This document shows positions 1 to 64,000 of a stretch of 64,000 bases of DNA, piece after piece. A program made the position numbers and the translations under genes. This DNA is from Betaproteobacteria bacterium (GTDB lineage: Bacteria > Pseudomonadota > Gammaproteobacteria > Burkholderiales > JAEUOS01). Location of the stretch: the NCBI GenBank assembly GCA_028292405.1, contig JAQGMJ010000039.1:1-64000 (forward strand), written 5' to 3'. The first letter of the stretch is position 1. The number at the start of each line of letters is the position of its first letter. Under the pieces are notes generated by a model. That model made no database searches. It was not told the DNA's origin and saw only the letters and a list, made by a program, of their open reading frames with translations.

Positions 1-41
1 TTCGCGGCTGTTTTGCCTTTTTGGCCCCTGGAGGCCCCTCA

Positions 42-2303
42 ATGAAATTTCGTTTTCCGATCGTCATCATCGACGAAGACTTCAGCTCCGAGAACACTTC
101 CGGGCTGGGCATCCGCGCGCTGGCGCAGGCGATCGAGGCGGAAGGCTTCGAGTTGCTGGGCGTCACCGGCTACGGCGACTTGTCGCAGTTCGCGCAGCAG
201 CAGTCGCGCGCCAGCGCCTTCATCCTGTCGATCGACGACGAGGAATTCACCCCCGGCCCGGAGCTCGACCCGGCGGTGCTGAACCTGCGTAGCTTCATCG
301 AGGAAATCCGCTTCAAGAACGCGGAGATTCCGATCTACCTGTACGGCGAGACCAAAACCTCGCGCGAAATCCCGAACGACATCCTGCGCGAACTGCACGG
401 CTTCATCCACATGTTCGAGGACACGCCGGAGTTCGTCGCGCGCCACATCATCCGCGAGGCCAAGAGCTACCTCGATAGCTTGTCCCCGCCCTTCTTCCGC
501 GCCCTGATTCATTACGCGCAGGACGGTTCCTACTCCTGGCATTGCCCCGGCCACTCCGGCGGCGTGGCCTTCCTGAAGTCGCCGATCGGCCAGATGTTCC
601 ACCAGTTCTTCGGCGAAAACATGCTGCGCGCCGACGTCTGCAACGCGGTGGAGGAACTCGGCCAGCTGCTCGACCACACCGGCCCGGTGGCCGCCTCCGA
701 GCGCAACGCGGCGCGCATCTTCAACGCCGACCATTGCTTTTTCGTCACCAACGGCACCTCCACCTCGAACAAGGTGGTCTGGCATGCCTATGTGGCGCCG
801 GACGACATCGTGGTGGTGGACCGCAACTGCCACAAGTCGATCCTGCACGCGATCATCATGACCGGGGCGATCCCGGTGTTCCTGACGCCGACGCGCAATC
901 ATCTGGGCATCATCGGGCCGATCCCGATGGAAGAGTTCAAGATGGAGACGATCCAGAAAAAGATCGAGGCCAACCCCTTCGCCAAGGCGGCGCAGGCGCG
1001 GCACCCGGAGCGCAAGCCGCGCATCCTGACCATCACGCAATCGACCTACGACGGCGTGATCTACAACGTCGAAATGCTGAAGGAAATCCTGGGCTCCAAC
1101 ATCGACGTGCTGCATTTCGACGAAGCCTGGCTGCCGCACGCCTCTTTCCACGACTTCTACAAGAACATGCACGCCATCGGGAAAGATCGGCCGCGCGCGA
1201 AGGACCCCCTGGTGTTCGCCACCCACTCCACCCACAAACTGCTGGCCGGCATTTCGCAGGCCTCGCAGATCCTGGTGCAGGAGTCGGAAACGCACAAGTT
1301 GGACCGCCACATCTTCAACGAAGCCTACCTGATGCACACCTCCACCAGCCCGCAGTACGCCATCATCGCCTCGTGCGACGTGGCCGCGGCGATGATGGAG
1401 CCGCCCGGCGGCACCGCGCTGGTGGAAGAGTCGATCGCCGAGGCGCTGGATTTCCGCCGCGCGATGCGCAAGGTCGACAAGGAATGGGGCAAGGACTGGT
1501 GGTTCCAGGTCTGGGGCCCGCAGAACATGGCTGCCGACGGCATCGGCTCGCGCGAAGACTGGGTACTCAAGGCGAACGAAAAGTGGCACGGCTTCGGCAA
1601 CATTGCCCCCGGCTTCAACATGCTGGACCCGATCAAGGCCACCGTCATTACCCCCGGCCTGGACGTCTCCGGCAAGTTCGCCAAGAGCGGCATCCCGGCC
1701 TCGATACTCACCAAGTTCCTCGCCGAGCACGGGGTTATCGTCGAGAAGACCGGGCTGTATTCCTTTTTCATCATGTTCACCATCGGCATCACCAAGGGCC
1801 GCTGGAACACCCTGGTGACGGCGCTGCAGCAGTTCAAGGACGACTACGACCGCAACGCGCCGCTGTGGCGCATCCTGCCGGAGTTCTGCGCCGCCTACCC
1901 GCGCTATGAGCGCACCGGTCTTAAAGACCTGTGCCAGCAGATTCATGACATGTACAAGGCCAGCGACATCGCCCGCCTGACCACCGAAATGTACCTGTCG
2001 AACATGCAGCCGGCGATGAAACCCTCGGACGCCTACGCCATGCTGGCCCACCGTGAAGTTGACCGGGTGGAGATCGACGATCTCGAAGGCCGGGTCACCA
2101 GCATCCTGCTCACGCCCTACCCGCCCGGCATCCCGCTGCTGATTCCCGGCGAGCGCTTCAACAAGACCATCGTCGATTATCTGAAGTTCGCGCGCAGCTT
2201 CAACGACAAGTTTCCGGGCTTCGACACCGACATCCACGGCCTTGTGGAAGAAGAAATCGACGGCAAGCGCAAATACTTCGTCGACTGCGTGCGGATCAAG
2301 TAG
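42..2303 (+). CDS. Arginine/lysine/ornithine decarboxylase (PLP, fold type I)
   Basis: Predicted 753-aa amino-acid decarboxylase that uses pyridoxal phosphate to turn arginine, lysine or ornithine into the polyamine or diamine plus CO2; cytoplasmic, used in acid resistance or polyamine synthesis. The N-terminal ~130 residues match the response-regulator-like wing domain of this family. The PLP domain shows VTNGTSTSNK, the DRNCHKS segment, HFDEAW with the PLP-binding Asp, and STHKLLAG, whose Lys (about residue 399) should form the Schiff base. Length is nearest to the biodegradative arginine decarboxylase AdiA (~755 aa), but the substrate cannot be decided by eye. The ATG at 42 is chosen because CTGGAGG lies just upstream; an in-frame ATG at 21 has no such site. 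A rho-independent terminator follows, so it looks monocistronic. Confidence 0.93.
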   Translation: MKFRFPIVIIDEDFSSENTSGLGIRALAQAIEAEGFELLGVTGYGDLSQFAQQQSRASAFILSIDDEEFTPGPELDPAVLNLRSFIEEIRFKNAEIPIYLYGETKTSREIPNDILRELHGFIHMFEDTPEFVARHIIREAKSYLDSLSPPFFRALIHYAQDGSYSWHCPGHSGGVAFLKSPIGQMFHQFFGENMLRADVCNAVEELGQLLDHTGPVAASERNAARIFNADHCFFVTNGTSTSNKVVWHAYVAPDDIVVVDRNCHKSILHAIIMTGAIPVFLTPTRNHLGIIGPIPMEEFKMETIQKKIEANPFAKAAQARHPERKPRILTITQSTYDGVIYNVEMLKEILGSNIDVLHFDEAWLPHASFHDFYKNMHAIGKDRPRAKDPLVFATHSTHKLLAGISQASQILVQESETHKLDRHIFNEAYLMHTSTSPQYAIIASCDVAAAMMEPPGGTALVEESIAEALDFRRAMRKVDKEWGKDWWFQVWGPQNMAADGIGSREDWVLKANEKWHGFGNIAPGFNMLDPIKATVITPGLDVSGKFAKSGIPASILTKFLAEHGVIVEKTGLYSFFIMFTIGITKGRWNTLVTALQQFKDDYDRNAPLWRILPEFCAAYPRYERTGLKDLCQQIHDMYKASDIARLTTEMYLSNMQPAMKPSDAYAMLAHREVDRVEIDDLEGRVTSILLTPYPPGIPLLIPGERFNKTIVDYLKFARSFNDKFPGFDTDIHGLVEEEIDGKRKYFVDCVRIK

Positions 2304-2325
2304 GCGTCCGCCCGCAGCAAGGCTC

Positions 2326-2353
2326 AAGGCCCCGCATGCGGGGCCTTTGTTTA
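2326..2353 (+). terminator. Rho-independent terminator after decarboxylase
   Basis: Perfect GGCCCCGC/GCGGGGCC-type hairpin flanked by AA on the left and CTTTGTTT on the right, 23 bases after the decarboxylase stop codon. Confidence 0.85.
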
Positions 2354-2475
2354 TTCCGCCGCCCCGCGCTTATGCGGCCAAAAAGACCGTGAATGCGATG
2401 GCCGCGCCGGTCGGCTGTAGCATACGCAGTCCCCCAAACAAAAACCCACAAAGACCCATAACATTTGAGGCAAGC

Positions 2476-2856
2476 ATGCGCATTTTCAGAATCTTCACCC
2501 AGCCTTCCGGCGAGTCCGGCATCGAAATCCGTGAAGTGCCGATGAGCAAGGATGAACGCCCGATGTCGGCTACCTTCCCCGCCCTGAACATCTTCTTTCG
2601 CGAGACCCCGGAAGGCAATGTCGAGGACTATCACCGCGCGCCGCGCCGCCAGCTGATTTTCCTCACCTCGGGAATTCTCGAACTCGAGAGCAGCGAGGGC
2701 AAGCGCTTCATCTGCCGCCCCGGCGACCTGATCTTCGCCGAAGACCACACGGGCAAGGGCCACATCACCCGTTCGCTGCGCGACATCCGCGGCTTCGTGC
2801 ATGTCGTGGTGCCTTTGGAATTCGACGTATCGCAATGGCCGCTAGTCTCTTCCTGA
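2476..2856 (+). CDS. Cupin-domain protein
   Basis: 126-aa single-domain protein with a cupin pattern: EDYHRAPRRQ followed by strands, the glycine turn CRPGDLIFAEDHTGKGH and a final beta strand. Cupins of this size are small metal-binding beta barrels acting as isomerases, dioxygenases or sensors; the metal ligands here are not a full canonical HxH set, so the activity is unknown. No signal peptide. The start is set by TGAGG six bases upstream of ATG 2476; an upstream reading frame without this site was discarded. The Bug-type receptor gene begins 45 bases downstream on the same strand, so the two may be co-transcribed and the cupin could act on the imported compound. That link is inference. 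Confidence 0.75.
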   Translation: MRIFRIFTQPSGESGIEIREVPMSKDERPMSATFPALNIFFRETPEGNVEDYHRAPRRQLIFLTSGILELESSEGKRFICRPGDLIFAEDHTGKGHITRSLRDIRGFVHVVVPLEFDVSQWPLVSS

Positions 2857-2901
2857 GTTCCAGCCTGCCAAACCAAAATTAAAAACTACCGGAGACAACA
2901 A

Positions 2902-3852
2902 ATGAAACGACTTCTCGCCCTATTCACGCTGGCGCTGGCGGGCACCGCCCTCGCGCAAAGCCCCAAGCCGCCGATGCGGGTGATCGTACCCTTCGCCGCC
3001 GGCGGCGCCAGCGACTTCTACACCCGCATCGTCGCGCAAAAAATCAACGAGCAGACCGGGCGCAACGTCATTGTCGAGAACCGCACCGGCGCCGGCGGGC
3101 GCATCGCCTTCGAATACGCCGCCCATTCGCCCGGCGACGGCAGCGTGATCGCGCTGATCGACGCCACCTATGCCATGCTGCCCGGCCTGTTCGAAAAGCT
3201 GCCCTGGGACATCAATGCCGACCTGGTGCCGGCGGCGATGATCACGCAGACGCCCTTTGTCATCATCGTCCCCACCGCATCGAAATACCAGACGCTTCAG
3301 GACCTGATCAACGATGCCAAGGCGCGCCCCGGCAAGCTCAACTTCGGCTCTGCCGGCGTCGGCAGCGTGAACCACATCGTCACAGAGCGCTTTCGCAGCG
3401 ATGCGAAGATACAGATCACCAATATTCCCTACCGCGGCATGAGCGAGGCCAGCGTGGCGCTGCAAGGCGGTGAGCTCGACCTGATCATCGCCGCCTCGCC
3501 CACGGCCCTGGGCCCGATCCTCGGCGGTAAGGTGCGCCCGCTGGCCGTCACCACGGCCAAGCGCTCCTCCGCCCTGCCCAACGTGCCGACGGCTTCCGAG
3601 GCGGGCGTTCCGCCCTACATCACCACCAACTGGTTCGGCTGGGCGGCGCCCAAGGGCACGCCGAAGGAGTTCATCCAGCAGTTGCGCGACGACGTGGTGA
3701 AGGCGGTGAATTCGCCCGACGTGCGCGACCGCCTGGCAAGCCAGGGCGCGGAGCCGTCGAACTTCACCAGCGAAGACTTCGTCAAGTTCCTGCGCGAGGA
3801 CACCAAGCGCTGGACCGACGTGATCCGCGCCAACGGCATCAAGGCGGAATAA
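2902..3852 (+). CDS. Bug/TctC-family tripartite tricarboxylate transporter receptor
   Basis: 316-aa periplasmic solute-binding protein of the Bug family. It has a clear signal peptide (MKRLLALFTLALAGTALA, cleavage before QS), then the family signatures VPFAAGGASDFYTRIVAQK, the VIVENRTGAGG segment, and NIPYRGMSEASVALQGGELD. Such proteins bind carboxylates or other small acids for TctAB permeases or for two-component sensing. No TctA or TctB gene lies in the window, so it is an orphan receptor and the ligand is unknown. GGAGA sits eight bases upstream of ATG. It follows a cupin gene by 45 bases and is closed by a strong terminator. Confidence 0.92.
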   Translation: MKRLLALFTLALAGTALAQSPKPPMRVIVPFAAGGASDFYTRIVAQKINEQTGRNVIVENRTGAGGRIAFEYAAHSPGDGSVIALIDATYAMLPGLFEKLPWDINADLVPAAMITQTPFVIIVPTASKYQTLQDLINDAKARPGKLNFGSAGVGSVNHIVTERFRSDAKIQITNIPYRGMSEASVALQGGELDLIIAASPTALGPILGGKVRPLAVTTAKRSSALPNVPTASEAGVPPYITTNWFGWAAPKGTPKEFIQQLRDDVVKAVNSPDVRDRLASQGAEPSNFTSEDFVKFLREDTKRWTDVIRANGIKAE

Positions 3853-3895
3853 CGCCTCGCGCCAACGGCAGTTGCAGAAACGGCAGCCGCAAAAA

Positions 3896-3930
3896 CCAAA
3901 GGGCCACCGCACGGTGGCCCTTCTGTTTTA
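3896..3930 (+). terminator. Rho-independent terminator after Bug gene
   Basis: AAAGGGCCACCG-CA-CGGTGGCCCTT hairpin followed by CTGTTTT, 44 bases past the Bug stop codon and just before the convergent tRNA gene. Confidence 0.88.
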
Positions 3931-3943
3931 CATCGCATTATTG

Positions 3944-4020
3944 TGGTGCGGCTGGAGCGATTCGAACGCCCGACCCCTTGGTTCGTAGCCAAGTACTCTA
4001 TCCAACTGAGCTACAGCCGC
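3944..4020 (-). tRNA. tRNA-Arg (anticodon ACG)
   Basis: Reading the minus strand from 4020 gives a complete 77-nt cloverleaf. The 7-bp acceptor stem is GCGGCTG/CAGCCGC, the D arm contains AGCTCAGTTGGATAGAG, and the anticodon stem CTTGG/CCAAG encloses loop CTACGAA, so the anticodon is ACG (read as ICG, decoding CGU/CGC/CGA). The T arm has GTTCGAATC, and the 3' CCA is encoded (3944-3946). Confidence 0.96.
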
Positions 4021-4218
4021 AACGCTGCGAATTATAACAGAAGGTATGCTTTTGGGCGATAATTGCGGTTTGGCGCATTTGTGGCCTCACTAGTTGCATT
4101 CTCGTTTTGGCGCCGGTGCTTCGCGCGACCCGCCGCGGCGCGTTTTTCACCCCTGACTGCACAGTGCCGACACCGCTCCGGCGCTTTCGCTCCACCCATT
4201 GGCCGCCACCCGGATCTC

Positions 4219-5823
4219 ATGAATCTCCCCGAAGAAGTCCACCGCCGGCGCACCTTTGCCATCATCAGCCACCCTGACGCCGGCAAGACCACGCTGACCG
4301 AAAAGCTGCTGCTGTTCGCCGGCGCGATCAATATCGCCGGAAGCGTGAAGGCACGCAAGGCGACACGCCACGCCACCTCCGACTGGATGGAAATCGAAAA
4401 GCAGCGCGGCATCTCGGTGGCCTCTTCCGTGATGCAGATGGACTACCGCGGCTGCGTGATCAATCTGCTCGACACCCCCGGCCACCAGGACTTTTCCGAA
4501 GATACCTATCGCGTGCTCACCGCGGTGGACGCCGCGCTGATGGTGATCGACGCGGCCAACGGCGTCGAGCCGCAGACCAAGCGCCTGCTGGAAGTCTGCC
4601 GCGCCCGCAACACGCCCATCCTCACCTTCATCAACAAGATGGACCGCGAAGTGCGCGAGCCGATGGACCTGATCCAGGAGATCGAGCAAAGCCTGGGCAT
4701 GGACGTGGCGCCGCTGACCTGGCCTGTCGGCATGGGCAAGCGCTTTCACGGCGTCTACGACCTGCGCCTGTCGCGCATGCGGGTGTTCCGCCCCGGCGAA
4801 GACCGGCGCAACGACGACGAAGTGGTGGCCGACCTCGACAGCCCGGAGATCAAGCAGCGCTTCGGCGCCGAACTTACGCAGGCGCTCGGCGAGATCGACC
4901 TCGTCACCTCCGCCGCCATGCCCTTCGACAGCAAGGAATTCTTGGCCGGCCGCCAGACGCCTCTCTTCTTCGGCTCGGCAATCAACAACTTCGGCGTGCA
5001 GGAAGTGCTGGACGCCCTGGTCGATCTGGCGCCGCCGCCCGGCATGCGCAAGGCCATGGAGCGCGAAGTCAAGCCGGAAGAACCCAAGTTCACCGCGGTC
5101 GTTTTTAAAATCCAGGCCAACATGGACCCGGCGCACCGCGACCGTATCGCCTTCGCCCGTGTCTCTTCCGGCAAGTTCGTGCGCGGGATGAAATTTCGCG
5201 TGGTGCGCACGGGCAAGGACATCCGCCCCGGCTCCGTGGTCTCCTTCCTGTCGCAGCGCCGCGAGTTGCTGGAGGAAGCCTACGCCGGCGACATCATCGG
5301 CATTCCCAACCACGGCACTTTGCAATTGGGCGACACACTCACTGAAGGCGAGTCCCTGCAATTCACCGGACTGCCATTTTTCGCCCCGGAAATGTTCAAA
5401 GCCGTCGAGGTGGTGGACCCGATGCGCACCAAGCAATTGCGCACCGGCCTGACCCAACTCGGCGAGGAAGGCGCGATCCAGGTGTTCCGCCCGCACACCG
5501 GCGGCGCGCTGCTGCTGGGCGCCATCGGCGTGCTGCAGTTCGATGTCGTCGCACACCGCCTGCAGCACGAGTACGGCGTCGAGGCGCGCTACATGCCTTC
5601 CAAGTACATGATGGCGCGCTGGGTCACCTGCGACAGCCCGCGCGAAATGGACCGCTTCATCGAGGCCAACGCCCACCGCATCGCTTATGACGCGGTGGAC
5701 GCGCCGACTTTCCTGGTCTCCTTTCCCGCCGAATTGCGGGTGATCGAGGAGACCTGGAAGGAGATTCGCTTCCACGCGCTGCGCGAGCACGCCGGGCTGG
5801 TGTTCTCCAGCACCGGCGCGTAA
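4219..5823 (+). CDS. prfC: Peptide chain release factor 3
   Basis: 534-aa translational GTPase RF3, which removes RF1/RF2 from the ribosome after termination (the E. coli protein is 529 aa). GTPase motifs are in order: G1 SHPDAGKTTLTEK, G2 region QRGISVASSV, G3 DTPGHQDF, G4 NKMD. The middle and C-terminal beta-barrel and RF3 C-terminal segments follow (GDTLTEGESLQFTGLPFFAPE; VARYMPSKY-like EARYMPSKYMMARW). The ATG at 4219 is chosen because the conserved N-terminus begins there, although the frame is open further upstream with no homology. The tRNA-Arg gene lies immediately upstream on the other strand. Confidence 0.97.
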   Translation: MNLPEEVHRRRTFAIISHPDAGKTTLTEKLLLFAGAINIAGSVKARKATRHATSDWMEIEKQRGISVASSVMQMDYRGCVINLLDTPGHQDFSEDTYRVLTAVDAALMVIDAANGVEPQTKRLLEVCRARNTPILTFINKMDREVREPMDLIQEIEQSLGMDVAPLTWPVGMGKRFHGVYDLRLSRMRVFRPGEDRRNDDEVVADLDSPEIKQRFGAELTQALGEIDLVTSAAMPFDSKEFLAGRQTPLFFGSAINNFGVQEVLDALVDLAPPPGMRKAMEREVKPEEPKFTAVVFKIQANMDPAHRDRIAFARVSSGKFVRGMKFRVVRTGKDIRPGSVVSFLSQRRELLEEAYAGDIIGIPNHGTLQLGDTLTEGESLQFTGLPFFAPEMFKAVEVVDPMRTKQLRTGLTQLGEEGAIQVFRPHTGGALLLGAIGVLQFDVVAHRLQHEYGVEARYMPSKYMMARWVTCDSPREMDRFIEANAHRIAYDAVDAPTFLVSFPAELRVIEETWKEIRFHALREHAGLVFSSTGA

Positions 5824-6042
5824 AGCAGGGCTAGTGGTTCCAGCACCAGCGCCCGAAGCGTCTTGCGATGCGCCGGCTTGATACGGCGGCTCCACGCCGC
5901 CGCCCGTGATGCGGCGCGTCCGCGCTGCTCCGCTTCTGATCCAGCGCATTCGCGCTGCATGCGCCAAAAACCGTATAGTGTCGCGCCAACGGCACGCCGG
6001 TTGCGCGCGCCTTCATCTTTCACCAACAAGGAGACGACCCCC

Positions 6043-6909
6043 ATGAACTGGACCCCGCGCCGCAAGCGTTTTCGCGCCCTCATCGCCGGCAACCAATGCG
6101 TCTATCCCGGCTCGGTATTCGACGCCCTTTCCGCCCGCGCCGCCGAGGACATCGGCTTCGAGATCGGCATGTACGCCGGCTCGGTGGCCTCGCTGACGAT
6201 ACTCGGTGGGCCGGACATCGCCGTCATCACCCTCTCCGAATTCGCCGACCAGGCCTACCGCATCTGCCGCGCCGGCAACCTGGCGCTGATGGTCGATGCC
6301 GACCACGGCTACGGCAACGCGCTCAACGTGCGGCGCACCGTCGAGGAACTGGAAACCGCCGGCGTCAGCGGCCTGTCGATCGAAGACACCGAACTCCCCG
6401 CCGGCTACGGCCGCGCCGACAAGCCGGCCCTGCTGTCGAAGGAAGAAGGCGTGGGCAAGATGAAAGCGGCCGTCTCCGCGCGCCAGGACCCCGACCTGGT
6501 GATCGCCGCGCGCACCAGCGCGATTTCGATTTCCGGCCTGGACGACACCATTGCCCGCATCCAGGCCTACGAGACCACAGGCGTCGATGCCCTGTTCCTG
6601 GTCGGCGTGAAGACGCGCGACCAGTTGGAGGCGATCGTCAAGGCCACCAAGTTGCCGCTGATCCTGGGCGGCGTGCCGGCCGACATGATGGACCGCGAAT
6701 ACCTCGCCAGCCGGCGCGTGCGCATCTGCCTCACCGGCCACCAGCCCTTCATGGCGGGCGTGCAGGCGGTGTACGCGACGCTGAAGGCCCTGCGCGACGG
6801 CACCGACCCGGCCAAGCTCACCGGCCTGCCGGCGGGCGGCTTGATGAAGCAGCTGACCCGCGATGCGGACTACGCCAAGTGGGCGCAGGAGTACCTGGGC
6901 GGCAAGTAA
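6043..6909 (+). CDS. Isocitrate lyase/PEP mutase superfamily, oxaloacetate decarboxylase-like
   Basis: 288-aa cytoplasmic enzyme of the PEP mutase/isocitrate lyase superfamily. It shows the superfamily metal and substrate motifs: VYPGSVFDALSAR near the N-terminus, LMVDADHGYGNALNVRRTV, LSIEDTELP and VIAARTSA. Length and the SIEDTELPAGYG context fit the Pseudomonas PA4872-type group (287 aa) shown to be oxaloacetate decarboxylase; that assignment rests on family resemblance. The ATG at 6043 follows AAGGAGA by eight bases. It stands alone after prfC; a 6-bp GGCCGC hairpin (6936-6951) follows the stop without a T tract. Confidence 0.88.
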   Translation: MNWTPRRKRFRALIAGNQCVYPGSVFDALSARAAEDIGFEIGMYAGSVASLTILGGPDIAVITLSEFADQAYRICRAGNLALMVDADHGYGNALNVRRTVEELETAGVSGLSIEDTELPAGYGRADKPALLSKEEGVGKMKAAVSARQDPDLVIAARTSAISISGLDDTIARIQAYETTGVDALFLVGVKTRDQLEAIVKATKLPLILGGVPADMMDREYLASRRVRICLTGHQPFMAGVQAVYATLKALRDGTDPAKLTGLPAGGLMKQLTRDADYAKWAQEYLGGK

Positions 6910-7044
6910 GGCGGATCGCAGTACCTGGACGACACGGCCGCGTTTGCGGCCATCTCTACGAGGAACCCTATAAAAAGACAGGTTTTTCGTCTTTTTTGCG
7001 CACCCGCCAACACATGTGTGGTCGGGCAGTGGTATCGCCCTGCC

Positions 7045-7077
7045 AAAACCACGGCTTGGTCTCAAGGTCCAAGTGCA
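7045..7077 (+). repeat. Left terminal inverted repeat of IS30 element
   Basis: Pairs with 8109-8141. The inner 23 bases differ at only one position from the reverse complement of the right end; the outer part carries several mismatches. Confidence 0.8.
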
Positions 7078-7109
7078 ACACTATGGTCATACCGACCGGG
7101 AGAGTTGCA

Positions 7110-8108
7110 ATGGAAACGAAGAGCTACAGTCATTTGAGTGCGTTGGAGAGAGAAAGGATCAGCATTGGTCTGAAGGGAGGGCTGACGTTGAACGAAGTGG
7201 CCCGGCAACTGGAGCGCTCACCATCGACGATCAGCCGGGAAGTGGACAGGCATGGAGGCCGCAGAGGCTACCTGGCGGTGCTGGCGCAGCGGCAAGCGGT
7301 GCAATGCGCCGCCGTGCCGCGACGAGCGTGCCGCCTGCACGACGAACGCATCTGCCGCTACGTCGTTGAAGGGCTGAACCACCAGTGGTCGCCGCAGCAG
7401 ATTGCCGCGCGCATGCGTCAGGACTATCCTGCGGAAATGACCATGCGCATCTCCCATGAAACGATCTACGCCGGGATTTACCTGATTCCGCGCGGAGAAC
7501 TGAAGAAGTCCTTCCTGGCCGCCCTGCGGCACGACAAGGTGCGCCGCTTGGGACGCCCGCGCAAACACGACGCCAAGCAGCGCGGCAGGCTGATCGGCAT
7601 GACGCCGATCGCCGAGCGGCCGGCCGAGGTGACCGATCGTCTGGTACCTGGTCATTGGGAGGGCGACCTGATTCGTGGCCGGGCCAACGGTTCGTCGGTG
7701 GGGACCTGCGTGGAGCGCTCCTCGCGACTGCTGATTCTGATCAAGATGGATGGCTATGACGCTACCCGCGCCCGTAAGAGCTTCACCCGCAAGCTCTCCC
7801 GCATCCCGGCGCCGTTGCGCAAGTCGCTCACCTATGACCAGGGCCATGAGATGGCGCAGCACAAGAAACTGGCCAAGTCCTTGTCTTTGAAGGTTTACTT
7901 CGCCGATCCGCATAGCCCTTGGCAGCGTGGTTCGAACGAGAATACCAATGGCTTGCTGCGTCAATATCTGCCCAAGGGCACCGACCTGTCCGGCTACTCG
8001 CAACGTCAGCTCAACCACATCGCCGAAGAAATGAACAACCGGCCTCGCAAGGTCCTTGATTGGATGACCCCTAACGAGGTTTGGGCTTCTTATTCTCAGT
8101 TCCTTTAA
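7110..8108 (+). CDS. IS30-family transposase
   Basis: 332-aa transposase. The N-terminus (about residues 5-45) is a helix-turn-helix with HLSALERERISIGLKGG and LERSPSTISREVDRHGG, typical of IS30. The DDE catalytic core shows VPGHWEGDLI (first Asp), LTYDQGHEMA (second Asp) and WQRGSNENTNGLLRQYLP (Glu). Length is usual for the family and no frameshift is seen, so it may be active. The start at 7110 is chosen at METKSYSHLS, just upstream of the HTH; an in-frame ATG at 7083 is possible but lies against the left inverted repeat. The gene is flanked by both inverted repeats. Confidence 0.95.
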   Translation: METKSYSHLSALERERISIGLKGGLTLNEVARQLERSPSTISREVDRHGGRRGYLAVLAQRQAVQCAAVPRRACRLHDERICRYVVEGLNHQWSPQQIAARMRQDYPAEMTMRISHETIYAGIYLIPRGELKKSFLAALRHDKVRRLGRPRKHDAKQRGRLIGMTPIAERPAEVTDRLVPGHWEGDLIRGRANGSSVGTCVERSSRLLILIKMDGYDATRARKSFTRKLSRIPAPLRKSLTYDQGHEMAQHKKLAKSLSLKVYFADPHSPWQRGSNENTNGLLRQYLPKGTDLSGYSQRQLNHIAEEMNNRPRKVLDWMTPNEVWASYSQFL

Positions 8109-8141
8109 TGCACTTGGAACTTGAGACCAAGTGGTGTTTTT
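8109..8141 (-). repeat. Right terminal inverted repeat of IS30 element
   Basis: Begins at the transposase stop codon and is the inverted counterpart of 7045-7077, ending in a run of six Ts. Confidence 0.8.
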
Positions 8142-8268
8142 TCACTACTTGCGTGGTAAGTAGGCGCTCGCGCATGCTCCCCGGCAATACTGCTTGCACC
8201 AGCGGCACGGACAGGCGCGAACCCGCAAACGCGAGCAGGCTGGCACGGAGTTTCAGCGGGCCGAACAT
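8142..8268 (-). pseudogene. Possible 5' remnant of a gene cut by the IS30 element
   Basis: Minus-strand frame starting at ATG 8268 reads MFGPLKLRASLLAFAGSR and runs without a stop into the right end of the IS. The first ~40 residues look like an ordinary protein N-terminus but I do not recognise the family. The continuation is not identifiable on the left side of the IS, so this may be a deletion remnant or chance coding. Confidence 0.25.
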
Positions 8269-8454
8269 GGATCGACAATGGGTGCAGCAGCAGCGCCCAT
8301 GGTTCCAAACATACACGAATCCAATTGCCAAGTGTGGTTGATTTTCGGTCTGTCGCGGGAGCGGCCGCACGCCCTAACATCCGAGAGCCTAGCGCCTATA
8401 ATTTGCGCAAGCCTGCCCATCGACAGGCTGCCATAACAACCACCGGAGACTTCC
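8269..8454. other. Intergenic region between IS30 flank and exported cupin
   Basis: Together with the preceding flank this is just over 300 bases without a recognised gene. A possible -10 (TATAAT at 8397-8402, within CCTATAATTTG) lies 53 bases before the cupin start, a plausible promoter for that gene. Nothing else is evident. Confidence 0.4.
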
Positions 8455-8943
8455 ATGCGCACCTTCCCAGCCGCTGCCTTGCTGCTGTCCGCCCTCGCCT
8501 GTGCGTCCGCGTCCGCGCTGGCGCAGACGCCGCCCGACGCCCAGGGTTTCATCCGCGCCGCGCCCGACCAGATCCAGTGGAAGGACGCGGGCCTGGGCGT
8601 GAAAAACGTGGTGCTCTATGGCGACCCGTCCAAGCCGGGCATGTACGTGGTGCGCAACACCTTTCCGCCCGGCATCATGAGCACGCCGCACTATCACTCG
8701 CAGGACCGCTTCGTGGTGGTGATCAAGGGCACCTGGCACACCGGCACCGACGACAACTGGGACCCGGCCAGCACCAAGGGCATGGGGCCGGGCAGCTACA
8801 TGATCCACCCCAAGGGCGCGATCCACTTTGACGGCGCCAAGGACGAGGAGGTGATCGTGCAGATCACCGGCATGGGACCGGTCGAGACCGTGTCTAGTTA
8901 CCCGCAGGGGCCGCGCTTCGGCCCGCCGCACAAGATGAAATAG
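8455..8943 (+). CDS. Exported cupin-domain protein
   Basis: 162-aa protein with a signal peptide (MRTFPAAALLLSALACASASALA, cut before QTPP) and a cupin fold: FPPGIMSTPHYHSQDRFVVV supplies the HxH ligands and the second half contains GPGSYMIHPKGAIHFDGAKD. It should be periplasmic and probably binds a metal; the reaction is unknown. CCGGAGA is six bases upstream of ATG. It is monocistronic with a GC-rich hairpin after the stop. It is not close in sequence to the cytoplasmic cupins at 2476 and 55191. Confidence 0.8.
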   Translation: MRTFPAAALLLSALACASASALAQTPPDAQGFIRAAPDQIQWKDAGLGVKNVVLYGDPSKPGMYVVRNTFPPGIMSTPHYHSQDRFVVVIKGTWHTGTDDNWDPASTKGMGPGSYMIHPKGAIHFDGAKDEEVIVQITGMGPVETVSSYPQGPRFGPPHKMK

Positions 8944-8959
8944 GGTTAGACAAGACGGA

Positions 8960-8986
8960 GCCGCGCCTGCCGGGCGCGGCGTTGTA
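8960..8986 (+). terminator. Likely terminator after exported cupin
   Basis: GCCGCGCC/GGCGCGGC hairpin with a 5-base loop, followed only by the short GTTGT tail; strong stem, weak T tract. Confidence 0.5.
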
Positions 8987-9039
8987 CGCCATCGCGCTCT
9001 GTGGGACGCGGCGCGAAAGACGAAAGCGCGAACAGCACC

Positions 9040-9318
9040 TCAGGGGTGCGCGGTGACCGCGCGCTGCTGCCCTTCACGGGTCGTGTCGTACTCGGCCTTG
9101 AGGTCTTTCAGCGCGGAATTGCGCTCCTTGCGGATGTCCGACTGGCACTTGCGCTTTTCACTGCCGGAAAAGTCGACGCAGTTGACGAAACGGTGGCTGA
9201 AGTCTTCCTTTACGCGCTCGCGCTGGGCGCGGTATTCGCCGTCGGTCATTGCCAGTGCGGGCGCGGCATAGATGATGGTGGCGGCGGCAAGGGCCAGGGC
9301 GATCAGGGGCTTTTGCAT
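9040..9318 (-). CDS. Small exported protein, unknown function
   Basis: 92-aa protein with a signal peptide (MQKPLIALALAAATIIYAAPALA) and a mature part of ~69 charged residues with two cysteines (VNCVDFSG and KRKCQSD), which could form a disulfide in the periplasm. The start is set by GAGGAG upstream of ATG 9318; a longer upstream frame has no support. No family recognised. It is divergent from the flavin reductase-like gene. Confidence 0.7.
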   Translation of the reverse strand: MQKPLIALALAAATIIYAAPALAMTDGEYRAQRERVKEDFSHRFVNCVDFSGSEKRKCQSDIRKERNSALKDLKAEYDTTREGQQRAVTAHP

Positions 9319-9521
9319 GGCGGTACTCCTCTTCGATGTCGGTCCCGGGGACTCGCGCCCGGGAAGGCCGCTCGCCAGGAAATTGAATGCCGAGCGTAGG
9401 CCCCGGAGACGGCCGGGACTATCGGCGCAGGCCGATTTGCATGTCGGCGCAATCCCACATCCGCCACCGGAACGCCATCGCCATGATGCGGGTCCAACGG
9501 GCATTGCAGCCCGGAGCCGCC

Positions 9522-10079
9522 ATGCGCCCCTACGTCAAAAAGGATTACCCGTTGAGCGAAATCCGGCGCCTGCTCGAACCCGGGCCGGTGGTGCTGGTGA
9601 GTTCCGCCTGGCGCGGCGAGCGCGACATCATGACCATGGGCTGGCACATGATGCTCGAATTCACCCCGGCGCTGGTCGCCTGCTGCATTTCTTCGGCGAA
9701 CCACAGCTTCGCGCTGGTCAAGGGCAGCGGCGAATGCGTGATCAACCTGCCGACGGCGGACATGGTCGATGCGGTGGCCGGGGTGGGCAATTGCAGCGGC
9801 GGCGAGGTGGACAAATTCAGCGCCTTCAACCTCACGCCGGTGGCAGCCGCCCGGGTAGGCGCGCCGTTGATCCGCGAGTGCTATGCCAATTTCGAGTGCC
9901 GACTGCACGACGCGCGCATGGTGCCGCGCTATAACCTGTTCATCTGGGAAGTGGTGAAGGCGCACGTGGCCACTGTGCCGAAGCATCCGAAGACGCTGCA
10001 CTATCGCGGCGAGGGCGCCTTCATGGTGGCGGGCACTTCGGTGAGCCGCAAGCGCCGCTTCAAGCAGGCATATCTGTGA
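9522..10079 (+). CDS. Flavin reductase-like (FMN-binding split barrel) protein
   Basis: 185-aa protein of the flavin reductase-like domain family. The segments VLVSSAWRGERDIMTMGWHM and CVINLPTADMVDAVAGVGN correspond to the FMN-binding strands and the NLP motif. It probably binds FMN and may reduce flavin for a partner oxygenase or carry out a related reduction. No partner monooxygenase is adjacent. The start at MRPYVKKDYPL follows CCGGAG. The stop codon abuts the stop of the convergent Lys/Ala-rich gene without a gap. Confidence 0.85.
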   Translation: MRPYVKKDYPLSEIRRLLEPGPVVLVSSAWRGERDIMTMGWHMMLEFTPALVACCISSANHSFALVKGSGECVINLPTADMVDAVAGVGNCSGGEVDKFSAFNLTPVAAARVGAPLIRECYANFECRLHDARMVPRYNLFIWEVVKAHVATVPKHPKTLHYRGEGAFMVAGTSVSRKRRFKQAYL

Positions 10080-10715
10080 TCAGCCCTTGCGCGGCTTGCG
10101 CTTTTTCGGCACTTCGGTTTCGCCGATCACGCCGTCGATCGCGGCGCTCACCAGCGCCGGCAGGTCGGCGATGTTGCGCTCCTGCGTAACGGCAAGCATC
10201 AGCCTGTCCAGCGCGGACTGAAATTTCCTTTGCTTCGTCTTGTCGAGCAAAACAAAGATGGCGTCGATTTCCGCGCCGCGCGCGCGGATCAGGTTCGCCG
10301 CTTCGAGATAGGCTTTCAGACGCTCCAGGATTTCGCGCGCCGCATCGATGCTTTCGCCACCGAGCGGCTTGGCGGCACGGCGGCGTGCCGGCGCGGTGGC
10401 GCCGGCGAACTGGGCGCCCAGGGACTTGGCGAGGTGGGCGTAGAGTCCGGAGGCGTCGCCTTTGGGGGCGAGGCAGGCGAGCAGGGAAGCACCGACAGCG
10501 GCAGCGTCGCCGGCCGCGGCCAGGCCGATAGAGAGGCTGGGCCACAGGCCTTTGGCTTTTTTGGCGGCAATGGGCTTGGTGGCAGGCTTGACGGTAGTCC
10601 TGGAAGCAGGCTTCGCCTTGCTCGCCGCTCGCGGCTTCTTTAGGCTGGTCGCCGCTCGCGGCTTCTTCGGGCTGGGCTTGCTCGCGGCTTTGGCGCGGGA
10701 AACGGGCTTCTTCAT
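10080..10715 (-). CDS. Protein with Lys/Ala/Pro-rich histone-like N-terminal tail
   Basis: 211-aa protein. The first ~55 residues are almost only Lys, Ala, Pro, Ser and Arg with KKPRA-type repeats, resembling histone H1-like or HC1-like DNA-binding tails. The remainder is a mainly helical domain with alanine-rich helices (IDAAREILERLKAYLEAANL) and a second basic end (VPKKRKPRKG). Nucleic-acid binding is an inference from composition; the folded domain is not recognised. The start at 10715 is where the basic tail begins; an in-frame ATG at 10748 is possible. It converges on the flavin reductase-like gene. Confidence 0.7.
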   Translation of the reverse strand: MKKPVSRAKAASKPSPKKPRAATSLKKPRAASKAKPASRTTVKPATKPIAAKKAKGLWPSLSIGLAAAGDAAAVGASLLACLAPKGDASGLYAHLAKSLGAQFAGATAPARRRAAKPLGGESIDAAREILERLKAYLEAANLIRARGAEIDAIFVLLDKTKQRKFQSALDRLMLAVTQERNIADLPALVSAAIDGVIGETEVPKKRKPRKG

Positions 10716-10858
10716 GGGCGTGCGCAATCGGTGGCGGAAGGGCGCCATTATTGCCCGGAAAGCCGCAAACGCCCGGCGCCGCGCGCATTTTTCTGTTTGG
10801 ACTATGCTTGCAGCCACGCCGGGCGACCCTAGCGCCCGGCGGCCACCCAAGGTTGCCC

Positions 10859-11776
10859 ATGATCAAGCTGTACTCCCCCTTCCTTGCCGTGCTGCTCGCA
10901 ATTGCCGGCGCGGCGCAGGCGCAAGCGCCTGCCGACCCGCTGGTGCGCCCCGAAGGCTTGCGCCAGGTGTCGGCGCACGTGTCGATCATTCCGGACAACA
11001 GCGTGCCGCTGGTGCCGAATGTCGGCATCATCGTCGGCACCAAAGCTGTATTGGTGGTCGACACGGGCCTGGGCCCGCGCAACGGCGCGATGGTGCTGGC
11101 GGCGGCGCAAAAGCTCGCAGGCACCCGCCAGCTTTATCTGGTGACGACGCATTTTCACCCCGAGCACGACCTCGGCGCGCAGGCCTTTCCCGCTTCCACG
11201 TTAATGATCCGCTCGGCCGATCAGCGCAAGGACATTTCCGAATTCGGCCTGCAGCTGGCCAACATCTTCGCTTCGCGCTCGGCGATCAACGCCGAGCTGC
11301 TCAAGGGCGCGGACTACCGCCACGCCAACATCAGCTTCGGCCAGGACCTGCTGCTGGACCTGGGCGGGGTCCGCGTGCTGATGTACGCGATGGGGCCGAA
11401 CCACACGCGCGGCGATGTCGCCATCTGGGTGGAGACGGACAAGGTGCTGTTCGCCGGCGACATCGCGATGCGCGCGCAGCCGGCTTTCGCCAGCCCCTAC
11501 TCCAGCCTTTCGCACTGGCTGGAAAGCCTGGACCGGCTCGAGGCGCTGCATCCCACGCTGGTGGTGCCCAGCCATGGGCCGAGCGGCGGGGTGGAACTGA
11601 TCGAGGGCTATCGCGCGTATCTCAAGGAAGTGCGCGAGCGCACCCTGGCCGAGAAGCGCGCCGGCAAGACGGTAGAGCAGGCGATCGAGGTGGTGGGCGC
11701 GGCGATGGGCGCGAAATACCCGGACCGCGGGCGCTTGGGCGGCGCGGTGAAGGCGGCGTATACCGAAGGCAAATGA
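10859..11776 (+). CDS. Exported metallo-beta-lactamase-fold hydrolase
   Basis: 305-aa MBL-fold protein with a signal peptide (MIKLYSPFLAVLLAIAGAAQAQ). Metal motifs: VVDTGLGPRNG, VTTHFHPEHDLGAQAF (a variant of HxHxDH with Glu before the third His), GPNHTRGDVAIWV, FAGDIAMR and VVPSHGP. Periplasmic hydrolase of unknown substrate; the Glu in the HFHPEHD motif differs from the usual HxHGDH. A second, more canonical member lies at 48991. The start is placed at the signal peptide; the upstream frame shares sequence with the divergent gene's leader and has no ribosome site. Confidence 0.88.
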   Translation: MIKLYSPFLAVLLAIAGAAQAQAPADPLVRPEGLRQVSAHVSIIPDNSVPLVPNVGIIVGTKAVLVVDTGLGPRNGAMVLAAAQKLAGTRQLYLVTTHFHPEHDLGAQAFPASTLMIRSADQRKDISEFGLQLANIFASRSAINAELLKGADYRHANISFGQDLLLDLGGVRVLMYAMGPNHTRGDVAIWVETDKVLFAGDIAMRAQPAFASPYSSLSHWLESLDRLEALHPTLVVPSHGPSGGVELIEGYRAYLKEVRERTLAEKRAGKTVEQAIEVVGAAMGAKYPDRGRLGGAVKAAYTEGK

Positions 11777-11827
11777 AGCTCGCGCGGGTGAAGCGCCCGC
11801 GCAAATCGAACACCAATAATCAATCGG

Positions 11828-12301
11828 ATGTTTGACCTCATCGACCATTATTTCTGGCTGCTGGCGCTGGCCGGCACGCTGTTTCAATACCGCTCGATGC
11901 GCAAGCGCATGGTCGAAGCACATCGCGGCGCACCTGGCAAAGCGCAGGCGGCGACAAGGTATATGCGGCGCTACGTCATCGGCATGTCCTTGCTATGGGC
12001 GGTGATGGGCTGCGGCCAAGTAACAGGGAGCACGCCGATGGTCTGGTATTACTTCCGCCCGCAAGACGGCAATCCCTTTGTACTCGCATGGCTGGGGTTG
12101 GCATTGGCGGAAGCCCTGCTTTTCGCATTTTGGGTCTTCCTTGCGGACGGAGCACGGAAGATCGTCGAATTGAAACTGGCGGTCAGCGGCCGGGCGCCGG
12201 TTTCACCGTTCATGGTCAAGGTCTACGCGGCGCTCGCGCCGTTCGGAGTGTTGTTATGGATATTCATGGCAATCTCGATGAACGCGCCGCTGCCGAAATG
12301 A
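11828..12301 (+). CDS. Small integral membrane protein
   Basis: 157-aa protein with about four hydrophobic segments (near residues 5-20, 48-66, 82-104 and 130-152) and a cytoplasmic-looking basic loop (RSMRKRMVEAHRG). No family recognised. Sixteen bases separate it from the next membrane-protein gene, so the two are probably one transcript. Confidence 0.7.
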   Translation: MFDLIDHYFWLLALAGTLFQYRSMRKRMVEAHRGAPGKAQAATRYMRRYVIGMSLLWAVMGCGQVTGSTPMVWYYFRPQDGNPFVLAWLGLALAEALLFAFWVFLADGARKIVELKLAVSGRAPVSPFMVKVYAALAPFGVLLWIFMAISMNAPLPK

Positions 12302-12317
12302 CGGAACAGGGAAACCG

Positions 12318-12803
12318 ATGAAAAAACCCGTCCTCGCCTGGATCGTGCAAATCGCGCTGGCGCTGATCGCCTTGATCTACGGCGCCAGCGCGGTGTTTTC
12401 GCTGGCTGTCGGCGTCGGCCGGTGGTTCATCCTGACGCCGGCGCTGATCGGATTTTTGATCGCCGGGGCCATCGCTTTTTACGCCGCGCGCCTGTTGTGG
12501 CAAGCGACGCAGCAGACGGCAGGCAGCCGCGCCCTGCTGATTTTTTTCTGGGCCGTGCTGTTGATCTACCCGGTGACCAATGTGCTGAGCGCCATCGGCT
12601 GGTATCCGCCAAAGCTGCAGATCGCCCCGGAGCAGATGATGGGCGCGGCCATCGCCGAGGCGGCGCGTTATCTCCTTCTGCTGGCGCTGATCGTCTGGCT
12701 TTCCTTCAGCAAGGCGACGCGCGCCTGGCTGGGGGCGCAGCGGCGTGCGCCCAGCCTGTTCGCCTTCGGCGCGCCGGTGGATAATCCGGACAGCAGCCAC
12801 TAA
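12318..12803 (+). CDS. Small integral membrane protein
   Basis: 161-aa protein with four predicted hydrophobic helices (about residues 7-30, 38-60, 72-92, 108-128) and a short polar C-terminus. GGAAA lies six bases before ATG. It is downstream of another unknown membrane protein and 18 bases upstream of the CoA transferase gene, giving a probable three-gene run. Function unknown. Confidence 0.7.
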   Translation: MKKPVLAWIVQIALALIALIYGASAVFSLAVGVGRWFILTPALIGFLIAGAIAFYAARLLWQATQQTAGSRALLIFFWAVLLIYPVTNVLSAIGWYPPKLQIAPEQMMGAAIAEAARYLLLLALIVWLSFSKATRAWLGAQRRAPSLFAFGAPVDNPDSSH

Positions 12804-12821
12804 AAAGCTCGACCAGACAAG

Positions 12822-14081
12822 ATGCAGACCGAACCTCCGATTTCACCGCTTGCCGACGTGCGCATACTCGACCTGTCGCGCCTGGTGGCGGGCAACATCA
12901 CTTCGCACGTGCTGGCCGACATGGGCGCCGACGTGATCAAGATCGAAGGGCCGCCGCACGGCGACGACCTGCGCAACTGGCGTTGCGAGGGCGTCTCGAC
13001 CTACTGGAAGGTGTACAGCCGCAACAAGCGCAGCGTGGCGCTGAACCTTCGTGACGAGGGCGGCAAGCAAGCGCTGCGGCGGCTGGTGCAATCGTCGCAG
13101 GTGCTGATCGAGAACTTCCGCCCCGGCACGCTGGAAAAAATGGGCTTCGGCCCGGAGGCGCTGCATGCGCTGAACCCGAAGATGATCGTGGTGCGCGTTT
13201 CCGGCTGGGGCCAGACCGGGCCGTATGCGCACAAGCCGGGCTTCGGCTCGCTGATCGAGGCGATGTCGGGCTTCGCGGCGATGAACGGCTACGGCGACCG
13301 GCCGCCGGTGCTGCCGCCCTTCGCCATGGCCGACTGCATGGCCGGCATGTTCGCGGCGGTGGGCATCATGAATGCGCTGCGCCACCTGGACCAGGGCGGC
13401 GCCGGGCAGACCATCGACCTCTCGCTGTTCGACCCGATCCATTCGATGCTCGGGCCCTTTGCGCTGGAGCACCGCATCACCGGGCGCGCGCCGCAGCGCC
13501 GCGGCAGCCGCTCGCCGACGCACGCGCCGCGCAATGTCTACGAGACGAAGGACGGCGGCTTTATCGCGCTTTCCGCCGGCATGGAGGGCACGGTGCAGCG
13601 CCTGTTCCAGGCGATGGGGCGGGCCGACATGGCGGCCGACCCGCGCTTTTCCAGCCACGCCGCGCGCATCGCCAACATCGAGGCGCTGGACGAGGCCATC
13701 GGCGCCTTCGTCAAGGCGCGCGACATGGACGAAAACCTGGAATTCTTCGACCGCATGGACGTGACGGCGGGGCCGGTGTGCGACGCCGCCGACCTGGCGG
13801 ACCACCCCTACATCCGCGAGCGCGGCATCATCGTCGAGCAGGAAGACGAAGAGTTGGGCAGCATCCCGACGCCGGCGCCGCCGTTGCGTTTCGGCGCGAC
13901 GCCGGCGACCATCCGCTTTCCGGCGCCGCGCTTCGGCCAGCACACGCGGGAGGTGCTGCAGGAGGCGGGCTACTCGGCGGACGAGCTGCACTCGCTGGAG
14001 GCGGCGCAGGCGATCCTCTGCGACCCGCGCCAGGACACGCAAAGCCGGGGCCGGCCGGCGAAAAGTCGGAAGACTTCCTAG
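12822..14081 (+). CDS. Class III CoA transferase (CaiB/BaiF family)
   Basis: 419-aa cytoplasmic enzyme that moves CoA between carboxylic acids. Signatures: DVRILDLSRLVAGN and ADMGADVIKIEGPPHGDDLR at the N-terminus, IENFRPGTLEKMG, RVSGWGQTGPYAHKPGF, and PPFAMADCMAGMFAAVGIM, whose Asp is the expected catalytic nucleophile. Full length for the family (~400 aa). The substrate is not predictable; formyl-CoA transferase and many acid-specific relatives share these motifs. The last ~25 residues are a polar extension. Confidence 0.92.
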   Translation: MQTEPPISPLADVRILDLSRLVAGNITSHVLADMGADVIKIEGPPHGDDLRNWRCEGVSTYWKVYSRNKRSVALNLRDEGGKQALRRLVQSSQVLIENFRPGTLEKMGFGPEALHALNPKMIVVRVSGWGQTGPYAHKPGFGSLIEAMSGFAAMNGYGDRPPVLPPFAMADCMAGMFAAVGIMNALRHLDQGGAGQTIDLSLFDPIHSMLGPFALEHRITGRAPQRRGSRSPTHAPRNVYETKDGGFIALSAGMEGTVQRLFQAMGRADMAADPRFSSHAARIANIEALDEAIGAFVKARDMDENLEFFDRMDVTAGPVCDAADLADHPYIRERGIIVEQEDEELGSIPTPAPPLRFGATPATIRFPAPRFGQHTREVLQEAGYSADELHSLEAAQAILCDPRQDTQSRGRPAKSRKTS

Positions 14082-14201
14082 GCCGCGTTTCGCCGGCCTT
14101 CCTACCGCGGAATCCGGCTTCCGGCGGCAGACAGGGGGCGGGGGCGCTCCTACACTGGACTCATTCAATGCGGCAGGTGCCGCCGGCGAAGGAGACAGGC
14201 G

Positions 14202-14387
14202 ATGGACCACACTACCGAACATCTGAACCAGATCATCGTGGGATTGATGGACCTGGTGCGCGAAGTCAAGCTGCACGGCAAGACCGCGCGCTTCGACATG
14301 CGCGCCCCCGGGCTGCTGGAAGAGGCGCTGCATGCGCTGAAGTGCGCCCGCGAAGACGAAGCGCTGATGGCGCTGCATTGCGAGTAG
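14202..14387 (+). CDS. Small hypothetical protein
   Basis: 61-aa protein beginning MDHTTEHLNQIIVGLMDLV with AAGGAGA nine bases upstream, a strong ribosome site that supports real translation. It is predicted to be two or three helices, with acidic N-terminus and one HALKC segment. No family recognised. Confidence 0.6.
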   Translation: MDHTTEHLNQIIVGLMDLVREVKLHGKTARFDMRAPGLLEEALHALKCAREDEALMALHCE

Positions 14388-14601
14388 GTCCGCAGCAGCA
14401 CGTGCCCGGCCACACGGGATTCGTGGGGCTGTCCGCCTTGAGGCCTACAAGCGCCGGGGGCTTGTCCAGCGCCTGTCATCTGTGCCGCCTATAATCGCCG
14501 CACGCGATGCGCCTCGAGGCTGGTCTGGCAGGAGGCAGCATCCGCCGGCGTCGCGCTTCAGGCCGCGGCGCCGCCCGCCCTCCCCTCATTGGAGAACAAG
14601 A

Positions 14602-15276
14602 ATGCTGAAGCTTTACTATCACCCCTCCCCCAATCCCGCCAAGGTCGCGCTGTACCTCGAAGAAGCGGCGATTCCCTACGAGTTCGTGCCGGTGGATACG
14701 CGCAAGGGCGAGCAGCTGCAACCCGCTTTCCTGGCGATCAACCCGAACGGCAAGACCCCGGCGATCGACGACGAGGGCACCCGGGTGTTCGACTCCACCG
14801 CCATCCTGATGTACCTGGGCGAGAAGTCGGGCAAGTTCATGCCCACCGCTGCGCAGCGCGGCGAATACCTGTCGTGGATGCTGTTCATTTCCTCCGGCGT
14901 CGGCCCCTATTCCGGCCAGGCAGTGCACTTCAAGCACCACGCCGCCGAGAAGCTGACGTACGCGATCAACCGCTACCAGTTCGAGGCGGAGCGCCATTGG
15001 GGCATCATCAACGAGCAGCTGGGCAAGCACAAGTACATGCTGGGCGAAACCTACAGCATCGTCGACATGAACCTGTGGGGCTGGATGCGCGCCGCCGCCT
15101 ACGTGCTGGGCGAAGAGGCGTGGGGCCGCATTCCGAACGTGAAGCGACTGTTCGACGAGATCAACGCACGCCCGGCAGCGGTGAAGGTCAATGCGCTGAA
15201 GGATCAGCACGCCTTCAAGACCGATATGGACCAGGCGGCACGCGACGTCATGTTCCGCCACGCCAAGGCTGCTTGA
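14602..15276 (+). CDS. Glutathione S-transferase family protein
   Basis: 224-aa soluble protein with the thioredoxin-like N-terminal domain (MLKLYYHPSPNPAKVALYLEE; INPNGKTPAIDD cis-Pro loop; VFDSTAILMYLGEKSG, the EST/DST glutathione contact) and the helical GST C-terminal domain (AERHWGIINEQLG; YSIVDMNLWGWMRAA). It should bind glutathione; the acceptor is unknown. GGAGAA is seven bases upstream. Three GST-family proteins occur in this window (also 24466 and 58008), not closely alike. Confidence 0.93.
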   Translation: MLKLYYHPSPNPAKVALYLEEAAIPYEFVPVDTRKGEQLQPAFLAINPNGKTPAIDDEGTRVFDSTAILMYLGEKSGKFMPTAAQRGEYLSWMLFISSGVGPYSGQAVHFKHHAAEKLTYAINRYQFEAERHWGIINEQLGKHKYMLGETYSIVDMNLWGWMRAAAYVLGEEAWGRIPNVKRLFDEINARPAAVKVNALKDQHAFKTDMDQAARDVMFRHAKAA

Positions 15277-15372
15277 GGGCACGGCGGCGTGCACGGCATT
15301 GCCGCGCACGCCCGCCGCTCCCAATGACACTGGAATAGCCGCGCCGCTTTTTTGACGCGGCATAATTTACCG

Positions 15373-15846
15373 ATGCTCCCCGATTCCATTGCCCTGATCC
15401 TGCCGCGCCTGGCCGCCGCGGTGCTGCTGGGCGCGCTGATCGGCCTGAACCGCGAGCTCAAGCACAAGCCCGCCGGCCTGCGCACCCACGCTCTGGTGGC
15501 GTTGGGCGCGGCCGTGCTGACCCTGTTGATCGGCGGCACCGGCAGCGCCAGTGAACCGGTCCATTACGACGCGCTTTCACGGGTGATCCAGGGCGTGATC
15601 ACCGGCATCGGCTTTCTCGGCGCCGGGGTGATCCTGCATTCCAGCGAGGGCAAGCGGGTCAGCGGCCTGACCACCGCGGCCTCGATCTGGCTGGCCGCCT
15701 GCCTGGGCTGCGCCTGCGGCACCGGCGCCTGGGCGATTACCGCCTGCGCCTTTGCGCTGATCATGATGATCCTGATTCTCGGCGGCCCGCTGGAACGCTG
15801 GGCCTTGCGGCATTTCGAGCCGCATCCGGAAGAGCGCGATTTGTAG
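15373..15846 (+). CDS. MgtC/SapB-family membrane protein
   Basis: 157-aa inner-membrane protein with the MgtC N-terminal signatures: RLAAAVLLGALIGLNRELKH, PAGLRTHALVALGAA, and GVITGIGFLGAGVIL with the conserved GIGFLGAG motif, then GLTTAASIWLAACLG. It has four to five membrane helices and lacks the C-terminal soluble domain of full MgtC. MgtC proteins are linked to magnesium limitation and intracellular survival; role here unknown. ATG 15373 is preferred over an in-frame TTG at 15352. Confidence 0.9.
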   Translation: MLPDSIALILPRLAAAVLLGALIGLNRELKHKPAGLRTHALVALGAAVLTLLIGGTGSASEPVHYDALSRVIQGVITGIGFLGAGVILHSSEGKRVSGLTTAASIWLAACLGCACGTGAWAITACAFALIMMILILGGPLERWALRHFEPHPEERDL

Positions 15847-16165
15847 GAACAAGGCTGGATGGCGGCGATGCCGCCGTCATTGGCTCCAGGCCTTGCTCGC
15901 GCAGGATGCCTGCCTTCCGTAAGAAGCGCGTGTGTGCCCACGTTGGATTTGCGGTGCGCGCTCAGGACAACGGAATAACAGTGCCCGCTTCTTCTGCGCA
16001 TTTACCCGAATGGCATTGCAAAAAACCTCGCCACCGCTGCGCGAATATGGAAAAATCCCGTCCTGAAACATGTTAAGGTACAACCCACTTTTCTGGACAT
16101 AATTCTTATATGGAACGATTTCGGCGCCTCGGCCGCCGTGCCTCGTGCCTGCGCCGGAGCCTGAT

Positions 16166-16732
16166 TTGAACGAGGTTGATCAGTACATTTTCGAGGCCAT
16201 CAAGACCCACGTGTGGTCGGGGTTTTATTCTCCGGCCGAAGTGCAGCGGATCATCGACGATCTGCTGGAAGAAGGTGCCACCGAGGATTGGCTGCGCGCG
16301 CAGGTGTTGCCGGAGTTCGAGCGCAAGGCGGTGGCGGAAACCTTGTGGCCGCCGGTCACCGATTGCGAGCGGCTCGACGCGGCCTTCGAGGCGCTGGAGG
16401 ATGAAAACATTCTCGCCCTGCACAACGCCGGCTATGCGATGTCCGACGGCCACGAGGACGCGGCTGCCATCCTCGAGGAAAGCGGCTCGGACAAATTCAT
16501 CGGCTATTGTTTTTATCACGGCCAGGACGTCGAGCGCGCGATTTCCGGCGGCGGCCTGCTGATCGCCTTCGACCACATCTACGGCGAGGTGCCGGAGAAG
16601 GCGAGCATCGGCCAGGCGGTGCGGGCGGCGCTGGAGGCCGAGGGTCTCGTCACCGAATGGAACGGCGACGCCGAGATGCGCATCAACCTGCCGCAGTTCG
16701 ACTGGAAGCGGCGCGGGCCGATCCCGATCTAG
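16166..16732 (+). CDS. DUF6891-like protein
   Basis: 188-aa soluble acidic protein. The central IGYCFYHGQDVERAISG and GGLLIAFDHIYG segments resemble the DUF6891 domain of unknown function. A TTG start at 16166 is chosen because GGAG lies six bases upstream and the homologous-looking region starts there; a GTG at 16145 would add seven residues but has no ribosome site. No role can be inferred from the neighbours. Confidence 0.7.
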   Translation: MNEVDQYIFEAIKTHVWSGFYSPAEVQRIIDDLLEEGATEDWLRAQVLPEFERKAVAETLWPPVTDCERLDAAFEALEDENILALHNAGYAMSDGHEDAAAILEESGSDKFIGYCFYHGQDVERAISGGGLLIAFDHIYGEVPEKASIGQAVRAALEAEGLVTEWNGDAEMRINLPQFDWKRRGPIPI

Positions 16733-16839
16733 GCTGGCCGCGGCGCCGCGAATGCGGCATGATAAAGCGGGGTATCAATGCGGGTCATCGTACCGGTGCG
16801 CCGCGCACGCTTCAGGACAAACTTCGAAAGGATATCGGC

Positions 16840-17100
16840 ATGCGCACCGCACTGTTCATTCTCGGCGGACTGGTACTCCTGGGCGCGGCGGTATTCGGCG
16901 CGCGCTTTGCCGGCGGCGACCGCGCGATCGCGCTGGCGGCGGGCATCTTCATCCCGGTATGGCTGGCGGGGGCGCTGGTCAACATGTGGATCGGCGTCGC
17001 CCGCGCCGGCTACCCGGTCGGCGAGGAGTTTCCGATCATGCTGGTGATCTTCGTGCCGCCGGCGGCGCTGGCCGGCTTCATCTGCTGGAAGTTTTCCTGA
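16840..17100 (+). CDS. Small membrane protein
   Basis: 86-aa protein with three hydrophobic helices (about residues 3-22, 28-48, 66-84), MRTALFILGGLVLLGAAVFG at the N-terminus. GAAAGGA is upstream of ATG. No family recognised; probably monocistronic, convergent with the autotransporter gene. Confidence 0.65.
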   Translation: MRTALFILGGLVLLGAAVFGARFAGGDRAIALAAGIFIPVWLAGALVNMWIGVARAGYPVGEEFPIMLVIFVPPAALAGFICWKFS

Positions 17101-17162
17101 AGGCGAAACCAACGCCGGCGCAACGCTCGCGCGCTGCGCCCGCCGACATGCATGCGTGAAGA

Positions 17163-18296
17163 CTAGAAGCGCAAGCCGATGTTGGCCAGCACCTGGTCGT
17201 TCTTGATCTGGCTGCGGCCCTGCTCGGAAGATACCGAGATGCCGCCGTAGAGCCGGCCGCTGGACTGGAAGTTGACGCCGAGTTGCAGCAGGAAGGCGTC
17301 GCGGTCGTTGGCGGCACTCTGCCCGGCCAGCGGCGCCTGGTTCTGGCGCTGCGCATCGTAGATATAGGTCACGCCGAAATACGGCGTGACGCCCTGCTGC
17401 AGCTTGTAGGCGGCCTGACCGCCGAAGCGCAGCTGGGTGATGCGGTTGCTCGAGCCGGCGACGTTGGTGCCGTTGGACAGGGTGAACTGGCCGAGGCGGT
17501 CTTCCGCCGACATCACCTGGCCTTTGCCGGTGAGTTGCCACTTGCCCATCAGGTAGTTGTACGACAGGCCGAGGCTGGCGAGGCTGCGGCGGTCGCGGGT
17601 GTTGCCGTTGCCGCCGCCCACGCTGTTGTCGGTGGTGCTGATGTCGGTGCTGCCGAAGCCGATGACGGCATCGAGGATCCAGCGCGGGGTGATGGCCCAG
17701 GCGAGGTAAGGCGCGAAGGTGTTGCCGTTGCCGCGGAAGCTGCCGCCGTTGAACGAGGTGTTGATGCGGGTGCGTTCGCCGGAGAGCGCGGCGCCGACGA
17801 TCAGGTTGTTGCCGAAGGTGTAGTCCAGGCCGACCAGGGCGACATCGAGATGGCCGCTGGATTGCAGGGGCTGGAAGTCGTAGGCGATATGGTTTTCCGA
17901 CAGCGCGAACCAGGCGTTCCATTTGTCGCCGGCGCCGGCCGCGCTTTTGCCGGTGTCGCCGGAAAGCGCGTAGCGCGCCCCGCCCGGGCCGGTGGCGGTG
18001 CCGCCGCCGAGTTGCGCCCCGAAGCTGCCGATGGCCCCGCCCAGTGTGCTGCCGACCTGGAAGCTGCCGGCGGAGGTGACAGCCTGGTTGAAGCCGCCGC
18101 TGGAAGTGGCGGGGCAGGCGTTGTCGCCGGAGCCGCCGGAGCTGTCGCAACTCGCCGGCGGCGGCGGCGGAGGGGGCGGCGGCGGCAGCGTGGAGGCCAG
18201 GGCCGGCGCGATGCCCGCCAGGGCGAAGGCGGCGGCCAGGGTCAGGCGCAAGAGGGTGGTGCTGCAGCGTCGTGCGACAGTTCGAGGATCGTGCAT
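17163..18296 (-). CDS. Autotransporter beta-barrel protein with almost no passenger
   Basis: 377-aa outer-membrane protein. It has a signal peptide (to about residue 35, APALAST), a ten-proline run, a short Cys-containing Gly/Ser stretch (CDSSGGSGDNAC), a ~50-residue linker, and then a C-terminal region of alternating amphipathic strands typical of the autotransporter domain, ending LANIGLRF with the C-terminal Phe recognised by the Bam machinery. Classical autotransporters carry several hundred passenger residues; here only ~80 precede the barrel. GGAAGGAG lies upstream of ATG 18296. It follows the sterol-desaturase-like gene by 58 bases and may share its transcript. Confidence 0.85.
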   Translation of the reverse strand: MHDPRTVARRCSTTLLRLTLAAAFALAGIAPALASTLPPPPPPPPPPASCDSSGGSGDNACPATSSGGFNQAVTSAGSFQVGSTLGGAIGSFGAQLGGGTATGPGGARYALSGDTGKSAAGAGDKWNAWFALSENHIAYDFQPLQSSGHLDVALVGLDYTFGNNLIVGAALSGERTRINTSFNGGSFRGNGNTFAPYLAWAITPRWILDAVIGFGSTDISTTDNSVGGGNGNTRDRRSLASLGLSYNYLMGKWQLTGKGQVMSAEDRLGQFTLSNGTNVAGSSNRITQLRFGGQAAYKLQQGVTPYFGVTYIYDAQRQNQAPLAGQSAANDRDAFLLQLGVNFQSSGRLYGGISVSSEQGRSQIKNDQVLANIGLRF

Positions 18297-18354
18297 TGTG
18301 GTTCTCCTTCCAGGTTTTATTTTTGTCCGGGCACGCATGCCCAAACCCCAAATG

Positions 18355-19233
18355 TCAGCGACTTGTACGCTTTGTCTTTACGGGCGGATGCGAACGACCC
18401 AGGTCCGCCGCCAACCTTAGCATGGCCCACCAGTCGAAGGCCGGCAGCATCAGCGCGCGCCAGAAGCTGCGGGTAGCCGCCACCCCAGCGATACCGGTGG
18501 CGTCGAACTGCCCCGGCGCCGGCGCACGGTAGGTACCGAAGAGGATGTCCCACAGCGGCAGCAGGGTGGCAAAGTTCGAGTTGTAGACGCGCGCGTCGGT
18601 GGCGTGGTGCAGGCGATGCAACTGGGGCCCCATCAGCAGCGGCGTGAAGCGGCCGAGTTGCAGACGCAGGTTCATGTGCTGGAACACTGAAACCGTCACC
18701 GGCACCCAGAACACCGCCGGGTGCAAGGCCACCGGGCCGAATAACCAGGCGAGCGGCAGCAGGGTGGCGATCTGTATCAACGGCAGTTGCAGCCATTGCT
18801 GGCGCACGCCGGTGGCCCCATGCAGGTGGCTTTCGTCATGGTGCATGCGGTGTACGGCCCAGAAGACCGGCACCGCGTGCTGCAGGCGGTGCAGCCAGTA
18901 GGCGAGAAAATCGAATACCAGCAGCACCAGGGCGATCTGCCCCGCCAGGCCCCAGAAGCCGGAGGCGTCCCATAGCGTCAGCCAGGGTGCCGAGTGCAGG
19001 TCCATCGCCGCGCTCACGCCGCGGCCCCAGGGACTCCACGACAGCGCCACGAAGATCAGCAGGTAGCAGGCGTACCAGGACAGGTTGAACAGCAGGGGCG
19101 CGGCGGGCTGGCCCTTTTCAACGGGCGCGGCGCGCTCGATCAGCGCAGCCGTCAGTAACAGCAGGAGCATCGGCCAGTACAGCGGCCAGACCGCGCCCGC
19201 AACCGCCTCGACCCAGACCTGCGCTTCGCGCAT
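18355..19233 (-). CDS. Sterol desaturase/fatty acid hydroxylase family membrane protein
   Basis: 292-aa integral membrane di-iron enzyme. The histidine boxes are present: YWLHRLQHA (HxxxH), AVHRMHHDES (HxxHH) and HRLHHATD near the C-terminal third, between four or more membrane helices. The family hydroxylates or desaturates lipids using O2; the substrate here is unknown. ATG 19233 (MREAQVWVEAV) gives the usual length; the in-frame upstream extension is low-complexity. Confidence 0.9.
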   Translation of the reverse strand: MREAQVWVEAVAGAVWPLYWPMLLLLLTAALIERAAPVEKGQPAAPLLFNLSWYACYLLIFVALSWSPWGRGVSAAMDLHSAPWLTLWDASGFWGLAGQIALVLLVFDFLAYWLHRLQHAVPVFWAVHRMHHDESHLHGATGVRQQWLQLPLIQIATLLPLAWLFGPVALHPAVFWVPVTVSVFQHMNLRLQLGRFTPLLMGPQLHRLHHATDARVYNSNFATLLPLWDILFGTYRAPAPGQFDATGIAGVAATRSFWRALMLPAFDWWAMLRLAADLGRSHPPVKTKRTSR

Positions 19234-19413
19234 GCCGACCCCCGAACATTGACAACCGGCTAGGGTAGCAGGCCGGGCGGCCGGGTTTGCGCTCCTTGGG
19301 GCATTTCCGCCCAAAGATCACCCACACTTCGGAAAAAAAGCGACCGCCAGCCCTTTACGTGCCGGACCGAACCGGCACAGGGGCCTACTTTACGCCCCGC
19401 CAGGGAGGAGTGG

Positions 19414-20340
19414 CTAGTACTTCTCCGGGACGATCATTTCAGCCGGCACCGGGCGGCGAGCGTAGTCCTCGTGGTGCTCGCGCTGCGGCAGCACCACCGC
19501 CGGGTGCTGCACCTCGTGATAGGGCATTTGCGTGAGCAGGTGGGCAATGCAGTTAAGGCGCGCCTTTTTCTTGTCCACCGCCTGCACCACCCACCACGGC
19601 GCCTCGGCAATGTGGGTGCGCTCCAGCATGATTTCCTTCGCTTTGGTGTATTCCTCCCAGCGGCGGCGCGACTCCAGGTCCATCGGCGAGAGCTTCCATT
19701 GCTTGAGCGGGTCGTGGATGCGCCCGAGGAAGCGCGAGTGCTGCTCCTCGTCGGTAATCGAGAACCAGTATTTGATCAACTGGATGCCGGAGCGCTGCAG
19801 CATCTTTTCGAACTCGGGCACCGAGCGGAAAAACTCCTCGTATTCGGCGTCGTTGCAAAAGCCCATCACCCGCTCGACCCCGGCGCGGTTGTACCAGGAT
19901 CGGTCGAACAGCACGATTTCGCCGCCGGCCGGCAGGTGGCTGATATAGCGCTGGAAGTACCACTGGGTGCGCTCGCGGTCGTTCGGCGCCGGCAGCGCGG
20001 CGACGCGGGCGACGCGCGGATTGAGGCGCTGGGTGATGCGCTTGATCACCCCGCCCTTGCCGGCGGCGTCGCGGCCTTCGAACAGGATCACCACCTTGTG
20101 CTTGGTGTGCTGCACCCAGTCCTGCAGCTTGACCAGTTCGCCCTGCAGGCGGAACAGCTCTTCGAAATACCGGCGCCGCGCCTGCTTTTTCAGTTCGTCC
20201 ATCGCCACCCTCACGGGCTTGCCGCTGGCGTCGTATTCATGGTCCTCGATCTCCATCTCGATCTCTTCGTCGTAGCTGTCTATCAGGTCGAGGTGGATGC
20301 GGTGCAGGAGCTCGTCCTGGTCCGGCGGGTTCTGGGTCAT
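19414..20340 (-). CDS. ppk2: Polyphosphate kinase 2
   Basis: 308-aa PPK2-family kinase that transfers phosphate between polyphosphate and nucleotides. Walker A FEGRDAAGKGGVIKRI, the lid-region LPAPNDRERTQWYFQRYI, Walker B IVLFDRSWYNRAGVERVMG, and KYWFSITDEEQHSRFLGR are all present. The one-domain length fits class I PPK2 (usually ADP/GDP phosphorylation). It is transcribed divergently from a PiT phosphate transporter; a Pho-box-like direct repeat lies at 20390-20407 in its orientation, 50 bases before ATG, so it is probably induced on phosphate starvation. Confidence 0.95.
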   Translation of the reverse strand: MTQNPPDQDELLHRIHLDLIDSYDEEIEMEIEDHEYDASGKPVRVAMDELKKQARRRYFEELFRLQGELVKLQDWVQHTKHKVVILFEGRDAAGKGGVIKRITQRLNPRVARVAALPAPNDRERTQWYFQRYISHLPAGGEIVLFDRSWYNRAGVERVMGFCNDAEYEEFFRSVPEFEKMLQRSGIQLIKYWFSITDEEQHSRFLGRIHDPLKQWKLSPMDLESRRRWEEYTKAKEIMLERTHIAEAPWWVVQAVDKKKARLNCIAHLLTQMPYHEVQHPAVVLPQREHHEDYARRPVPAEMIVPEKY

Positions 20341-20389
20341 GGTGGGAATGAGGTTCAGCGGAGGGAATCAAGGAGCTTGGGAGGGGCGT

Positions 20390-20407
20390 GTGACAACTGT
20401 GTGACGA
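20390..20407 (-). promoter_or_regulatory. Pho-box-like site facing ppk2
   Basis: On the minus strand reads TCGTCAC-ACAG-TTGTCAC, two 7-base half-sites in direct repeat with a 4-base spacer, close to the PhoB consensus CTGTCAT-N4-CTGTCAY. It lies 50 bases upstream of the ppk2 start codon. Confidence 0.5.
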
Positions 20408-20585
20408 GGGCGCGGGAAGATCCCTTGCCCCGCACGCAAGTTATTGCGGGAAAACGCTTTTTTATCCGATAACGACAATCGGACCATTTGCGCCCGATGC
20501 CCGGATGCAGCACGACGCTACGGGGGCCGCGCAGTTGGACCTGTCCTTCGTCATATCCGCGCCCGCCACCATCAAGGTCACATGC
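20408..20585. other. Divergent ppk2/PiT intergenic region
   Basis: The 309 bases between the two start codons hold no gene. Apart from the two Pho-box-like sites (20390-20407 and 20586-20603) I see no other defined element. Confidence 0.5.
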
Positions 20586-20603
20586 ATGTCATGTAGTTGT
20601 CAC
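20586..20603 (+). promoter_or_regulatory. Pho box upstream of PiT transporter
   Basis: ATGTCAT-GTAG-TTGTCAC matches the PhoB direct-repeat consensus (CTGTCAT-N4-CTGTCAY) at 12 of the 14 half-site positions. Ten bases downstream is TAGCTT (20614-20619), the spacing expected for a PhoB-dependent -10, followed by the PiT start codon at 20650. Confidence 0.65.
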
Positions 20604-20649
20604 GGCCGGGGCCTAGCTTGCAGGCATTGTTCACCCACAGGACCTCCCC

Positions 20650-22293
20650 ATGAGCGCCAATCCCGCCGCCATCATGTCGCCCGCGGCTTCCCCGCAAGCC
20701 CATTCTTCCAAACCGCACCTTGGGGGCAAACCGAGCATCGTTACCCTGCTGGTGTTCGCCGTGCTGCTGATCGGCGGCCTGGCCTATACGGTGATGAGCC
20801 TGGTGACCGACGTCAACGACACCGGCGCCGCCGCCCACGCCACCACCTACCTGCCGTTCGTCCTGCTCGGCCTGGCGCTGGTGATTGCACTCGCGTTCGA
20901 ATTCGTCAACGGCTTCCACGACACCGCCAACGCAGTGGCCACGGTGATCTACACCCACTCCCTGCCGCCCAATTTCGCGGTGATCTGGAGCGGCACCTTC
21001 AACTTTCTCGGCGTGCTGACCTCGAGCGGCGCGGTCGCCTTCGGCGTGATCTCGCTGCTGCCGGTGGAATTGATCCTGCAAGTGGGCTCGGGCGCCGGCT
21101 TCGCCATGGTGTTCGCTCTGCTGATCGCCGCCATCATGTGGAACCTCGGCACCTGGTGGCTGGGCCTGCCGGCTTCCTCTTCGCACACCATGATCGGCTC
21201 GATCATCGGCGTGGGCGTGGCCAACGCGCTGATGCACGGCCGCGACGGCACCAGCGGCGTCGACTGGGGCCAGGTAACCAAAGTGGGCGAAGCCCTGCTG
21301 GTCTCGCCGATCGTCGGCTTTTGCGCCGCCGCCCTGCTGTTCATGCTCATGCGCGCCCTGGTGAAAAAGCCCGAGCTCTACGCCGAGCCCAAGGGCAACG
21401 CCCCGCCGCCGTGGTGGATCCGCGGCCTGCTGATCCTCACCTGCACCGGCGTCTCGTTCGCCCACGGCAGCAACGACGGGCAAAAGGGCATGGGCCTGAT
21501 CATGCTGATCCTGGTGGGCACCGTGCCGATGGCCTACGCGCTGAACCGCGCCATGCCGGCCGAGGAGATGACCCGCTTCATCGCCTTAGCCCAGGTGACC
21601 CAGCAAAGCCTCGCCAAGGCCTCCCCCGTCCCGCAGCCGGCCACCATCGAGGCGGCGCGCACCAACGTTTCCACCTACGTGCGCACCAAGAGCGTGGCCG
21701 CCGATACGGTGCCCTCGCTGGCCTTCATCACCGGCTCCATCGCCGCCCAGGTGAAGGACCATGGCACCCTCTCGCGCGTGCCGGCCGAGCAGGTCGCCAA
21801 CGTGCGTAACGACATGTACCTGACTTCCGAAGCCATCCGCTTCCTGCAAGCCGACAAGGCCGTCACGCTCGACGCCGATACCCAGGCCAACCTGAAGTCG
21901 TTCAAGAAGGAAATCGACAACGCCACCAAGTTCATCCCCCTGTGGGTGAAGGTGGCGGTGGCCATCGCCCTGGGCTTGGGCACCATGGTCGGCTGGAAGC
22001 GCATCGTGGTGACCGTGGGCGAGAAGATCGGCAAGACCCACCTTAACTACGCGCAGGGCGCCAGCGCCGAACTCGTCGCAATGCTGACCATCGGCGCGGC
22101 CGACATGTACGGCCTGCCGGTGTCCACCACTCACGTGCTGTCTTCCGGCGTCGCCGGCGCGATGACCGCGAGCAAGGCCGGCCTGCAGCTCTCCACCCTG
22201 CGCAACATCGCGATGGCCTGGGTGCTCACCCTGCCGGTGGCGATGCTGCTCTCCGGCAGCCTTTACTGGGTGCTGAATCAGATTTTCAACTAA
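20650..22293 (+). CDS. PiT-family inorganic phosphate transporter
   Basis: 547-aa inner-membrane low-affinity phosphate:cation symporter. Both PiT signature repeats are visible: FVNGFHDTANAVATVIYTHS near residue 85 and FAHGSNDGQKGMGLIML near residue 275, with the paired C-terminal repeat VSTTHVLSSGVAGAM. About ten to twelve membrane helices, with a ~150-residue polar central loop. It starts after a short leader downstream of a Pho-box-like site and is closed by a terminator. With the divergent ppk2 it forms a phosphate/polyphosphate pair. Confidence 0.95.
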   Translation: MSANPAAIMSPAASPQAHSSKPHLGGKPSIVTLLVFAVLLIGGLAYTVMSLVTDVNDTGAAAHATTYLPFVLLGLALVIALAFEFVNGFHDTANAVATVIYTHSLPPNFAVIWSGTFNFLGVLTSSGAVAFGVISLLPVELILQVGSGAGFAMVFALLIAAIMWNLGTWWLGLPASSSHTMIGSIIGVGVANALMHGRDGTSGVDWGQVTKVGEALLVSPIVGFCAAALLFMLMRALVKKPELYAEPKGNAPPPWWIRGLLILTCTGVSFAHGSNDGQKGMGLIMLILVGTVPMAYALNRAMPAEEMTRFIALAQVTQQSLAKASPVPQPATIEAARTNVSTYVRTKSVAADTVPSLAFITGSIAAQVKDHGTLSRVPAEQVANVRNDMYLTSEAIRFLQADKAVTLDADTQANLKSFKKEIDNATKFIPLWVKVAVAIALGLGTMVGWKRIVVTVGEKIGKTHLNYAQGASAELVAMLTIGAADMYGLPVSTTHVLSSGVAGAMTASKAGLQLSTLRNIAMAWVLTLPVAMLLSGSLYWVLNQIFN

Positions 22294-22344
22294 GGCTCTC
22301 GCAGGTCCGCAAGACAACTTGCGGATCGCAGGACTGAAACCCGG

Positions 22345-22376
22345 ACGGGCGGCGCATAGCCGCCCGTTTTGTTTTT
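22345..22376 (+). terminator. Rho-independent terminator after PiT gene
   Basis: ACGGGCGGC-GCATA-GCCGCCCGT hairpin followed by TTTGTTTTT, 52 bases past the PiT stop. Confidence 0.9.
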
Positions 22377-22740
22377 AGCGCGGGCCGCTGGAGCCGCCCG
22401 GCCCGCCGCTCATGCCTAGGCTGCCGGTGCCAGCGCCCATGGTGCCCGTGGCTCCCCCTGCCGCGCCCGCACTGCCCGGGCCAGCCGCGGGAGGAGTGCC
22501 TGGGGCATTGGCCGAAGCGGAAACGCCGGCGGAGGTATCGCGGCTACGCTTGGAGGGTTTGGCCTTGGCGCTCGCATCGACGCCGGCGCTGCCCGATACG
22601 CTGCTGCCGCTGCTGTTCATGCTGCCGCTAGTGCTGCTGGCGTTCATGCCGCCGCTGCCCGCGCCGGTCTGTGCCAACGCCGGCGCGCTCAGGGCGAGCG
22701 CGAGAAAAGGCAGGGCGATGATGCTGCGCTCGAATTTCAT
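22375..22740 (-). CDS. Gly/Ser/Ala-rich exported protein
   Basis: 121-aa protein with a signal peptide (MKFERSIIALPFLALALSAPALA) and a mature part almost wholly Gly, Ser, Ala, Pro and Thr (GSGGMNASSTSGSMNSSGSS), with one basic patch KAKPSKRSRD. Low complexity prevents family assignment; probably a flexible periplasmic or surface protein. GGAGAC precedes ATG 22740. Last of four closely spaced minus-strand small genes. Confidence 0.6.
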   Translation of the reverse strand: MKFERSIIALPFLALALSAPALAQTGAGSGGMNASSTSGSMNSSGSSVSGSAGVDASAKAKPSKRSRDTSAGVSASANAPGTPPAAGPGSAGAAGGATGTMGAGTGSLGMSGGPGGSSGPR

Positions 22741-22772
22741 GGGAGTCTCCATATGTGATTGAAGCACACGCG

Positions 22773-23072
22773 CTACATGCGTTCGCTGCTGCTGCCGTTG
22801 GCCGATGCGGCCAGGTCGAGACCGGAATAGCCGAGGCGGCGTTGCGCTTCATACCAATGGTCGACCGCCGAGTTGGCCGGAAAGCCGCGCTCTTCGGCGA
22901 TCCGGTAGGCTTCCGCGGCGATGCGTGACTGGCGCTCGCGCGGGTCTTCCGGGATCGCGGCTGAGGCCGGCGGTGCCGGCTGGTTCTCCGGATCGATCGC
23001 TGCCTTTCTAGCGAGCGCGACATCCGTATCGGGAAATGCGGAGTTTGATCGGCCTTGTGACTGGCTTTGCAT
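22773..23072 (-). CDS. DUF2934-like small protein
   Basis: 99-aa polar protein. The region RIAAEAYRIAEERGF followed about six residues later by DHWYEAQRRLG matches the DUF2934 pattern (a short helical domain of unknown function found in stress-related proteins). The start at MQSQSQG is set by AGAGGAGA upstream; an in-frame ATG 30 bases earlier lacks one. It lies 32 bases after the 54-aa gene and 32 bases before the Gly/Ser-rich gene. Confidence 0.7.
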   Translation of the reverse strand: MQSQSQGRSNSAFPDTDVALARKAAIDPENQPAPPASAAIPEDPRERQSRIAAEAYRIAEERGFPANSAVDHWYEAQRRLGYSGLDLAASANGSSSERM

Positions 23073-23102
23073 TTGCTGTCTCCTCTGTGAGTTATCCCGC
23101 AA

Positions 23103-23267
23103 TCAAACAGCGGGAGGATCCATCTGCCGTTCGAAGTAGCGATGCGCCGCGATCGCCTTGATGAATTGCGGCAGCGCCTTGGCCGCACTGGTCGCAGCAA
23201 CCTGCACGATGCCCGGGTACGCATCGACGGTTTTGCCTGCTTTAGCGGGTGTCTTGCGGGTTGCCAC
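23103..23267 (-). CDS. Unlisted 54-aa basic small protein
   Basis: Minus-strand frame with GTG at 23267 encodes 54 residues starting (M)ATRKTPAKAGKTVDAYPG and containing a helix (ATSAAKALPQFIKAIAAHRY), ending MDPPAV. Codon use is typical of the neighbours (third-position GC), which separates it from the longer overlapping frames. AAGG lies 11 bases upstream. It ends 30 bases before the start of the DUF2934-like gene and is probably in the same transcript. No family recognised. Confidence 0.5.
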   Translation of the reverse strand: MATRKTPAKAGKTVDAYPGIVQVAATSAAKALPQFIKAIAAHRYFERQMDPPAV

Positions 23268-23469
23268 TGGATAAGCCTTTAAGTTGCACTGCGCAAGAGC
23301 AAGATGTCTTCAACGTGCGTTACTCAAAGCAACCGGCGGTCCCGCATGAATCCCCGGTTTTGGGTCTACACGGGCGAGTAAGATTTCCTCGCGCGGTAGC
23401 GTTTACCCGTCTCGACAGCATTGCCGTGCTCAAGGACTGCACGCGTGGTTATCGCTGGTGTCGTGACCG

Positions 23470-23823
23470 CTATTGACCCGCCTTGCCGGCCATGTCGCCA
23501 TTGGCCTTCATGTCGCGCGGCACTGTGCTGCCGCCCGCGCGGCCGCCGGCGTTCATTGAATGGTCGTATTTGTAGCCGTTGCTTTCATTGGAGGCCGATG
23601 CGCCGGAATTCATGCCGCGGGATACGGTGCTGCCGCCTGCCCTGCCGCCCGCGTTCATCGAGTGGTCGTATTTGTAGCCATTGCTGCTGCGCCGCAAATC
23701 CTCGGCGTTGGCGTTGCTGCCGGTAGCGCCGGCGCCCGGGCCGCTATCGGTAGCGGCGAAGACGGGCGCCGCCAGCAAGAGTGCCAGCGTGGACAAGGCA
23801 ATGCGGGAAGGAATGGATTTCAT
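23470..23823 (-). CDS. Exported protein with duplicated YKYDHSMNAGGRAGGS motif
   Basis: 117-aa protein with a signal peptide (MKSIPSRIALSTLALLLAAPVFA) and two near-identical copies of a segment SNGYKYDHSMNAGGRAGGST, at about residues 47-70 and 81-104 (period 34 residues, 102 bp). The mature protein is otherwise Gly/Ser/Asn rich. GGAGAA is upstream of ATG. Function unknown; periplasmic. First of the four small minus-strand genes between 22.4 and 23.8 kb. Confidence 0.65.
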   Translation of the reverse strand: MKSIPSRIALSTLALLLAAPVFAATDSGPGAGATGSNANAEDLRRSSNGYKYDHSMNAGGRAGGSTVSRGMNSGASASNESNGYKYDHSMNAGGRAGGSTVPRDMKANGDMAGKAGQ

Positions 23824-23963
23824 GAAAGTTCTCCTGGCGTGACGGGCGTTCAAAAATCGCCCTGCAATGGAGTTCGAGCAAGCGTCATACCTTGCTCTGA
23901 TGGCCGCTTGCAGCGGGGCGTTGCAGGGACTACAGAGGCGGGTAATTGTTGCGCACCGAGGGC

Positions 23964-24407
23964 CTATGCAGTCGCCCGGTAGGCCGCGAAGGCGCGCGCC
24001 GCGCTTTGCCCGGCGCGGCCGTGCAGGCGCAGGCGGGTGGGCGAGCCGCTGATGACGATCTCGGTGGAGCGCTGCAGCCAGAGGCGGCGCTCGCCGATGG
24101 ACTCGATCTCGCGCCAGGGAATGAACAGCGGCGGGCTGAGAAAGCGGAACAGGAACAGCAGCGACAGGCCGAGACCTTCGCCGGCGACGTCGAGCACCAG
24201 GCAGTTGCGGTAACCCACCGGCAGGCCGGAGGCGCCGATGGCGCCGGAGACAAAGCGGAAATGTTCGCCTCCCGGCGCGCCGCGCGCAGCGAAGCGCCGT
24301 GCCAGCACGCTCCAGCCGGAGACCTTCGACAGCAGACCCGTCACCGCCAGCCAGAGTATGACGAAGGAGAGCAGGAATAACGGCGCGGCAAACGGCATCA
24401 GTTGCAT
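23964..24407 (-). CDS. Small membrane-anchored protein
   Basis: 147-aa protein with an N-terminal hydrophobic helix (PFAAPLFLLSFVILWLAVTG) and a second hydrophobic stretch (LGLSLLFLFRFLSPPLFIP) followed by a beta-rich tail (WREIESIGERRLWLQRSTEIVI) reminiscent of PH-like bPH domains, though I cannot confirm that. ATG 24407 is chosen because the membrane helix begins there; the frame upstream is antisense to the GST gene's end. It lies 58 bases downstream of the GST stop. Confidence 0.6.
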   Translation of the reverse strand: MQLMPFAAPLFLLSFVILWLAVTGLLSKVSGWSVLARRFAARGAPGGEHFRFVSGAIGASGLPVGYRNCLVLDVAGEGLGLSLLFLFRFLSPPLFIPWREIESIGERRLWLQRSTEIVISGSPTRLRLHGRAGQSAARAFAAYRATA

Positions 24408-24465
24408 TTCATTGCCCCCACGGCCTGCGATTTTTTTGATCCGCCTGCGCTGGCAGCGCAGGTGT

Positions 24466-25125
24466 TTATGCAGCCTTCTTGAAGTAATGCAGCGGCTGCC
24501 GTTCGCGCTCCAGCGCGGCGGCGACCGGCGGCAGCGCGGCCACCCGTTCGACAAAAGCCTTGTAGCCCGGGAAGCTGTCGGGGTCGATGCCGGCCAGGCC
24601 GCCCCAACGCAGGAACACCACCGAGTAGAGGTCGAGGAAGCCGATTTTCTCGCCGTTCCAGTAGGGCGCGGCCTTGGCGATCTCGCCGGCGATGCGCTCC
24701 AGGTGCTGGCGGAACAGGATGCCGTTGTAGCGCTTGAGTTCGGCCCGCGCGGCTTCGTCTTCGGCAAATTTCTGCGGCATGAAAATGTGGGTGAAGGCCG
24801 GATGCACGGTGTTGTTCATCCACGCCATGGTCGACAGAGTGCGGGCGCGCGCCCACGCCTCCTTCGGCAGTAGCTCGAGCTGCGGGTAGCGCGCGTCCAG
24901 GTACTGGCTGATGGCGATGATCTGGGTCAGCGGCTGGCCCTCGACCATCAGCACCGGCACCAGGCTGTCGGGATTGATCGCCTTGAACTCGGGCTGGTAT
25001 TGCTCGCCCTTGTGCAGCTTCACCAGTCGGGCCTCGAAATCCTCGCCGGTGGCGGCCCTGATGATTTCCAGTGCGGCGTGGGGCACGAAGGAGCAGGCGC
25101 CGGGGCCATAGTAAAGCTTGAGCAT
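24466..25125 (-). CDS. Glutathione S-transferase family protein
   Basis: 219-aa GST-fold protein: MLKLYYGPGACSFVPHAALE (the beta-class-like CSxxxH region: Cys11, Ser12), the cis-Pro loop INPDSLVPVLMV, LTQIIAISQYLDARYP, and the helical C-terminal domain with FLDLYSVVFLRWGGLAG. The GACSFVPHAAL motif resembles bacterial beta-class GSTs in which Cys contacts glutathione. Substrate unknown. Probably co-transcribed with the small membrane protein downstream. Confidence 0.92.
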   Translation of the reverse strand: MLKLYYGPGACSFVPHAALEIIRAATGEDFEARLVKLHKGEQYQPEFKAINPDSLVPVLMVEGQPLTQIIAISQYLDARYPQLELLPKEAWARARTLSTMAWMNNTVHPAFTHIFMPQKFAEDEAARAELKRYNGILFRQHLERIAGEIAKAAPYWNGEKIGFLDLYSVVFLRWGGLAGIDPDSFPGYKAFVERVAALPPVAAALERERQPLHYFKKAA

Positions 25126-25219
25126 GGAGGTACCTTGGGGTTTCCAACTTTTGGACCGCGGGGTTTTACCCTTCGGTTTCGCGCATGCATGATACCGCCG
25201 CGCGCGGCTTTCGCCGGCC

Positions 25220-26494
25220 TCAGCCGGAACCGGCTGCCGTGTCAGCGCCGTCGATGCTCACCCGCAGGCGCCCGGCGACAAGGCGCACGCGCAGCCCGCG
25301 GTATTTCGCGAGGTAGAAGATGCCGACCAGGGCCGCCGCAAAGCCGGCGGCGGCGCCCACCCCCAGCGCCCAGCGCGGGCCCCAGGTATCGGCCACCCAG
25401 CCGACGATGGGCGCGCCAATGGGGGTGCCGCCCAATGCGATGGCGAGATAGATCGCCATCACCCGCCCGCGCATGGCCGGCTCGGTCGACAGTTGCACGG
25501 TGCTGTTGGCGGTGGTGGAAAAGGTTTGCGCCGACATGCCGAGCACCACCAGGGTCAGGCCGAACAGCCAGTAGTTGGGCATCAGCGCGGCCAGGGTGCA
25601 GCCCAGGCCGAAGACGGCGGCGCCGGTGAGCAGCATCGCCAGGCGCGGCCGGGCGCGCCTGGCCGAGAGCAGGGCGCCCGCCACCGAGCCGACCGCCATG
25701 ATCGACGTCAGCAGCCCGTACTGGCTGGAGCCGGCGTGAAAGGCGGTGACCGACATGGTGGAAATGAAAATCTGGAAGTTCAGCCCGAAGGTGCTGACCA
25801 GGAACAGCATCAGCAATATCGCCTTCAGGTCGGGCCGTTGCCATACGTAGCGAAAGCCCTCGGCCAGGCTGCCGCGGGCGCGCGCCGCGCGGTGGCGCGG
25901 ATGCAGGTCGGCGACGCGCAACAGGCAGAGCGAGCACAACACGGCGAGAAACGAGGCGGCGTTGATCAGGAATACCCAGCCCGAACCGACGGCGGCGATC
26001 AGCACACCGGCGGCGGCCGGGCCGATCATCCGCGCGATGTTGAAGGAGGTGGAGTTGAGCGCCACCGCGTTCGAGAGGTCGGCGTCGCCCACCAGTTCGC
26101 CGACAAAGGTCTGGCGCGCCGGCGAGTCGAAGGCGCTGACGCAGCCGAGCAAAAAGGCGAACACATATACCTGCCAGAGCTGCACCTGGCCGGCGAGGGT
26201 CAGCAGGCCCAGGCCCAGGGCCAGCGCGCCCATCGAGGCCTGGGTGGCGAGCAGCAGCTTGCGGCGGTCGAGATGGTCGGCGGCGAAACCGCTGAAGGGC
26301 AGCATCAGCAAATGCGGGCCGAACTGAAGGGCCATCACAATACCGACGGCGGTGGCGTTGTTCGGCGTCAGCTGGGTGAGCACCAGCCAGCTCTGGGCGA
26401 TGCGCTGCATCCAGGTGCCGACGTTGGAGACGAAGGCGCCGCCGGCCCACAGCCGGTAGTTGTGGCCGGCGAGCGAACGAAAGGTGCCGCTCAT
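25220..26494 (-). CDS. MFS transporter (EntS/MFS_3-like)
   Basis: 424-aa inner-membrane permease with about twelve helices. NYRLWAGGAFVSNVGTWMQRIAQSWLV at the N-terminus, the loop motif FAADHLDRRKLLLATQ and FDSPARQTFVGELV are typical of the MFS_3 group that exports small molecules such as siderophores or drugs. Substrate unknown. The C-terminal 25 residues are a polar tail. No strong ribosome site is seen before ATG 26494. Confidence 0.88.
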   Translation of the reverse strand: MSGTFRSLAGHNYRLWAGGAFVSNVGTWMQRIAQSWLVLTQLTPNNATAVGIVMALQFGPHLLMLPFSGFAADHLDRRKLLLATQASMGALALGLGLLTLAGQVQLWQVYVFAFLLGCVSAFDSPARQTFVGELVGDADLSNAVALNSTSFNIARMIGPAAAGVLIAAVGSGWVFLINAASFLAVLCSLCLLRVADLHPRHRAARARGSLAEGFRYVWQRPDLKAILLMLFLVSTFGLNFQIFISTMSVTAFHAGSSQYGLLTSIMAVGSVAGALLSARRARPRLAMLLTGAAVFGLGCTLAALMPNYWLFGLTLVVLGMSAQTFSTTANSTVQLSTEPAMRGRVMAIYLAIALGGTPIGAPIVGWVADTWGPRWALGVGAAAGFAAALVGIFYLAKYRGLRVRLVAGRLRVSIDGADTAAGSG

Positions 26495-26702
26495 TGCCGC
26501 CGGCCGGCCTTGAGTGGCTGGCGTACCCGGCCGCGGGGCAACAACAGCATCGGTGGAACGGGAATCAAGGTCTCCGGCACGGCGTCTGGGTGTGACCCGA
26601 CAGCCGGTTTTATTAAGTTCAAGAAGGGATAGGTTATCCGATTGGGCGACGACGTGCAGGACGTGCGAACATGCATGCCTGACTTATGCAACGGAGACCC
26701 GA

Positions 26703-27407
26703 ATGAGCGCCCCCCTTCCCTACAAATCCGCGCTGATCGTCGGCGCCGGCAGCGGCATCAGCGCCGCCTTCGCGCGGCTGCTGGGCGCGGCCGGGTTGCG
26801 CCTTGCCCTGGCCGCGCGCGATACCGACAAGCTGGCGCCCCTGGCCCGCGAGGTCGGCGCCCACACTTTCGCGGTGGACGCCAGCGACCCGCAGGCGGTG
26901 GCGCAGATGTTCGGCGACGTGGAAATGCGCATCGGCGCACCCGAGGTGGTGCTGTACAACGCCAGCGCGCGCTCGCGCGGGCCGCTGGCCGAGCTCGACC
27001 CGGCGGCGGTGCAGCAGGCGCTGATGGTATCGGCCTACGGCGGCTTTCTGGTGGCGCAGCAGGCCGCCAGGCGCATGCTGCCCAAAGGCAGCGGCGCTAT
27101 TTTCTTCACCGGTGCCTCAGCCAGCGTCAAGGGTTTCGCGCTGTCGGCGCCGTTCGCCATGGGCAAGTTCGCGCTGCGCGGGCTGGCGCAAAGCGCGGCG
27201 CGCGAACTCGGGCCCCAGGGCATACACGTGGCGCACTTCATCATCGATGGCGGAGTGCGCTCTGGCCCCCGGCCAGTGCCCGCCGACAAACCCGACAGCC
27301 TGCTCGATCCGGAGGCGATAGCGCAAACCTATATGGATGTGCTGCGGCAGCACAGGAGTGCGTGGTCGCTGGAGGTGGAACTGCGGCCCTGGGTGGAGAC
27401 GTTCTGA
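26703..27407 (+). CDS. SDR-family oxidoreductase with FxxxK active site
   Basis: 234-aa Rossmann-fold protein. The nucleotide-binding VGAGSGIS (Gly14, Gly16, Gly18), VLYNAS, and the catalytic-region Ser (TGASAS, Ser139) are present, but the usual Tyr of YxxxK is Phe (SAPFAMGKFALRG: Phe151, Lys155). Either the family uses another residue or this member is not a standard dehydrogenase. The C-terminal IHVAHFIIDGGVRSG is typical of a cytoplasmic SDR group. The start is set by CGGAGACCCGA before ATG. Ends in a bidirectional terminator. Confidence 0.88.
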   Translation: MSAPLPYKSALIVGAGSGISAAFARLLGAAGLRLALAARDTDKLAPLAREVGAHTFAVDASDPQAVAQMFGDVEMRIGAPEVVLYNASARSRGPLAELDPAAVQQALMVSAYGGFLVAQQAARRMLPKGSGAIFFTGASASVKGFALSAPFAMGKFALRGLAQSAARELGPQGIHVAHFIIDGGVRSGPRPVPADKPDSLLDPEAIAQTYMDVLRQHRSAWSLEVELRPWVETF

Positions 27408-27410
27408 AAT

Positions 27411-27441
27411 AAAAAAGCGCGCTTGCAGCGCGCTTTTTTTT
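27411..27441. terminator. Bidirectional terminator
   Basis: AAAAAAGCGCGC-TTGCA-GCGCGCTTTTTTTT: perfect GC stem with A run on one side and T run on the other, between two convergent genes, so it works for both. Confidence 0.92.
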
Positions 27442-27452
27442 CCGCATGCGGG

Positions 27453-28625
27453 TCAGTGCAGCAGTTTGCCGTTGGGACCGATCACCGAAGGATCGGTGCC
27501 GCCCCAGCCTTTGCGGGCGGCGGGGCCGTAGTTGACGTAGACGCCGCCGAGGTTGTACTCGCCCATCGCCAGCAGCGCCTTGAGCACCTTTTCGCGAGTG
27601 GGGTTGGGGCCGGCACGCTTGATCGCCTCCACCGTGATCTTGCCAGCGATGAAACCTTCGAAGGTGGGGAAGTTGATCTGCTCGCTGGGCGCGTATTGCT
27701 TCATCACGCGCTGGTACTCGCCGACCACCGGCAGGGTGACCGAGTAGGGGAAGGGAATGGCCTGGATGATCACGGTGCCGCGCGCCTTCTCGGCGCCGGC
27801 GGCCTTGACGATCTCGTCGGCCCAAACCACCGACATGGCGTACATCTGCGCGGAGGCGGCCGGGGAGTTTTTCACCGCACGCACCATTTCGGCGGCGAAG
27901 CGCGAACTCATCAGCATGATGACGGCGTCTGGGTTGGCCTTGATCACTTCGGCCGATGCGGCGGCCATGTTTTCCTTGAACTTCTCCGGGGCGGCGTCGA
28001 TCTTGATCGAGGCGACGACCGGCAGCCCGGCCTTTTTCGCTTCATCCTGGGCCAGCTTTTCCATCGAAGGGCCGAAGGTGGCGCTGAAGTAGGCCACGAC
28101 GACGCGCTTTTTCTGCGTGCTGACGGCCTCCTTGATCAGGGCGGTGGTCTCGTCAGGGTAGCCGGAGCGAAACGGGAAGATGCCGTCGGCGCTAACGATG
28201 GTCTTGTCGCCTTGCAGGGGCGCGACCAGCGGCACGCCGAGTTCGGCGAAAGTGTTCTTTTTCGCCATTTCGGTCAGGCCGCTGGTGTTGACGAAGCCGG
28301 CGAAGGCGACCAGGTCCTTGTTGGCTGCCAGTTCCCTGGAGGCGGCCACCATCTTGGGGCCATTGCCGTCGTCTTCCTTGAAGACCAGCTTGAGCTTCTT
28401 GCCGTTGACCCCGCCGGCGGCGTTGACCGAGGCGAAATAGGCGTTGATGCCGATGTTGATGCCGCGGCCGTTGGCGCCGGTGACGATGTTGGTTTGCGAG
28501 CCGACTTGGCCGACCAGTACTTCCTGGGCCGCGACAGGCGTAGCGACGGTGGTGAGAGCGCTAACAATTGTGGCGAAAAGCGCGTTGAAAAACGCGACGG
28601 ACGCGCGGGTACGTTGCAAAAGCAT
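27453..28625 (-). CDS. Branched-chain-amino-acid-type ABC transporter substrate-binding protein
   Basis: 390-aa periplasmic binding protein of the Leu/Ile/Val (PBP type I) family. Signal peptide (to about residue 33, ATPVAAQ), then VLVGQVGSQT, GINIGINAYFASVNAAGGVNG, KLKLVFKEDDGNGPK, FVNTSGLTEMAKKN and late PTFEGFIAGKITVEAI. No permease or ATPase gene is adjacent, so it is an orphan receptor. ATG 28625 follows GAAGGAGA. The upstream region (28626-28848) carries an inverted repeat that may be an operator. Confidence 0.9.
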   Translation of the reverse strand: MLLQRTRASVAFFNALFATIVSALTTVATPVAAQEVLVGQVGSQTNIVTGANGRGINIGINAYFASVNAAGGVNGKKLKLVFKEDDGNGPKMVAASRELAANKDLVAFAGFVNTSGLTEMAKKNTFAELGVPLVAPLQGDKTIVSADGIFPFRSGYPDETTALIKEAVSTQKKRVVVAYFSATFGPSMEKLAQDEAKKAGLPVVASIKIDAAPEKFKENMAAASAEVIKANPDAVIMLMSSRFAAEMVRAVKNSPAASAQMYAMSVVWADEIVKAAGAEKARGTVIIQAIPFPYSVTLPVVGEYQRVMKQYAPSEQINFPTFEGFIAGKITVEAIKRAGPNPTREKVLKALLAMGEYNLGGVYVNYGPAARKGWGGTDPSVIGPNGKLLH

Positions 28626-28702
28626 ATATCTCCTTCGGAACCGGCCTGCCTGGCTACGGGCCAACCGCAACGGCAGATCTTCTTGACCCTATTGGCAAAA
28701 AC

Positions 28703-28724
28703 CAGGACAAATATAGCTGTCCTG
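28703..28724. promoter_or_regulatory. CAGGACA/TGTCCTG inverted repeat between divergent genes
   Basis: CAGGACA (28703-28709), 8-base spacer, TGTCCTG (28718-28724); a further TTGTCCT half-site lies at 28764-28770. Symmetric site in the divergent intergenic region of the receptor and GIY-YIG genes, so an operator for a dimeric regulator is plausible; no candidate regulator is adjacent. Confidence 0.4.
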
Positions 28725-28848
28725 CGCTTTGTTTCTGTTGAGTATTATGACGGACTAATGCAGTTGTCCTACAAAAAGAAAGGCTATAAATGTCAAAGAA
28801 TGTTTCGGCGCTGCATCCAGGTTCATTGTTCGATAATCAATACTACTG

Positions 28849-29289
28849 ATGGCCTGGTTTCTGTACGTGCTAGAGTGCCGGGACGGCAGCCTCTATACCG
28901 GCATTGCGGTGGATGTGGCGATGCGCTATGCGGCCCATGCCAGCGGACGCGGGGCCCGCTACACCCGTTCCCATCCGCCGCGGCAGGTGTTGCTGACCCT
29001 GCCTTATCCCGATCGCTCCAGCGCCTCGAAAGCGGAATACGCCATGAAGCAACTGAGCGCCGCGCAAAAGCGCGCCTATGCATTGGCGCTGTCCACCGGG
29101 ATGGCGCAATCCACCGGGATGGCGCTATCCACAGGGGTGGCGCAATCCACAGGGGTGGCGCTATCCACAGGGGTGGCGCAATCCGGTATGCGGGAGGGAG
29201 GCGCTGCCGGTGCCAGGTCGCGCAAACTTCCGGGGCCGCGACGCCGGGCGCGCGGTGCCCGCCGTTTCAGGCGGCGCGGCTTGCGCTGA
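28849..29289 (+). CDS. GIY-YIG (UPF0213-like) nuclease-fold protein with repeat tail
   Basis: 146-aa protein. Residues 1-82 match the UPF0213/YhbQ-type GIY-YIG domain: WFLYVLECRDGSLYTGIAVD (YVL and YTG), RYAAHASGRGARYTRSHPP, and the catalytic-region Glu in SKAEYAMKQLS. Standard members stop near 85-100 aa; here the tail is ALSTGM/AQSTGV repeated about five and a half times and a basic RRRARGARRFRRRG end. The repeat arises from an 18-bp tandem DNA array (29085-29184). Whether the tail is functional or an in-frame expansion is unclear. No clear ribosome site before ATG. Confidence 0.85.
   Translation: MAWFLYVLECRDGSLYTGIAVDVAMRYAAHASGRGARYTRSHPPRQVLLTLPYPDRSSASKAEYAMKQLSAAQKRAYALALSTGMAQSTGMALSTGVAQSTGVALSTGVAQSGMREGGAAGARSRKLPGPRRRARGARRFRRRGLR
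29085..29184. repeat. 18-bp tandem repeat array in GIY-YIG gene
   Basis: About 5.6 copies of GGCGC(A/T)(A/G)TCCAC(C/A)GGG(A/G)T, with even and odd copies differing so that a 36-bp pair repeats; read in the GIY-YIG frame it gives six-residue units. Because 18 is a multiple of three, copy number can change without a frameshift. Confidence 0.9.
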
Positions 29290-29886
29290 TGGCGCAGAGC
29301 AACTGCAATTCGTCGCACCAGCGGGTCCGGGGCCATGCATCCGCCGTAGTCTTCGCCGATCAGGCGTTGCAGGCGCGCGGCGCATTCGGCGTTGTTCCAG
29401 ATCGCGGTAATCTGCTGCAGGATGCCCGGGCTGAGCACCTCGAGCGCACAGCAGACCTCGAGCCGGCGCGGCGGCGGACGCGGCGCGTCGATCATTTCCG
29501 GGCTGAGGGCAATCACCGGTGCGGTCGAACCGCGATTGCGCACACTGCTCAGTTCGGCGACAGCGGCTTCGGCCACCTTGCCTTCGGGGGTTTGGAAGGC
29601 GGCGGTGAAGCCGAGGTTGACGCTGGTTCCCTTGCGGGGCCTCGCCCGGCCGGGTGCGAGGTCGTCGGCGGTGAAAGCGGGAAGCATGCCGTGAATGACG
29701 GCGGCCGGCGCGTTTTCGGCCATCCCCTGCCGCAGAAAGATGGTGTCCTGCGCGGAGGGGCCGTTGGCGGCGGGGATTTCAAGCTCGCCGTGGACGCCGG
29801 CGAGCCGGCGGCCGGGTCAGCGCGGAGAGCGGCTGGGTGCGCAGCAAGAAACGGTCGAGGGAAGTAGCGCCATCCGGGGCAATCAC
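29267..29886 (-). pseudogene. Hypothetical gene with frameshift(s)
   Basis: Starts with GTG 29886, overlapping the upstream TGA by GTGA. The first frame reads IAPDGATSLDRFLLRTQPLS then stops at 29779; the same protein appears to continue in a second frame from about 29817 (GVHGELEIPAANGPSAQDTI, then MAENAPAAVIHGMLP and CALEVLSPGILQQITAIWNN). A shift must lie between 29817 and 29781. Near 29340 a third frame gives a plausible end (RTRWCDELQLLCAISASRAA, stop 29267-29269); without a shift the second frame runs antisense through the 18-bp array. No family recognised. A sequencing error cannot be excluded. Confidence 0.5.
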
Positions 29887-30035
29887 CGGCAGGGGCGTTC
29901 GTCGACCTGGTCGGCGGTGGGCTGGCCGAGCACGCGCGCCAGCACGTCTTCGAGCCAGATCACGCGCGCTTCCAGCGACGCGACGCGGCGCTTCAGGTCG
30001 CGCTCGAGTTGGTGTTCACGATTGTTGGCGGACAT
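29883..30035 (-). CDS. 50-aa coiled-coil protein
   Basis: Minus-strand ATG 30035 encodes 50 residues: MSANNREHQLERDLKRRV followed by LEARVIWLEDVLARVLG, with leucine/valine spacing of a coiled coil. Ends CR* with its TGA overlapping the GTG of the frameshifted gene (GTGA), the usual sign of translational coupling. No strong ribosome site is visible. Function unknown. Confidence 0.5.
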   Translation of the reverse strand: MSANNREHQLERDLKRRVASLEARVIWLEDVLARVLGQPTADQVDERPCR

Positions 30036-30195
30036 GGGCCGGGGCGGCACGCGCAAGGCGCGGCAGTGGGAGACGGGACCATGTTAATCCGCACGCAAGA
30101 GCCGCATAAGCGCGAGCACGCGTAGAAAGGCAGGCCAGTTCGTTATCATGCGCGGCGCGGCTTTGTGTCGCGGAAAAACAGCGGAGACGACCTCA

Positions 30196-31248
30196 ATGAA
30201 TCCCTTTCCACGCGCGTTGATGCATGCGCTCACTTCCTGGAAGAACCTTGCAGATCAGGCGCTGACGACGCGGCCGCGGACCGCACTACTGAGGCTCGGC
30301 TTGGCCTTGGCCGCCACCGCGGCCATGTTGCCCGGCGCAGCGCAGGCGCAGACGAAAATCATCCACCCGCTCCGCCTGATCGTGCCTTATGTGCCGGGCG
30401 GCAGCACCGACATCTTGTCGCGCCTGCTGGGGCCGGCGCTGGGCGAGGAGTTCGGCCAGTCGGTGGTGATCGACAACCGGCCGGGCGGCGGCAGCACCAT
30501 CGGCACGCAGTTCGTCGCCAAGGCGGCGGCGGACGGCTACACCCTGGGGATGATGGACGCAGCGTTCATCACCAATCCGAGCCTGATGAAGACACTGCCC
30601 TACGACACACTGAAGGACTTCACCCCGATAGTGCTGGTGGCTACCTCGCCCTTGGTGATGGTGGTACCGACGGCTTCGCCGGCGAAAAGCGTGGCCGAGT
30701 TCGTGACGTATGCCAAAAGCCGCAACGGCAAGATTTCCTTCGGCTCGGCCGGCATCGGTACCGGGGTGCACCTGGCGGCCGAGCAGTTCCGCGCCGCCAC
30801 CGGCCTCAACATGACCCACATCCCGTACAAGGGTACCGGCCAGGCGGTGACCGAACTGGTGAGCGGGCAGACCGACATGATGTTCACCACCCAGAGCAGC
30901 GCCAAGCCGATGAGCGCGGCCGGGCGGATGCGCCCGCTGGGCATCACCAGCCCGAAGCGCAGCGCCGTCATGCCGGACGTACCGACTTTTATTGAGGCTG
31001 GCTGGCCGATGGTCGATGCAGTGACGATCAACGGCATCGTCGGCCCGGCGGGAATGCCGGCCGACTACGTCAAGCGGGTCAACGCGGCGATGAACCGCGC
31101 GCTGAAGAACAAGGAGATACTCGAGAAGATGGCGGACCAGGGCTTCGTTCCCGCCGGCGGCAGCCCGGAGGATTTCGCCGCCTGGATCCGCAGCGAGATT
31201 CCGAAGTGGAACAAGATCGTCAAGGATGCCGACATCAAGGTGGAATGA
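30196..31248 (+). CDS. Bug/TctC-family receptor
   Basis: 350-aa solute-binding protein of the Bug family with an unusually long N-terminal region: the hydrophobic core (LLRLGLALAATAAMLPGAAQA) lies at about residues 34-56, so the n-region is ~30 residues. Mature motifs: LRLIVPYVPGGSTDILSRL, VIDNRPGGGSTIGTQFVAK, THIPYKGTGQAVTELVSGQ. GGAGA is upstream of ATG 30196. It is 192 bases before an enolase-superfamily gene on the same strand and may supply that enzyme's acid substrate. No TctAB partner. Confidence 0.9.
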   Translation: MNPFPRALMHALTSWKNLADQALTTRPRTALLRLGLALAATAAMLPGAAQAQTKIIHPLRLIVPYVPGGSTDILSRLLGPALGEEFGQSVVIDNRPGGGSTIGTQFVAKAAADGYTLGMMDAAFITNPSLMKTLPYDTLKDFTPIVLVATSPLVMVVPTASPAKSVAEFVTYAKSRNGKISFGSAGIGTGVHLAAEQFRAATGLNMTHIPYKGTGQAVTELVSGQTDMMFTTQSSAKPMSAAGRMRPLGITSPKRSAVMPDVPTFIEAGWPMVDAVTINGIVGPAGMPADYVKRVNAAMNRALKNKEILEKMADQGFVPAGGSPEDFAAWIRSEIPKWNKIVKDADIKVE

Positions 31249-31440
31249 AATCGCGTCGCCAGCAGGATTGCAACCGCGGGGCGGGCCCTTTCGTAACTCC
31301 TCGTAACTCCTGGTGACTCCTGTAGCTCTTTGGTACTAGCGTCCTTCACCCTTGGACGCATTGTCGGCCGCGCCGCGAGCGGCCTACAATTCCGCAACTC
31401 TCGCGCCTCAACCCGGAATAGAAAGCACCGCCGCAACACC

Positions 31441-32529
31441 ATGACCATCAAATCCATCGACACCATCGCCCTAGACCTGCCGTATGAAATCCATGGGCCG
31501 CGCCCGCTGTTCGCCGGCACTTCGCGCAACATGGACATCCTGCTGGTGCGGGTGGAAACCGAGGCCGGCGTAGTCGGCTGGGGCGAAGCCTTCGGCTACG
31601 GCGTCTGGCCGGCCACCCGCGCAGCGATGAAGGCGCTGGTGGCGCCGCTCGCCATCGGCGGCGACGAGCGCGACATCGGCAAGCTGATGGAGGGCCTGAA
31701 CCGCAAGCTGCACCTGGTCGGCCGCACCGGCCCGGTGGTCTATGCGCTCTCGGGCCTCGACATCGCGCTGTGGGACATCGCCGGCAAAGTGGCGGACAAA
31801 CCGATCTCGGCCCTGCTTGGCGGCGCGCGCCACGACAAGCTGCCCTGCTACGCCAGCCTGATGCGCTATACCGACCCCGCGCTGGTGGCGAAGAACGCAA
31901 AAATGGCGGTGGACCGCGGCTTCAAGGCGGTCAAGCTGCACGAGATCACCGAAGCGCAGGTAAAGGCGGCGCGCGAGGCCATCGGTCCTGAGGTGAAACT
32001 GATGATGGACGTGAACTGCCCGTGGAACGTCAGCGAGGCGCTGGCGATCGCCGACAGCGTGCGCGGCTACGACCTTACCTGGTTCGAAGAGCCGATCTGG
32101 CCGCCGGAAGATTTCAATGCCCTGGCCGAAGTGCGCCGCGCCTGCGGCATTCCGATCACCGCCGGCGAGAATGCGATGAGCCCGAAAAACTTCGAGCAGA
32201 TGTTCGAGGCCCATGCGGTGGACATCGCCCAGCCTTCGGTGACCAAGATCGGCGGCATCTCGGCAATGCTGGAAATCGCCGCGCTGGCGGCCAAGCACGG
32301 CGTCAAGCTGGTTCCACACTGTCCCTATTTCGGCCCAGGCCTGCTGGCCAGCGTGCACATCGCCGCCGCCTTTGCCGAAGAAACGATGATCGAATATTCC
32401 TGGGCCGACCTTGGCGCAAACCCGCTGGGCGACGCCATCGAGGTGAAAGACGGCTACATCAAGGTGCCGACCGGCCCGGGCCTGGGCCGGGATCCGGACC
32501 CGGCGGTGCTGATGCAGTACGGCAGCTGA
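31441..32529 (+). CDS. Mandelate racemase/muconate lactonizing enzyme family protein
   Basis: 362-aa enolase-superfamily enzyme that abstracts the proton alpha to a carboxylate. Capping domain at the N-terminus, then the TIM barrel: FKAVKLHE (Lys-x-His at the second strand), LMMDVNCPW (Asp), WFEEPIWPPED (Glu), TAGENAMSP (Glu), and LVPHCPYFGPG (His, expected base). Metal ligands Asp/Glu/Glu are intact. The substrate (an aldonate, galactarate-like acid or muconate) is not decided. The Bug receptor upstream is consistent with a sugar-acid or hydroxy-acid route (inference). Confidence 0.9.
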   Translation: MTIKSIDTIALDLPYEIHGPRPLFAGTSRNMDILLVRVETEAGVVGWGEAFGYGVWPATRAAMKALVAPLAIGGDERDIGKLMEGLNRKLHLVGRTGPVVYALSGLDIALWDIAGKVADKPISALLGGARHDKLPCYASLMRYTDPALVAKNAKMAVDRGFKAVKLHEITEAQVKAAREAIGPEVKLMMDVNCPWNVSEALAIADSVRGYDLTWFEEPIWPPEDFNALAEVRRACGIPITAGENAMSPKNFEQMFEAHAVDIAQPSVTKIGGISAMLEIAALAAKHGVKLVPHCPYFGPGLLASVHIAAAFAEETMIEYSWADLGANPLGDAIEVKDGYIKVPTGPGLGRDPDPAVLMQYGS

Positions 32530-32568
32530 GCAAGCTGCTCCGTTGTGTGAGCCGTAGCTGCGGCAACA

Positions 32569-33306
32569 CTACTTCGGGCTGCCCCCGCAAAGTTTGAGAT
32601 TGGTGCGCGCGGCGCGGGCGATCGGCTTATAGGTGTCGGCGTCGCTCGGCGGGTAGCCTTCGTCGATCGCCTTGGCATCCATCCCCGCCAGTTCGCGTAA
32701 GGGCTCGAGCACCTTGCGGCACTCCGCCATGTCGCCCTGGTGATAGAGGGCGACGGCGAGGTCGTTGCGGATGCGGCTTTCCTCGAAGTCATTGAGAACG
32801 CGCTTGCAGGCACCGAGCAGGGGCGCCAGCGTGTTGCGCGCTTGCGCATAATCCTTCTTGTCATAGGCCTGCTTGAACGAAGCGCGGGTCTTTTTCATTT
32901 CAGCGCTCCTGCAGCCGGGCGGCGGCAGCAGGTAGATGCCGCCGATGGCGGCACGCGCGCCGCAGAAAAAGCGGCAGGCGTCGCCCTTGTCGGACACGTC
33001 GAGATCCGCGCCCTTGAGGACGAAGTCGATCACGCAGGCTTTCGAGCCGGGCTCGGTCTCGACCTTCGCCTGCCTGCCGCGAATCGCGCCATCGACATCG
33101 CAACTGTGGCCGTTGGCGCCGTACGACTGCAGGGTGAATTTCTGTGCGCCGCCGGCCGCGGGACCGATGACCAGGTTGCCGGAACCGCCTTCGCCGATGT
33201 ATTCCCCCGGCGCCAGTCCCGCGCCCTGGGCATGGGCGAAAGGAACATGCAGCGCGCAAACCACGGCCAGCACGGGCAGGAAGCGGAGGACGAATTTTAT
33301 TTTCAT
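32569..33306 (-). CDS. Exported protein, unknown function
   Basis: 245-aa protein with a signal peptide (MKIKFVLRFLPVLAVVCALHVPFAHA) and two parts: a beta-rich first half (GEYIGEGGSGNLVIGPAAG, several cysteines: HSCDVD, KACVID, CRFFCG) and a helical second half (RASFKQAYDKKDYAQARNTL) of tetratricopeptide-like helices. Periplasmic; cysteines may be disulfide-bonded. ATG 33306 gives a clean signal peptide; an in-frame ATG at 33384 has a much better ribosome site (AGGAGACGGCG) and would put 26 residues before it, so the true start is uncertain. Confidence 0.7.
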   Translation of the reverse strand: MKIKFVLRFLPVLAVVCALHVPFAHAQGAGLAPGEYIGEGGSGNLVIGPAAGGAQKFTLQSYGANGHSCDVDGAIRGRQAKVETEPGSKACVIDFVLKGADLDVSDKGDACRFFCGARAAIGGIYLLPPPGCRSAEMKKTRASFKQAYDKKDYAQARNTLAPLLGACKRVLNDFEESRIRNDLAVALYHQGDMAECRKVLEPLRELAGMDAKAIDEGYPPSDADTYKPIARAARTNLKLCGGSPK

Positions 33307-33612
33307 GCCGGCAATCATACCGCGACACATTCCCCGTGCAACGGTGGCGCGGGCGATCCGTGGGTCAGGCGCGAACATGTTCATCGCCGTCTCCTGCAGA
33401 TGAGTTCCCCAATCAATCGCATCCATACGCGAAGCGTTACGTAAAAACGCTGAAAGACGCACATTTTTTTGATTTTGCCTCGCCCAAGCGCCGTGCACAA
33501 GCACGATGCCAGTGCCATAATCATTCGCAGGTCTCAATAAGTAATAATCAGTGGGGAGCGGCCGGGGCTTCGCGCCCAAGCCGATCGAGCGCATAAAACC
33601 GCCGGAGGTTGA
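33307..33612. other. Intergenic region before histidine kinase
   Basis: 306 bases between divergent genes. The left 78 bases may be the 5' part of the exported protein (alternative start 33384). The rest holds an A/T-rich stretch (33470s) and the kinase ribosome site CGGAGGTT (33603-33610); no clear operator found. Confidence 0.4.
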
Positions 33613-35400
33613 ATGCCGGACAAGTCTTCCGACTTGGGCGAAATTCCGGAACACATGGAATTACAAGCGGGATCACAAGCGGGACTACACGCGGCGCCGC
33701 GACAGGACTTTCTCGCCACCTTGCCGGCCGGGCGCGGGGAGCGCCGCCTGGCCATCGCGATCGCACTGGTGTCCCTGGTGTTTTTCATCGGCTTCGCGCC
33801 GTACGCGAAATTGCCGCTGGGCGAGGTATGGGCTTTCATCCCGCTCTACGAGTCGGCGCTGGTGGTCACCGACCTGATCACCGCCATCCTGCTGTTCGGC
33901 CAATACGGCTTTTTGCGTTCGCGCGCCCTACTGGTGCTGGCGTGCGCCTACCTGTTCACCACGCTGATGACGGTGGCGCACGCGCTCTCCTTTCCCGGCC
34001 TGTTCAGCCCTTCCGGCCTGCTTTCCGGCGGCGCCCAGACCACCGCCTGGCTTTACGTGTTGTGGCACGCCGGATTTCCCTTCCTGGTGATGGCCTATGC
34101 CGTGATGCAGCGCCCGGGCCAGGTGAGCGTGGACCATGCCTGGGACCCGGCGGGGCACGCGGCGGCGCGGCGCGCCATCGGCATCGGCGTGGCCGTGGTG
34201 GTGGCCGGTGTCGCCGCGCTGACCGTGCTGGTCACCGCCGGCCATGACCTGCTGCCGGCCATCATGCAGGGGCCGCGCTACGCGCCGGCGGCGTTGTTCA
34301 TCATCGGCGGCGCCTGGAGCTTTTCCCTGGTGGCGCTGCTGCTGCTGTGGCGGCGCACGCCGCGCACCGTGCTCGACCTCTGGCTGATGGCGGTGATGTG
34401 CGGCTGGCTGGCCGACATCGCCCTGTCGGCGGTGCTCAACGGCGGCCGATTCGACCTGGGGTTTTACGCTGGGCGCGTTTACGGCCTGCTCGCCGGCAGC
34501 TTCGTCATGATGGTGCTGCTGATCAACAACGGCAGGCTCTACGCCCACCTGGTGCTGGCGCACGAGAACGAGCGCCGGGCGCTGCGCCGGGAACTGCAAA
34601 AGGCCACCGCGTTGCGCGCCGCCAACCAGGCGCTGGACGCTTTTTCGTATTCCGTTTCGCATGATCTGCGCGCCCCCTTGCGCCGGGTCGACGGCTACGC
34701 CCGCATGCTGGAGGAGGACTACAGCGAGCGATTGGGCGAGGAAGGCCGGCGCCTGCTGCAGGTGGTGCGCGAAGGCAGCCGCAAGATGAGCGGCCTGATC
34801 GACAGTCTGCTGGAATTCTCGCGCCTGGGCAACGCCGCGCTGACTACCCGGCTGCTGTCGCTGGACGAACTGATGCGCCAGGCGATCGACGAGCAGCGCG
34901 GCGACTGCGCCGGGCGCGACATCGAATTCTCCATCGCTGCCTTGGGCGAGGTGAAGTGCGACCCCGCGCTGCTGCGCCATGCGCTGGCCAACCTGATCGG
35001 CAATGCCATCAAGTACACCCGCAACAAGGCGCATGCGCGCGTCGAGATCGGCCGGCTGGCGCCGGCCGGCATACGCGAAAATCCAGACGAGGCGCCGCCG
35101 GTATTTTTCATCCGCGACAACGGCGCCGGTTTCGACATGCGCTACAGCAGCAAACTGTTCAACGTATTCCAGCGTCTGCACGCCGACCACGAATACGAAG
35201 GCACCGGCGTCGGCCTGGCGATCGTGCAACGGGTGATCGGCCGGCATGGCGGCCGGGTCTGGGCCGAGGCGCGCCTGGGCGAAGGCGCGGTATTTTATTT
35301 CACCCTGGCGCCCGAGCCGAACACCGCACCGGACTTGCCCGACCCCGGTCCGCAGACGGAAGATTTCAGCGAGCCCCTGCAGCGCCGCAGCCCGGGCTAG
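33613..35400 (+). CDS. MASE4-like membrane sensor histidine kinase
   Basis: 595-aa protein. Residues ~40-310 form eight or so membrane helices with ERRLAIAIALVSLVFFIGFAPYAK, TLMTVAHALSFPGLFSP and LWHAGFPFLVMAYAV, resembling the MASE4 sensory domain. HisKA follows with phospho-acceptor DAFSYSVSHDLRAPLRRVDGYAR (His at about residue 355), then an ATPase domain (N box LANLIGNAIKYTRN; G1 FIRDNGAGFDM; G2 EGTGVGLAIVQRV). A cytoplasmic-facing kinase with no response regulator gene adjacent (orphan). CGGAGG lies before ATG 33613. Confidence 0.9.
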   Translation: MPDKSSDLGEIPEHMELQAGSQAGLHAAPRQDFLATLPAGRGERRLAIAIALVSLVFFIGFAPYAKLPLGEVWAFIPLYESALVVTDLITAILLFGQYGFLRSRALLVLACAYLFTTLMTVAHALSFPGLFSPSGLLSGGAQTTAWLYVLWHAGFPFLVMAYAVMQRPGQVSVDHAWDPAGHAAARRAIGIGVAVVVAGVAALTVLVTAGHDLLPAIMQGPRYAPAALFIIGGAWSFSLVALLLLWRRTPRTVLDLWLMAVMCGWLADIALSAVLNGGRFDLGFYAGRVYGLLAGSFVMMVLLINNGRLYAHLVLAHENERRALRRELQKATALRAANQALDAFSYSVSHDLRAPLRRVDGYARMLEEDYSERLGEEGRRLLQVVREGSRKMSGLIDSLLEFSRLGNAALTTRLLSLDELMRQAIDEQRGDCAGRDIEFSIAALGEVKCDPALLRHALANLIGNAIKYTRNKAHARVEIGRLAPAGIRENPDEAPPVFFIRDNGAGFDMRYSSKLFNVFQRLHADHEYEGTGVGLAIVQRVIGRHGGRVWAEARLGEGAVFYFTLAPEPNTAPDLPDPGPQTEDFSEPLQRRSPG

Positions 35401-35480
35401 GCCGGCCGCGCCCCATACCATCCGCCCGGCGCGCCGAAGTTCGGGCAAGATAGCGCGCAATCACTCCCGACGACTCCGCC

Positions 35481-36257
35481 ATGCTCTATCAATCCAGCGC
35501 CCTGCTGATCGCCGCCGTACTGCTCGCCGCCCTGTTCGGCTGCGGCGAAATCGGCTACACCATCGCCCATCGCCGCGGGTTGGCGGAAGACGCCACCCGC
35601 GCGCAGTTCGGCAACATCCAGGGCGCGGTGCTCGGGCTGGTGGCCTTGCTGCTGGCCTTCACTTTTTCAATGGCGGTGCAGCGCTTCGATGTGCGCAAGC
35701 AGTTGGTGGGCGAAGAGGCCAACGCCATCGGCACGCTGCAACTGCGCGCGCAGTTGTTGCCCGAGCCGCAAAAAAGCGCGGTGACGCCCCTGCTGCGGCG
35801 CTACGTGGAGGCGCGCATTGCCTACGCCAATGCAGGCATCGACCCGCTGCGCCTGTCGGTGGCGGCGCGCGAAACCGGAGTCACCCAAAGCCTGCTGTGG
35901 ACACAGGCTGTCGCGCTAGCCGCGCGCGACGACAAATCCTACCCCAGCGATCTGTTCACCCAGGCGTTGAACGAGGTCATCGACCTGCCCTCCAAGCGCC
36001 AGGCGGCGATGGCAAACCACGTGCCCGAAACCGTGATCTGGATGCTGCTGCTCTCTTCCGCCCTCTCGCTGGCGGTGGTCGGCTACGGCTTCGGCCTGGG
36101 GCAGAAGCGTAACAATTTTTCCCTCGCCGCCTTGTCGATATTGATCGCGCTGGTGATCATGCTGATCCTCGACTTCGACCGTCCGCGGCGCGGGCTGATC
36201 GAGGTCGATGAAGGCGCGATCATCGCGCTGCGCGCAGGCCTGGCGCCGCCGCCGTAG
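35481..36257 (+). CDS. DUF4239-like membrane protein
   Basis: 258-aa protein with two N-terminal helices (SALLIAAVLLAALFGCGEIG and GAVLGLVALLLAFTFSMAV, the latter typical of DUF4239), a soluble middle part, and two C-terminal helices (ETVIWMLLLSSALSLAVVGYG, LAALSILIALVIMLILDFDRPRRG). The family resembles bestrophin-type or unknown membrane proteins. Starts 80 bases after the kinase stop, so co-transcription is possible. Confidence 0.8.
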   Translation: MLYQSSALLIAAVLLAALFGCGEIGYTIAHRRGLAEDATRAQFGNIQGAVLGLVALLLAFTFSMAVQRFDVRKQLVGEEANAIGTLQLRAQLLPEPQKSAVTPLLRRYVEARIAYANAGIDPLRLSVAARETGVTQSLLWTQAVALAARDDKSYPSDLFTQALNEVIDLPSKRQAAMANHVPETVIWMLLLSSALSLAVVGYGFGLGQKRNNFSLAALSILIALVIMLILDFDRPRRGLIEVDEGAIIALRAGLAPPP

Positions 36258-36300
36258 AAATAGGCGACGCGCGGCCGCCGCGACCTGCTAAGGTAGGGTC

Positions 36301-37887
36301 ATGAGCCATATCGGCCTGCCGCCGTCCGACGGCGCCGCCATTCTGCATGGCGCGGCGGCGGATGCGCCGTGCTCGAAGGCTGCTCGGCGCTGGACCCTGA
36401 TCGCGGCCATCCTCGGCTCCAGCCTCGCCTTCATCGACGGCACCGTGGTCAACGTTGCGCTGCCGGCGATGCAGCGCGCGATGGGCGCCAGCGCGGCGCA
36501 AATGCAGTGGGTGATGGAGTCGTACGCGCTGCTGCTGGCCGCGCTGCTGCTGGTGGGCGGCGCGCTCGGCGACCGCTATGGGCGGCGCCGCGTGTTCATG
36601 ATCGGCGTGGCGCTGTTCACCGCAGCTTCGGTGCTGTGCGCGCTGGTGGGCGAGGCGACGCTCCTGATCTATGCCCGCGCCCTGCAAGGAGCGGGCGCGG
36701 CATTGCTGGTGCCGGGCAGCCTTTCCCTGATCAGCGCGGCGTTTCCGAAGGAGGAGCGCGGCGCGGCGATCGGCACCTGGTCGGCGTTTTCCGGCATTAC
36801 CGCGGCCATCGGCCCGGTGATCGGCGGTGCCCTGGTGGAGCGCTACTCGTGGACCTGGGCATTTCTGGTGAACCTGCCGCTCGGGCTGCTGTTGCTCGCG
36901 CTATGCGCCTGGCGGGTGCCGGAGAGCACCGGCGCGGACACCACCAGCCCGGTGGACTGGGCCGGCGCCTCGCTGGCGACCCTCGGCCTGGCGGGCGTGG
37001 TGTACGCGCTGATCCAGGCGCCCGCGCAAGGCTGGACCGATGCCGGCGTGCTGGCGGCGCTGCTGCTGGGCATCGCGGCATTCGCCGGCTTTTTGCGGGT
37101 GGAGGCGAAAAGTGAGGCGCCGATGCTGCCGCTGCATCTTTTCGCCGAACGCAACTTCGCCGGTGCCAATCTGCTGACCTTGCTGCTCTACGCGGCGCTC
37201 GGCGGCAGCCTCTACTTCCTGCCGCTGAACCTGATCCAGGTGCAGGGCATGGGCGCGACCGCCGCAGGCGCCGCGCTGTTGCCCTTCATCGCCATCATGT
37301 TCACCCTGTCGCGCTGGGCCGGAACCCTGGTGGACCGCTACGGCGCCAAGTTGCCCCTGGTAATCGGCCCGACGATTGCGGCGGCGGGCTTCGCGCTGTT
37401 CACCTGGCCCGGCGTCGCCTCGAGTTACTGGAGCGGCTTCCTGCCCGCCATCTGCGTGCTCGGCCTGGGCATGAGCATTACCGTCGCGCCGCTCACCACC
37501 ACGGTGATGAACGCGGTGGGGGCCGAGCACGCCGGCATGGCCTCGGGAGTGAACAACGCGGTGTCGCGCGCGGCGGGGCTGCTGGCGATCGCGGCCTTCG
37601 GCATCGTTCTGGCCTGGGCCTTCGACGCGCAACTGGACGCCTCGCTGGCGCGGATCAAGGCGCCGCCGGAGCTGCTGGCATCGGTACTGGCGCAGCGGCA
37701 AAAGCTTGCGGGCATCGCCATTCCCGCGGATGCGCCCGCCGCCGTCGCGCAATCACTGCACCACGCCATCGGCACCGCCTTTGTCGCCGGCTTTCGCTGG
37801 GTGATGGGACTGTGCGCCGCGCTGGCGCTGCTCTCGGCATTGAGCGCGTGGCTGTTGATCGACGGCAAGCCCGCGCCTCGCGCCTGA
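36301..37887 (+). CDS. DHA2-family MFS multidrug exporter
   Basis: 528-aa permease with 14 helices. SLAFIDGTVVNVALPAMQR carries the DHA2 motif D1, GDRYGRRRVFMIG motif A, and the antiporter-like motif C occurs in ITAAIGPVIGGALVE. Matches EmrB/QacA-type proton-driven exporters; substrate unknown. Starts 43 bases after the DUF4239 gene with AGG before ATG. The C-terminus ends two bases before the stop of the convergent hypothetical gene. Confidence 0.93.
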   Translation: MSHIGLPPSDGAAILHGAAADAPCSKAARRWTLIAAILGSSLAFIDGTVVNVALPAMQRAMGASAAQMQWVMESYALLLAALLLVGGALGDRYGRRRVFMIGVALFTAASVLCALVGEATLLIYARALQGAGAALLVPGSLSLISAAFPKEERGAAIGTWSAFSGITAAIGPVIGGALVERYSWTWAFLVNLPLGLLLLALCAWRVPESTGADTTSPVDWAGASLATLGLAGVVYALIQAPAQGWTDAGVLAALLLGIAAFAGFLRVEAKSEAPMLPLHLFAERNFAGANLLTLLLYAALGGSLYFLPLNLIQVQGMGATAAGAALLPFIAIMFTLSRWAGTLVDRYGAKLPLVIGPTIAAAGFALFTWPGVASSYWSGFLPAICVLGLGMSITVAPLTTTVMNAVGAEHAGMASGVNNAVSRAAGLLAIAAFGIVLAWAFDAQLDASLARIKAPPELLASVLAQRQKLAGIAIPADAPAAVAQSLHHAIGTAFVAGFRWVMGLCAALALLSALSAWLLIDGKPAPRA

Positions 37888-37889
37888 GC

Positions 37890-38282
37890 CTACAGCTTGG
37901 CCATCAGTACTTCGCGGATCTGGTTGTCCGAGTACATGCCGTCGGTGCGCTGGGCGTAAGCGCAGTGCATTTCCAGCACGCCGTTGGAAAAGTCGATTTT
38001 CATCTGCGCCGGCGTCGCGGCGTTCGCCAGCTTGACCAGCTTCAGGCCCTCGGCCACGGCCTCCTTGCCCAGCACGTCGGTGCAGATCACGCGCAGCGCC
38101 ATGTTGAGTCGATGGCAGGACAGGTTGTCGAGAAAATTCAGCCCCTCGGCGTCGTTTTCCAGGCTGGCCCAGTCGATCTCGTAGCGAATCGGGCTGCCGG
38201 TGATTTCCAGCAACTCCTTTTCCCGCTCGGGCAGGACGGTGTCGGTCAATTCCTTGATCTTGCGACGCTCGGCGAGTCCCAT
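37890..38282 (-). CDS. Hypothetical soluble protein
   Basis: 130-aa protein starting MGLAERRKIKELTDTVLPER with no signal peptide; a helical N-terminus then a beta-rich C-terminal half (MKIDFSNGVLEMHCAYAQRT). No family recognised. ATG 38282 is the first with protein-like sequence; upstream residues are low-complexity. Convergent with the DHA2 exporter. Confidence 0.65.
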   Translation of the reverse strand: MGLAERRKIKELTDTVLPEREKELLEITGSPIRYEIDWASLENDAEGLNFLDNLSCHRLNMALRVICTDVLGKEAVAEGLKLVKLANAATPAQMKIDFSNGVLEMHCAYAQRTDGMYSDNQIREVLMAKL

Positions 38283-38429
38283 GGCGTAACCTTTCTTGTT
38301 GGCTGGAGGCGCTAGTGTGGAGGCAGCCGGGGCGCTTGGCAAGCGGCGCCCGGGCTGTCGAATGATACGGCTCTGGAATATGAGTCTGCCCCTCGGCCGC
38401 AACCGTTCAATGCCGCCGCGACCGCGTCG

Positions 38430-38768
38430 TCAGCGCGTGCAGGCGTCGCCGCCGCAGTTGCCGCCGAACTCCTGATCCACCTTGTGCCGGAATGCCGGGA
38501 TATGCAGCAGCAGGCACAGCGGTGCATACAAGGGAATCGCACAACAAATGTGTTCGAAGGCGGCGGCGCCATGATGAATCACGCCACTGCGCAAATCCTC
38601 CACCACCACCTCGCCCATGCGCAGCGCGCCGCTGGCGGGGGTGACAGTGGAAACCTCGAGACGGTGCAGCCAGTCCAGGCGCTGGTGCATGCGCGCATAG
38701 CGGGCACAGCGCGCGCAATCCGGGTTGCGGTAGATGCGCCAGCGCGGCGCCGTTGCATGAGCATCCAT
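38430..38768 (-). CDS. DCC-family thiol-disulfide oxidoreductase-like protein
   Basis: 112-aa protein: RIYRNPDCARCARYARMHQR has the CxxC (Cys18, Cys21) of the DCC (DUF393) family, followed by VTPASGALRMGEVVVEDLRS and an IPLYAPLCLLLHIPAFR hydrophobic stretch. Predicted thiol-disulfide chemistry in the cytoplasm or at the membrane. Lies 23 bases after the stop of the ECF41-partner gene on the same strand, so probably part of the ECF41-controlled transcript. Confidence 0.75.
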   Translation of the reverse strand: MDAHATAPRWRIYRNPDCARCARYARMHQRLDWLHRLEVSTVTPASGALRMGEVVVEDLRSGVIHHGAAAFEHICCAIPLYAPLCLLLHIPAFRHKVDQEFGGNCGGDACTR

Positions 38769-38791
38769 GGCGACTCTCCGGGATGGCCCGC

Positions 38792-39238
38792 TTATTTGGA
38801 CAGCGCAGCGCGAAAGCCGCCGGCGATGCGGTTCCAGGCGTTGATCAGGGCGACGGCATAGGTAAGCTCGACGATTTCCTTTTCGCTGAAGAATTCCTTC
38901 AGGGCTTCGAAGTCGGCGTCCGGGACATGGGTTTCGCCCATGCGGGTAAGGGTCTCGGCCCACTTCAGGGCGGCGCATTCGCGCGCGGTGAAGAAATTGT
39001 TCTCGTGCCAGGTGCTGATGCTGTTGAGTACGCGCGGATCGGCGCCAAGCTTGACCAGGTCGCGCCAGTGCATGTCGACGCAAAAGGCGCAGCCGTTGAT
39101 CAGCGAAACGCGCAGATAGACCATGTCGATGAGCTGCTGGCCGACGGTCGAATCCTTGAGCTTGTCGTTGACGCCGGCCAGGCCCTGGTAGAGGGCGGGG
39201 GCGATTTGCGGGAAATTGAGGCGGGGCGTGTGGGACAT
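38792..39238 (-). CDS. Carboxymuconolactone-decarboxylase/AhpD-like protein (ECF41 partner)
   Basis: 148-aa protein with the AhpD-type active site INGCAFCVDMH (Cys50, Cys53, His57), the CxxC-x3-H pattern of the carboxymuconolactone decarboxylase superfamily, which reduces peroxides or decarboxylates gamma-carboxymuconolactone. Such genes are the usual neighbours (the 'COE' genes) of ECF41 sigma factors. It lies just downstream of the ECF41 gene and carries its own TGTCACA-N16-CGTC promoter. Start from ATG 39238 with GGAAAG upstream. Confidence 0.92.
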   Translation of the reverse strand: MSHTPRLNFPQIAPALYQGLAGVNDKLKDSTVGQQLIDMVYLRVSLINGCAFCVDMHWRDLVKLGADPRVLNSISTWHENNFFTARECAALKWAETLTRMGETHVPDADFEALKEFFSEKEIVELTYAVALINAWNRIAGGFRAALSK

Positions 39239-39260
39239 GATCGGGTCTTTCCAGGGTCAT

Positions 39261-39281
39261 GGCAGGTGGAGATCACCTGCC
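39261..39281. repeat. Perfect inverted repeat in leader of AhpD-like gene
   Basis: GGCAGGTG-GAGAT-CACCTGCC, 8-bp perfect arms with 5-base spacer, between the predicted transcription start (about 39286) and ATG 39238. Either an operator or a leader hairpin. Confidence 0.6.
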
Positions 39282-39292
39282 TATGCCTGTAA

Positions 39293-39319
39293 GACGCGCC
39301 GCGTCCCTTGCTTGTGACA
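39293..39319 (-). promoter_or_regulatory. ECF41-type promoter of AhpD-like gene
   Basis: On the minus strand TGTCACA (39319-39313), exactly 16 bases, CGTC (39296-39293): the -35/-10 motif reported for ECF41 sigma factors. The -35 lies just past the stop codon of the sigma gene. Confidence 0.75.
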
Positions 39320-39320
39320 G

Positions 39321-40229
39321 TTATTTCTGGATTTGCGCAGCGATGTGCTTGAGCTTGTCCGGATTGCGCACGGCGTACATGTCGAGGATCTTTTGTCCGT
39401 CGGTGACGATGGTGAAGGCCGTGTCGAGCCGGCCTTGCGCATAGCGCAACAGGCCGGGGGCGCCGTTGATCTCCGCCTGGCGGTATTCGAACAGCGGTCC
39501 GACGCGCCGTGCAATGACGTGGAAAAACCGCGCCAGGCGTAGGGCGCCCTGCAGCACGCGCGTGACCGACTGCGCTTTGCCGCCGCCGTCGCCGGTGAAG
39601 GTGGCGTCTTCGGCGAACAATGCCGCCAGTTGCTTGATGTCGCCGCCGCGGGAGGCCTCGACAAAGCGCTCCAGCAGGCGCACATGCGCCGCCCGGCTGA
39701 CCTCGAAGCGCGGGCGGTTCTGCCGCACCCGCTCTTTCGCGCGATGCACCAGCTGGCGGCAGGTGGCCTCGCTCTTGCCCAGCATCTGCGCGACTTCGAC
39801 ATAGTCCATCTCGAATACTTCGCGCAGCAAAAATGCCGCGCGCTCTTCCGGCCCGAGGCGCTCCAGCACCATGAGAAAAGCGGTGGAGACGTCGCTGGTG
39901 AATTCCAGCACGCTCTCGGGCGTGTCCGGAGCCGCCGCTTCCACCAGCGGCTCCGGCAGCCAGAAGCCGGGGTAGTTTTCGCGCTCGGTTTTCAGCGCGC
40001 GCAGGCGGTCGATCGCCAGGCGGGTGGTAACGGTGACCAGCCAGGCTTCGGGTGTGCGGATTTCGGCGGCGGCGCCGTCGTGCCAGCGCAGGTAGGCGTC
40101 CTGCAGGACGTCCTCGGCCTCGGCGCGCGAGCCGAGCATGCGGTAGGCAATGCCGAACAGGCGGGCGCGATGGGTGTTGAAGACGTCGGCGCGGCTGGGA
40201 ATTGGAGGGGTAGCGGTATCGGGTTCCAT
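39321..40229 (-). CDS. ECF41 sigma factor with SnoaL-like C-terminal domain
   Basis: 302-aa extracytoplasmic-function sigma factor. Sigma2 region: HRARLFGIAYRMLGSRAEAEDVLQDAYLRW; sigma4: LGPEERAAFLLREVFEMDYVEVAQMLGKSEATCRQLVHRAK. The three signature motifs of ECF41 are all present: WLPEP (residues 90-94), DGGGK (214-218) in the fused C-terminal NTF2/SnoaL-like domain, and NPDKL (289-293). ECF41 proteins lack an anti-sigma factor; the C-terminal domain acts in cis. An exact ECF41 promoter ends eight bases before ATG 40229, indicating autoregulation and a possibly leaderless message. Confidence 0.95.
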   Translation of the reverse strand: MEPDTATPPIPSRADVFNTHRARLFGIAYRMLGSRAEAEDVLQDAYLRWHDGAAAEIRTPEAWLVTVTTRLAIDRLRALKTERENYPGFWLPEPLVEAAAPDTPESVLEFTSDVSTAFLMVLERLGPEERAAFLLREVFEMDYVEVAQMLGKSEATCRQLVHRAKERVRQNRPRFEVSRAAHVRLLERFVEASRGGDIKQLAALFAEDATFTGDGGGKAQSVTRVLQGALRLARFFHVIARRVGPLFEYRQAEINGAPGLLRYAQGRLDTAFTIVTDGQKILDMYAVRNPDKLKHIAAQIQK

Positions 40230-40237
40230 ATATTGAA

Positions 40238-40264
40238 GACGGACGGGCCGACAGTTTTGTGACA
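40238..40264 (-). promoter_or_regulatory. ECF41-type promoter of the sigma gene
   Basis: On the minus strand TGTCACA (40264-40258), 16 bases, CGTC (40241-40238), identical in motif and spacing to the promoter at 39293-39319. Confidence 0.75.
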
Positions 40265-40266
40265 AG

Positions 40267-40289
40267 CGGCGTAAAAATATTTTACGCCG
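40267..40289. repeat. 23-bp perfect palindrome upstream of ECF41 promoter
   Basis: CGGCGTAAAA-ATA-TTTTACGCCG, 10-bp perfect arms, ending two bases from the -35 element. Could be an operator or a terminator for the upstream HtrA-like gene; the T run lies inside the stem, so it is not a standard terminator. Confidence 0.6.
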
Positions 40290-40312
40290 GTATGCCTGCC
40301 CTAAACTTCCAG

Positions 40313-40390
40313 CACAGTTTGCCGTGCCACCACCCAAGCTGCTAGCGCAGTTTGTCTCGCCACGACCCAAACTACTAATGCAGTTTGGGC
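40313..40390. repeat. 33-bp tandem repeat forming hairpins at the 3' end of the HtrA-like gene
   Basis: Copies at 40313-40345, 40346-40378 and a partial copy from 40379. Each contains CAGTTTG and, with the neighbouring CCCAA(G/A)CT, can form a stem (best: CCCAAACT/AGTTTGGG, 40366-40389). The stop codon of the HtrA-like gene (40375-40377) sits in the loop of that stem. Confidence 0.65.
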
Positions 40391-41355
40391 TTCCTGAAGA
40401 AATCCGTCCGGTTCGCCGAGCGCACCCTCACCCGAAGCACGTCGCCTTGGCGCGCCAGTTGCAGCGGCACTTCGACGCCGGCGACGCCGAGCGACCAGAC
40501 ACGGCGCAAAAAGGCCGGCAGGCCGTTGACGCGCTGGTCGGAAACCCCCAGCACCATGTCGCCCAGCTTGACGCCGGCGCGCTCGGCCGGGCCGCCGGCG
40601 GCGAGACCGGCGACCACCAGCTTGCCCTCGTCTTCCTGCGCGTACATGCCGAGCCACGGCCGCACCGGCTGGTCGCTGCGGCCGATCGACAGCATGGAGG
40701 CGAGAATGGGTTCGAGCAGGTCGACCGGCACGAACATGTTGACCTGACGTTCCTTGCCTTCGTAGTCTTCCTGGATCAGCAGCGAGCCGATGCCGACCAG
40801 GCGCCCGGCGCCGTCGAGCAGCGCGGCGCCGCCCCATTGCGGATGGGCAGGGACGGTGAAGATGGCGGAGTCGAGCAGGTATTCCCAATAGCCGGCGAAT
40901 TCGCGGCGCGAACTGACATGCGCCTTCAGCGCGTGGTCGAGGCCGCCCTGGCCGATGACGTAGACGTCGTCGCCCGCCGCCAGATCGGCGGCGCTGCCGC
41001 GCGCGAGTGCGCGTACGCCGAGCTGGCCCAGCGGCTGCACCAGGCCGAAGCCGGTGGCATGGTCGTAGCCCAGCACGGTGCCCGGCACCACCACGTTATG
41101 GTTGGTCGAAAGCCAGATGGTCTCGGCTTCGGTGATCAGGTAGCCGATCGTCAGCGTCAGGCCGTCCTCGCGGATCACCACGCCGTAGCCGGCGCGCTCG
41201 GTGCCGAGGGTTTGCGCGGTGAATGCGTCGTCGGGAATTTCGGAGCGGACCATCACCACGGCATCGAGCGCGCGCGGCAGGTCGAAATCGACTTCCGCCG
41301 CCGTCGGCTGCAGCGCGGCGGGAAAGGCCCATTGCTTGGGGATGGAATCTGACAT
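40375..41355 (-). CDS. HtrA/S1C-like protein with PDZ domain, catalytic triad lost
   Basis: 326-aa protein with a trypsin-like double barrel and a C-terminal PDZ domain (about residues 235-315: RPWLGMYAQEDEGKLVVAGL, GPAERAGVKLGDMVLGVSDQ, VNGLPAFLRRVWSLG). Compared with HtrA, the His motif LTNNHVV is LTIGYLI, the Asp of DLAVL is Gly102 (DHATGFGLVQ) and GNSGGP is QWGGAA, so the serine aligns with Gly175. All three triad residues appear replaced, suggesting a pseudoprotease or chaperone. There is no signal peptide, unlike DegP/DegS, so it is probably cytoplasmic. Located upstream of the ECF41 gene, same strand. Confidence 0.8.
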   Translation of the reverse strand: MSDSIPKQWAFPAALQPTAAEVDFDLPRALDAVVMVRSEIPDDAFTAQTLGTERAGYGVVIREDGLTLTIGYLITEAETIWLSTNHNVVVPGTVLGYDHATGFGLVQPLGQLGVRALARGSAADLAAGDDVYVIGQGGLDHALKAHVSSRREFAGYWEYLLDSAIFTVPAHPQWGGAALLDGAGRLVGIGSLLIQEDYEGKERQVNMFVPVDLLEPILASMLSIGRSDQPVRPWLGMYAQEDEGKLVVAGLAAGGPAERAGVKLGDMVLGVSDQRVNGLPAFLRRVWSLGVAGVEVPLQLARQGDVLRVRVRSANRTDFFRKPKLH

Positions 41356-41534
41356 GCATGCATTTTGCCACGTAGAGACGGCGCCGTCAGGGCAGGATCG
41401 GGCAAGCATGCAAGATGCCCGGCTCCACCTTTCGGGCTATTGCGTCCCCCGGCGCCATGATGCACAGTAATGCCGCCGCATGTCTCCGAGACCGGCGCGG
41501 CCCCTTACCGCATGGCATAAAAAAGAAAATCAAA

Positions 41535-43442
41535 ATGAGCACCCCTTCTTCTCCCAGGCTGCAACTGTTCAAACTATTTCTTCGCGCCGCGCTGCTGTTG
41601 CTGGCGCTGCCTGCGTTGGTGTGGGTTTTCAGCGCCTGGGTGCTAGCGGGTTACGACGCCGCCTTTGTCCAGAACGCGCAGGCGCGCATCGATGCCGCGC
41701 CGGGCCTGACGACGGAGGCGCGGCAGAAAGGACGCGAGGAGATCGGCGCCTTTTCGCTGACCCACGTATGCGAGAGCGCCGACACGCAGGGCCTGTCGCA
41801 GGCGCAGGCCGTGCGATTGCGTGAGCGCGCCTGCGGCTTCTGGGGCGAACTGGAGCAGTTTTCCATGGCGCGCCGCTTGTCGCTAATGACCCTGGTCTTC
41901 GGCGTGCTCGCGCTGCTGGCGGCCCTGGGCCTGGGTGCCCTGGCCTTCGCGAACCAGGAGGCGCGCTATGCCAGCTTCGTGATCGGCTGGCGCGCGCTGC
42001 AGGCGGTGAGCGTGGTCGAGGTGGTGGCGCAGGGGGTGCTGGGGGTGTGGCTCTCATTCTGGCTGACGGCGCATTTCTTCCACAAATACTGGGTGCAGCT
42101 GCTGGCCATCGCCGGCGTGGCGGCGGTGACGACGATCTTCATGGTGCTGGCCGGCCTGTTCAAGCGCGTGCCGCGCGACGAGCCGTTGCGCGCCGAGGCG
42201 CTGGAGGAGGCCGAGGCGCCGGCGCTGTGGGAACGGGTGCGCGCGCTCGCCGCCGCCATCGGCACGGCGCCGCCGCGCCAGATACTCGCGGGCATCGACG
42301 CCAACTTTTTCGTCTCCGAAGCGCCGCTGGCGATTGCCGGGAGCCAGTTCGAGGGACGCTCGCTCTACGTCAGCCTGCCGCTGCTGCGCCTGCTCGACGA
42401 GGAGGAGGCCGATGCCGTGCTGGCGCACGAGCTGGCGCACTTCGAGGGCGGCGACACGCGCTCCAGCGCGCGTCTGGGGCCGAAGATCACACAGTACGAC
42501 CATTACTGCAACGCGGTGAGCGCCGCGCCCTTCGCCTTTCCGGTGCTGCTGCTGCTGCGCCTGTACCGCACAATCTTCGAGTTCGCCTTCAAGCGCGAGA
42601 GCCGCGAGCGCGAACTGATCGCCGACGCCAAGGCTTGCGCGCTGCGTTCGCCGGCGGCGCTGGTAAACGCGCTGATCAAGGTCTCGGCCTATGGAATCTA
42701 TCGCGGCCACGCCGAGCGCGCGCTATTCGCCCGCGCCGAGCGCTACGAGGGCGCCGTCGGCATCGCCGGCACCATCGGTGCCGGTCTGGCGGACTATGCG
42801 GCATCGCCGCGCTTCATCGGCGACATGGACGCCTCGCGCATGCCCCACCCCTTCGACTCGCACCCGCTGCTTGCCGACCGCATGGCCGCTTGCGGCTACC
42901 ACGTGCCGACGCAGGAATACGGCGTGGCGGTGACGCGCGCGCCGGCGCGCACCTGGACGCAGGCGATCCCGCTGGCCGAAGCGGTGGAGGCGCGGCTGTG
43001 GGCCTCGTATGAAGCCTTGTTTCGCCAGGCGCACGAGCGCAACCTGGCCTACCGCTACCGCCCGGCAAACGAACAGGAGCGCGAAATCGTGCTCAAATTC
43101 TTCCCCGACCGCCCCTATGCGCATGGCAAGGGGCAGACCCTGACGATCACTTACCAGGGCCTGCAACTGCCCGACGGCAGCCTGGTTGCCTGGAGCGGCC
43201 TGCAAAAGGCGACAATCAAGAAGGACCGCGAGCTGATCCTCGAACACACGATGGAAAAAGCGCGCGACCAGCCACTGAAGCTGCGTGGCGTGCGCAGCGT
43301 AAACGCCCGCGGCTCGATTTCCACCGTCACCACCACTATCGACCTTTCGCTGTTCGGCAAGCAAAAGGATGCGTTCAAGGGCGAATTCGGCAACTACTGG
43401 CAGCGCGACCAGGTGATGCGCAAGAACGCAAGCCCGGGCTGA
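41535..43442 (+). CDS. M48-family membrane metalloprotease
   Basis: 635-aa protein. Three to four N-terminal membrane helices (RAALLLLALPALVWVFSAWV; LSLMTLVFGVLALLAALGLG; VVEVVAQGVLGVWLSFWLTA; LLAIAGVAAVTTIFMVLAG), then a zinc protease domain with AVLAHELAHFEGGD (HExxH) and a downstream Glu in SRERELIADAKACAL. A C-terminal soluble region of ~150 residues follows. Probable membrane quality-control protease of HtpX/Ste24 type. ATG 41535 is chosen at the start of the hydrophobic domain; longer upstream frames are unlikely. Confidence 0.9.
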   Translation: MSTPSSPRLQLFKLFLRAALLLLALPALVWVFSAWVLAGYDAAFVQNAQARIDAAPGLTTEARQKGREEIGAFSLTHVCESADTQGLSQAQAVRLRERACGFWGELEQFSMARRLSLMTLVFGVLALLAALGLGALAFANQEARYASFVIGWRALQAVSVVEVVAQGVLGVWLSFWLTAHFFHKYWVQLLAIAGVAAVTTIFMVLAGLFKRVPRDEPLRAEALEEAEAPALWERVRALAAAIGTAPPRQILAGIDANFFVSEAPLAIAGSQFEGRSLYVSLPLLRLLDEEEADAVLAHELAHFEGGDTRSSARLGPKITQYDHYCNAVSAAPFAFPVLLLLRLYRTIFEFAFKRESRERELIADAKACALRSPAALVNALIKVSAYGIYRGHAERALFARAERYEGAVGIAGTIGAGLADYAASPRFIGDMDASRMPHPFDSHPLLADRMAACGYHVPTQEYGVAVTRAPARTWTQAIPLAEAVEARLWASYEALFRQAHERNLAYRYRPANEQEREIVLKFFPDRPYAHGKGQTLTITYQGLQLPDGSLVAWSGLQKATIKKDRELILEHTMEKARDQPLKLRGVRSVNARGSISTVTTTIDLSLFGKQKDAFKGEFGNYWQRDQVMRKNASPG

Positions 43443-43452
43443 AGGTAAAAAC

Positions 43453-43486
43453 AAAAGCCGCCTTCCTCGCGGGCGGCGGCTTTTGC
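43453..43486. terminator. Bidirectional terminator between protease and chemoreceptor genes
   Basis: CAAAAGCCGCC...GGCGGCTTTTG: GC stem flanked by A and T runs, between two convergent genes. Confidence 0.85.
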
Positions 43487-43530
43487 TCTGCCGGTGGTTT
43501 GCTGCGATCGCCGGCAGGTCAAGAGAATAG

Positions 43531-45156
43531 TTACGCGAGGCTGAACTTCGCCGTGGCAGCCAGCAGGCTCTGCGCCTTGCCCTGCAATTGCCCGGCGGTG
43601 TCGCGGCTTTGGGCAATCGCCGCGTGGTTCTCCTCCGCCGAACTGGCGATGGTCTCGGTGTTGCGCGCGATCTGCTCGCTGGCCTGCTTTTGCTCGGCAA
43701 CGGCGGCGGCCAGCTCGCGGAGGCCGGCGGAGGATTCGGCGGCGCTCTGGCGCAGGCCGGCCAGGGGCTGCACCAGTTCGCCGATCGAGGCGACGCCGGT
43801 CCGCACACGCTGCCTGACGAAGTCCAGCCGGCCGCCCGCCTCCACCATGCCCTTCTGGATGGCGGCAACGGTGCGCTCGATGTCCTGGGTGGAAGTCGAG
43901 GTGCGCTCGGCCAGCTTGCGCACTTCGTCGGCCACCACCGCGAAGCCCTTGCCCTGTTCGCCGGCGCGGGCGGCTTCGATGGCGGCGTTCAGGGCCAGCA
44001 GATTGGTCTGGTCGGCGATTTCCTTGATCAGCTTGACCACGGTGCCGATGTCCGCCGCCTGTTTTTGCAGCCCGGCCATCTGGGCCCCGAAGTCGCCGAC
44101 GGCGGCGTCGATGGCGCCGATTTCACGCGACACATTGTCACCGTGCTCGACTCCGGCGCTCGAGACGCGCGCGGTGCTTTCGACCACGCCGGCGGCGGCG
44201 CCGAGATTGTCGGACACCTGCGAGATCGATACCGTGAGTTCCTCGATCGAGGCGGCGATGGCCGATACCGCTTCGCTCTGGCGCGCGCTGCTGCCGGCGA
44301 GTTCGTCGGCAGCCGTGGCCAGCTCGGAAGCGGCCGACGATACCGCGCCGGCCTCGCTCTGGGCGCTGCCGATCAGGCTGCGCAGCGCCTGCTGCATGCG
44401 CGCAATGGCGCCCAGCAGGGCCGCGGTCTCGTCTTCGCCCTTGACTTCGATTTCGCTGCGCAGGTCGCCGGCGGCTACCTTGTCGGCCACTTCGACGGCG
44501 CGGCGCAGCGGGCGCACGATGCCGCGCGCCATGAAGAAAGCCAGTATGCATCCCAGCAGGATGGCGGCGCCGCCGAGAATGATCATTTCCGATACGGTGC
44601 GGGCAACCGCCTCGGCGTTGGCGCGCGCCAGGGTGTCGATGGCATTTTTCTCGAGTTCGGAAAACTTGGCCAGCACGCCGACATAGGCCTTGGTGCGGCC
44701 CTTGACGCGGTCGTTGTAAACCGCCATTGCTTCGTCCTTCTTGCCCTCCTTGCGCAGGCGCGCGATTTCATCGCGGTCTTTCTGGTTCGCCAGGCGCATC
44801 TCGTTGATGCTTCTGAGCATCGCCTTTTCTTCCTCGGTGGAAGCCATCGCCTCCATCGCCTTCTGGTCCTGGTTGCCAGCGGCGACGCCTTCCTTGTTCT
44901 GTTCGCGGAAGTTCTCTTCCATCTTCGGGTCTTCGCTGATGGCGGTGGCCGCGGTGCGGATGGCGGCGGCCTGCACCAGACGGTACCAGTCGGTCACCAC
45001 GCGCTCTTTCGCCAGGGGTTCGGCCAGCAGGCGCTCGCCGCGCTCGCCGACGGCACGAATCTGCGCCACGCCGATCAACACCACCGCCGCCAGCAGCAGC
45101 AGCAGAACGCCGGTACAGGCGGCAACGCGTGTACCTATGGATTTCATCTTGAACAT
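43531..45156 (-). CDS. Methyl-accepting chemotaxis protein
   Basis: 541-aa transducer: N-terminal TM helix ([19 protein letters not shown]), a ~150-residue periplasmic four-helix-bundle sensor, second TM ([20 protein letters not shown]), HAMP ([22 protein letters not shown]), and the cytoplasmic signalling hairpin with [20 protein letters not shown] and [17 protein letters not shown]. Periodic Ala/Glu pairs suit methylation. Ligand unknown; no che gene nearby. The start at 45156 follows AGGAGATTTGC; a second Met lies three codons in. Confidence 0.95.
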
Positions 45157-45657
45157 GCAAATCTCCTGTCGAGGCTAAGCCGGTTCTGAAACCGGCGGAT
45201 GGCAAGGGCCGACCCACGCCTTAAATCCTGGCTTTTGCAAATCGTGCCGAATGGAAGGGTGGCGCGGGAGTGCCCGGTCCGACCGGCCCCCGCGCTATAC
45301 CGACCCCGAGAGCTTAGCTGCAGCCCCGAGCGTCTCGCGGCTCGAAAAGCGCGGCCTTTTGGTGCCAGTTTGCGCGGCTTTTGCGTTCGACCAGAGCGCC
45401 CTGCGCTTTTACGCAATCCGGCACGCAGGCGCCGCAACAAATCGACACAAAGTGCGCGGCAGGGCAGTCAACAAAGGTCTGGCACGGACCGTTATTGTGA
45501 CAGGCAGAAGAAAGCGCGGCCGTTGTGTCCGTCGGCGCCCACCGGCATCCGGTGTAGGAGCCCTCCGGCAGACCGCAGGCCGGGCGGCGCGCACCATGCC
45601 GCAGTCAGGGTAGCGCCCGGCCCCGGGCGCGCCGGAGCAACCGAAAGCGAGGCTGTA
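45157..45657. other. 501-bp intergenic region, chemoreceptor to MlaC
   Basis: No gene recognised. A perfect 7-bp hairpin GCCGGTT-CTGA-AACCGGC (45179-45196) lies in the chemoreceptor leader, and a perfect GCGCCCGG/CCGGGCGC palindrome (45613-45630) lies 28 bases before the mlaC start. No sigma-28-like flagellar promoter was evident for the chemoreceptor. Confidence 0.5.
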
Positions 45658-46338
45658 ATGAGAAACAATTTCCGCATTCCCATCCTGGGCGCGGCCGTGC
45701 TGTGCGCCCTGTTCGGCGCAGCGCAGGCGCAGCAAATGGGTGCCGCGGCCGGGGCGGCGCCCGCGGCCAGCATCAACACGCCCGCGCAGCCAGCGGCGCA
45801 GGCCGGCGCCGAGGCGACCGTACGCCAGGCGGTCGAGGGCGTGACCGCGGCGATTAACGCCGACCGCAGCATCCAGTCAGGCGACCGCAGCAAGATCAAC
45901 GCGCTGGTGGACAACAAGATCGTGCCTTTTGTCGATCCTGAAAAGATGACCCAGCGCGCCGTCGGCCCGAACTGGTCCAAGGCTAGCCCTGAGCAGAAGC
46001 AGGCGCTGATCCAGGAATTCAAGCTGCTGCTGACCAACACTTACGCCGGCGCCTTCACCACCTACAAGCCGGACACCAAGATCGATTACAAGCCGACCCG
46101 CGAGGCGGGCGACACCGCCGTGGTCCGCTCGCTGGTGCTGGCCTCGGGCCGCGACCCGATCCCGATCGACTATTACCTGGAAAAGGAAGGCAGCGGCTGG
46201 AAGCTGGTCGATCTCTCCGTGTACAACGCCCGCATCGTCGAACTCTACAAGGGCCAGTTCAACGCGGCGATCGCCCAGGGCGGAGTGGACGGCCTGATCC
46301 GCGACCTGAAGGCGAAGAACGGCTCGGCGAAGTCATAA
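45658..46338 (+). CDS. MlaC-family phospholipid-binding protein
   Basis: 226-aa periplasmic protein: signal peptide (MRNNFRIPILGAAVLCALFGAAQA), an Ala/Pro-rich linker, then the MlaC/Ttg2D fold with VDNKIVPFVDPEKMTQRAVG, NWSKASPEQKQALIQEFKLL and YYLEKEGSGWKLVDLSVYNAR. MlaC carries phospholipids between outer and inner membranes. Other Mla genes (ATPase, permease, MCE) are absent here, so it is an orphan copy. A strong terminator follows. Confidence 0.92.
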   Translation: MRNNFRIPILGAAVLCALFGAAQAQQMGAAAGAAPAASINTPAQPAAQAGAEATVRQAVEGVTAAINADRSIQSGDRSKINALVDNKIVPFVDPEKMTQRAVGPNWSKASPEQKQALIQEFKLLLTNTYAGAFTTYKPDTKIDYKPTREAGDTAVVRSLVLASGRDPIPIDYYLEKEGSGWKLVDLSVYNARIVELYKGQFNAAIAQGGVDGLIRDLKAKNGSAKS

Positions 46339-46362
46339 GAGTACCCTTTGGGTACGCGCCCA

Positions 46363-46407
46363 AAGCGGCGCGGTCCGCAGCCATGCGGTCCGCGCCGCTT
46401 GTTTTTG
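46363..46407 (+). terminator. Rho-independent terminator after mlaC-like gene
   Basis: AAGCGGCGCGG...CCGCGCCGCTT stem followed by GTTTTTG; a GTACCC/GGGTAC hairpin lies just before it. Confidence 0.85.
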
Positions 46408-46517
46408 TGCCGGACGGCCGCGAACCTTTACAATATTTGGAAATCGGCGGCCGGTGCATCGGCCACGGCTGCTCCACCAATAACGAAGCAACCCTCAGGG
46501 ATGTCTGCAAACCGTTC

Positions 46518-47522
46518 ATGAATGACCTCGCGCATCTGCCCCGCTTGGCCTCGATCGTCTTCGTGCGCGTGCGCGATTTCGACAGCAAGCCGGTGCGCGG
46601 CCAGGTCGAGGCAGGCGAGCAACTGCATGCGCTGATCGGCTCGGTGCTGGCTGAGATGCCGCCGGAAGGGCGCCTGGTGCTGGACGCCGCCGGCGGCTCG
46701 GCCATCGTGGTGCCGGACGATCCGACCCTGGCCCTGGCGATCGCCGAGCGATTGCACGCACGTGCAGCGCCGCTGGAGCTTTGCATCGGCGTCAATCACG
46801 GCCCGGTGAAGCTGGCGCAAATGGAAGACAGCACCGCCCTGCTTGGCGACGGCCTGCAGGCGGCGGCGGTCACCGCCGGCTTCGCCGCGCCGGAGCGCTG
46901 GCTGGCGGCGCGGCCGTTTCGCGACGCGCTGGCCGCGGTGGCGCCGGAAGAAGCCGAGCGCCTGGCCCCGGCCGGCCTTTTCACCGACACCCAGGTGCGC
47001 AGCCATGAACTCTTCGCCATCGACCTGCAAGCGTTGCAGCGCCGGCGCCGGCGCACGCTGCTGTGCGGCAGCGCGGCGGTGGCGGCGATCCTCGCCGCCG
47101 GTGTGGCCGCGCGCCTGCTGAAAAACCGGGCGCCAGCGCCGGTTGCGGCAGCAGAGAAATTTGATCTGCCGGCGCGCGTGCTTCTCGACATCAAACCGGC
47201 GGGTGAGGTGTATGTCGACGGCAAGCTGCAAGGCCAGTTGCCCGGCCTGACCGAGCTTTACCTGCCGCCGGGCCGGCATCAGGTGGAAGTGCGCTACGGC
47301 GGCCAGCGCACGCCGTTTTCCGAGTTGAACCTGCATGCCTCCGAAAAAATCACCCTGACCCACCGCTTCGCCGCGCCGCCGCCACCGCCGCCACCGCCGC
47401 CGCAGCGGCGCATCGGCCGCGACACCCTGCCGGCGCAAAGGAACGCGACGCCCGCCGAGGCGCCGGAACAGCGCGAGGAACGCCCGGGCTTCTGGCGCGG
47501 ACTATTGAACAAGCTCAAATGA
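46518..47522 (+). CDS. Degenerate cyclase-like/PEGA-domain membrane protein
   Basis: 334-aa protein. Residues 1-165 resemble a class III nucleotide cyclase domain (ASIVFVRVRDFDSKP; RLVLDAAGGSAIVV; ELCIGVNHGPVKL; AVTAGFAAPERWLAA), but both metal Asp positions are changed (Arg17 and Gly59), so it is probably not catalytic and may bind nucleotide or partner protein. A TM helix follows (about residues 177-197), then a periplasmic-looking PEGA domain (ARVLLDIKPAGEVYVDGKLQ) and a polyproline stretch. The Ser/Thr kinase gene begins 24 bases downstream, so the two are likely a functional pair. ATG 46518 is picked at the conserved N-terminus; an ATG at 46383 lies inside the terminator. Confidence 0.75.
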   Translation: MNDLAHLPRLASIVFVRVRDFDSKPVRGQVEAGEQLHALIGSVLAEMPPEGRLVLDAAGGSAIVVPDDPTLALAIAERLHARAAPLELCIGVNHGPVKLAQMEDSTALLGDGLQAAAVTAGFAAPERWLAARPFRDALAAVAPEEAERLAPAGLFTDTQVRSHELFAIDLQALQRRRRRTLLCGSAAVAAILAAGVAARLLKNRAPAPVAAAEKFDLPARVLLDIKPAGEVYVDGKLQGQLPGLTELYLPPGRHQVEVRYGGQRTPFSELNLHASEKITLTHRFAAPPPPPPPPPQRRIGRDTLPAQRNATPAEAPEQREERPGFWRGLLNKLK

Positions 47523-47546
47523 AACCCGCACTTCGACTTTCACGCC

Positions 47547-48896
47547 ATGGCTGGGTCTATGACTGACGTGCCGCGCCACATCGGCCGCTATCGCCTTCTC
47601 AGCGAGTTGGGCCGCGGCGCCATGGGCGTCGTCTACGGCGCCGAAGACCCGATGCTCTCGCGCAAGGTGGCGATCAAGACGATCCTGATGTCCGCCGACG
47701 CCGAGGAGCGCGCCGAGTACGAGCCGCGCTTCTACCAGGAGGCGAAGGCGGCGGGGAGCCTGAACCACCCGAACATCGTTACCATCTACGACATCGGCCG
47801 CGAGGGCGACCTCGCCTTCATGGCGATGGAGCTGGTCGAGGGAGCCGAGCTGAAAAGCCTGATGAGCAGCGGCCGCCTGACGCTGTCGCGCGCGCTCGAT
47901 ATCGCCGCTCAGGTGGCCGACGGCATCGCCTATGCGCACGGGCGCGGCGTGGTTCACCGTGACATCAAGCCGGGCAACGTGATGGTGACGCGCGGCGACC
48001 AGGTGAAGATCATGGACTTCGGCATCGCGCGCCTGCGCACGTCCGATGTGAAGACCCGCACCGGCATGATGCTGGGCTCGCCCAAGTACATGTCGCCGGA
48101 GCAGATCGTCGGGCGCACCATCGACCACCGCGCCGACATTTTTTCGCTCGGCGTGATGATCTACGAAATGGTCGCCGGCCACCCGCCCTTCGCAGGCCCG
48201 GACCTACCTTCGCTGATGCACGCTACCACCCACAGCGAGCCGCCGCCGCCGAGCCGCGCCGACCCGCGCCTGCCGCCGATGATCGACCTGATCCTCGCCA
48301 AGGCGCTGACCAAAAAGCCCGAGACCCGCTACCAGGACGCGCGCGAACTCGCCGCCGACCTGCGCGCCTGCCGCGCCGGCCTGCCCGCCGGGCCGCTGCG
48401 CAACCTGCACGAAGAGCAGACCATGCAGGTCGAACGCGAGGCCGACACCTATCCGCTGGCGGACAATCCGCCGCTGCGACGCGAGCGCGAATCCTGGGCG
48501 GCGACCGACCCGGCGCAGGCCACGCAGATCGCCGGCCGCGCCCCCTCATCTCAACCCGCAGCCGGCCCATTGGCCGGGATGGACCCGGCCGAGCGTTCCT
48601 TCGCCGCCACCGTGCCCTTCAGCGAGATGGAGACCACGCTGACGCCGCGTCCGCCCAGTCAGCCGCCGGACAGTACCGGCAGCATGGCGCGTTACACGGT
48701 CTCGAACCGCTTCGATTCTTCCGCCACGCTGATGCGCATGCGCCAGCCCGACGGCGTCACCGGCACCCGCCACCGGCTGCAGGAAGCCACCTTCTCCGGC
48801 ACCACGCGGCGCCTGCGCCGCAGTCCGGAACGCATGCTGCTGGCGCTGGCCATCGCGGTGGCGCTGGTGGCGGCGGTGGCCATCGCCCTGCTGTAA
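47547..48896 (+). CDS. Membrane-anchored Ser/Thr protein kinase
   Basis: 449-aa Hanks-type kinase. GRGAMGVVYGAED (glycine loop), VAIKTI (Lys), VVHRDIKPGNVMV (catalytic Asp), IMDFGIARLR (DFG), and SPKYMSPEQI are intact, so it should be active. Residues ~285-430 are a Pro/Thr/Ser-rich linker and the C-terminal ~20 residues form a TM helix (MLLALAIAVALVAAVAIALL) with no periplasmic domain. Downstream of the PEGA protein in the same run; that protein could be its substrate, sensor or partner (inference). Starts at ATG 47547 with another at 47559. Confidence 0.93.
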   Translation: MAGSMTDVPRHIGRYRLLSELGRGAMGVVYGAEDPMLSRKVAIKTILMSADAEERAEYEPRFYQEAKAAGSLNHPNIVTIYDIGREGDLAFMAMELVEGAELKSLMSSGRLTLSRALDIAAQVADGIAYAHGRGVVHRDIKPGNVMVTRGDQVKIMDFGIARLRTSDVKTRTGMMLGSPKYMSPEQIVGRTIDHRADIFSLGVMIYEMVAGHPPFAGPDLPSLMHATTHSEPPPPSRADPRLPPMIDLILAKALTKKPETRYQDARELAADLRACRAGLPAGPLRNLHEEQTMQVEREADTYPLADNPPLRRERESWAATDPAQATQIAGRAPSSQPAAGPLAGMDPAERSFAATVPFSEMETTLTPRPPSQPPDSTGSMARYTVSNRFDSSATLMRMRQPDGVTGTRHRLQEATFSGTTRRLRRSPERMLLALAIAVALVAAVAIALL

Positions 48897-48990
48897 GCTC
48901 TCCCCGGCGCAGCCGCACGCTGCAACCAAACCGGCGCGCGCCGCGTAGCTTCGATTGGCGCCCACGCCGACAATAACGAGGAGAACAGAC

Positions 48991-49905
48991 ATGCTCAGGA
49001 TCACTCTTGCCGCACTGGCGGCCACGCTGCTGCTGTTCGGCGGCGGCGCGCAGGCGCAAATGCCGGCCGATTTTTCGAAAATCGAGGTCAAAACCATCGA
49101 TCTGGGCCACAAGACCTACATGCTGGAGGGTGCCGGCGGCAACGTCATCGTCGCCGTGGGCACGGACGGCATCATCATGATCGACGGCCAGTACGCGCCG
49201 ATGCATGACAAGCTGAAGGCGGCGATCGAAAAGATCTCGCCCTTGCCGATCAAATACCTGATCAACACCCACTATCACGGCGACCACACCGGCGGCAACG
49301 CCGCCTTCCACAAGGACGGCGCGATCATCGTCGCGCAGGACAACATCCGCGTGCGCCTGGCCGCCGGCACCACCAACGGCATTTCCGGCGCCAAGACGCC
49401 GCCGCAGCCGGCCGACTCCCTGCCGACCGACACCTACGTCGGCGGCACCCGGGTGATCGAAGTCGGTGGCCGCAAGGCGGTGCTGACCCACGTCAACAAC
49501 GCGCATACCGACGGCGACACGTACATCTACTTTGCCGACGCCAATGTGCTGGCCACTGGCGACACCTTCAACAACCGCAAGCGCTACCAGACCATCGACT
49601 ATGCCAACGGCGGCGACATCCACGGCATGATCCGCGCCAACAAGGCCTACATGGCGCTGGCCAACGACGACACCAAGGTGGTGCCCGGCCACGGCGGCCT
49701 GGCGAAAAAATCTGACGTCGCCAACTTCCTGAATATGCTGCAGACCGCGCACGACCGCATCGACGTGCTGATCAAGCAGGGCAAGACCGAGGCCGAGATC
49801 ATCGCCGCTAAACCGCTGGCCGACCTCGACGCGACCTGGGCCGACACACCCAAGGCTGCCGAGGATTACACGAAGATGGTCTACAACTCCTCCAAGCGAT
49901 CGTAA
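48991..49905 (+). CDS. Exported metallo-beta-lactamase-fold hydrolase
   Basis: 304-aa MBL-fold protein with signal peptide (MLRITLAALAATLLLFGGGAQA). Canonical zinc motifs: NTHYHGDHTGGNAAF (HxHxDH), VNNAHTDGDTYIYF, LATGDTFNN and VVPGHGGL. Periplasmic hydrolase; substrate unknown. GAGGAGA is upstream of ATG. Unlike the homologous-fold protein at 10859, the HxHxDH Asp is present. Confidence 0.9.
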   Translation: MLRITLAALAATLLLFGGGAQAQMPADFSKIEVKTIDLGHKTYMLEGAGGNVIVAVGTDGIIMIDGQYAPMHDKLKAAIEKISPLPIKYLINTHYHGDHTGGNAAFHKDGAIIVAQDNIRVRLAAGTTNGISGAKTPPQPADSLPTDTYVGGTRVIEVGGRKAVLTHVNNAHTDGDTYIYFADANVLATGDTFNNRKRYQTIDYANGGDIHGMIRANKAYMALANDDTKVVPGHGGLAKKSDVANFLNMLQTAHDRIDVLIKQGKTEAEIIAAKPLADLDATWADTPKAAEDYTKMVYNSSKRS

Positions 49906-49954
49906 GAGCGCGGCTTCCAAGCGAAGCGATCGCAAGAGAGCGGCTTTCCAGGCG
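49889..49954. repeat. Short duplication across the MBL gene stop codon
   Basis: An approximately 30-bp segment (AAGCGATCGTAAGAG then CGGCTTCCAAG) is repeated next to itself as AAGCGATCGCAAGAG then CGGCTTTCCAGG. The first copy contains the MBL gene stop (TAA, 49903-49905); the second has CAA in the same place. Confidence 0.6.
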
Positions 49955-50096
49955 AGTCTCCTGAACTACGCCCGCAAGGGTGTGGCTCAGGCCCGGCGCC
50001 CGTCAGCGCCGGAGGCTTATCCGGCGCAATAGCAGCGCCCCTGGTCCGCGGCGTTATGATGCCCGCGCAGCATCAAAATAACTCCGGAGACAAGAC

Positions 50097-51086
50097 ATGC
50101 AAAAGTCCGCCCATGCGCGGCGCCGCCTGCTGGGCGCTGCCCTCGCCGCACCGCTCGCCGCCGCGTTCGACCGCAGCTTCGCGCAAGCCAAGTACCCCGA
50201 AAAACCGATCCGTATGATCCTCGGCTACCCCTCGGGCGGCTCGGCGGACGGCTCATTCCGCCCGGTGCAGCCAAAGATGGAGCAGTTGCTCGGCCAGTCG
50301 ATGATCGTCGACTACCGGCCCGGCGCCGGCGCCACCATTGCAGTGGACCTGACGGCAAAAGCGCTGAACGACGGCTACACCCTGCACTACGTCGACTCCG
50401 GCCCGCTGACCATCGTGCCCAATGGCAAGAAAGTGCCCTACGACCCGGTGAAGGACATCACGCCGATCGGCTGCTGCTGCGGCGGCGGCACCCTGCTGGT
50501 GGTCAACCCGAGCGTACCGGCCAGCAACCTGAGGGAACTGGTGGCCCTGTGCAAGGCCAAGCCCGGCTTCTACAGCTACGGCACCTCCGGCATCGGCGGC
50601 GCGGGCCACCTCGCGGCCGAACTGCTGCAATCGATGACCGGCATCGAAATCCTCCACGTGCCCTACAAGGGTGGGGGCCAGGCCGCGGTGGAACTGATGG
50701 GCGGGCAGATTCCGCTGCTGTTCTCCTCCATGGGCACCGCCGTGCCGCACCTGCCGACAGGCAAGATGAAAGCCATCGGCGTCACCTCCGCCAAACGCGC
50801 CGGCATCGTGCCCAACGTGCCGACCATCGCCGAGCAGGGCTACCCCGGCTATGAGGCCACGGTCTGGTACGGCTTCGCCGGCCCCGCCGGCATTCCGGCC
50901 AACGTCATCGCCACCATCAACCATGCCCTGCAGCAGGCGCTGGCCGACCCCAACGCGCAGGAACAGATCAAGCGCCTGGGCTACGACACCATGCCGGGCA
51001 CGCCGCAGGACCTGGCCCGGCTGATCGCGGCCGACACGCTGAAGTGGGGCAAGGTGATCCGCGAGAAGAAGATTGCGTTCGAATAA
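50097..51086 (+). CDS. Bug/TctC-family receptor
   Basis: 329-aa solute-binding protein. The signal peptide HARRRLLGAALAAPLAAAF has a RRR-x-LL pattern suggesting Tat export. Motifs: MILGYPSGGSADGSFRPV, MIVDYRPGAGATIAVDL, LHVPYKGGGQAAVELMGGQ. GGAGACAAGAC precedes ATG. Followed by a small membrane-protein gene 35 bases downstream (GTG start). Confidence 0.92.
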   Translation: MQKSAHARRRLLGAALAAPLAAAFDRSFAQAKYPEKPIRMILGYPSGGSADGSFRPVQPKMEQLLGQSMIVDYRPGAGATIAVDLTAKALNDGYTLHYVDSGPLTIVPNGKKVPYDPVKDITPIGCCCGGGTLLVVNPSVPASNLRELVALCKAKPGFYSYGTSGIGGAGHLAAELLQSMTGIEILHVPYKGGGQAAVELMGGQIPLLFSSMGTAVPHLPTGKMKAIGVTSAKRAGIVPNVPTIAEQGYPGYEATVWYGFAGPAGIPANVIATINHALQQALADPNAQEQIKRLGYDTMPGTPQDLARLIAADTLKWGKVIREKKIAFE

Positions 51087-51121
51087 AATGGCGGCCGGCA
51101 CGCGGCAACGAGGAGGATCCA

Positions 51122-51526
51122 GTGAGCGAATCTGTTTTCGTCGAGAGCGAATTTTTTATGCTCATCCTGGCGTCCTTTATCCTGCCGTCGGGTATCTACG
51201 GTTACATGATGTGGAAAAGGGCGATCTCGCGGCAGACCGTGCTGCTTTTCGGTTTCCTGTTGTTGGCGATTTCCGGAATCGTCATCGTGCTGTTACAAGT
51301 GCTGCGGCGCATGGCAAAAGCCTCCCATTCCCTGCTCGACGATCAGATTTTCGCCTCCGAGATTTCAGTCGCCCTTTATCTCTTGCCGGCCCTGTTCGCC
51401 GGCATTGGCGTCAATATCGTGTCGCACGTGCTGATCCAGCATCTGGGCGACGCCCAGCGCCGTTATGACCAGGATCGGGGCCAGGGACGGCTAATAACCC
51501 GTCAGACGCCGCAGGGGCCCATGTAA
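51122..51526 (+). CDS. Small membrane protein
   Basis: 134-aa protein with a GTG start preceded by AGGAGGATCC. Three hydrophobic segments (about residues 12-32, 41-64, 86-112), including FILPSGIYGYMMWKRAIS and LLFGFLLLAISGIVIVLLQV, and a polar C-terminus. No family recognised. Follows the Bug gene by 35 bases. Confidence 0.7.
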   Translation: MSESVFVESEFFMLILASFILPSGIYGYMMWKRAISRQTVLLFGFLLLAISGIVIVLLQVLRRMAKASHSLLDDQIFASEISVALYLLPALFAGIGVNIVSHVLIQHLGDAQRRYDQDRGQGRLITRQTPQGPM

Positions 51527-51548
51527 GACGATTCCCACAGGCGAATCC

Positions 51549-51584
51549 GCCGCGCGCCGCCTTTCGGGCGGCGCGGTTTTTTCT
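51549..51584 (+). terminator. Rho-independent terminator
   Basis: CGCGCCGCC-TTTC-GGGCGGCGCG stem followed by GTTTTTTCT. Confidence 0.92.
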
Positions 51585-51840
51585 ACCATACGTATCAATG
51601 TAGCGGGCGTAAAGCGGGGTGGGCGACCGGAACGCGCTTCCAAGGCGCCAGCGGGCCCACTCCGCGACAATGAAGAGCAATCAGCCCGCGCACGCAGGGT
51701 CGTTCCAGGGAGAGGAGTTCAGGACAGGCTATCCGATGCACGGCGACGCGCTTGAGCGTGCGCTCCGGTGATGTCATACCAAGAAAAATCCGAACGGCTT
51801 TTGCCTCCACACTCCTGAACCACAACGTCTCCTCCTTCCC

Positions 51841-53484
51841 ATGACCCTCGCTGCAACCCCTGCCCTGTCCTTGTTCCGCCCGCGCGATGCGCTGCGCTGG
51901 ATTTACCTGTTCGCCTTGCTCGCGGTGCTGGGGGTCAGCAGCGGCTGCGCCGGGCTGCCGCCGGGGTCCGATTTTCCGAAGACACCGTCGATCGCGCTGG
52001 AGCATCCGGAACAGACCACGCTGGGCAAGCAATTCGCCGACGGCGCCGCCGCGCATGGCGGGCAGTCGGCCTTCCGCCTGGTGCCGGCCGGCGTCGACGG
52101 CTTCTTGCTGCGCGCGCAGATGATGGACGCGGCGCAAAAGACGCTCGACATGCAGTACTACATCTTCAAGGCGGACGAGACCGGCAAGCTGTTGATGGAG
52201 GCGATGCTGCGTGCCGCCGACCGCGGTGTGCGCGTGCGCCTGCTGGTGGACGATCTCGACAATCTGGGGCAGGACACGCAGGTGGAGGCGCTGGATGCGC
52301 ATCCGAACATCGAGGTGCGCCTGTTCAACCCGCTGCGCTATCGCGGGCAGACCAAGTTCATTCGCGGCGCCGAGATGCTGCTGTGGGCGCGCCGGGTCGA
52401 TCACCGCATGCACAATAAGCTGATGGTGATCGACAACTCGATCGCACTGGTCGGCGGGCGCAACATCGGCGACGAATATTTTCAGGTCGACCCCGACGGC
52501 CAGCAGGGCGATTTCGAAACTTTCGCCGGCGGGCCGATCGTGCCGCAGCTTTCGCACAGCTTCGACGAGTTCTGGACAAGCGTGATGGCGGTTCCCGCGC
52601 AAGCCTTGTTCAAGGGCGAGAGCCGGCCCGAGGCCTTGGCGGATTTTCGCCAGGAGTTGCGTGAGCATCGCCAGGAAAAGCGCACCGACGGCAGCGACTA
52701 CTACACCCGCATCTCCAGCGGCGAGCCCTTGCGCGGTACGCTGGGCGGGCGCATCCCGCTGGTGTGGGCCAATGCGACGGTGGAGTACGACAGCCCGGAG
52801 AAGAAGGCGGTGGACGCTGGTGAAAAAGGCGGGCGCCTGATGCGCCACGCCATCGGCCGCGCCGCCCGCGAGACGCAGGAAGACCTGCGCATGATTTCCG
52901 CCTACTTCATTCCCGGCGAAGACGGCATGCGCATGTTCGACCACCTGAAGGAGCGCGGCGTGGAGATTCACCTGCTGACCAATTCCCTCGCCGCCAACCC
53001 GGAACGCACCGCGCAGTCAGGCTATATGCATTACCGCAGGCGCCTGCTCGACGACGGCGTCGACCTCTACGAAGTGCGGGCCGATCCGGAAAGCGCGCGC
53101 GGCACCGCGCAGTCGGTGCGCATGAGCAGCTACGGCAACTTCGGCCTGCACACCAAGCTGTACATTTTCGACCGCAAGAAAATATTCGTCGGCTCGATGA
53201 ATTTCGACCAGCGCTCGCTGCACCTGAATACCGAACTGGGCCTGATGATCGACAGCCCCGAGTTGGCAAGCCAAGGCGCGCGGTTTTTCGACGCGCTGAC
53301 CCAGCCGGCCAACAGCTATCACGTGGTGCTGGAAAAAGACGGCAAGGACAGCCCTCCGCACATCGTCTGGCGCACCGAGGAAGACAAGCAGGCGGTAGCC
53401 TACGACCGCGAGCCGGCGAAAAATTCCTGGCAGCGCATGAGCGTGGAAATGCTGTCGCTGCTGCATTTCGACAGCGAGTTGTAA
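51841..53484 (+). CDS. Phospholipase-D-superfamily lipoprotein (first of tandem pair)
   Basis: 547-aa protein with an N-terminal hydrophobic segment ending in a lipobox-like VSSGCAG. Two HKD motifs are intact: HNKLMVID in HRMHNKLMVIDNSIAL, and HTKLYIFD in LHTKLYIFDRKKIF. This is the cardiolipin synthase/phospholipase D superfamily, which makes or exchanges phospholipid head groups. With a lipobox it would sit at the outer or inner membrane. Its paralogue starts 13 bases downstream. Confidence 0.9.
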   Translation: MTLAATPALSLFRPRDALRWIYLFALLAVLGVSSGCAGLPPGSDFPKTPSIALEHPEQTTLGKQFADGAAAHGGQSAFRLVPAGVDGFLLRAQMMDAAQKTLDMQYYIFKADETGKLLMEAMLRAADRGVRVRLLVDDLDNLGQDTQVEALDAHPNIEVRLFNPLRYRGQTKFIRGAEMLLWARRVDHRMHNKLMVIDNSIALVGGRNIGDEYFQVDPDGQQGDFETFAGGPIVPQLSHSFDEFWTSVMAVPAQALFKGESRPEALADFRQELREHRQEKRTDGSDYYTRISSGEPLRGTLGGRIPLVWANATVEYDSPEKKAVDAGEKGGRLMRHAIGRAARETQEDLRMISAYFIPGEDGMRMFDHLKERGVEIHLLTNSLAANPERTAQSGYMHYRRRLLDDGVDLYEVRADPESARGTAQSVRMSSYGNFGLHTKLYIFDRKKIFVGSMNFDQRSLHLNTELGLMIDSPELASQGARFFDALTQPANSYHVVLEKDGKDSPPHIVWRTEEDKQAVAYDREPAKNSWQRMSVEMLSLLHFDSEL

Positions 53485-53497
53485 TACCGGCGCGACA

Positions 53498-55156
53498 ATG
53501 CGCAGCGCCGATCTTCGATCCGTTACCGGCGCGACCGCGCATGATGGCGGCACGCGCGCTGCCGCGTTGCGCTGGGTCGCGCTCACACTGCTGCTGCTCG
53601 TCTGCCTCGGTGGTTGTGCCGGCCTGCCGCCCGGCGCAGATTTCGCCAAGACCAAAAGCACCGCCCTGGCGACGCCGGCGATGCAGACCGAACTTGGCCG
53701 CCGCTTCGGCCAGGCCGCGCATGCCCACAATGAACTCTCCGGCTTTCGCCTGGTGCCCTCCGGCTTCGAAGGCTACCTGATGCGCGTGCAAATGCTGGAC
53801 GCGGCGCAAAAAACGGTGGACATGCAGTATTACATCTTCAAGGCCGACGATTCCGGCAAGCTGGTGCTCGAAGCCATCCTGCGCGCCGCCGACCGCGGCG
53901 TGCGCGTGCGCCTGCTGGTGGACGACGTCGACAATACAGGGCAGGACGCGCAGATCGAGGCGCTGGACGCGCACCCGAACATCGAGATGCGCCTGTTCAA
54001 CCCCCTGCGCTATCGCGGCAACTTGAAGCTGCTGCGCGGCCTGGAACTGCTGTTCAACGCGCCGCGCCTGGATTACCGCATGCACAACAAGCAACTGGTG
54101 ATCGACAACACCGCTGCCCTGGTGGGCGGGCGCAATATCGGTGATGAATATTTTCAGCGCGACCCGGAAGCGCAGCAGGGAGATTTCGAAACCTTCGCCG
54201 CCGGGCCGGTGGTGCAGGCGCTATCGAAGAGCTTTGACGAATTCTGGGCCAGCGTGCCGGCGATACCCGCCGAGGCGCTATTCAGCAAACGCAGCGATCC
54301 GCAAGCGCTGGACCAACTCCGCGTCACGCTGCGCGAGCACAAGCAGGAACAGCGCGCCGACGGCAGCGACTTCGTCAAGCGCGCGGCCAGCGGCGAGCCC
54401 TGGCGCGGCATTGTCGAGGGACGCACCGCGCTTTCCTGGGCAAAGGCCAGCGTGGAGTACGACAGTCCGGAGAAAAAGGAAGTGGATGCCGGCAGGCGTT
54501 ATGGCCGGCTGATGAGCCAGGTGCTGGCCGATGCGGTGGCCGCCACCAGGAGCGAGCTCAACATGATCTCCGCCTATTTCGTGCCCGGCGAAGAGGGCAT
54601 GCACCAGATTGCCGAGGCGCGCGAACGCGGCGTGAAGGTGCGCGTGCTGACCAATTCGCTGGCCGCCAACAATGAGCCTTTGGCGCATGCGGGCTACCTG
54701 CACTACCGCAAGCAGTTGCTGCGCGACGGCGTGGATCTCTATGAAGTGCGCGCCAAGCCTGGCAGCCCGCACGGCACTGCGCAACCGCTATGGATTTCAA
54801 GCTATGGCAACTACAGCCTGCACACCAAGCTGTTCGTCTTCGACCGCGACCGCATTTTCGTCAGTTCGATGAATTACGACCAGCGCTCCCTGCACCTCAA
54901 CACCGAGCTCGGCCTGATGATCGAGAGTCCCGAGCTGGCGGACCAGGGCCTGCGCTTCATCGATGCGCTGGCGCAGCCGCTCAATGCTTATCACGTTACC
55001 GAGCAAAAGCGGCCGGGCACCGATGCCGCGCGCATCGTCTGGCACACCGAGGAAGACGGCCAGCCGGCGGACTACGACACCGAACCGGCGAAAAGCGAAT
55101 GGCAGCGGTTGAAGATCCACCTGCTCGCGCTGCTGCCGCTGGACAGCGAGTTGTAG
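53498..55156 (+). CDS. Phospholipase-D-superfamily lipoprotein (second of tandem pair)
   Basis: 552-aa paralogue of the preceding protein with the same architecture: lipobox LLVCLGGCAG, HKD1 HNKQLVID, HKD2 HTKLFVFD, and shared segments such as DMQYYIFKADDSGKL. The start is uncertain; an ATG at 53498 adds a polar region before the hydrophobic segment. Tandem duplication, both copies intact, with divergence mainly in the middle. Confidence 0.88.
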   Translation: MRSADLRSVTGATAHDGGTRAAALRWVALTLLLLVCLGGCAGLPPGADFAKTKSTALATPAMQTELGRRFGQAAHAHNELSGFRLVPSGFEGYLMRVQMLDAAQKTVDMQYYIFKADDSGKLVLEAILRAADRGVRVRLLVDDVDNTGQDAQIEALDAHPNIEMRLFNPLRYRGNLKLLRGLELLFNAPRLDYRMHNKQLVIDNTAALVGGRNIGDEYFQRDPEAQQGDFETFAAGPVVQALSKSFDEFWASVPAIPAEALFSKRSDPQALDQLRVTLREHKQEQRADGSDFVKRAASGEPWRGIVEGRTALSWAKASVEYDSPEKKEVDAGRRYGRLMSQVLADAVAATRSELNMISAYFVPGEEGMHQIAEARERGVKVRVLTNSLAANNEPLAHAGYLHYRKQLLRDGVDLYEVRAKPGSPHGTAQPLWISSYGNYSLHTKLFVFDRDRIFVSSMNYDQRSLHLNTELGLMIESPELADQGLRFIDALAQPLNAYHVTEQKRPGTDAARIVWHTEEDGQPADYDTEPAKSEWQRLKIHLLALLPLDSEL

Positions 55157-55190
55157 AGCTGCGCCCGGCGCCGGGTGGCTCGAATGCGCT

Positions 55191-55559
55191 TCAGGCCATC
55201 ACCGTCGTGAAGTCGCCCGGCAGCACCACCTCAAGCAATTCGAGGTCGGCCGAATGCTCGATCTCGCGATGGCGGATGCCGGGCGGCTGATGCACGCAAC
55301 TGCCCTCTTTCGCCGTTACAACACCCCGGCCTTCGTACTCGAAAGTGATCCAGCCCTTGAGCACGTAGTAGATCTGGAACTGCACCGCGTGCTGGTGCCA
55401 CTCGCCGCCGGCGCGATGCCCGCCGCGCGCACGGATGATATGGGCGACGGCGCGGCCGTCGGTCGCCTGCTTGACGCCGAGGTCGCGGTATTCGAAATAG
55501 TCGCGCAGGCCGTCGGCGCTGAATGCGGACGTGGCGGGATCGCTGATGAAAAATTGCAT
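55191..55559 (-). CDS. Cupin-domain protein
   Basis: 122-aa protein with a cupin core: GGEWHQHAVQFQIYYVLKGWITFEYEGRG segments (HxH ... E) and VHQPPGIRHRE for the second half. Cytoplasmic, likely metal-binding. ATG 55559 follows GGAGACTGCCC. It lies 50 bases downstream of the intradiol dioxygenase gene on the same strand, and could act in the same degradation pathway. Confidence 0.8.
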   Translation of the reverse strand: MQFFISDPATSAFSADGLRDYFEYRDLGVKQATDGRAVAHIIRARGGHRAGGEWHQHAVQFQIYYVLKGWITFEYEGRGVVTAKEGSCVHQPPGIRHREIEHSADLELLEVVLPGDFTTVMA

Positions 55560-55609
55560 GGGCAGTCTCCTCGTTTTATGCGGCACGATATGCTGCCCGC
55601 AGTTCCGGG

Positions 55610-56524
55610 CTACGCAGCCTTTTGCACCTTGCCGCTGATCGGCGCCTTCGGCAACCTCGCTTCGCCGGGCTCGATGGTGAAGCCGTGTTCCAGGCTGTAC
55701 CAGGCACCCTGCACGTCGCTCGCCGGCGCGCCTCCGCCTGCGTGGCGCACGTAGTTGCCGATCAGCGCCTTGGTGACGCCGAATTGGGAGTCGGTTTGGA
55801 GGTACTGGTCGTCGTTGCTGTAGACCTGCGAGGCGATGGTCTTGTAGCCCGGCTTGAAGATCAGGAAGTGCAGATGCGCGGGGCGCCAGTTGTGGCGCTG
55901 CTGCGCTTTCAGCAGGTCGCCGGTGGGCCCTTCGATCGGCACCGGATAAGCGCCCGGCTTGACGCTGCGAAAGGAAAAGCGGCCTTGCGTGTCAGTGGTG
56001 AGGCGGCCGCGCAGGTTCATCTCGGCCTGCTCGGTGTCCTGGTTTTCGTATAGGCCAACGGGGGAGGAATGCCAGACGTCGACCTCGGCGCCGGCCACCG
56101 GCGCGCCGGCGGCATCGCGCACCTGGCCGTTGAAGAACAGCGGGTCGCCGCCGGTGGGCGAGCGCAGCAAGGTGTCGCCGTTGGCCATCGGCGGCGAGCC
56201 TTCACGCCAGAAGGGGCCGAGGTTGTTGGCCTGCGTGGGCTGGGTCCCGCCGGCGCCGTTGTTCAGCAGGCATACCAGGTTGGAGACGCCCAAGGCGCCC
56301 ATTATCAGCATCACTTCGTTGTGGCTGGCGGTGGTCATCTGCCCGAGGCGGGCGATCTGCCGCACCGCTTCCTGGAACTCGCGCTCGGTAAGTTTCACTT
56401 CGCGCACGAAGCCGTGCAGGTGGCGCACCAGCGCGTCGAGAATCTGCTTGCTGCGCGCGTCGGGGGTGCGCTGCATTTCGGCCAGGACGGCGGTGGTGAC
56501 GTCCTGCTGGGTTTCGATGATCAC
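55610..56524 (-). CDS. Intradiol ring-cleavage dioxygenase (hydroxyquinol/catechol 1,2-dioxygenase-like)
   Basis: 304-aa non-heme Fe(III) enzyme that splits catechols between the hydroxyls. The N-terminal helical dioxygenase domain and the catalytic domain are complete. Expected iron ligands: Tyr in SPVGLYENQD, Tyr in PGAYPVPIEG, and the two His of RPAHLHFLIF. The GLYENQDTEQAEMNLRGRL segment resembles hydroxyquinol 1,2-dioxygenases. GTG start at 56524 with GAGGAGACC upstream. Followed by a cupin gene. Confidence 0.92.
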   Translation of the reverse strand: MIIETQQDVTTAVLAEMQRTPDARSKQILDALVRHLHGFVREVKLTEREFQEAVRQIARLGQMTTASHNEVMLIMGALGVSNLVCLLNNGAGGTQPTQANNLGPFWREGSPPMANGDTLLRSPTGGDPLFFNGQVRDAAGAPVAGAEVDVWHSSPVGLYENQDTEQAEMNLRGRLTTDTQGRFSFRSVKPGAYPVPIEGPTGDLLKAQQRHNWRPAHLHFLIFKPGYKTIASQVYSNDDQYLQTDSQFGVTKALIGNYVRHAGGGAPASDVQGAWYSLEHGFTIEPGEARLPKAPISGKVQKAA

Positions 56525-56618
56525 TGCGGTCTCCTCGGGGCCTTGGTCGTTGCGGCCGATTTTGCAGGCTCTACTTTAGCAGCGGCCGGGGTGGGCCACC
56601 GGCACTGTGGCCGCTGCA

Positions 56619-56645
56619 TAAAGAAACGCCCGCTTGCGCGGGCAT
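56619..56645 (-). terminator. Rho-independent terminator of the lipoprotein gene
   Basis: On the minus strand GCCCGC-GCAA-GCGGGC followed by GTTTCTTT, 50 bases after the stop of the 56696 gene. Confidence 0.85.
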
Positions 56646-56695
56646 TGAACTGACTTTCGCCAGTAAGAAAGGGAGCGGCCTGCGCCTTTGCTGGC

Positions 56696-57523
56696 TTACG
56701 CCTTGGGCGTGGCGGCGGCAGAGGCAGGCGCGGCGATCGCGGGCGGCGCGGGCGCCATCACGACTTCACGCATGTGTTCGCACTGGCCACTCTTGCGGCC
56801 TTTGACGGCGACGCGGCCGGCGCCGGGTTGCGCCTTCATCAGCACCGGTGCGTGGTCGTTGCTGGCGCACTTGAGGTCGGCGCCGATGCTGGTGTAGTTG
56901 AGGGCGACAGCGATCTGGTTCTGGCGGATCTTTACCGACTTGCGAACCGTCACCGCTGCGTCGGGGCGGCACATGCCGGGGGTGCAGACGCTGAAGCTGG
57001 CGTGGCCGCCGCCGGCGGACGCGCCGCCGTCCGCATTGCGCAGGATCACCAGGTTGCCGCCGATTTCGGTGGCGGCGATACCCGACTCGCCAATCAGGCG
57101 CGATTCCTTTACCACCAGGTTGCTGCCAACGAAAATCTTCGCCGGCGCGGCGCGGCCGAGGCGGCCGGCGGCAGCGGCGGAGGCGCCGTCAAGATTGAAG
57201 CGTACCAGCGCCGCGCCTACCGCACGGAAGCTGCCGCTGATATGGGTGCCGTCGAGCACGTAGATGCGGGCGCCGTCCTGCGCGTTGACGTCGCCGGTGA
57301 TGTTCGCCTTCATGTAGCAAGTGGCATTGCGCGGCACCACCACGTTGCCCTTGATGTCGCCGCTGAGCGCATTGTCGGCGCTGTCGTTCTTGCAGGCGAG
57401 GTCGGCCGAGGTGCCGGAGACGCAGGCGGTGAGCAGCACAGCGCTGCCGCAGGCCGCGATGCACGCGATCCGGCGGAAAAGGTGCCGCGTCCTTGCGGCG
57501 ATGTGCTGCAACTTGCCTTGCAT
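56696..57523 (-). CDS. Predicted lipoprotein, unknown function
   Basis: 275-aa protein with a signal segment and lipobox (AVLLTACVSG). The mature part shows repeated short beta motifs with glycine turns (GDIKGNVVVPRNATCYMKAN; GDVNAQDGARIYVLDG; GSNLVVKESRLIG; GGNLVILRNADG), which look like a parallel beta-helix or polymer-forming fold, plus paired cysteines. Ends in a Pro/Ala-rich tail. ATG 57523 is preferred over a GTG at 57532. A class-II-spaced FNR-like box with -10 TACATT lies upstream (57677-57718). Confidence 0.65.
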   Translation of the reverse strand: MQGKLQHIAARTRHLFRRIACIAACGSAVLLTACVSGTSADLACKNDSADNALSGDIKGNVVVPRNATCYMKANITGDVNAQDGARIYVLDGTHISGSFRAVGAALVRFNLDGASAAAAGRLGRAAPAKIFVGSNLVVKESRLIGESGIAATEIGGNLVILRNADGGASAGGGHASFSVCTPGMCRPDAAVTVRKSVKIRQNQIAVALNYTSIGADLKCASNDHAPVLMKAQPGAGRVAVKGRKSGQCEHMREVVMAPAPPAIAAPASAAATPKA

Positions 57524-58007
57524 ATGAAACACCTGTTTGTCTGGTCCGGGTACTGCCCACGTTCAAGCGCCAGCGTTGCGCTTCCGGCTTTATTTTTAGT
57601 TCGGTTCGGCCTTTGTTGCCACAATCGCGCTGGCGAAAGGGTAACGGCCTATTGTTACAGAACATGAGCGGAAATTAATGTATGGCTTGGGAGCCACAAA
57701 AGTCTTGACATATATCAAGAGAAAATCGGCGGTGCCAAGTGAAACAATGGCTTAGCTGCAACGCAACATCGAAATCCCGCAGGCACTTTTGTCTCTGTGA
57801 AGCCGGTCCGGACAGGCGGCCGGCTTGGCCTTTTGCTGCACCCCCGCAGCAGAGGGTGGATTTGTTAAATCTGTTGTCTTGGCAGGTCCCAAGTCCAGCG
57901 CTGCCTATTGTTTTAGGCAACGATTTTCTGGTTAGATTGCATATTTAATGACAAAAGCATAGAGAAACATTAACTTTGCCACGCCAGACCGCGCACCTGG
58001 AGAACTT
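57524..58007. other. 484-bp intergenic region
   Basis: No convincing gene. It holds the FNR-like box (57705-57718) and an A/T-rich segment. Short plus-strand frames here (for example 57739-57948) lack ribosome sites and family resemblance. Confidence 0.5.
57677..57718 (-). promoter_or_regulatory. FNR/ANR-like promoter
   Basis: TTGAC-ATAT-ATCAA (57705-57718) matches the FNR box TTGAT-N4-ATCAA at nine of ten half-site positions. On the minus strand TACATT (57682-57677) lies where a class II FNR promoter would have its -10, placing the start at about 57670 and the lipoprotein start codon 147 bases downstream. Confidence 0.45.
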
Positions 58008-58751
58008 CTAGCGCTCCAGTTCCGGGTAGCGCCGAAAGATGCCGTTTTCGTTGAAGGCAATGCGCCGCGGCGAGGCGAGGTAAGCGGCGATGCGCGGCAG
58101 CGCGGCAACGTGATCATGCAAGGCCACCAGATGCGGCCAAGCCTTTTCGCCGCGCTTCATCGATTTGGGAAAGGCGTAACGCAGCCCCTCAACCACCTGG
58201 AACAACGAGAGGTCGGCGTAGGTAAGGCTCGTGCCGACCAGATGCGAGTGGCTGTGCGGATTGCGCGTGAGCACATGTTCGAAGTAGTCGAGAAATTTCG
58301 GGATGCGCTCGGCAATGAATATCTTCGAGCGCTTGCGCGCCGCCGTCTTTTGCTCCTCGTAGTAAAGGCTGCTGGCGATCGGATGGTGGGTATCGTGCGC
58401 CTCCACCACCAGGTCGGCCATAGTCAGTTGCAACTGCTGGGTGAAGCGCCGGCCGGCGGCGTCGCGCGGCACCAGCTTCAATTGCGGAGCGAGATAGTCG
58501 AGGATGTGCGAAGTCTGCGCGATCAGTTCCTCATCGACCTTGAGAAAGGGCGGCGCAAAGGGCAGGCGCGTCTGGTCGGCCTTGACGCTGCGCGCACCGC
58601 CGGCCGTCAGCTTCATCATCGCCTCCACGCCCTGGCCCTTCTTGCTGCCGCGCGCGACGTCGATGTAGGGAGCGCCCGCGGCTTCCAGCGCGAGGCGCAC
58701 AAATTCACCGCGGCCCTGGATTTCGGGCCAGTAATAAAGTTCGTAATGCAT
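58008..58751 (-). CDS. Glutathione S-transferase family protein
   Basis: 247-aa GST-fold protein. The N-terminal YYWPEIQGRGEFVRLALEAAG is like sigma/Ure2p-type GSTs, followed by LPFAPPFLKVDEELIAQTSHI and the helical C-terminal domain with LVGTSLTYADLSLFQVVEGL. Length is ~25 residues longer than usual because of the central loops. Substrate unknown. GGAGCACC precedes ATG. Confidence 0.9.
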   Translation of the reverse strand: MHYELYYWPEIQGRGEFVRLALEAAGAPYIDVARGSKKGQGVEAMMKLTAGGARSVKADQTRLPFAPPFLKVDEELIAQTSHILDYLAPQLKLVPRDAAGRRFTQQLQLTMADLVVEAHDTHHPIASSLYYEEQKTAARKRSKIFIAERIPKFLDYFEHVLTRNPHSHSHLVGTSLTYADLSLFQVVEGLRYAFPKSMKRGEKAWPHLVALHDHVAALPRIAAYLASPRRIAFNENGIFRRYPELER

Positions 58752-58865
58752 GGTGCTCCAAACGAATTTTGGTCAAAGACCCTGAGTAATTTTAGACCCG
58801 CATATCCGCAGCCGCTGTCGGTGCGCCGCCGACAGCAGTGCATGTCCACGCCAAACCTGGTACGC

Positions 58866-59648
58866 CTAGTGCCGCGCCATCGTCACCTCATGCAGGCGCT
58901 CGGCCATCGGCATGGCCCGGCCGATATGCGCCAGGCGCTGCGCCATCGCCGGATGGGTCTGCACGATGCCGGCGCGCTGTTGCTCGCTGGCGGCGATCTT
59001 CGAGAGCGCGCTCGCCATCGCCGCCGGCGGGTAGCCGGCCTGCGCGCCGAGCAGGAGGCCGGCGTAGTCGGCATCCAGCTCGCTTTGCTGCATCAGGCTT
59101 TGCAGGCGCAGCAGCGCGCCAGCGTTGTAGTCCAGCTCGGCGTACAGGTCCCACACCGAGCGGCGCAAGCCGCGCGGCAGCAGCGTCGCCTGCAGGAAAT
59201 CCAGCGCCTGCGCCTCGTGCTGCAGCAGCAGGTGCCCGCTCTCATGGGCGATGATGAAGGCCAGCTCCGCTTCGCTCAAACGCAGCTCGCTGATCATGTC
59301 TTCCGACACCAGCACGTGGCCGCCGGGCAGGCTCAGCGCCGCCTCGCCGCGCGTGGTGGTCACCACCAGTTGCCACTGCACCGGCCCGCCGGGCAACTCG
59401 CCCTGCGCCCGCGCCGCCGCCGCAACGCGGGCGAAGGCGCGTTCGATCATCGCGCAATAGCGCACGCAGCCGAGTTCGCCGGCGGCGCGCGCCTGGCCCT
59501 CGCGGCGCGTCAGGGTGCGGGTGGCGTAGCGCTCCAGCGCGACGCGGTCGATCTCGGGATATTGCGGCAGGTCGAGCACCGGGCCCGCGGCGCACAGCAG
59601 CGGCAACGCCGCCATGCACCCGGCCCATAGAGAAGTACGCCAGCGCAT
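58866..59648 (-). CDS. Exported M48-like metalloprotease
   Basis: 260-aa protein with an N-terminal hydrophobic signal segment (WAGCMAALPLLCAAG), then AFIIAHESGHLLLQHEAQAL (HExxH zinc motif) and a Glu/Asp pair (SELDADYAGLLLG). The size and form resemble periplasmic M48 proteases such as BepA/LoiP. Start at 59648 is chosen at MRWRTSLWAG with GGGACGGGAG near; an upstream ATG at 59672 adds eight residues. Confidence 0.85.
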   Translation of the reverse strand: MRWRTSLWAGCMAALPLLCAAGPVLDLPQYPEIDRVALERYATRTLTRREGQARAAGELGCVRYCAMIERAFARVAAAARAQGELPGGPVQWQLVVTTTRGEAALSLPGGHVLVSEDMISELRLSEAELAFIIAHESGHLLLQHEAQALDFLQATLLPRGLRRSVWDLYAELDYNAGALLRLQSLMQQSELDADYAGLLLGAQAGYPPAAMASALSKIAASEQQRAGIVQTHPAMAQRLAHIGRAMPMAERLHEVTMARH

Positions 59649-59807
59649 CTCCCGTCCCTTCGCGCCCGACAACGGCGCCTGACCGACTACGGCAAACCAT
59701 CACCCCGGTCCATCACCCTCGCCGCGCGCACTTACGCGGCATCAACACTGAACAATGCAAATTGCGAGCCGGCAAGCTACCCACCGCCGGCCCCTTGCCG
59801 CAGGCGC

Positions 59808-60590
59808 TTATGCGCAGAAAATCTCCTTGTACGACACATAGAGGCTGCCGATCATCGTCGGCCACAGCACCAGCCAGCCCAGGCCTGCGGGAATGGTGGC
59901 GACGATGGCCATCACAAAAACGATCACGCTCCAGATAAGGAAGGGCACGATGTTCTTCAGGCAGCCGAAAAAACTTTGCTTGATCGCCGGGATCGCGTCC
60001 TGCTGGTGGAACACCACCAGCGCCGGCGCGTACCACACCGCCATCGCCAGCGGCACCATCAGCGCCATGCCTATCAGCAGCGCGATCAGGAACATGCCCA
60101 CCGCCGCGGCGCCGCCGGCACGCCCGCCGAAGGCCATGCCGAACATGCCGGCCCCGCCGATGACGAACACCACGCCGATGATGACGACGATGCCGACCAT
60201 GTAGAGCACGCCCACCAGCACCAGCTGGCCGACGTTTTCCTTGAAGCCTTCGAACAGCTGGTTGATTTCCAGCGGCTCGCCCTGCTCGAGCTTGCGGCAG
60301 CCCAGCAGCAGGCCGGCGGCGAACACCGGCATCAGCAGGTTGACGGCCAGGCCGCCCAGCACCGGCACGGCCGAGACCACCAGCACGCCGATGAAAAAGA
60401 TCAGCGTGATGGCCACCCACATGCCGGGCGCCTTCATGAAGATTTCCCAGCCGGCGCCGATCCACGCGCTGCCGCGCCCGCTATCGACGGCGCGGCCGTT
60501 TTCGATCAGGCCGCCCATCGCCGCGCCTTCAGGCTCGGCAACGTTGGCGGTTGGCGATGCATAGGGGTTGTTGCTGTCCATCTCGCTCAT
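59808..60590 (-). CDS. BPSS1780-like membrane protein
   Basis: 260-aa protein. A ~55-residue polar N-terminus starting MSEMDSNNPYASP, then five to six hydrophobic segments in repeated pairs, resembling the BPSS1780 family of unknown membrane proteins. ATG 60590 follows GGAGCCCGAAG. Stands alone between the protease and Bug genes. Confidence 0.8.
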   Translation of the reverse strand: MSEMDSNNPYASPTANVAEPEGAAMGGLIENGRAVDSGRGSAWIGAGWEIFMKAPGMWVAITLIFFIGVLVVSAVPVLGGLAVNLLMPVFAAGLLLGCRKLEQGEPLEINQLFEGFKENVGQLVLVGVLYMVGIVVIIGVVFVIGGAGMFGMAFGGRAGGAAAVGMFLIALLIGMALMVPLAMAVWYAPALVVFHQQDAIPAIKQSFFGCLKNIVPFLIWSVIVFVMAIVATIPAGLGWLVLWPTMIGSLYVSYKEIFCA

Positions 60591-60860
60591 CTTCGGGCTC
60601 CTTGTGATCTTGTGTGGATCGGCCATTCGATTCGTGGCATTCCGGCCGGGTCAGGCGGTATTTCACGGGCCTTAGTGTTGCACAGTTTGCCGCGCGCAGC
60701 GAGCGCAGCGGGCCGGCGCGAGGCGCACGGTCGCACGGCGCCGACGGGCGGACGGCACCTCGCGGAACGCTGCCGCACCAGCGGCGCCGGCAACAGCGTT
60801 GTCGTAAAGTCGTCTCAAGCCGCCGGCCGGGCAGCAAACCGCGCGGCCCGCGCTAGTCCC

Positions 60861-61841
60861 TTATAGCTTGGCGCCCGAAGCCTTCACCGCCGGCAGCCAG
60901 TCCTTCGCCTGCTTTTCCACGTAGGCGGCGTACTCGGCCTGGGTCATCACCTTCAGCGTCACGCCGGTTTCTTCCAGTTTTTTCTTCGTCGCCGGCAACT
61001 GCACGATCTCGCTCAGCGTCTTGTGCAGCTTTTCCACCACGTCCTTGGGCATGCCGGGCGGGCCGGAAATGCCGAAATAGTTTTCCGCCACCAGGTCGGG
61101 GAAGCCGGCTTCCACAATGCTCGGCACCTCGGGCAACTGGTCGCTGCGCTTGGCGCTGGTCACCGCCAGACCCTTCAACTGGCCGCCCTTGACCAGGGGC
61201 ACGTAAGCGGTCATGACGTCGAAGGCCACCGGGATCTGCCCCCCGATCAAGTCGGTGGACATCGGCGCGCCGCCCTTGTAGGCGACGTGGATCATGTTGA
61301 CCTTGAGTTCGGACTTGAACATTTCACCGACGATGTGGCCGATCGACGCCGGCCCGCCGCTGCCGAAAGGGTAGCCCTCCGTCTTCGCCTTGGCCTGCTT
61401 CACCAGGTCGGCAATCGAGGATGGCCCGACCTTCGGGTTGGCGATGACGATCAGCGGCGTGGCACCGATGTAGAAAATATGGGTGAAGCCCTTGCCCGGG
61501 TCATACGGCTGCTTTTCCATCACGAAAGGGGCGATGGACATCGGCGAGGAGTTGGTCAGCAACAGGGTGTAGCCCTCCGGCGAGGAGGTCTTGACCACAT
61601 TGCTGCCCAGGCTGCCGCCGACACCGACGCGGTTGTCCACCACCACTGCCTGGCCCAGCTTCTGGCCCAGCGGCTCGGCGACGGTGCGCGCCACGATGTC
61701 GCTCGCACCGCCGGCCGGGAAGGTGGCAACCAGGGTAATGGGCTTGGTCGGGTAATCGATTGCGTAGGCGGAGGCACCCAGCAGGGCGGAAACCGCCACG
61801 GCCAGCAGGCGCGGCGGGAAGAGCTTGACGGTGGTTTTCAT
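60861..61841 (-). CDS. Bug/TctC-family receptor
   Basis: 326-aa solute-binding protein with signal peptide (LFPPRLLAVAVSALLGASAYA), TLVATFPAGGASDIVARTV, VVVDNRVGVGGSLGSNVVK and HVAYKGGAPMSTDLIGGQI. Fourth Bug receptor in the window; no TctAB partner. No strong ribosome site before ATG 61841. Confidence 0.92.
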   Translation of the reverse strand: MKTTVKLFPPRLLAVAVSALLGASAYAIDYPTKPITLVATFPAGGASDIVARTVAEPLGQKLGQAVVVDNRVGVGGSLGSNVVKTSSPEGYTLLLTNSSPMSIAPFVMEKQPYDPGKGFTHIFYIGATPLIVIANPKVGPSSIADLVKQAKAKTEGYPFGSGGPASIGHIVGEMFKSELKVNMIHVAYKGGAPMSTDLIGGQIPVAFDVMTAYVPLVKGGQLKGLAVTSAKRSDQLPEVPSIVEAGFPDLVAENYFGISGPPGMPKDVVEKLHKTLSEIVQLPATKKKLEETGVTLKVMTQAEYAAYVEKQAKDWLPAVKASGAKL

Positions 61842-62144
61842 TTTGGCATCCCTGGGTTAGATGGAATGCACCTCATCTGCAAGTGATGTGCCATTCTGGT
61901 ATCCCAGTCGGCGCACGGGCGCAGGGGCGGCGCGGCGCCGATTGCGCACCACAACGGCGCAGGCGTGCACCGGCATCTTTCGATACCGGGAATGACAGCC
62001 TGAGGGGTTTCGGGAACGATGTTTTCCTGCCGGCCACCTGCCCGGTCAATCATCATTGCCATGCGGCTCTTCCCACTGAATCAAACTCTCCCGCGCCGCA
62101 AAGCAATTCAGCGTACACGCGCCCCGCAATCTCCCTTTTTATTT
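61842..62144. other. 303-bp intergenic region with imperfect inverted repeat
   Basis: No gene recognised. GGAATGCACCTCATC and its imperfect inverse GTGATGTGCCATTC (61861-61896) flank TGCAA and could be an operator for the Bug gene downstream on the minus strand. Confidence 0.35.
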
Positions 62145-62960
62145 TCAGCCGCCGGTCCGGCCGAATATCTCATCGACGGCCACTGGCGCCGTGATGCCGA
62201 AGGTCTGGTCGAGGATCCGCCCCAGATCGTTGGGCGTCGCGATAGTGCTTTCGGAAATGATTTCACCGTCACGTGCCTCGATGGCGAAGCGGCGGTTGAT
62301 CAGCTTGTAGCGTTTCTCGGCGGCGACCCGCTCCATGATCAGCGTGCTGCTGAAGGGCGCGTGCGGGCTGGTCGAGGTATACCAGTTGCCCAGCTCGAAG
62401 TCCGCTGGAATCTGCGGCTGCAGGTCGAAGACGTACATGACGCGCCAGCCGGCGGACTGCTTTGCGCTCAGCGTGTAGAGGCCGTCGGCCTCGGTGAGCC
62501 GGTAGGTGCCCATGGCGGTGCGCTGCTCGATACCGGTTTCGAAACGCAGCGGCGCATCCAGCACGCAGGCGCCGAAGCCGACGTCGGCGAGATATGGGCC
62601 TTGCGGCAACTCGACCTTGAGCAGCATGTGGGTGCGCGGCCCGAGCGGACTGTCCGGCGGCGCGTTCCAGCGCACCCGTGCGCCCAGCGGCGACGCCATG
62701 TAGCCGATGCTCCCAAGCACCGCTTGCAGCAGGGCATTCTGCTCGAAGCAATAGCCGCCGCGCCTATTGTCGAGCAGCTTTTCCTGTACCGAGGCGAGGT
62801 CGAGCTTGACCGGGCGCCCGAGGAAAGGGTTCAGGCCTTCGAAGGGAATGGTATTGACGTGGGCTGCGTGGATGGCGGCCAAGGTAGGCAGATCCGGCGC
62901 CGGGGCGGCGCGAAAACCGATGCGCGCGAAGTAATCGTTCAACCGCAAATCATTCGACAT
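62145..62960 (-). CDS. nat: Arylamine N-acetyltransferase
   Basis: 271-aa cytoplasmic enzyme that moves acetyl from acetyl-CoA to arylamines or hydrazines. The catalytic triad is complete: Cys71 in RRGGYCFEQN, His111 in GPRTHMLLKV and Asp126 in YLADVGFG, all at near-standard positions. Length matches bacterial NATs (~270-280 aa). ATG 62960 follows CAGGAGACG. Confidence 0.94.
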   Translation of the reverse strand: MSNDLRLNDYFARIGFRAAPAPDLPTLAAIHAAHVNTIPFEGLNPFLGRPVKLDLASVQEKLLDNRRGGYCFEQNALLQAVLGSIGYMASPLGARVRWNAPPDSPLGPRTHMLLKVELPQGPYLADVGFGACVLDAPLRFETGIEQRTAMGTYRLTEADGLYTLSAKQSAGWRVMYVFDLQPQIPADFELGNWYTSTSPHAPFSSTLIMERVAAEKRYKLINRRFAIEARDGEIISESTIATPNDLGRILDQTFGITAPVAVDEIFGRTGG

Positions 62961-63220
62961 CTCGTCTCCTGCTCCTCGGCCACCGCGTGGCGCCTTTTGT
63001 TGTTTGACGGCGTGCTCGCCGATTCTCTTTCCAGCCCGTGATTCTGCCACTTCCGTCACCGCATCGAACTAGTTGTGCAGATAACGATTAGTACGATCGG
63101 GTGATGGCCTGCATGCGTGCGCAATGCTATTGTCATTTATAGATCAGGCGCGCTCCCTGCTTTGACCAGGAAGCACGACCAAGACGGTTTTTCCAGGCTC
63201 GACCCCAGACAGGACCAGAC

Positions 63221-63511
63221 ATGAAAATGCTCTCGCATTCGTCCCTTGCTTTGCTGTCGGTTGTAACGATTTGCGTTTGCGGGCCGCAGCGCCCGAGTCA
63301 CGTGGCGGCAGCGGCGCTGGCACCCGAGATGCTTTCGGTTACCGCAACACCGGACTCTGGCATTTCGCCCGAAGAAATTGCAGCGGCAGGCCTGGGCGGA
63401 ATGGACGGTGCGGTGGTGTTCAGCGTTGTGGACGATTTTGCGGCGCCTGCGGAAAATCCGGGCGCTGTGCTAACCCATAGCGATGTACGGCACAGGGAGC
63501 CGGGGAGCTAA
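63221..63511 (+). CDS. Possible exported small protein
   Basis: 96-aa frame with a hydrophobic N-terminus (MKMLSHSSLALLSVVTICVC) and a polar remainder (ALAPEMLSVTATPDSGISPE). No strong ribosome site and no family. Could be real or spurious. Confidence 0.35.
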   Translation: MKMLSHSSLALLSVVTICVCGPQRPSHVAAAALAPEMLSVTATPDSGISPEEIAAAGLGGMDGAVVFSVVDDFAAPAENPGAVLTHSDVRHREPGS

Positions 63512-63596
63512 GCCATCGACACGCGGGCGATGGCGGCCTGCCCTAACCACGGCCCATCTCGGTACACTTGACGCCTGCATCGAGAAAGGCCTTCCA

Positions 63597-64000
63597 GTGA
63601 ACCAGACTTCAGCATTGCACACCTCTGCCCTGCCCGTTGGCCGCACGCTGTTGCGCGGGGCATTGGGATTTTTTATGGCGCTTGGTATTTGCGCCAGCCA
63701 CGCGGCCGTAGCCGCGCCGGAGGCGCAGGAGGCGGGCTGCAACGAGGAGGCTGTCGAGGCGGCGATGACGGTACGGCAGTTGCGCGCGCTGCGCGAGCGT
63801 TGCGTGCGCAACGGCGAGGTGTACGCCAATGTGCTGATGAAGACCAATACGCTGCCGCTGCCGCTGGCGCCGGCGATACGTTTGCAGCCGCCCGCGCCGG
63901 CAAAGGATTCTGAAGAGATGCGGGCGGCACTGGGGATTTATTTTTATTTGCACGAGAGCTATCCCACGGAGACGGATTTCAACGACCTGGACCAGTTGAT
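63597..64000 (+). CDS. Partial exported protein, runs off window
   Basis: GTG start at 63597 gives a signal-like N-terminus (LLRGALGFFMALGICASHAAVAA) and a mature part with Cys-x17-Cys spacing; the frame stays open to the end of the window (over 134 residues). Codon use matches the neighbours. No family recognised. Confidence 0.5.
   Translation, partial: MNQTSALHTSALPVGRTLLRGALGFFMALGICASHAAVAAPEAQEAGCNEEAVEAAMTVRQLRALRERCVRNGEVYANVLMKTNTLPLPLAPAIRLQPPAPAKDSEEMRAALGIYFYLHESYPTETDFNDLDQL

Follow-up and report, generated by a model that had tools for sequence, protein, structure and literature searches.

Genes and sites of the locus

The window, the whole stretch of 64,000 nucleotides that was analysed, carries on its minus strand a gene for an ECF41/SigJ-like sigma factor of 302 amino acids (39321..40229, ATG at 40229, stop at 39321). 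It is followed by a gene for a carboxymuconolactone decarboxylase (CMD)/AhpD-like protein of 148 amino acids with a CAFC motif (38792..39238) and, 23 nt beyond the CMD stop, by a DCC1-like gene starting at 38768 (38430..38768, 112 amino acids, DCARC). Exact copies of TGTCACA-N16-CGTC lie on the same strand before the sigma gene (40238..40264; TGTCACA 40264-40258, CGTC 40241-40238) and before the CMD gene (39293..39319; TGTCACA 39319-39313, CGTC 39296-39293). The latter begins 1 nt beyond the sigma stop codon, and the CMD start codon lies 54 nt beyond its CGTC. Read directly from the DNA, the motif coordinates, the gene order and the 23-base gap listed in an earlier note on this stretch were correct to the base. 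Directly upstream of the sigma gene, the same strand encodes an HtrA/DegS-like protein (40375-41355) that has a trypsin-like and a PDZ domain and reaches the cut-off of no named HtrA/DegP subfamily; downstream of DCC, 37890-38282 encodes a protein of 130 aa that had no match in Pfam or NCBIfam.

The earlier note had assigned the sigma factor to ECF41 by three motifs, and this assignment was borne out by family models and a structure. The WLPEP linker motif as well as DGGGK and NPDKL in the C-terminal extension are all present, and most relatives keep them too. The full-length protein scored 336 bits with TIGR02957 (SigX4; cut-off 323) and 319 bits with PRK09636 (SigJ; cut-off 271), sigma regions 2 and 4 were both above their Pfam cut-offs, and the structure of SigJ of Mycobacterium tuberculosis (5xe7), an actinobacterial protein, matched nearly the whole protein (E 2.7e-50), the homology including the SnoaL-like domain. 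The match to SnoaL_2 was weak, 22.8 bits at residues 187-239 and thus below the 27-bit cut-off. In its own genome the sigma gene was the only match at E<=1e-40. The features of an ECF41 locus are found together: sigma2 and sigma4 domains with a SnoaL-like extension (about 100 aa or more in this group), a COE gene linked immediately downstream (here a CMD with CxxC, oxidoreductase or epimerase being the alternatives), and an exact TGTCACA, spacer 16 +/- 1, CGTC before both the sigma and the COE gene. Among the neighbours, i.e., the CMD, the DCC1-like protein, the 130-aa protein and the HtrA-like protease with its PDZ domain, Pfam and NCBIfam revealed no anti-sigma gene. The CMD protein reached 55 bits with PF02627 and 42.7 bits with the AhpD core domain TIGR00778. 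Its closest solved relatives are the AhpD-like proteins PA0269 and Atu0492 (2o4d, 2ijc, 2gmy; E about 1e-33). The C-x-x-C motif was kept in all 109 of 109 linked CMD proteins.

Set beside the loci described in PMC3426412, the locus is an ordinary ECF41 case in its protein and promoter, in the order of its genes, in having a promoter at each of the two genes and in the narrowness of its regulon. The pairs ecf41Bli-ydfG of Bacillus licheniformis, RSP_0606-ecf41Rsp of Rhodobacter sphaeroides and SMb20029-rpoE9 of Sinorhizobium meliloti share with it the fused extension, the WLPEP linker, the linked CxxC CMD and TGTCACA-N16-CGTC, and as in the window the regulon is confined to the ECF41 locus: in the reported experiments the CMD gene, together with the sigma gene if cotranscribed, was the only target (PMC3426412, PMC6180224). 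In R. sphaeroides and S. meliloti the CMD gene precedes the sigma gene in one operon whose leader is short, whereas in the window the sigma gene comes first and each gene has its own promoter. This arrangement is that of the >ECF> >COE> class of Wecke 2012 as tabulated there (53/373 loci, both promoters in about 20% of the class), to which the DCC gene is an addition.

The promoter motif in the genome and in relatives

The genome (5.53 Mb, 93% complete) contained two exact copies of TGTCACA-N16-CGTC, both at this locus, and two further matches when spacers of N14-18 were allowed. Since base composition alone predicts about 2.1 exact N16 matches genome-wide, the count of two is uninformative. 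A motif count above chance, which the earlier note had named as a check, was thus not found; its rule that chance-level counts would refute the system would wrongly discard it, because ECF41 factors control one or two promoters. The case for the motifs rests on position and conservation, not on the genome count. A correctly oriented motif in both of two given 60-bp upstream windows has a chance of about 1e-10, and two of 100 shuffles of the window gave at least two motif matches with N14-18. Three inexact matches were not taken as regulon members: TGTCACA-N15-CGTC about 115 nt upstream of pstS (L002, 1501-1526), an N17 match of YGTY form inside a TauD-like gene (L088) and an N18 match with too long a spacer (L001). 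The site before pstS resembles a phosphate-control site, which we presume to be the more likely identity than ECF41.

For comparison 169 sigma loci were gathered from relatives, 96 of which, the window included, came from betaproteobacteria or the window's own order. The sigma gene precedes the CMD gene on one strand in 58 of these 96 loci. The motif was present before the sigma gene in 54/96, before the CMD gene in 56/96 and before both in 33/96 loci, the window among the latter; 19 of the 96 had the canonical motif before neither gene. The spacer sequence varies among the relatives and the motif stays, as expected of a promoter. It is extremely improbable that both motifs arose by chance and that the sigma factor has its targets elsewhere, a reading that could appeal to the agreement of two observed with about 2.1 expected copies: the motifs are placed precisely at the pair of genes under ECF41 control, and relatives place them at the same spots with different spacers. 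The claim of a self-activating unit with the CMD gene, already made in the earlier note, finds support in the family models, in this conservation and in published ECF41 biology. In most genomes of the order the sigma gene is missing, as it was detected in 30 of 399 (E<=1e-60); the distribution of the module is therefore patchy. Locus L111 has three ECF41-type motifs close by, and L098 has two motifs with two CMD-like frames.

The surroundings of the sigma promoter hold further repeats. Two bases upstream of the -35 element lies a perfect 10-bp palindrome (40267-40289), CGGCGTAAAA-TAT/ATA-TTTTACGCCG, which no T-run follows on the minus strand. It may be a boundary element, a terminator of the upstream gene or an operator; a repeated operator was discarded, as the palindrome occurs as a single copy in the genome. 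A further inverted repeat, imperfect (70%) and 27 nt long, spans 40333-40389 between the HtrA-like and the sigma gene and contains GCAGTTTG words in several copies.

Predicted starts of the sigma and CMD transcripts

Eight nucleotides separate CGTC from the sigma ATG. In the ECF41 operon of S. meliloti the transcription start was mapped 9 nt past CGTC (PMC3616915), and this rule, carried over from a relative, places the predicted +1 on the A of the ATG (40229, minus strand). Wecke et al. describe a G start followed by a leader of 22/23 nt, and their Table 5 gives 31/32 nt for the same genes (PMC3426412); in our own reading of these passages, the offset of 9 agrees with an identical start site, provided that the table measures from the motif. 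Among 56 loci with a motif before the sigma gene, an ATG at 8-9 nt was in frame in 29 and out of frame in 3, a bias with P about 2e-11 if one third were expected to be in frame; this value serves as a guide only, because the loci are related and P values overstate their independence. Including 7 nt, an in-frame ATG was observed in 31 loci of 25 genera; in 24 loci it is the sole candidate start, other candidates within 11 nt aside. An ATG at 7-9 nt was missing in 25 of the 56 promoter-bearing loci (about 45%), and in a few of these a leader carries a ribosome-binding site. The CMD leaders show a mild excess of ATG at 8 nt as well, mostly out of frame (13/87; 10 out of frame, 3 in frame), and some of the ATG signal could therefore reflect a preference of the start site. 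The in-frame bias alone is specific for the sigma genes, and as a sequence pattern it speaks for leaderless sigma mRNAs.

From the ATG at the ECF41 start position and the in-frame bias in the relatives, the sigma mRNA is likely leaderless, with a predicted AUG at +1. It would be unlikely that the mRNA starts at an upstream promoter, or that translation uses a non-standard internal start codon, with ATG 40229 near the promoter by accident. Longer leaders with a ribosome-binding site do occur in several relatives (L008, L090, L009), but the sigma gene of the window has no other in-frame ATG, GTG or TTG ahead of conserved region 2, the region yielded no sigma-70-like promoter, and the bias at 8-9 nt recurs across the 25 genera. 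Betaproteobacteria are known to have leaderless transcripts; in Cupriavidus metallidurans, for instance, they accounted for 4.67% of the primary starts and were enriched in transcription genes (PMC7563307). A literature search combining leaderless transcripts and ECF41 yielded no paper that links both, which is no proof of novelty. The Results of Wecke 2012 mention neither an ATG at the start site nor a leader stem-loop. As far as this literature extends, the layout of the ECF41 sigma genes with the ATG at the start site appears not to have been reported before.

With the start extrapolated from PMC3616915, the CMD mRNA is predicted to have a 5' leader of 46 nt (39239..39284, minus strand). 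It exceeds the leaders of B. licheniformis and R. sphaeroides, reported as 22/23 nt, and is structured: starting about 3 nt in from the predicted 5' end, an inverted repeat at 39261..39281 provides a perfect 8-bp stem closed by a 5-nt loop, and a weak ribosome-binding site, GGAAAG (39252-39247), follows. The computed fold has -18.2 kcal/mol, with a z of -3.7 against shuffles. Rfam contained no known RNA family for the region at E<=1. A ribosome-binding site is present in the majority of the relatives' CMD leaders. Within the first 30 nt of 53 betaproteobacterial CMD leaders, stems of at least 7 bp were counted 19 times (2.9 expected from dinucleotide shuffles) and stems of at least 8 bp 13 times (0.8 expected); applied to 32 sigma starts, this test gave no excess. 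The mean folding z was -0.75 in 57 betaproteobacterial leaders, about -0.3 in other long leaders and 0 in short ones. Several lineages are entirely without a stem, hence the stem-loop is common, not universal; judged from these sequences, it is enriched in Burkholderiales. In the literature consulted, this regularity was apparently not reported before. In gammaproteobacteria (L017-L023, L029, L032; Marinobacter, Halomonas and relatives) the CMD leader after the ECF41 promoter is conserved in sequence, TACCTCTGTAGAAC...GTGGA...TCCAC, and has a hairpin of its own.

The stem may serve mRNA stability or gating, or the repeat may be a DNA operator. An operator for a second regulator in place of an RNA stem-loop is suggested by the perfect 8-bp dyad and by a sequence, GGCGCA..GGTGCGCC, partly common to some relatives, yet most relatives change the sequence and keep the pairing and its position (2-4 to 16-28 nt, counted from the predicted 5' end). 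Together with the stem excess confined to the CMD side, this makes an operator the less probable explanation, at odds of perhaps one in four, and points to a stem-loop in the RNA.

The DCC1-like gene and the function of the module

According to the earlier note, the regulon extends to the DCC gene. Its position is in favour: it is adjacent and co-oriented, and the 23-nt gap to the CMD gene has no terminator-like site on the minus strand, so that on sequence grounds transcription probably reads through from CMD into DCC. The wider claim, that DCC is a functional partner of the CMD protein, e.g., a thiol-disulfide recycler, and a deliberate member of a three-gene regulon, could also invoke the C-x-x-C-type motifs in both proteins; it is doubtful, though. 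The DCC1-like protein belongs to PF04134 by a narrow margin only (28.7 bits against a cut-off of 27.8, DCxxC motif), and no homologue was detected at E<=1e-6 in the 398 other genomes of the order. By the family model, 17 of 41 ECF41-bearing genomes have DCC1-like genes, but the window is the sole case of one next to the ECF41 locus; in the 40 others they are absent or elsewhere. Sequence and family searches thus led us to reject DCC as a conserved ECF41 partner, and the gene is at most a local addition by co-transcription with CMD.

A peroxide- or thiol-related role of the locus, likewise put forward in the earlier note, is a guess. The CxxC of the CMD protein fits it; against it stand the deletion and overexpression strains of B. 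licheniformis and R. sphaeroides, in which no oxidant phenotype was seen (PMC3426412). According to the same source, the sigma factor activates the CMD promoter of B. licheniformis 70-fold, and the idea that the CMD protein is the anti-sigma factor was tested in this organism and found unsupported. The C-terminal extension is described as both restraining ECF41 and being partly required, with no anti-sigma gene (PMC3426412; review PMC8999054).

Taken together, we assign a probability of about 0.88 to an autoregulated ECF41 module with a leaderless sigma mRNA, a structured CMD leader and read-through into DCC. Following the findings in relatives, the SnoaL-like C-terminal extension would restrain the sigma factor in place of a separate anti-sigma factor, and a signal would change its conformation towards binding of RNA polymerase. 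As in the relatives for which promoter activation is documented, the sigma factor would then start transcription at TGTCACA-N16-CGTC before its own gene and before the CMD gene. The sigma transcript would most likely start at the A of the ATG and be translated as a leaderless mRNA, and the CMD transcript would present its 46-nt leader with the stable stem-loop first, possibly with a regulatory role, and then the ribosome-binding site. The CMD protein would be the effector, presumably acting through its CxxC, and the DCC gene would probably be read through from CMD.

The locus adds one clean example to the ECF41 loci; its wider importance may lie in the sigma ATG, which recurs at the predicted start position across many genera. 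Whether ECF41 modules of Burkholderiales in general use one promoter type for two kinds of transcript, a leaderless sigma mRNA and a CMD mRNA with a structured leader, we regard as evenly balanced. If true, the feedback of the sigma factor would be tied to the state of the ribosome pool through leaderless translation, and the CMD message would be stabilised or gated by its 5' stem-loop. The leaderless sigma message, if real, points to conditions favouring leaderless translation in the search for the ECF41 signal and phenotype, and the 5' stem-loop of the CMD mRNA would offer a second handle on ECF41.
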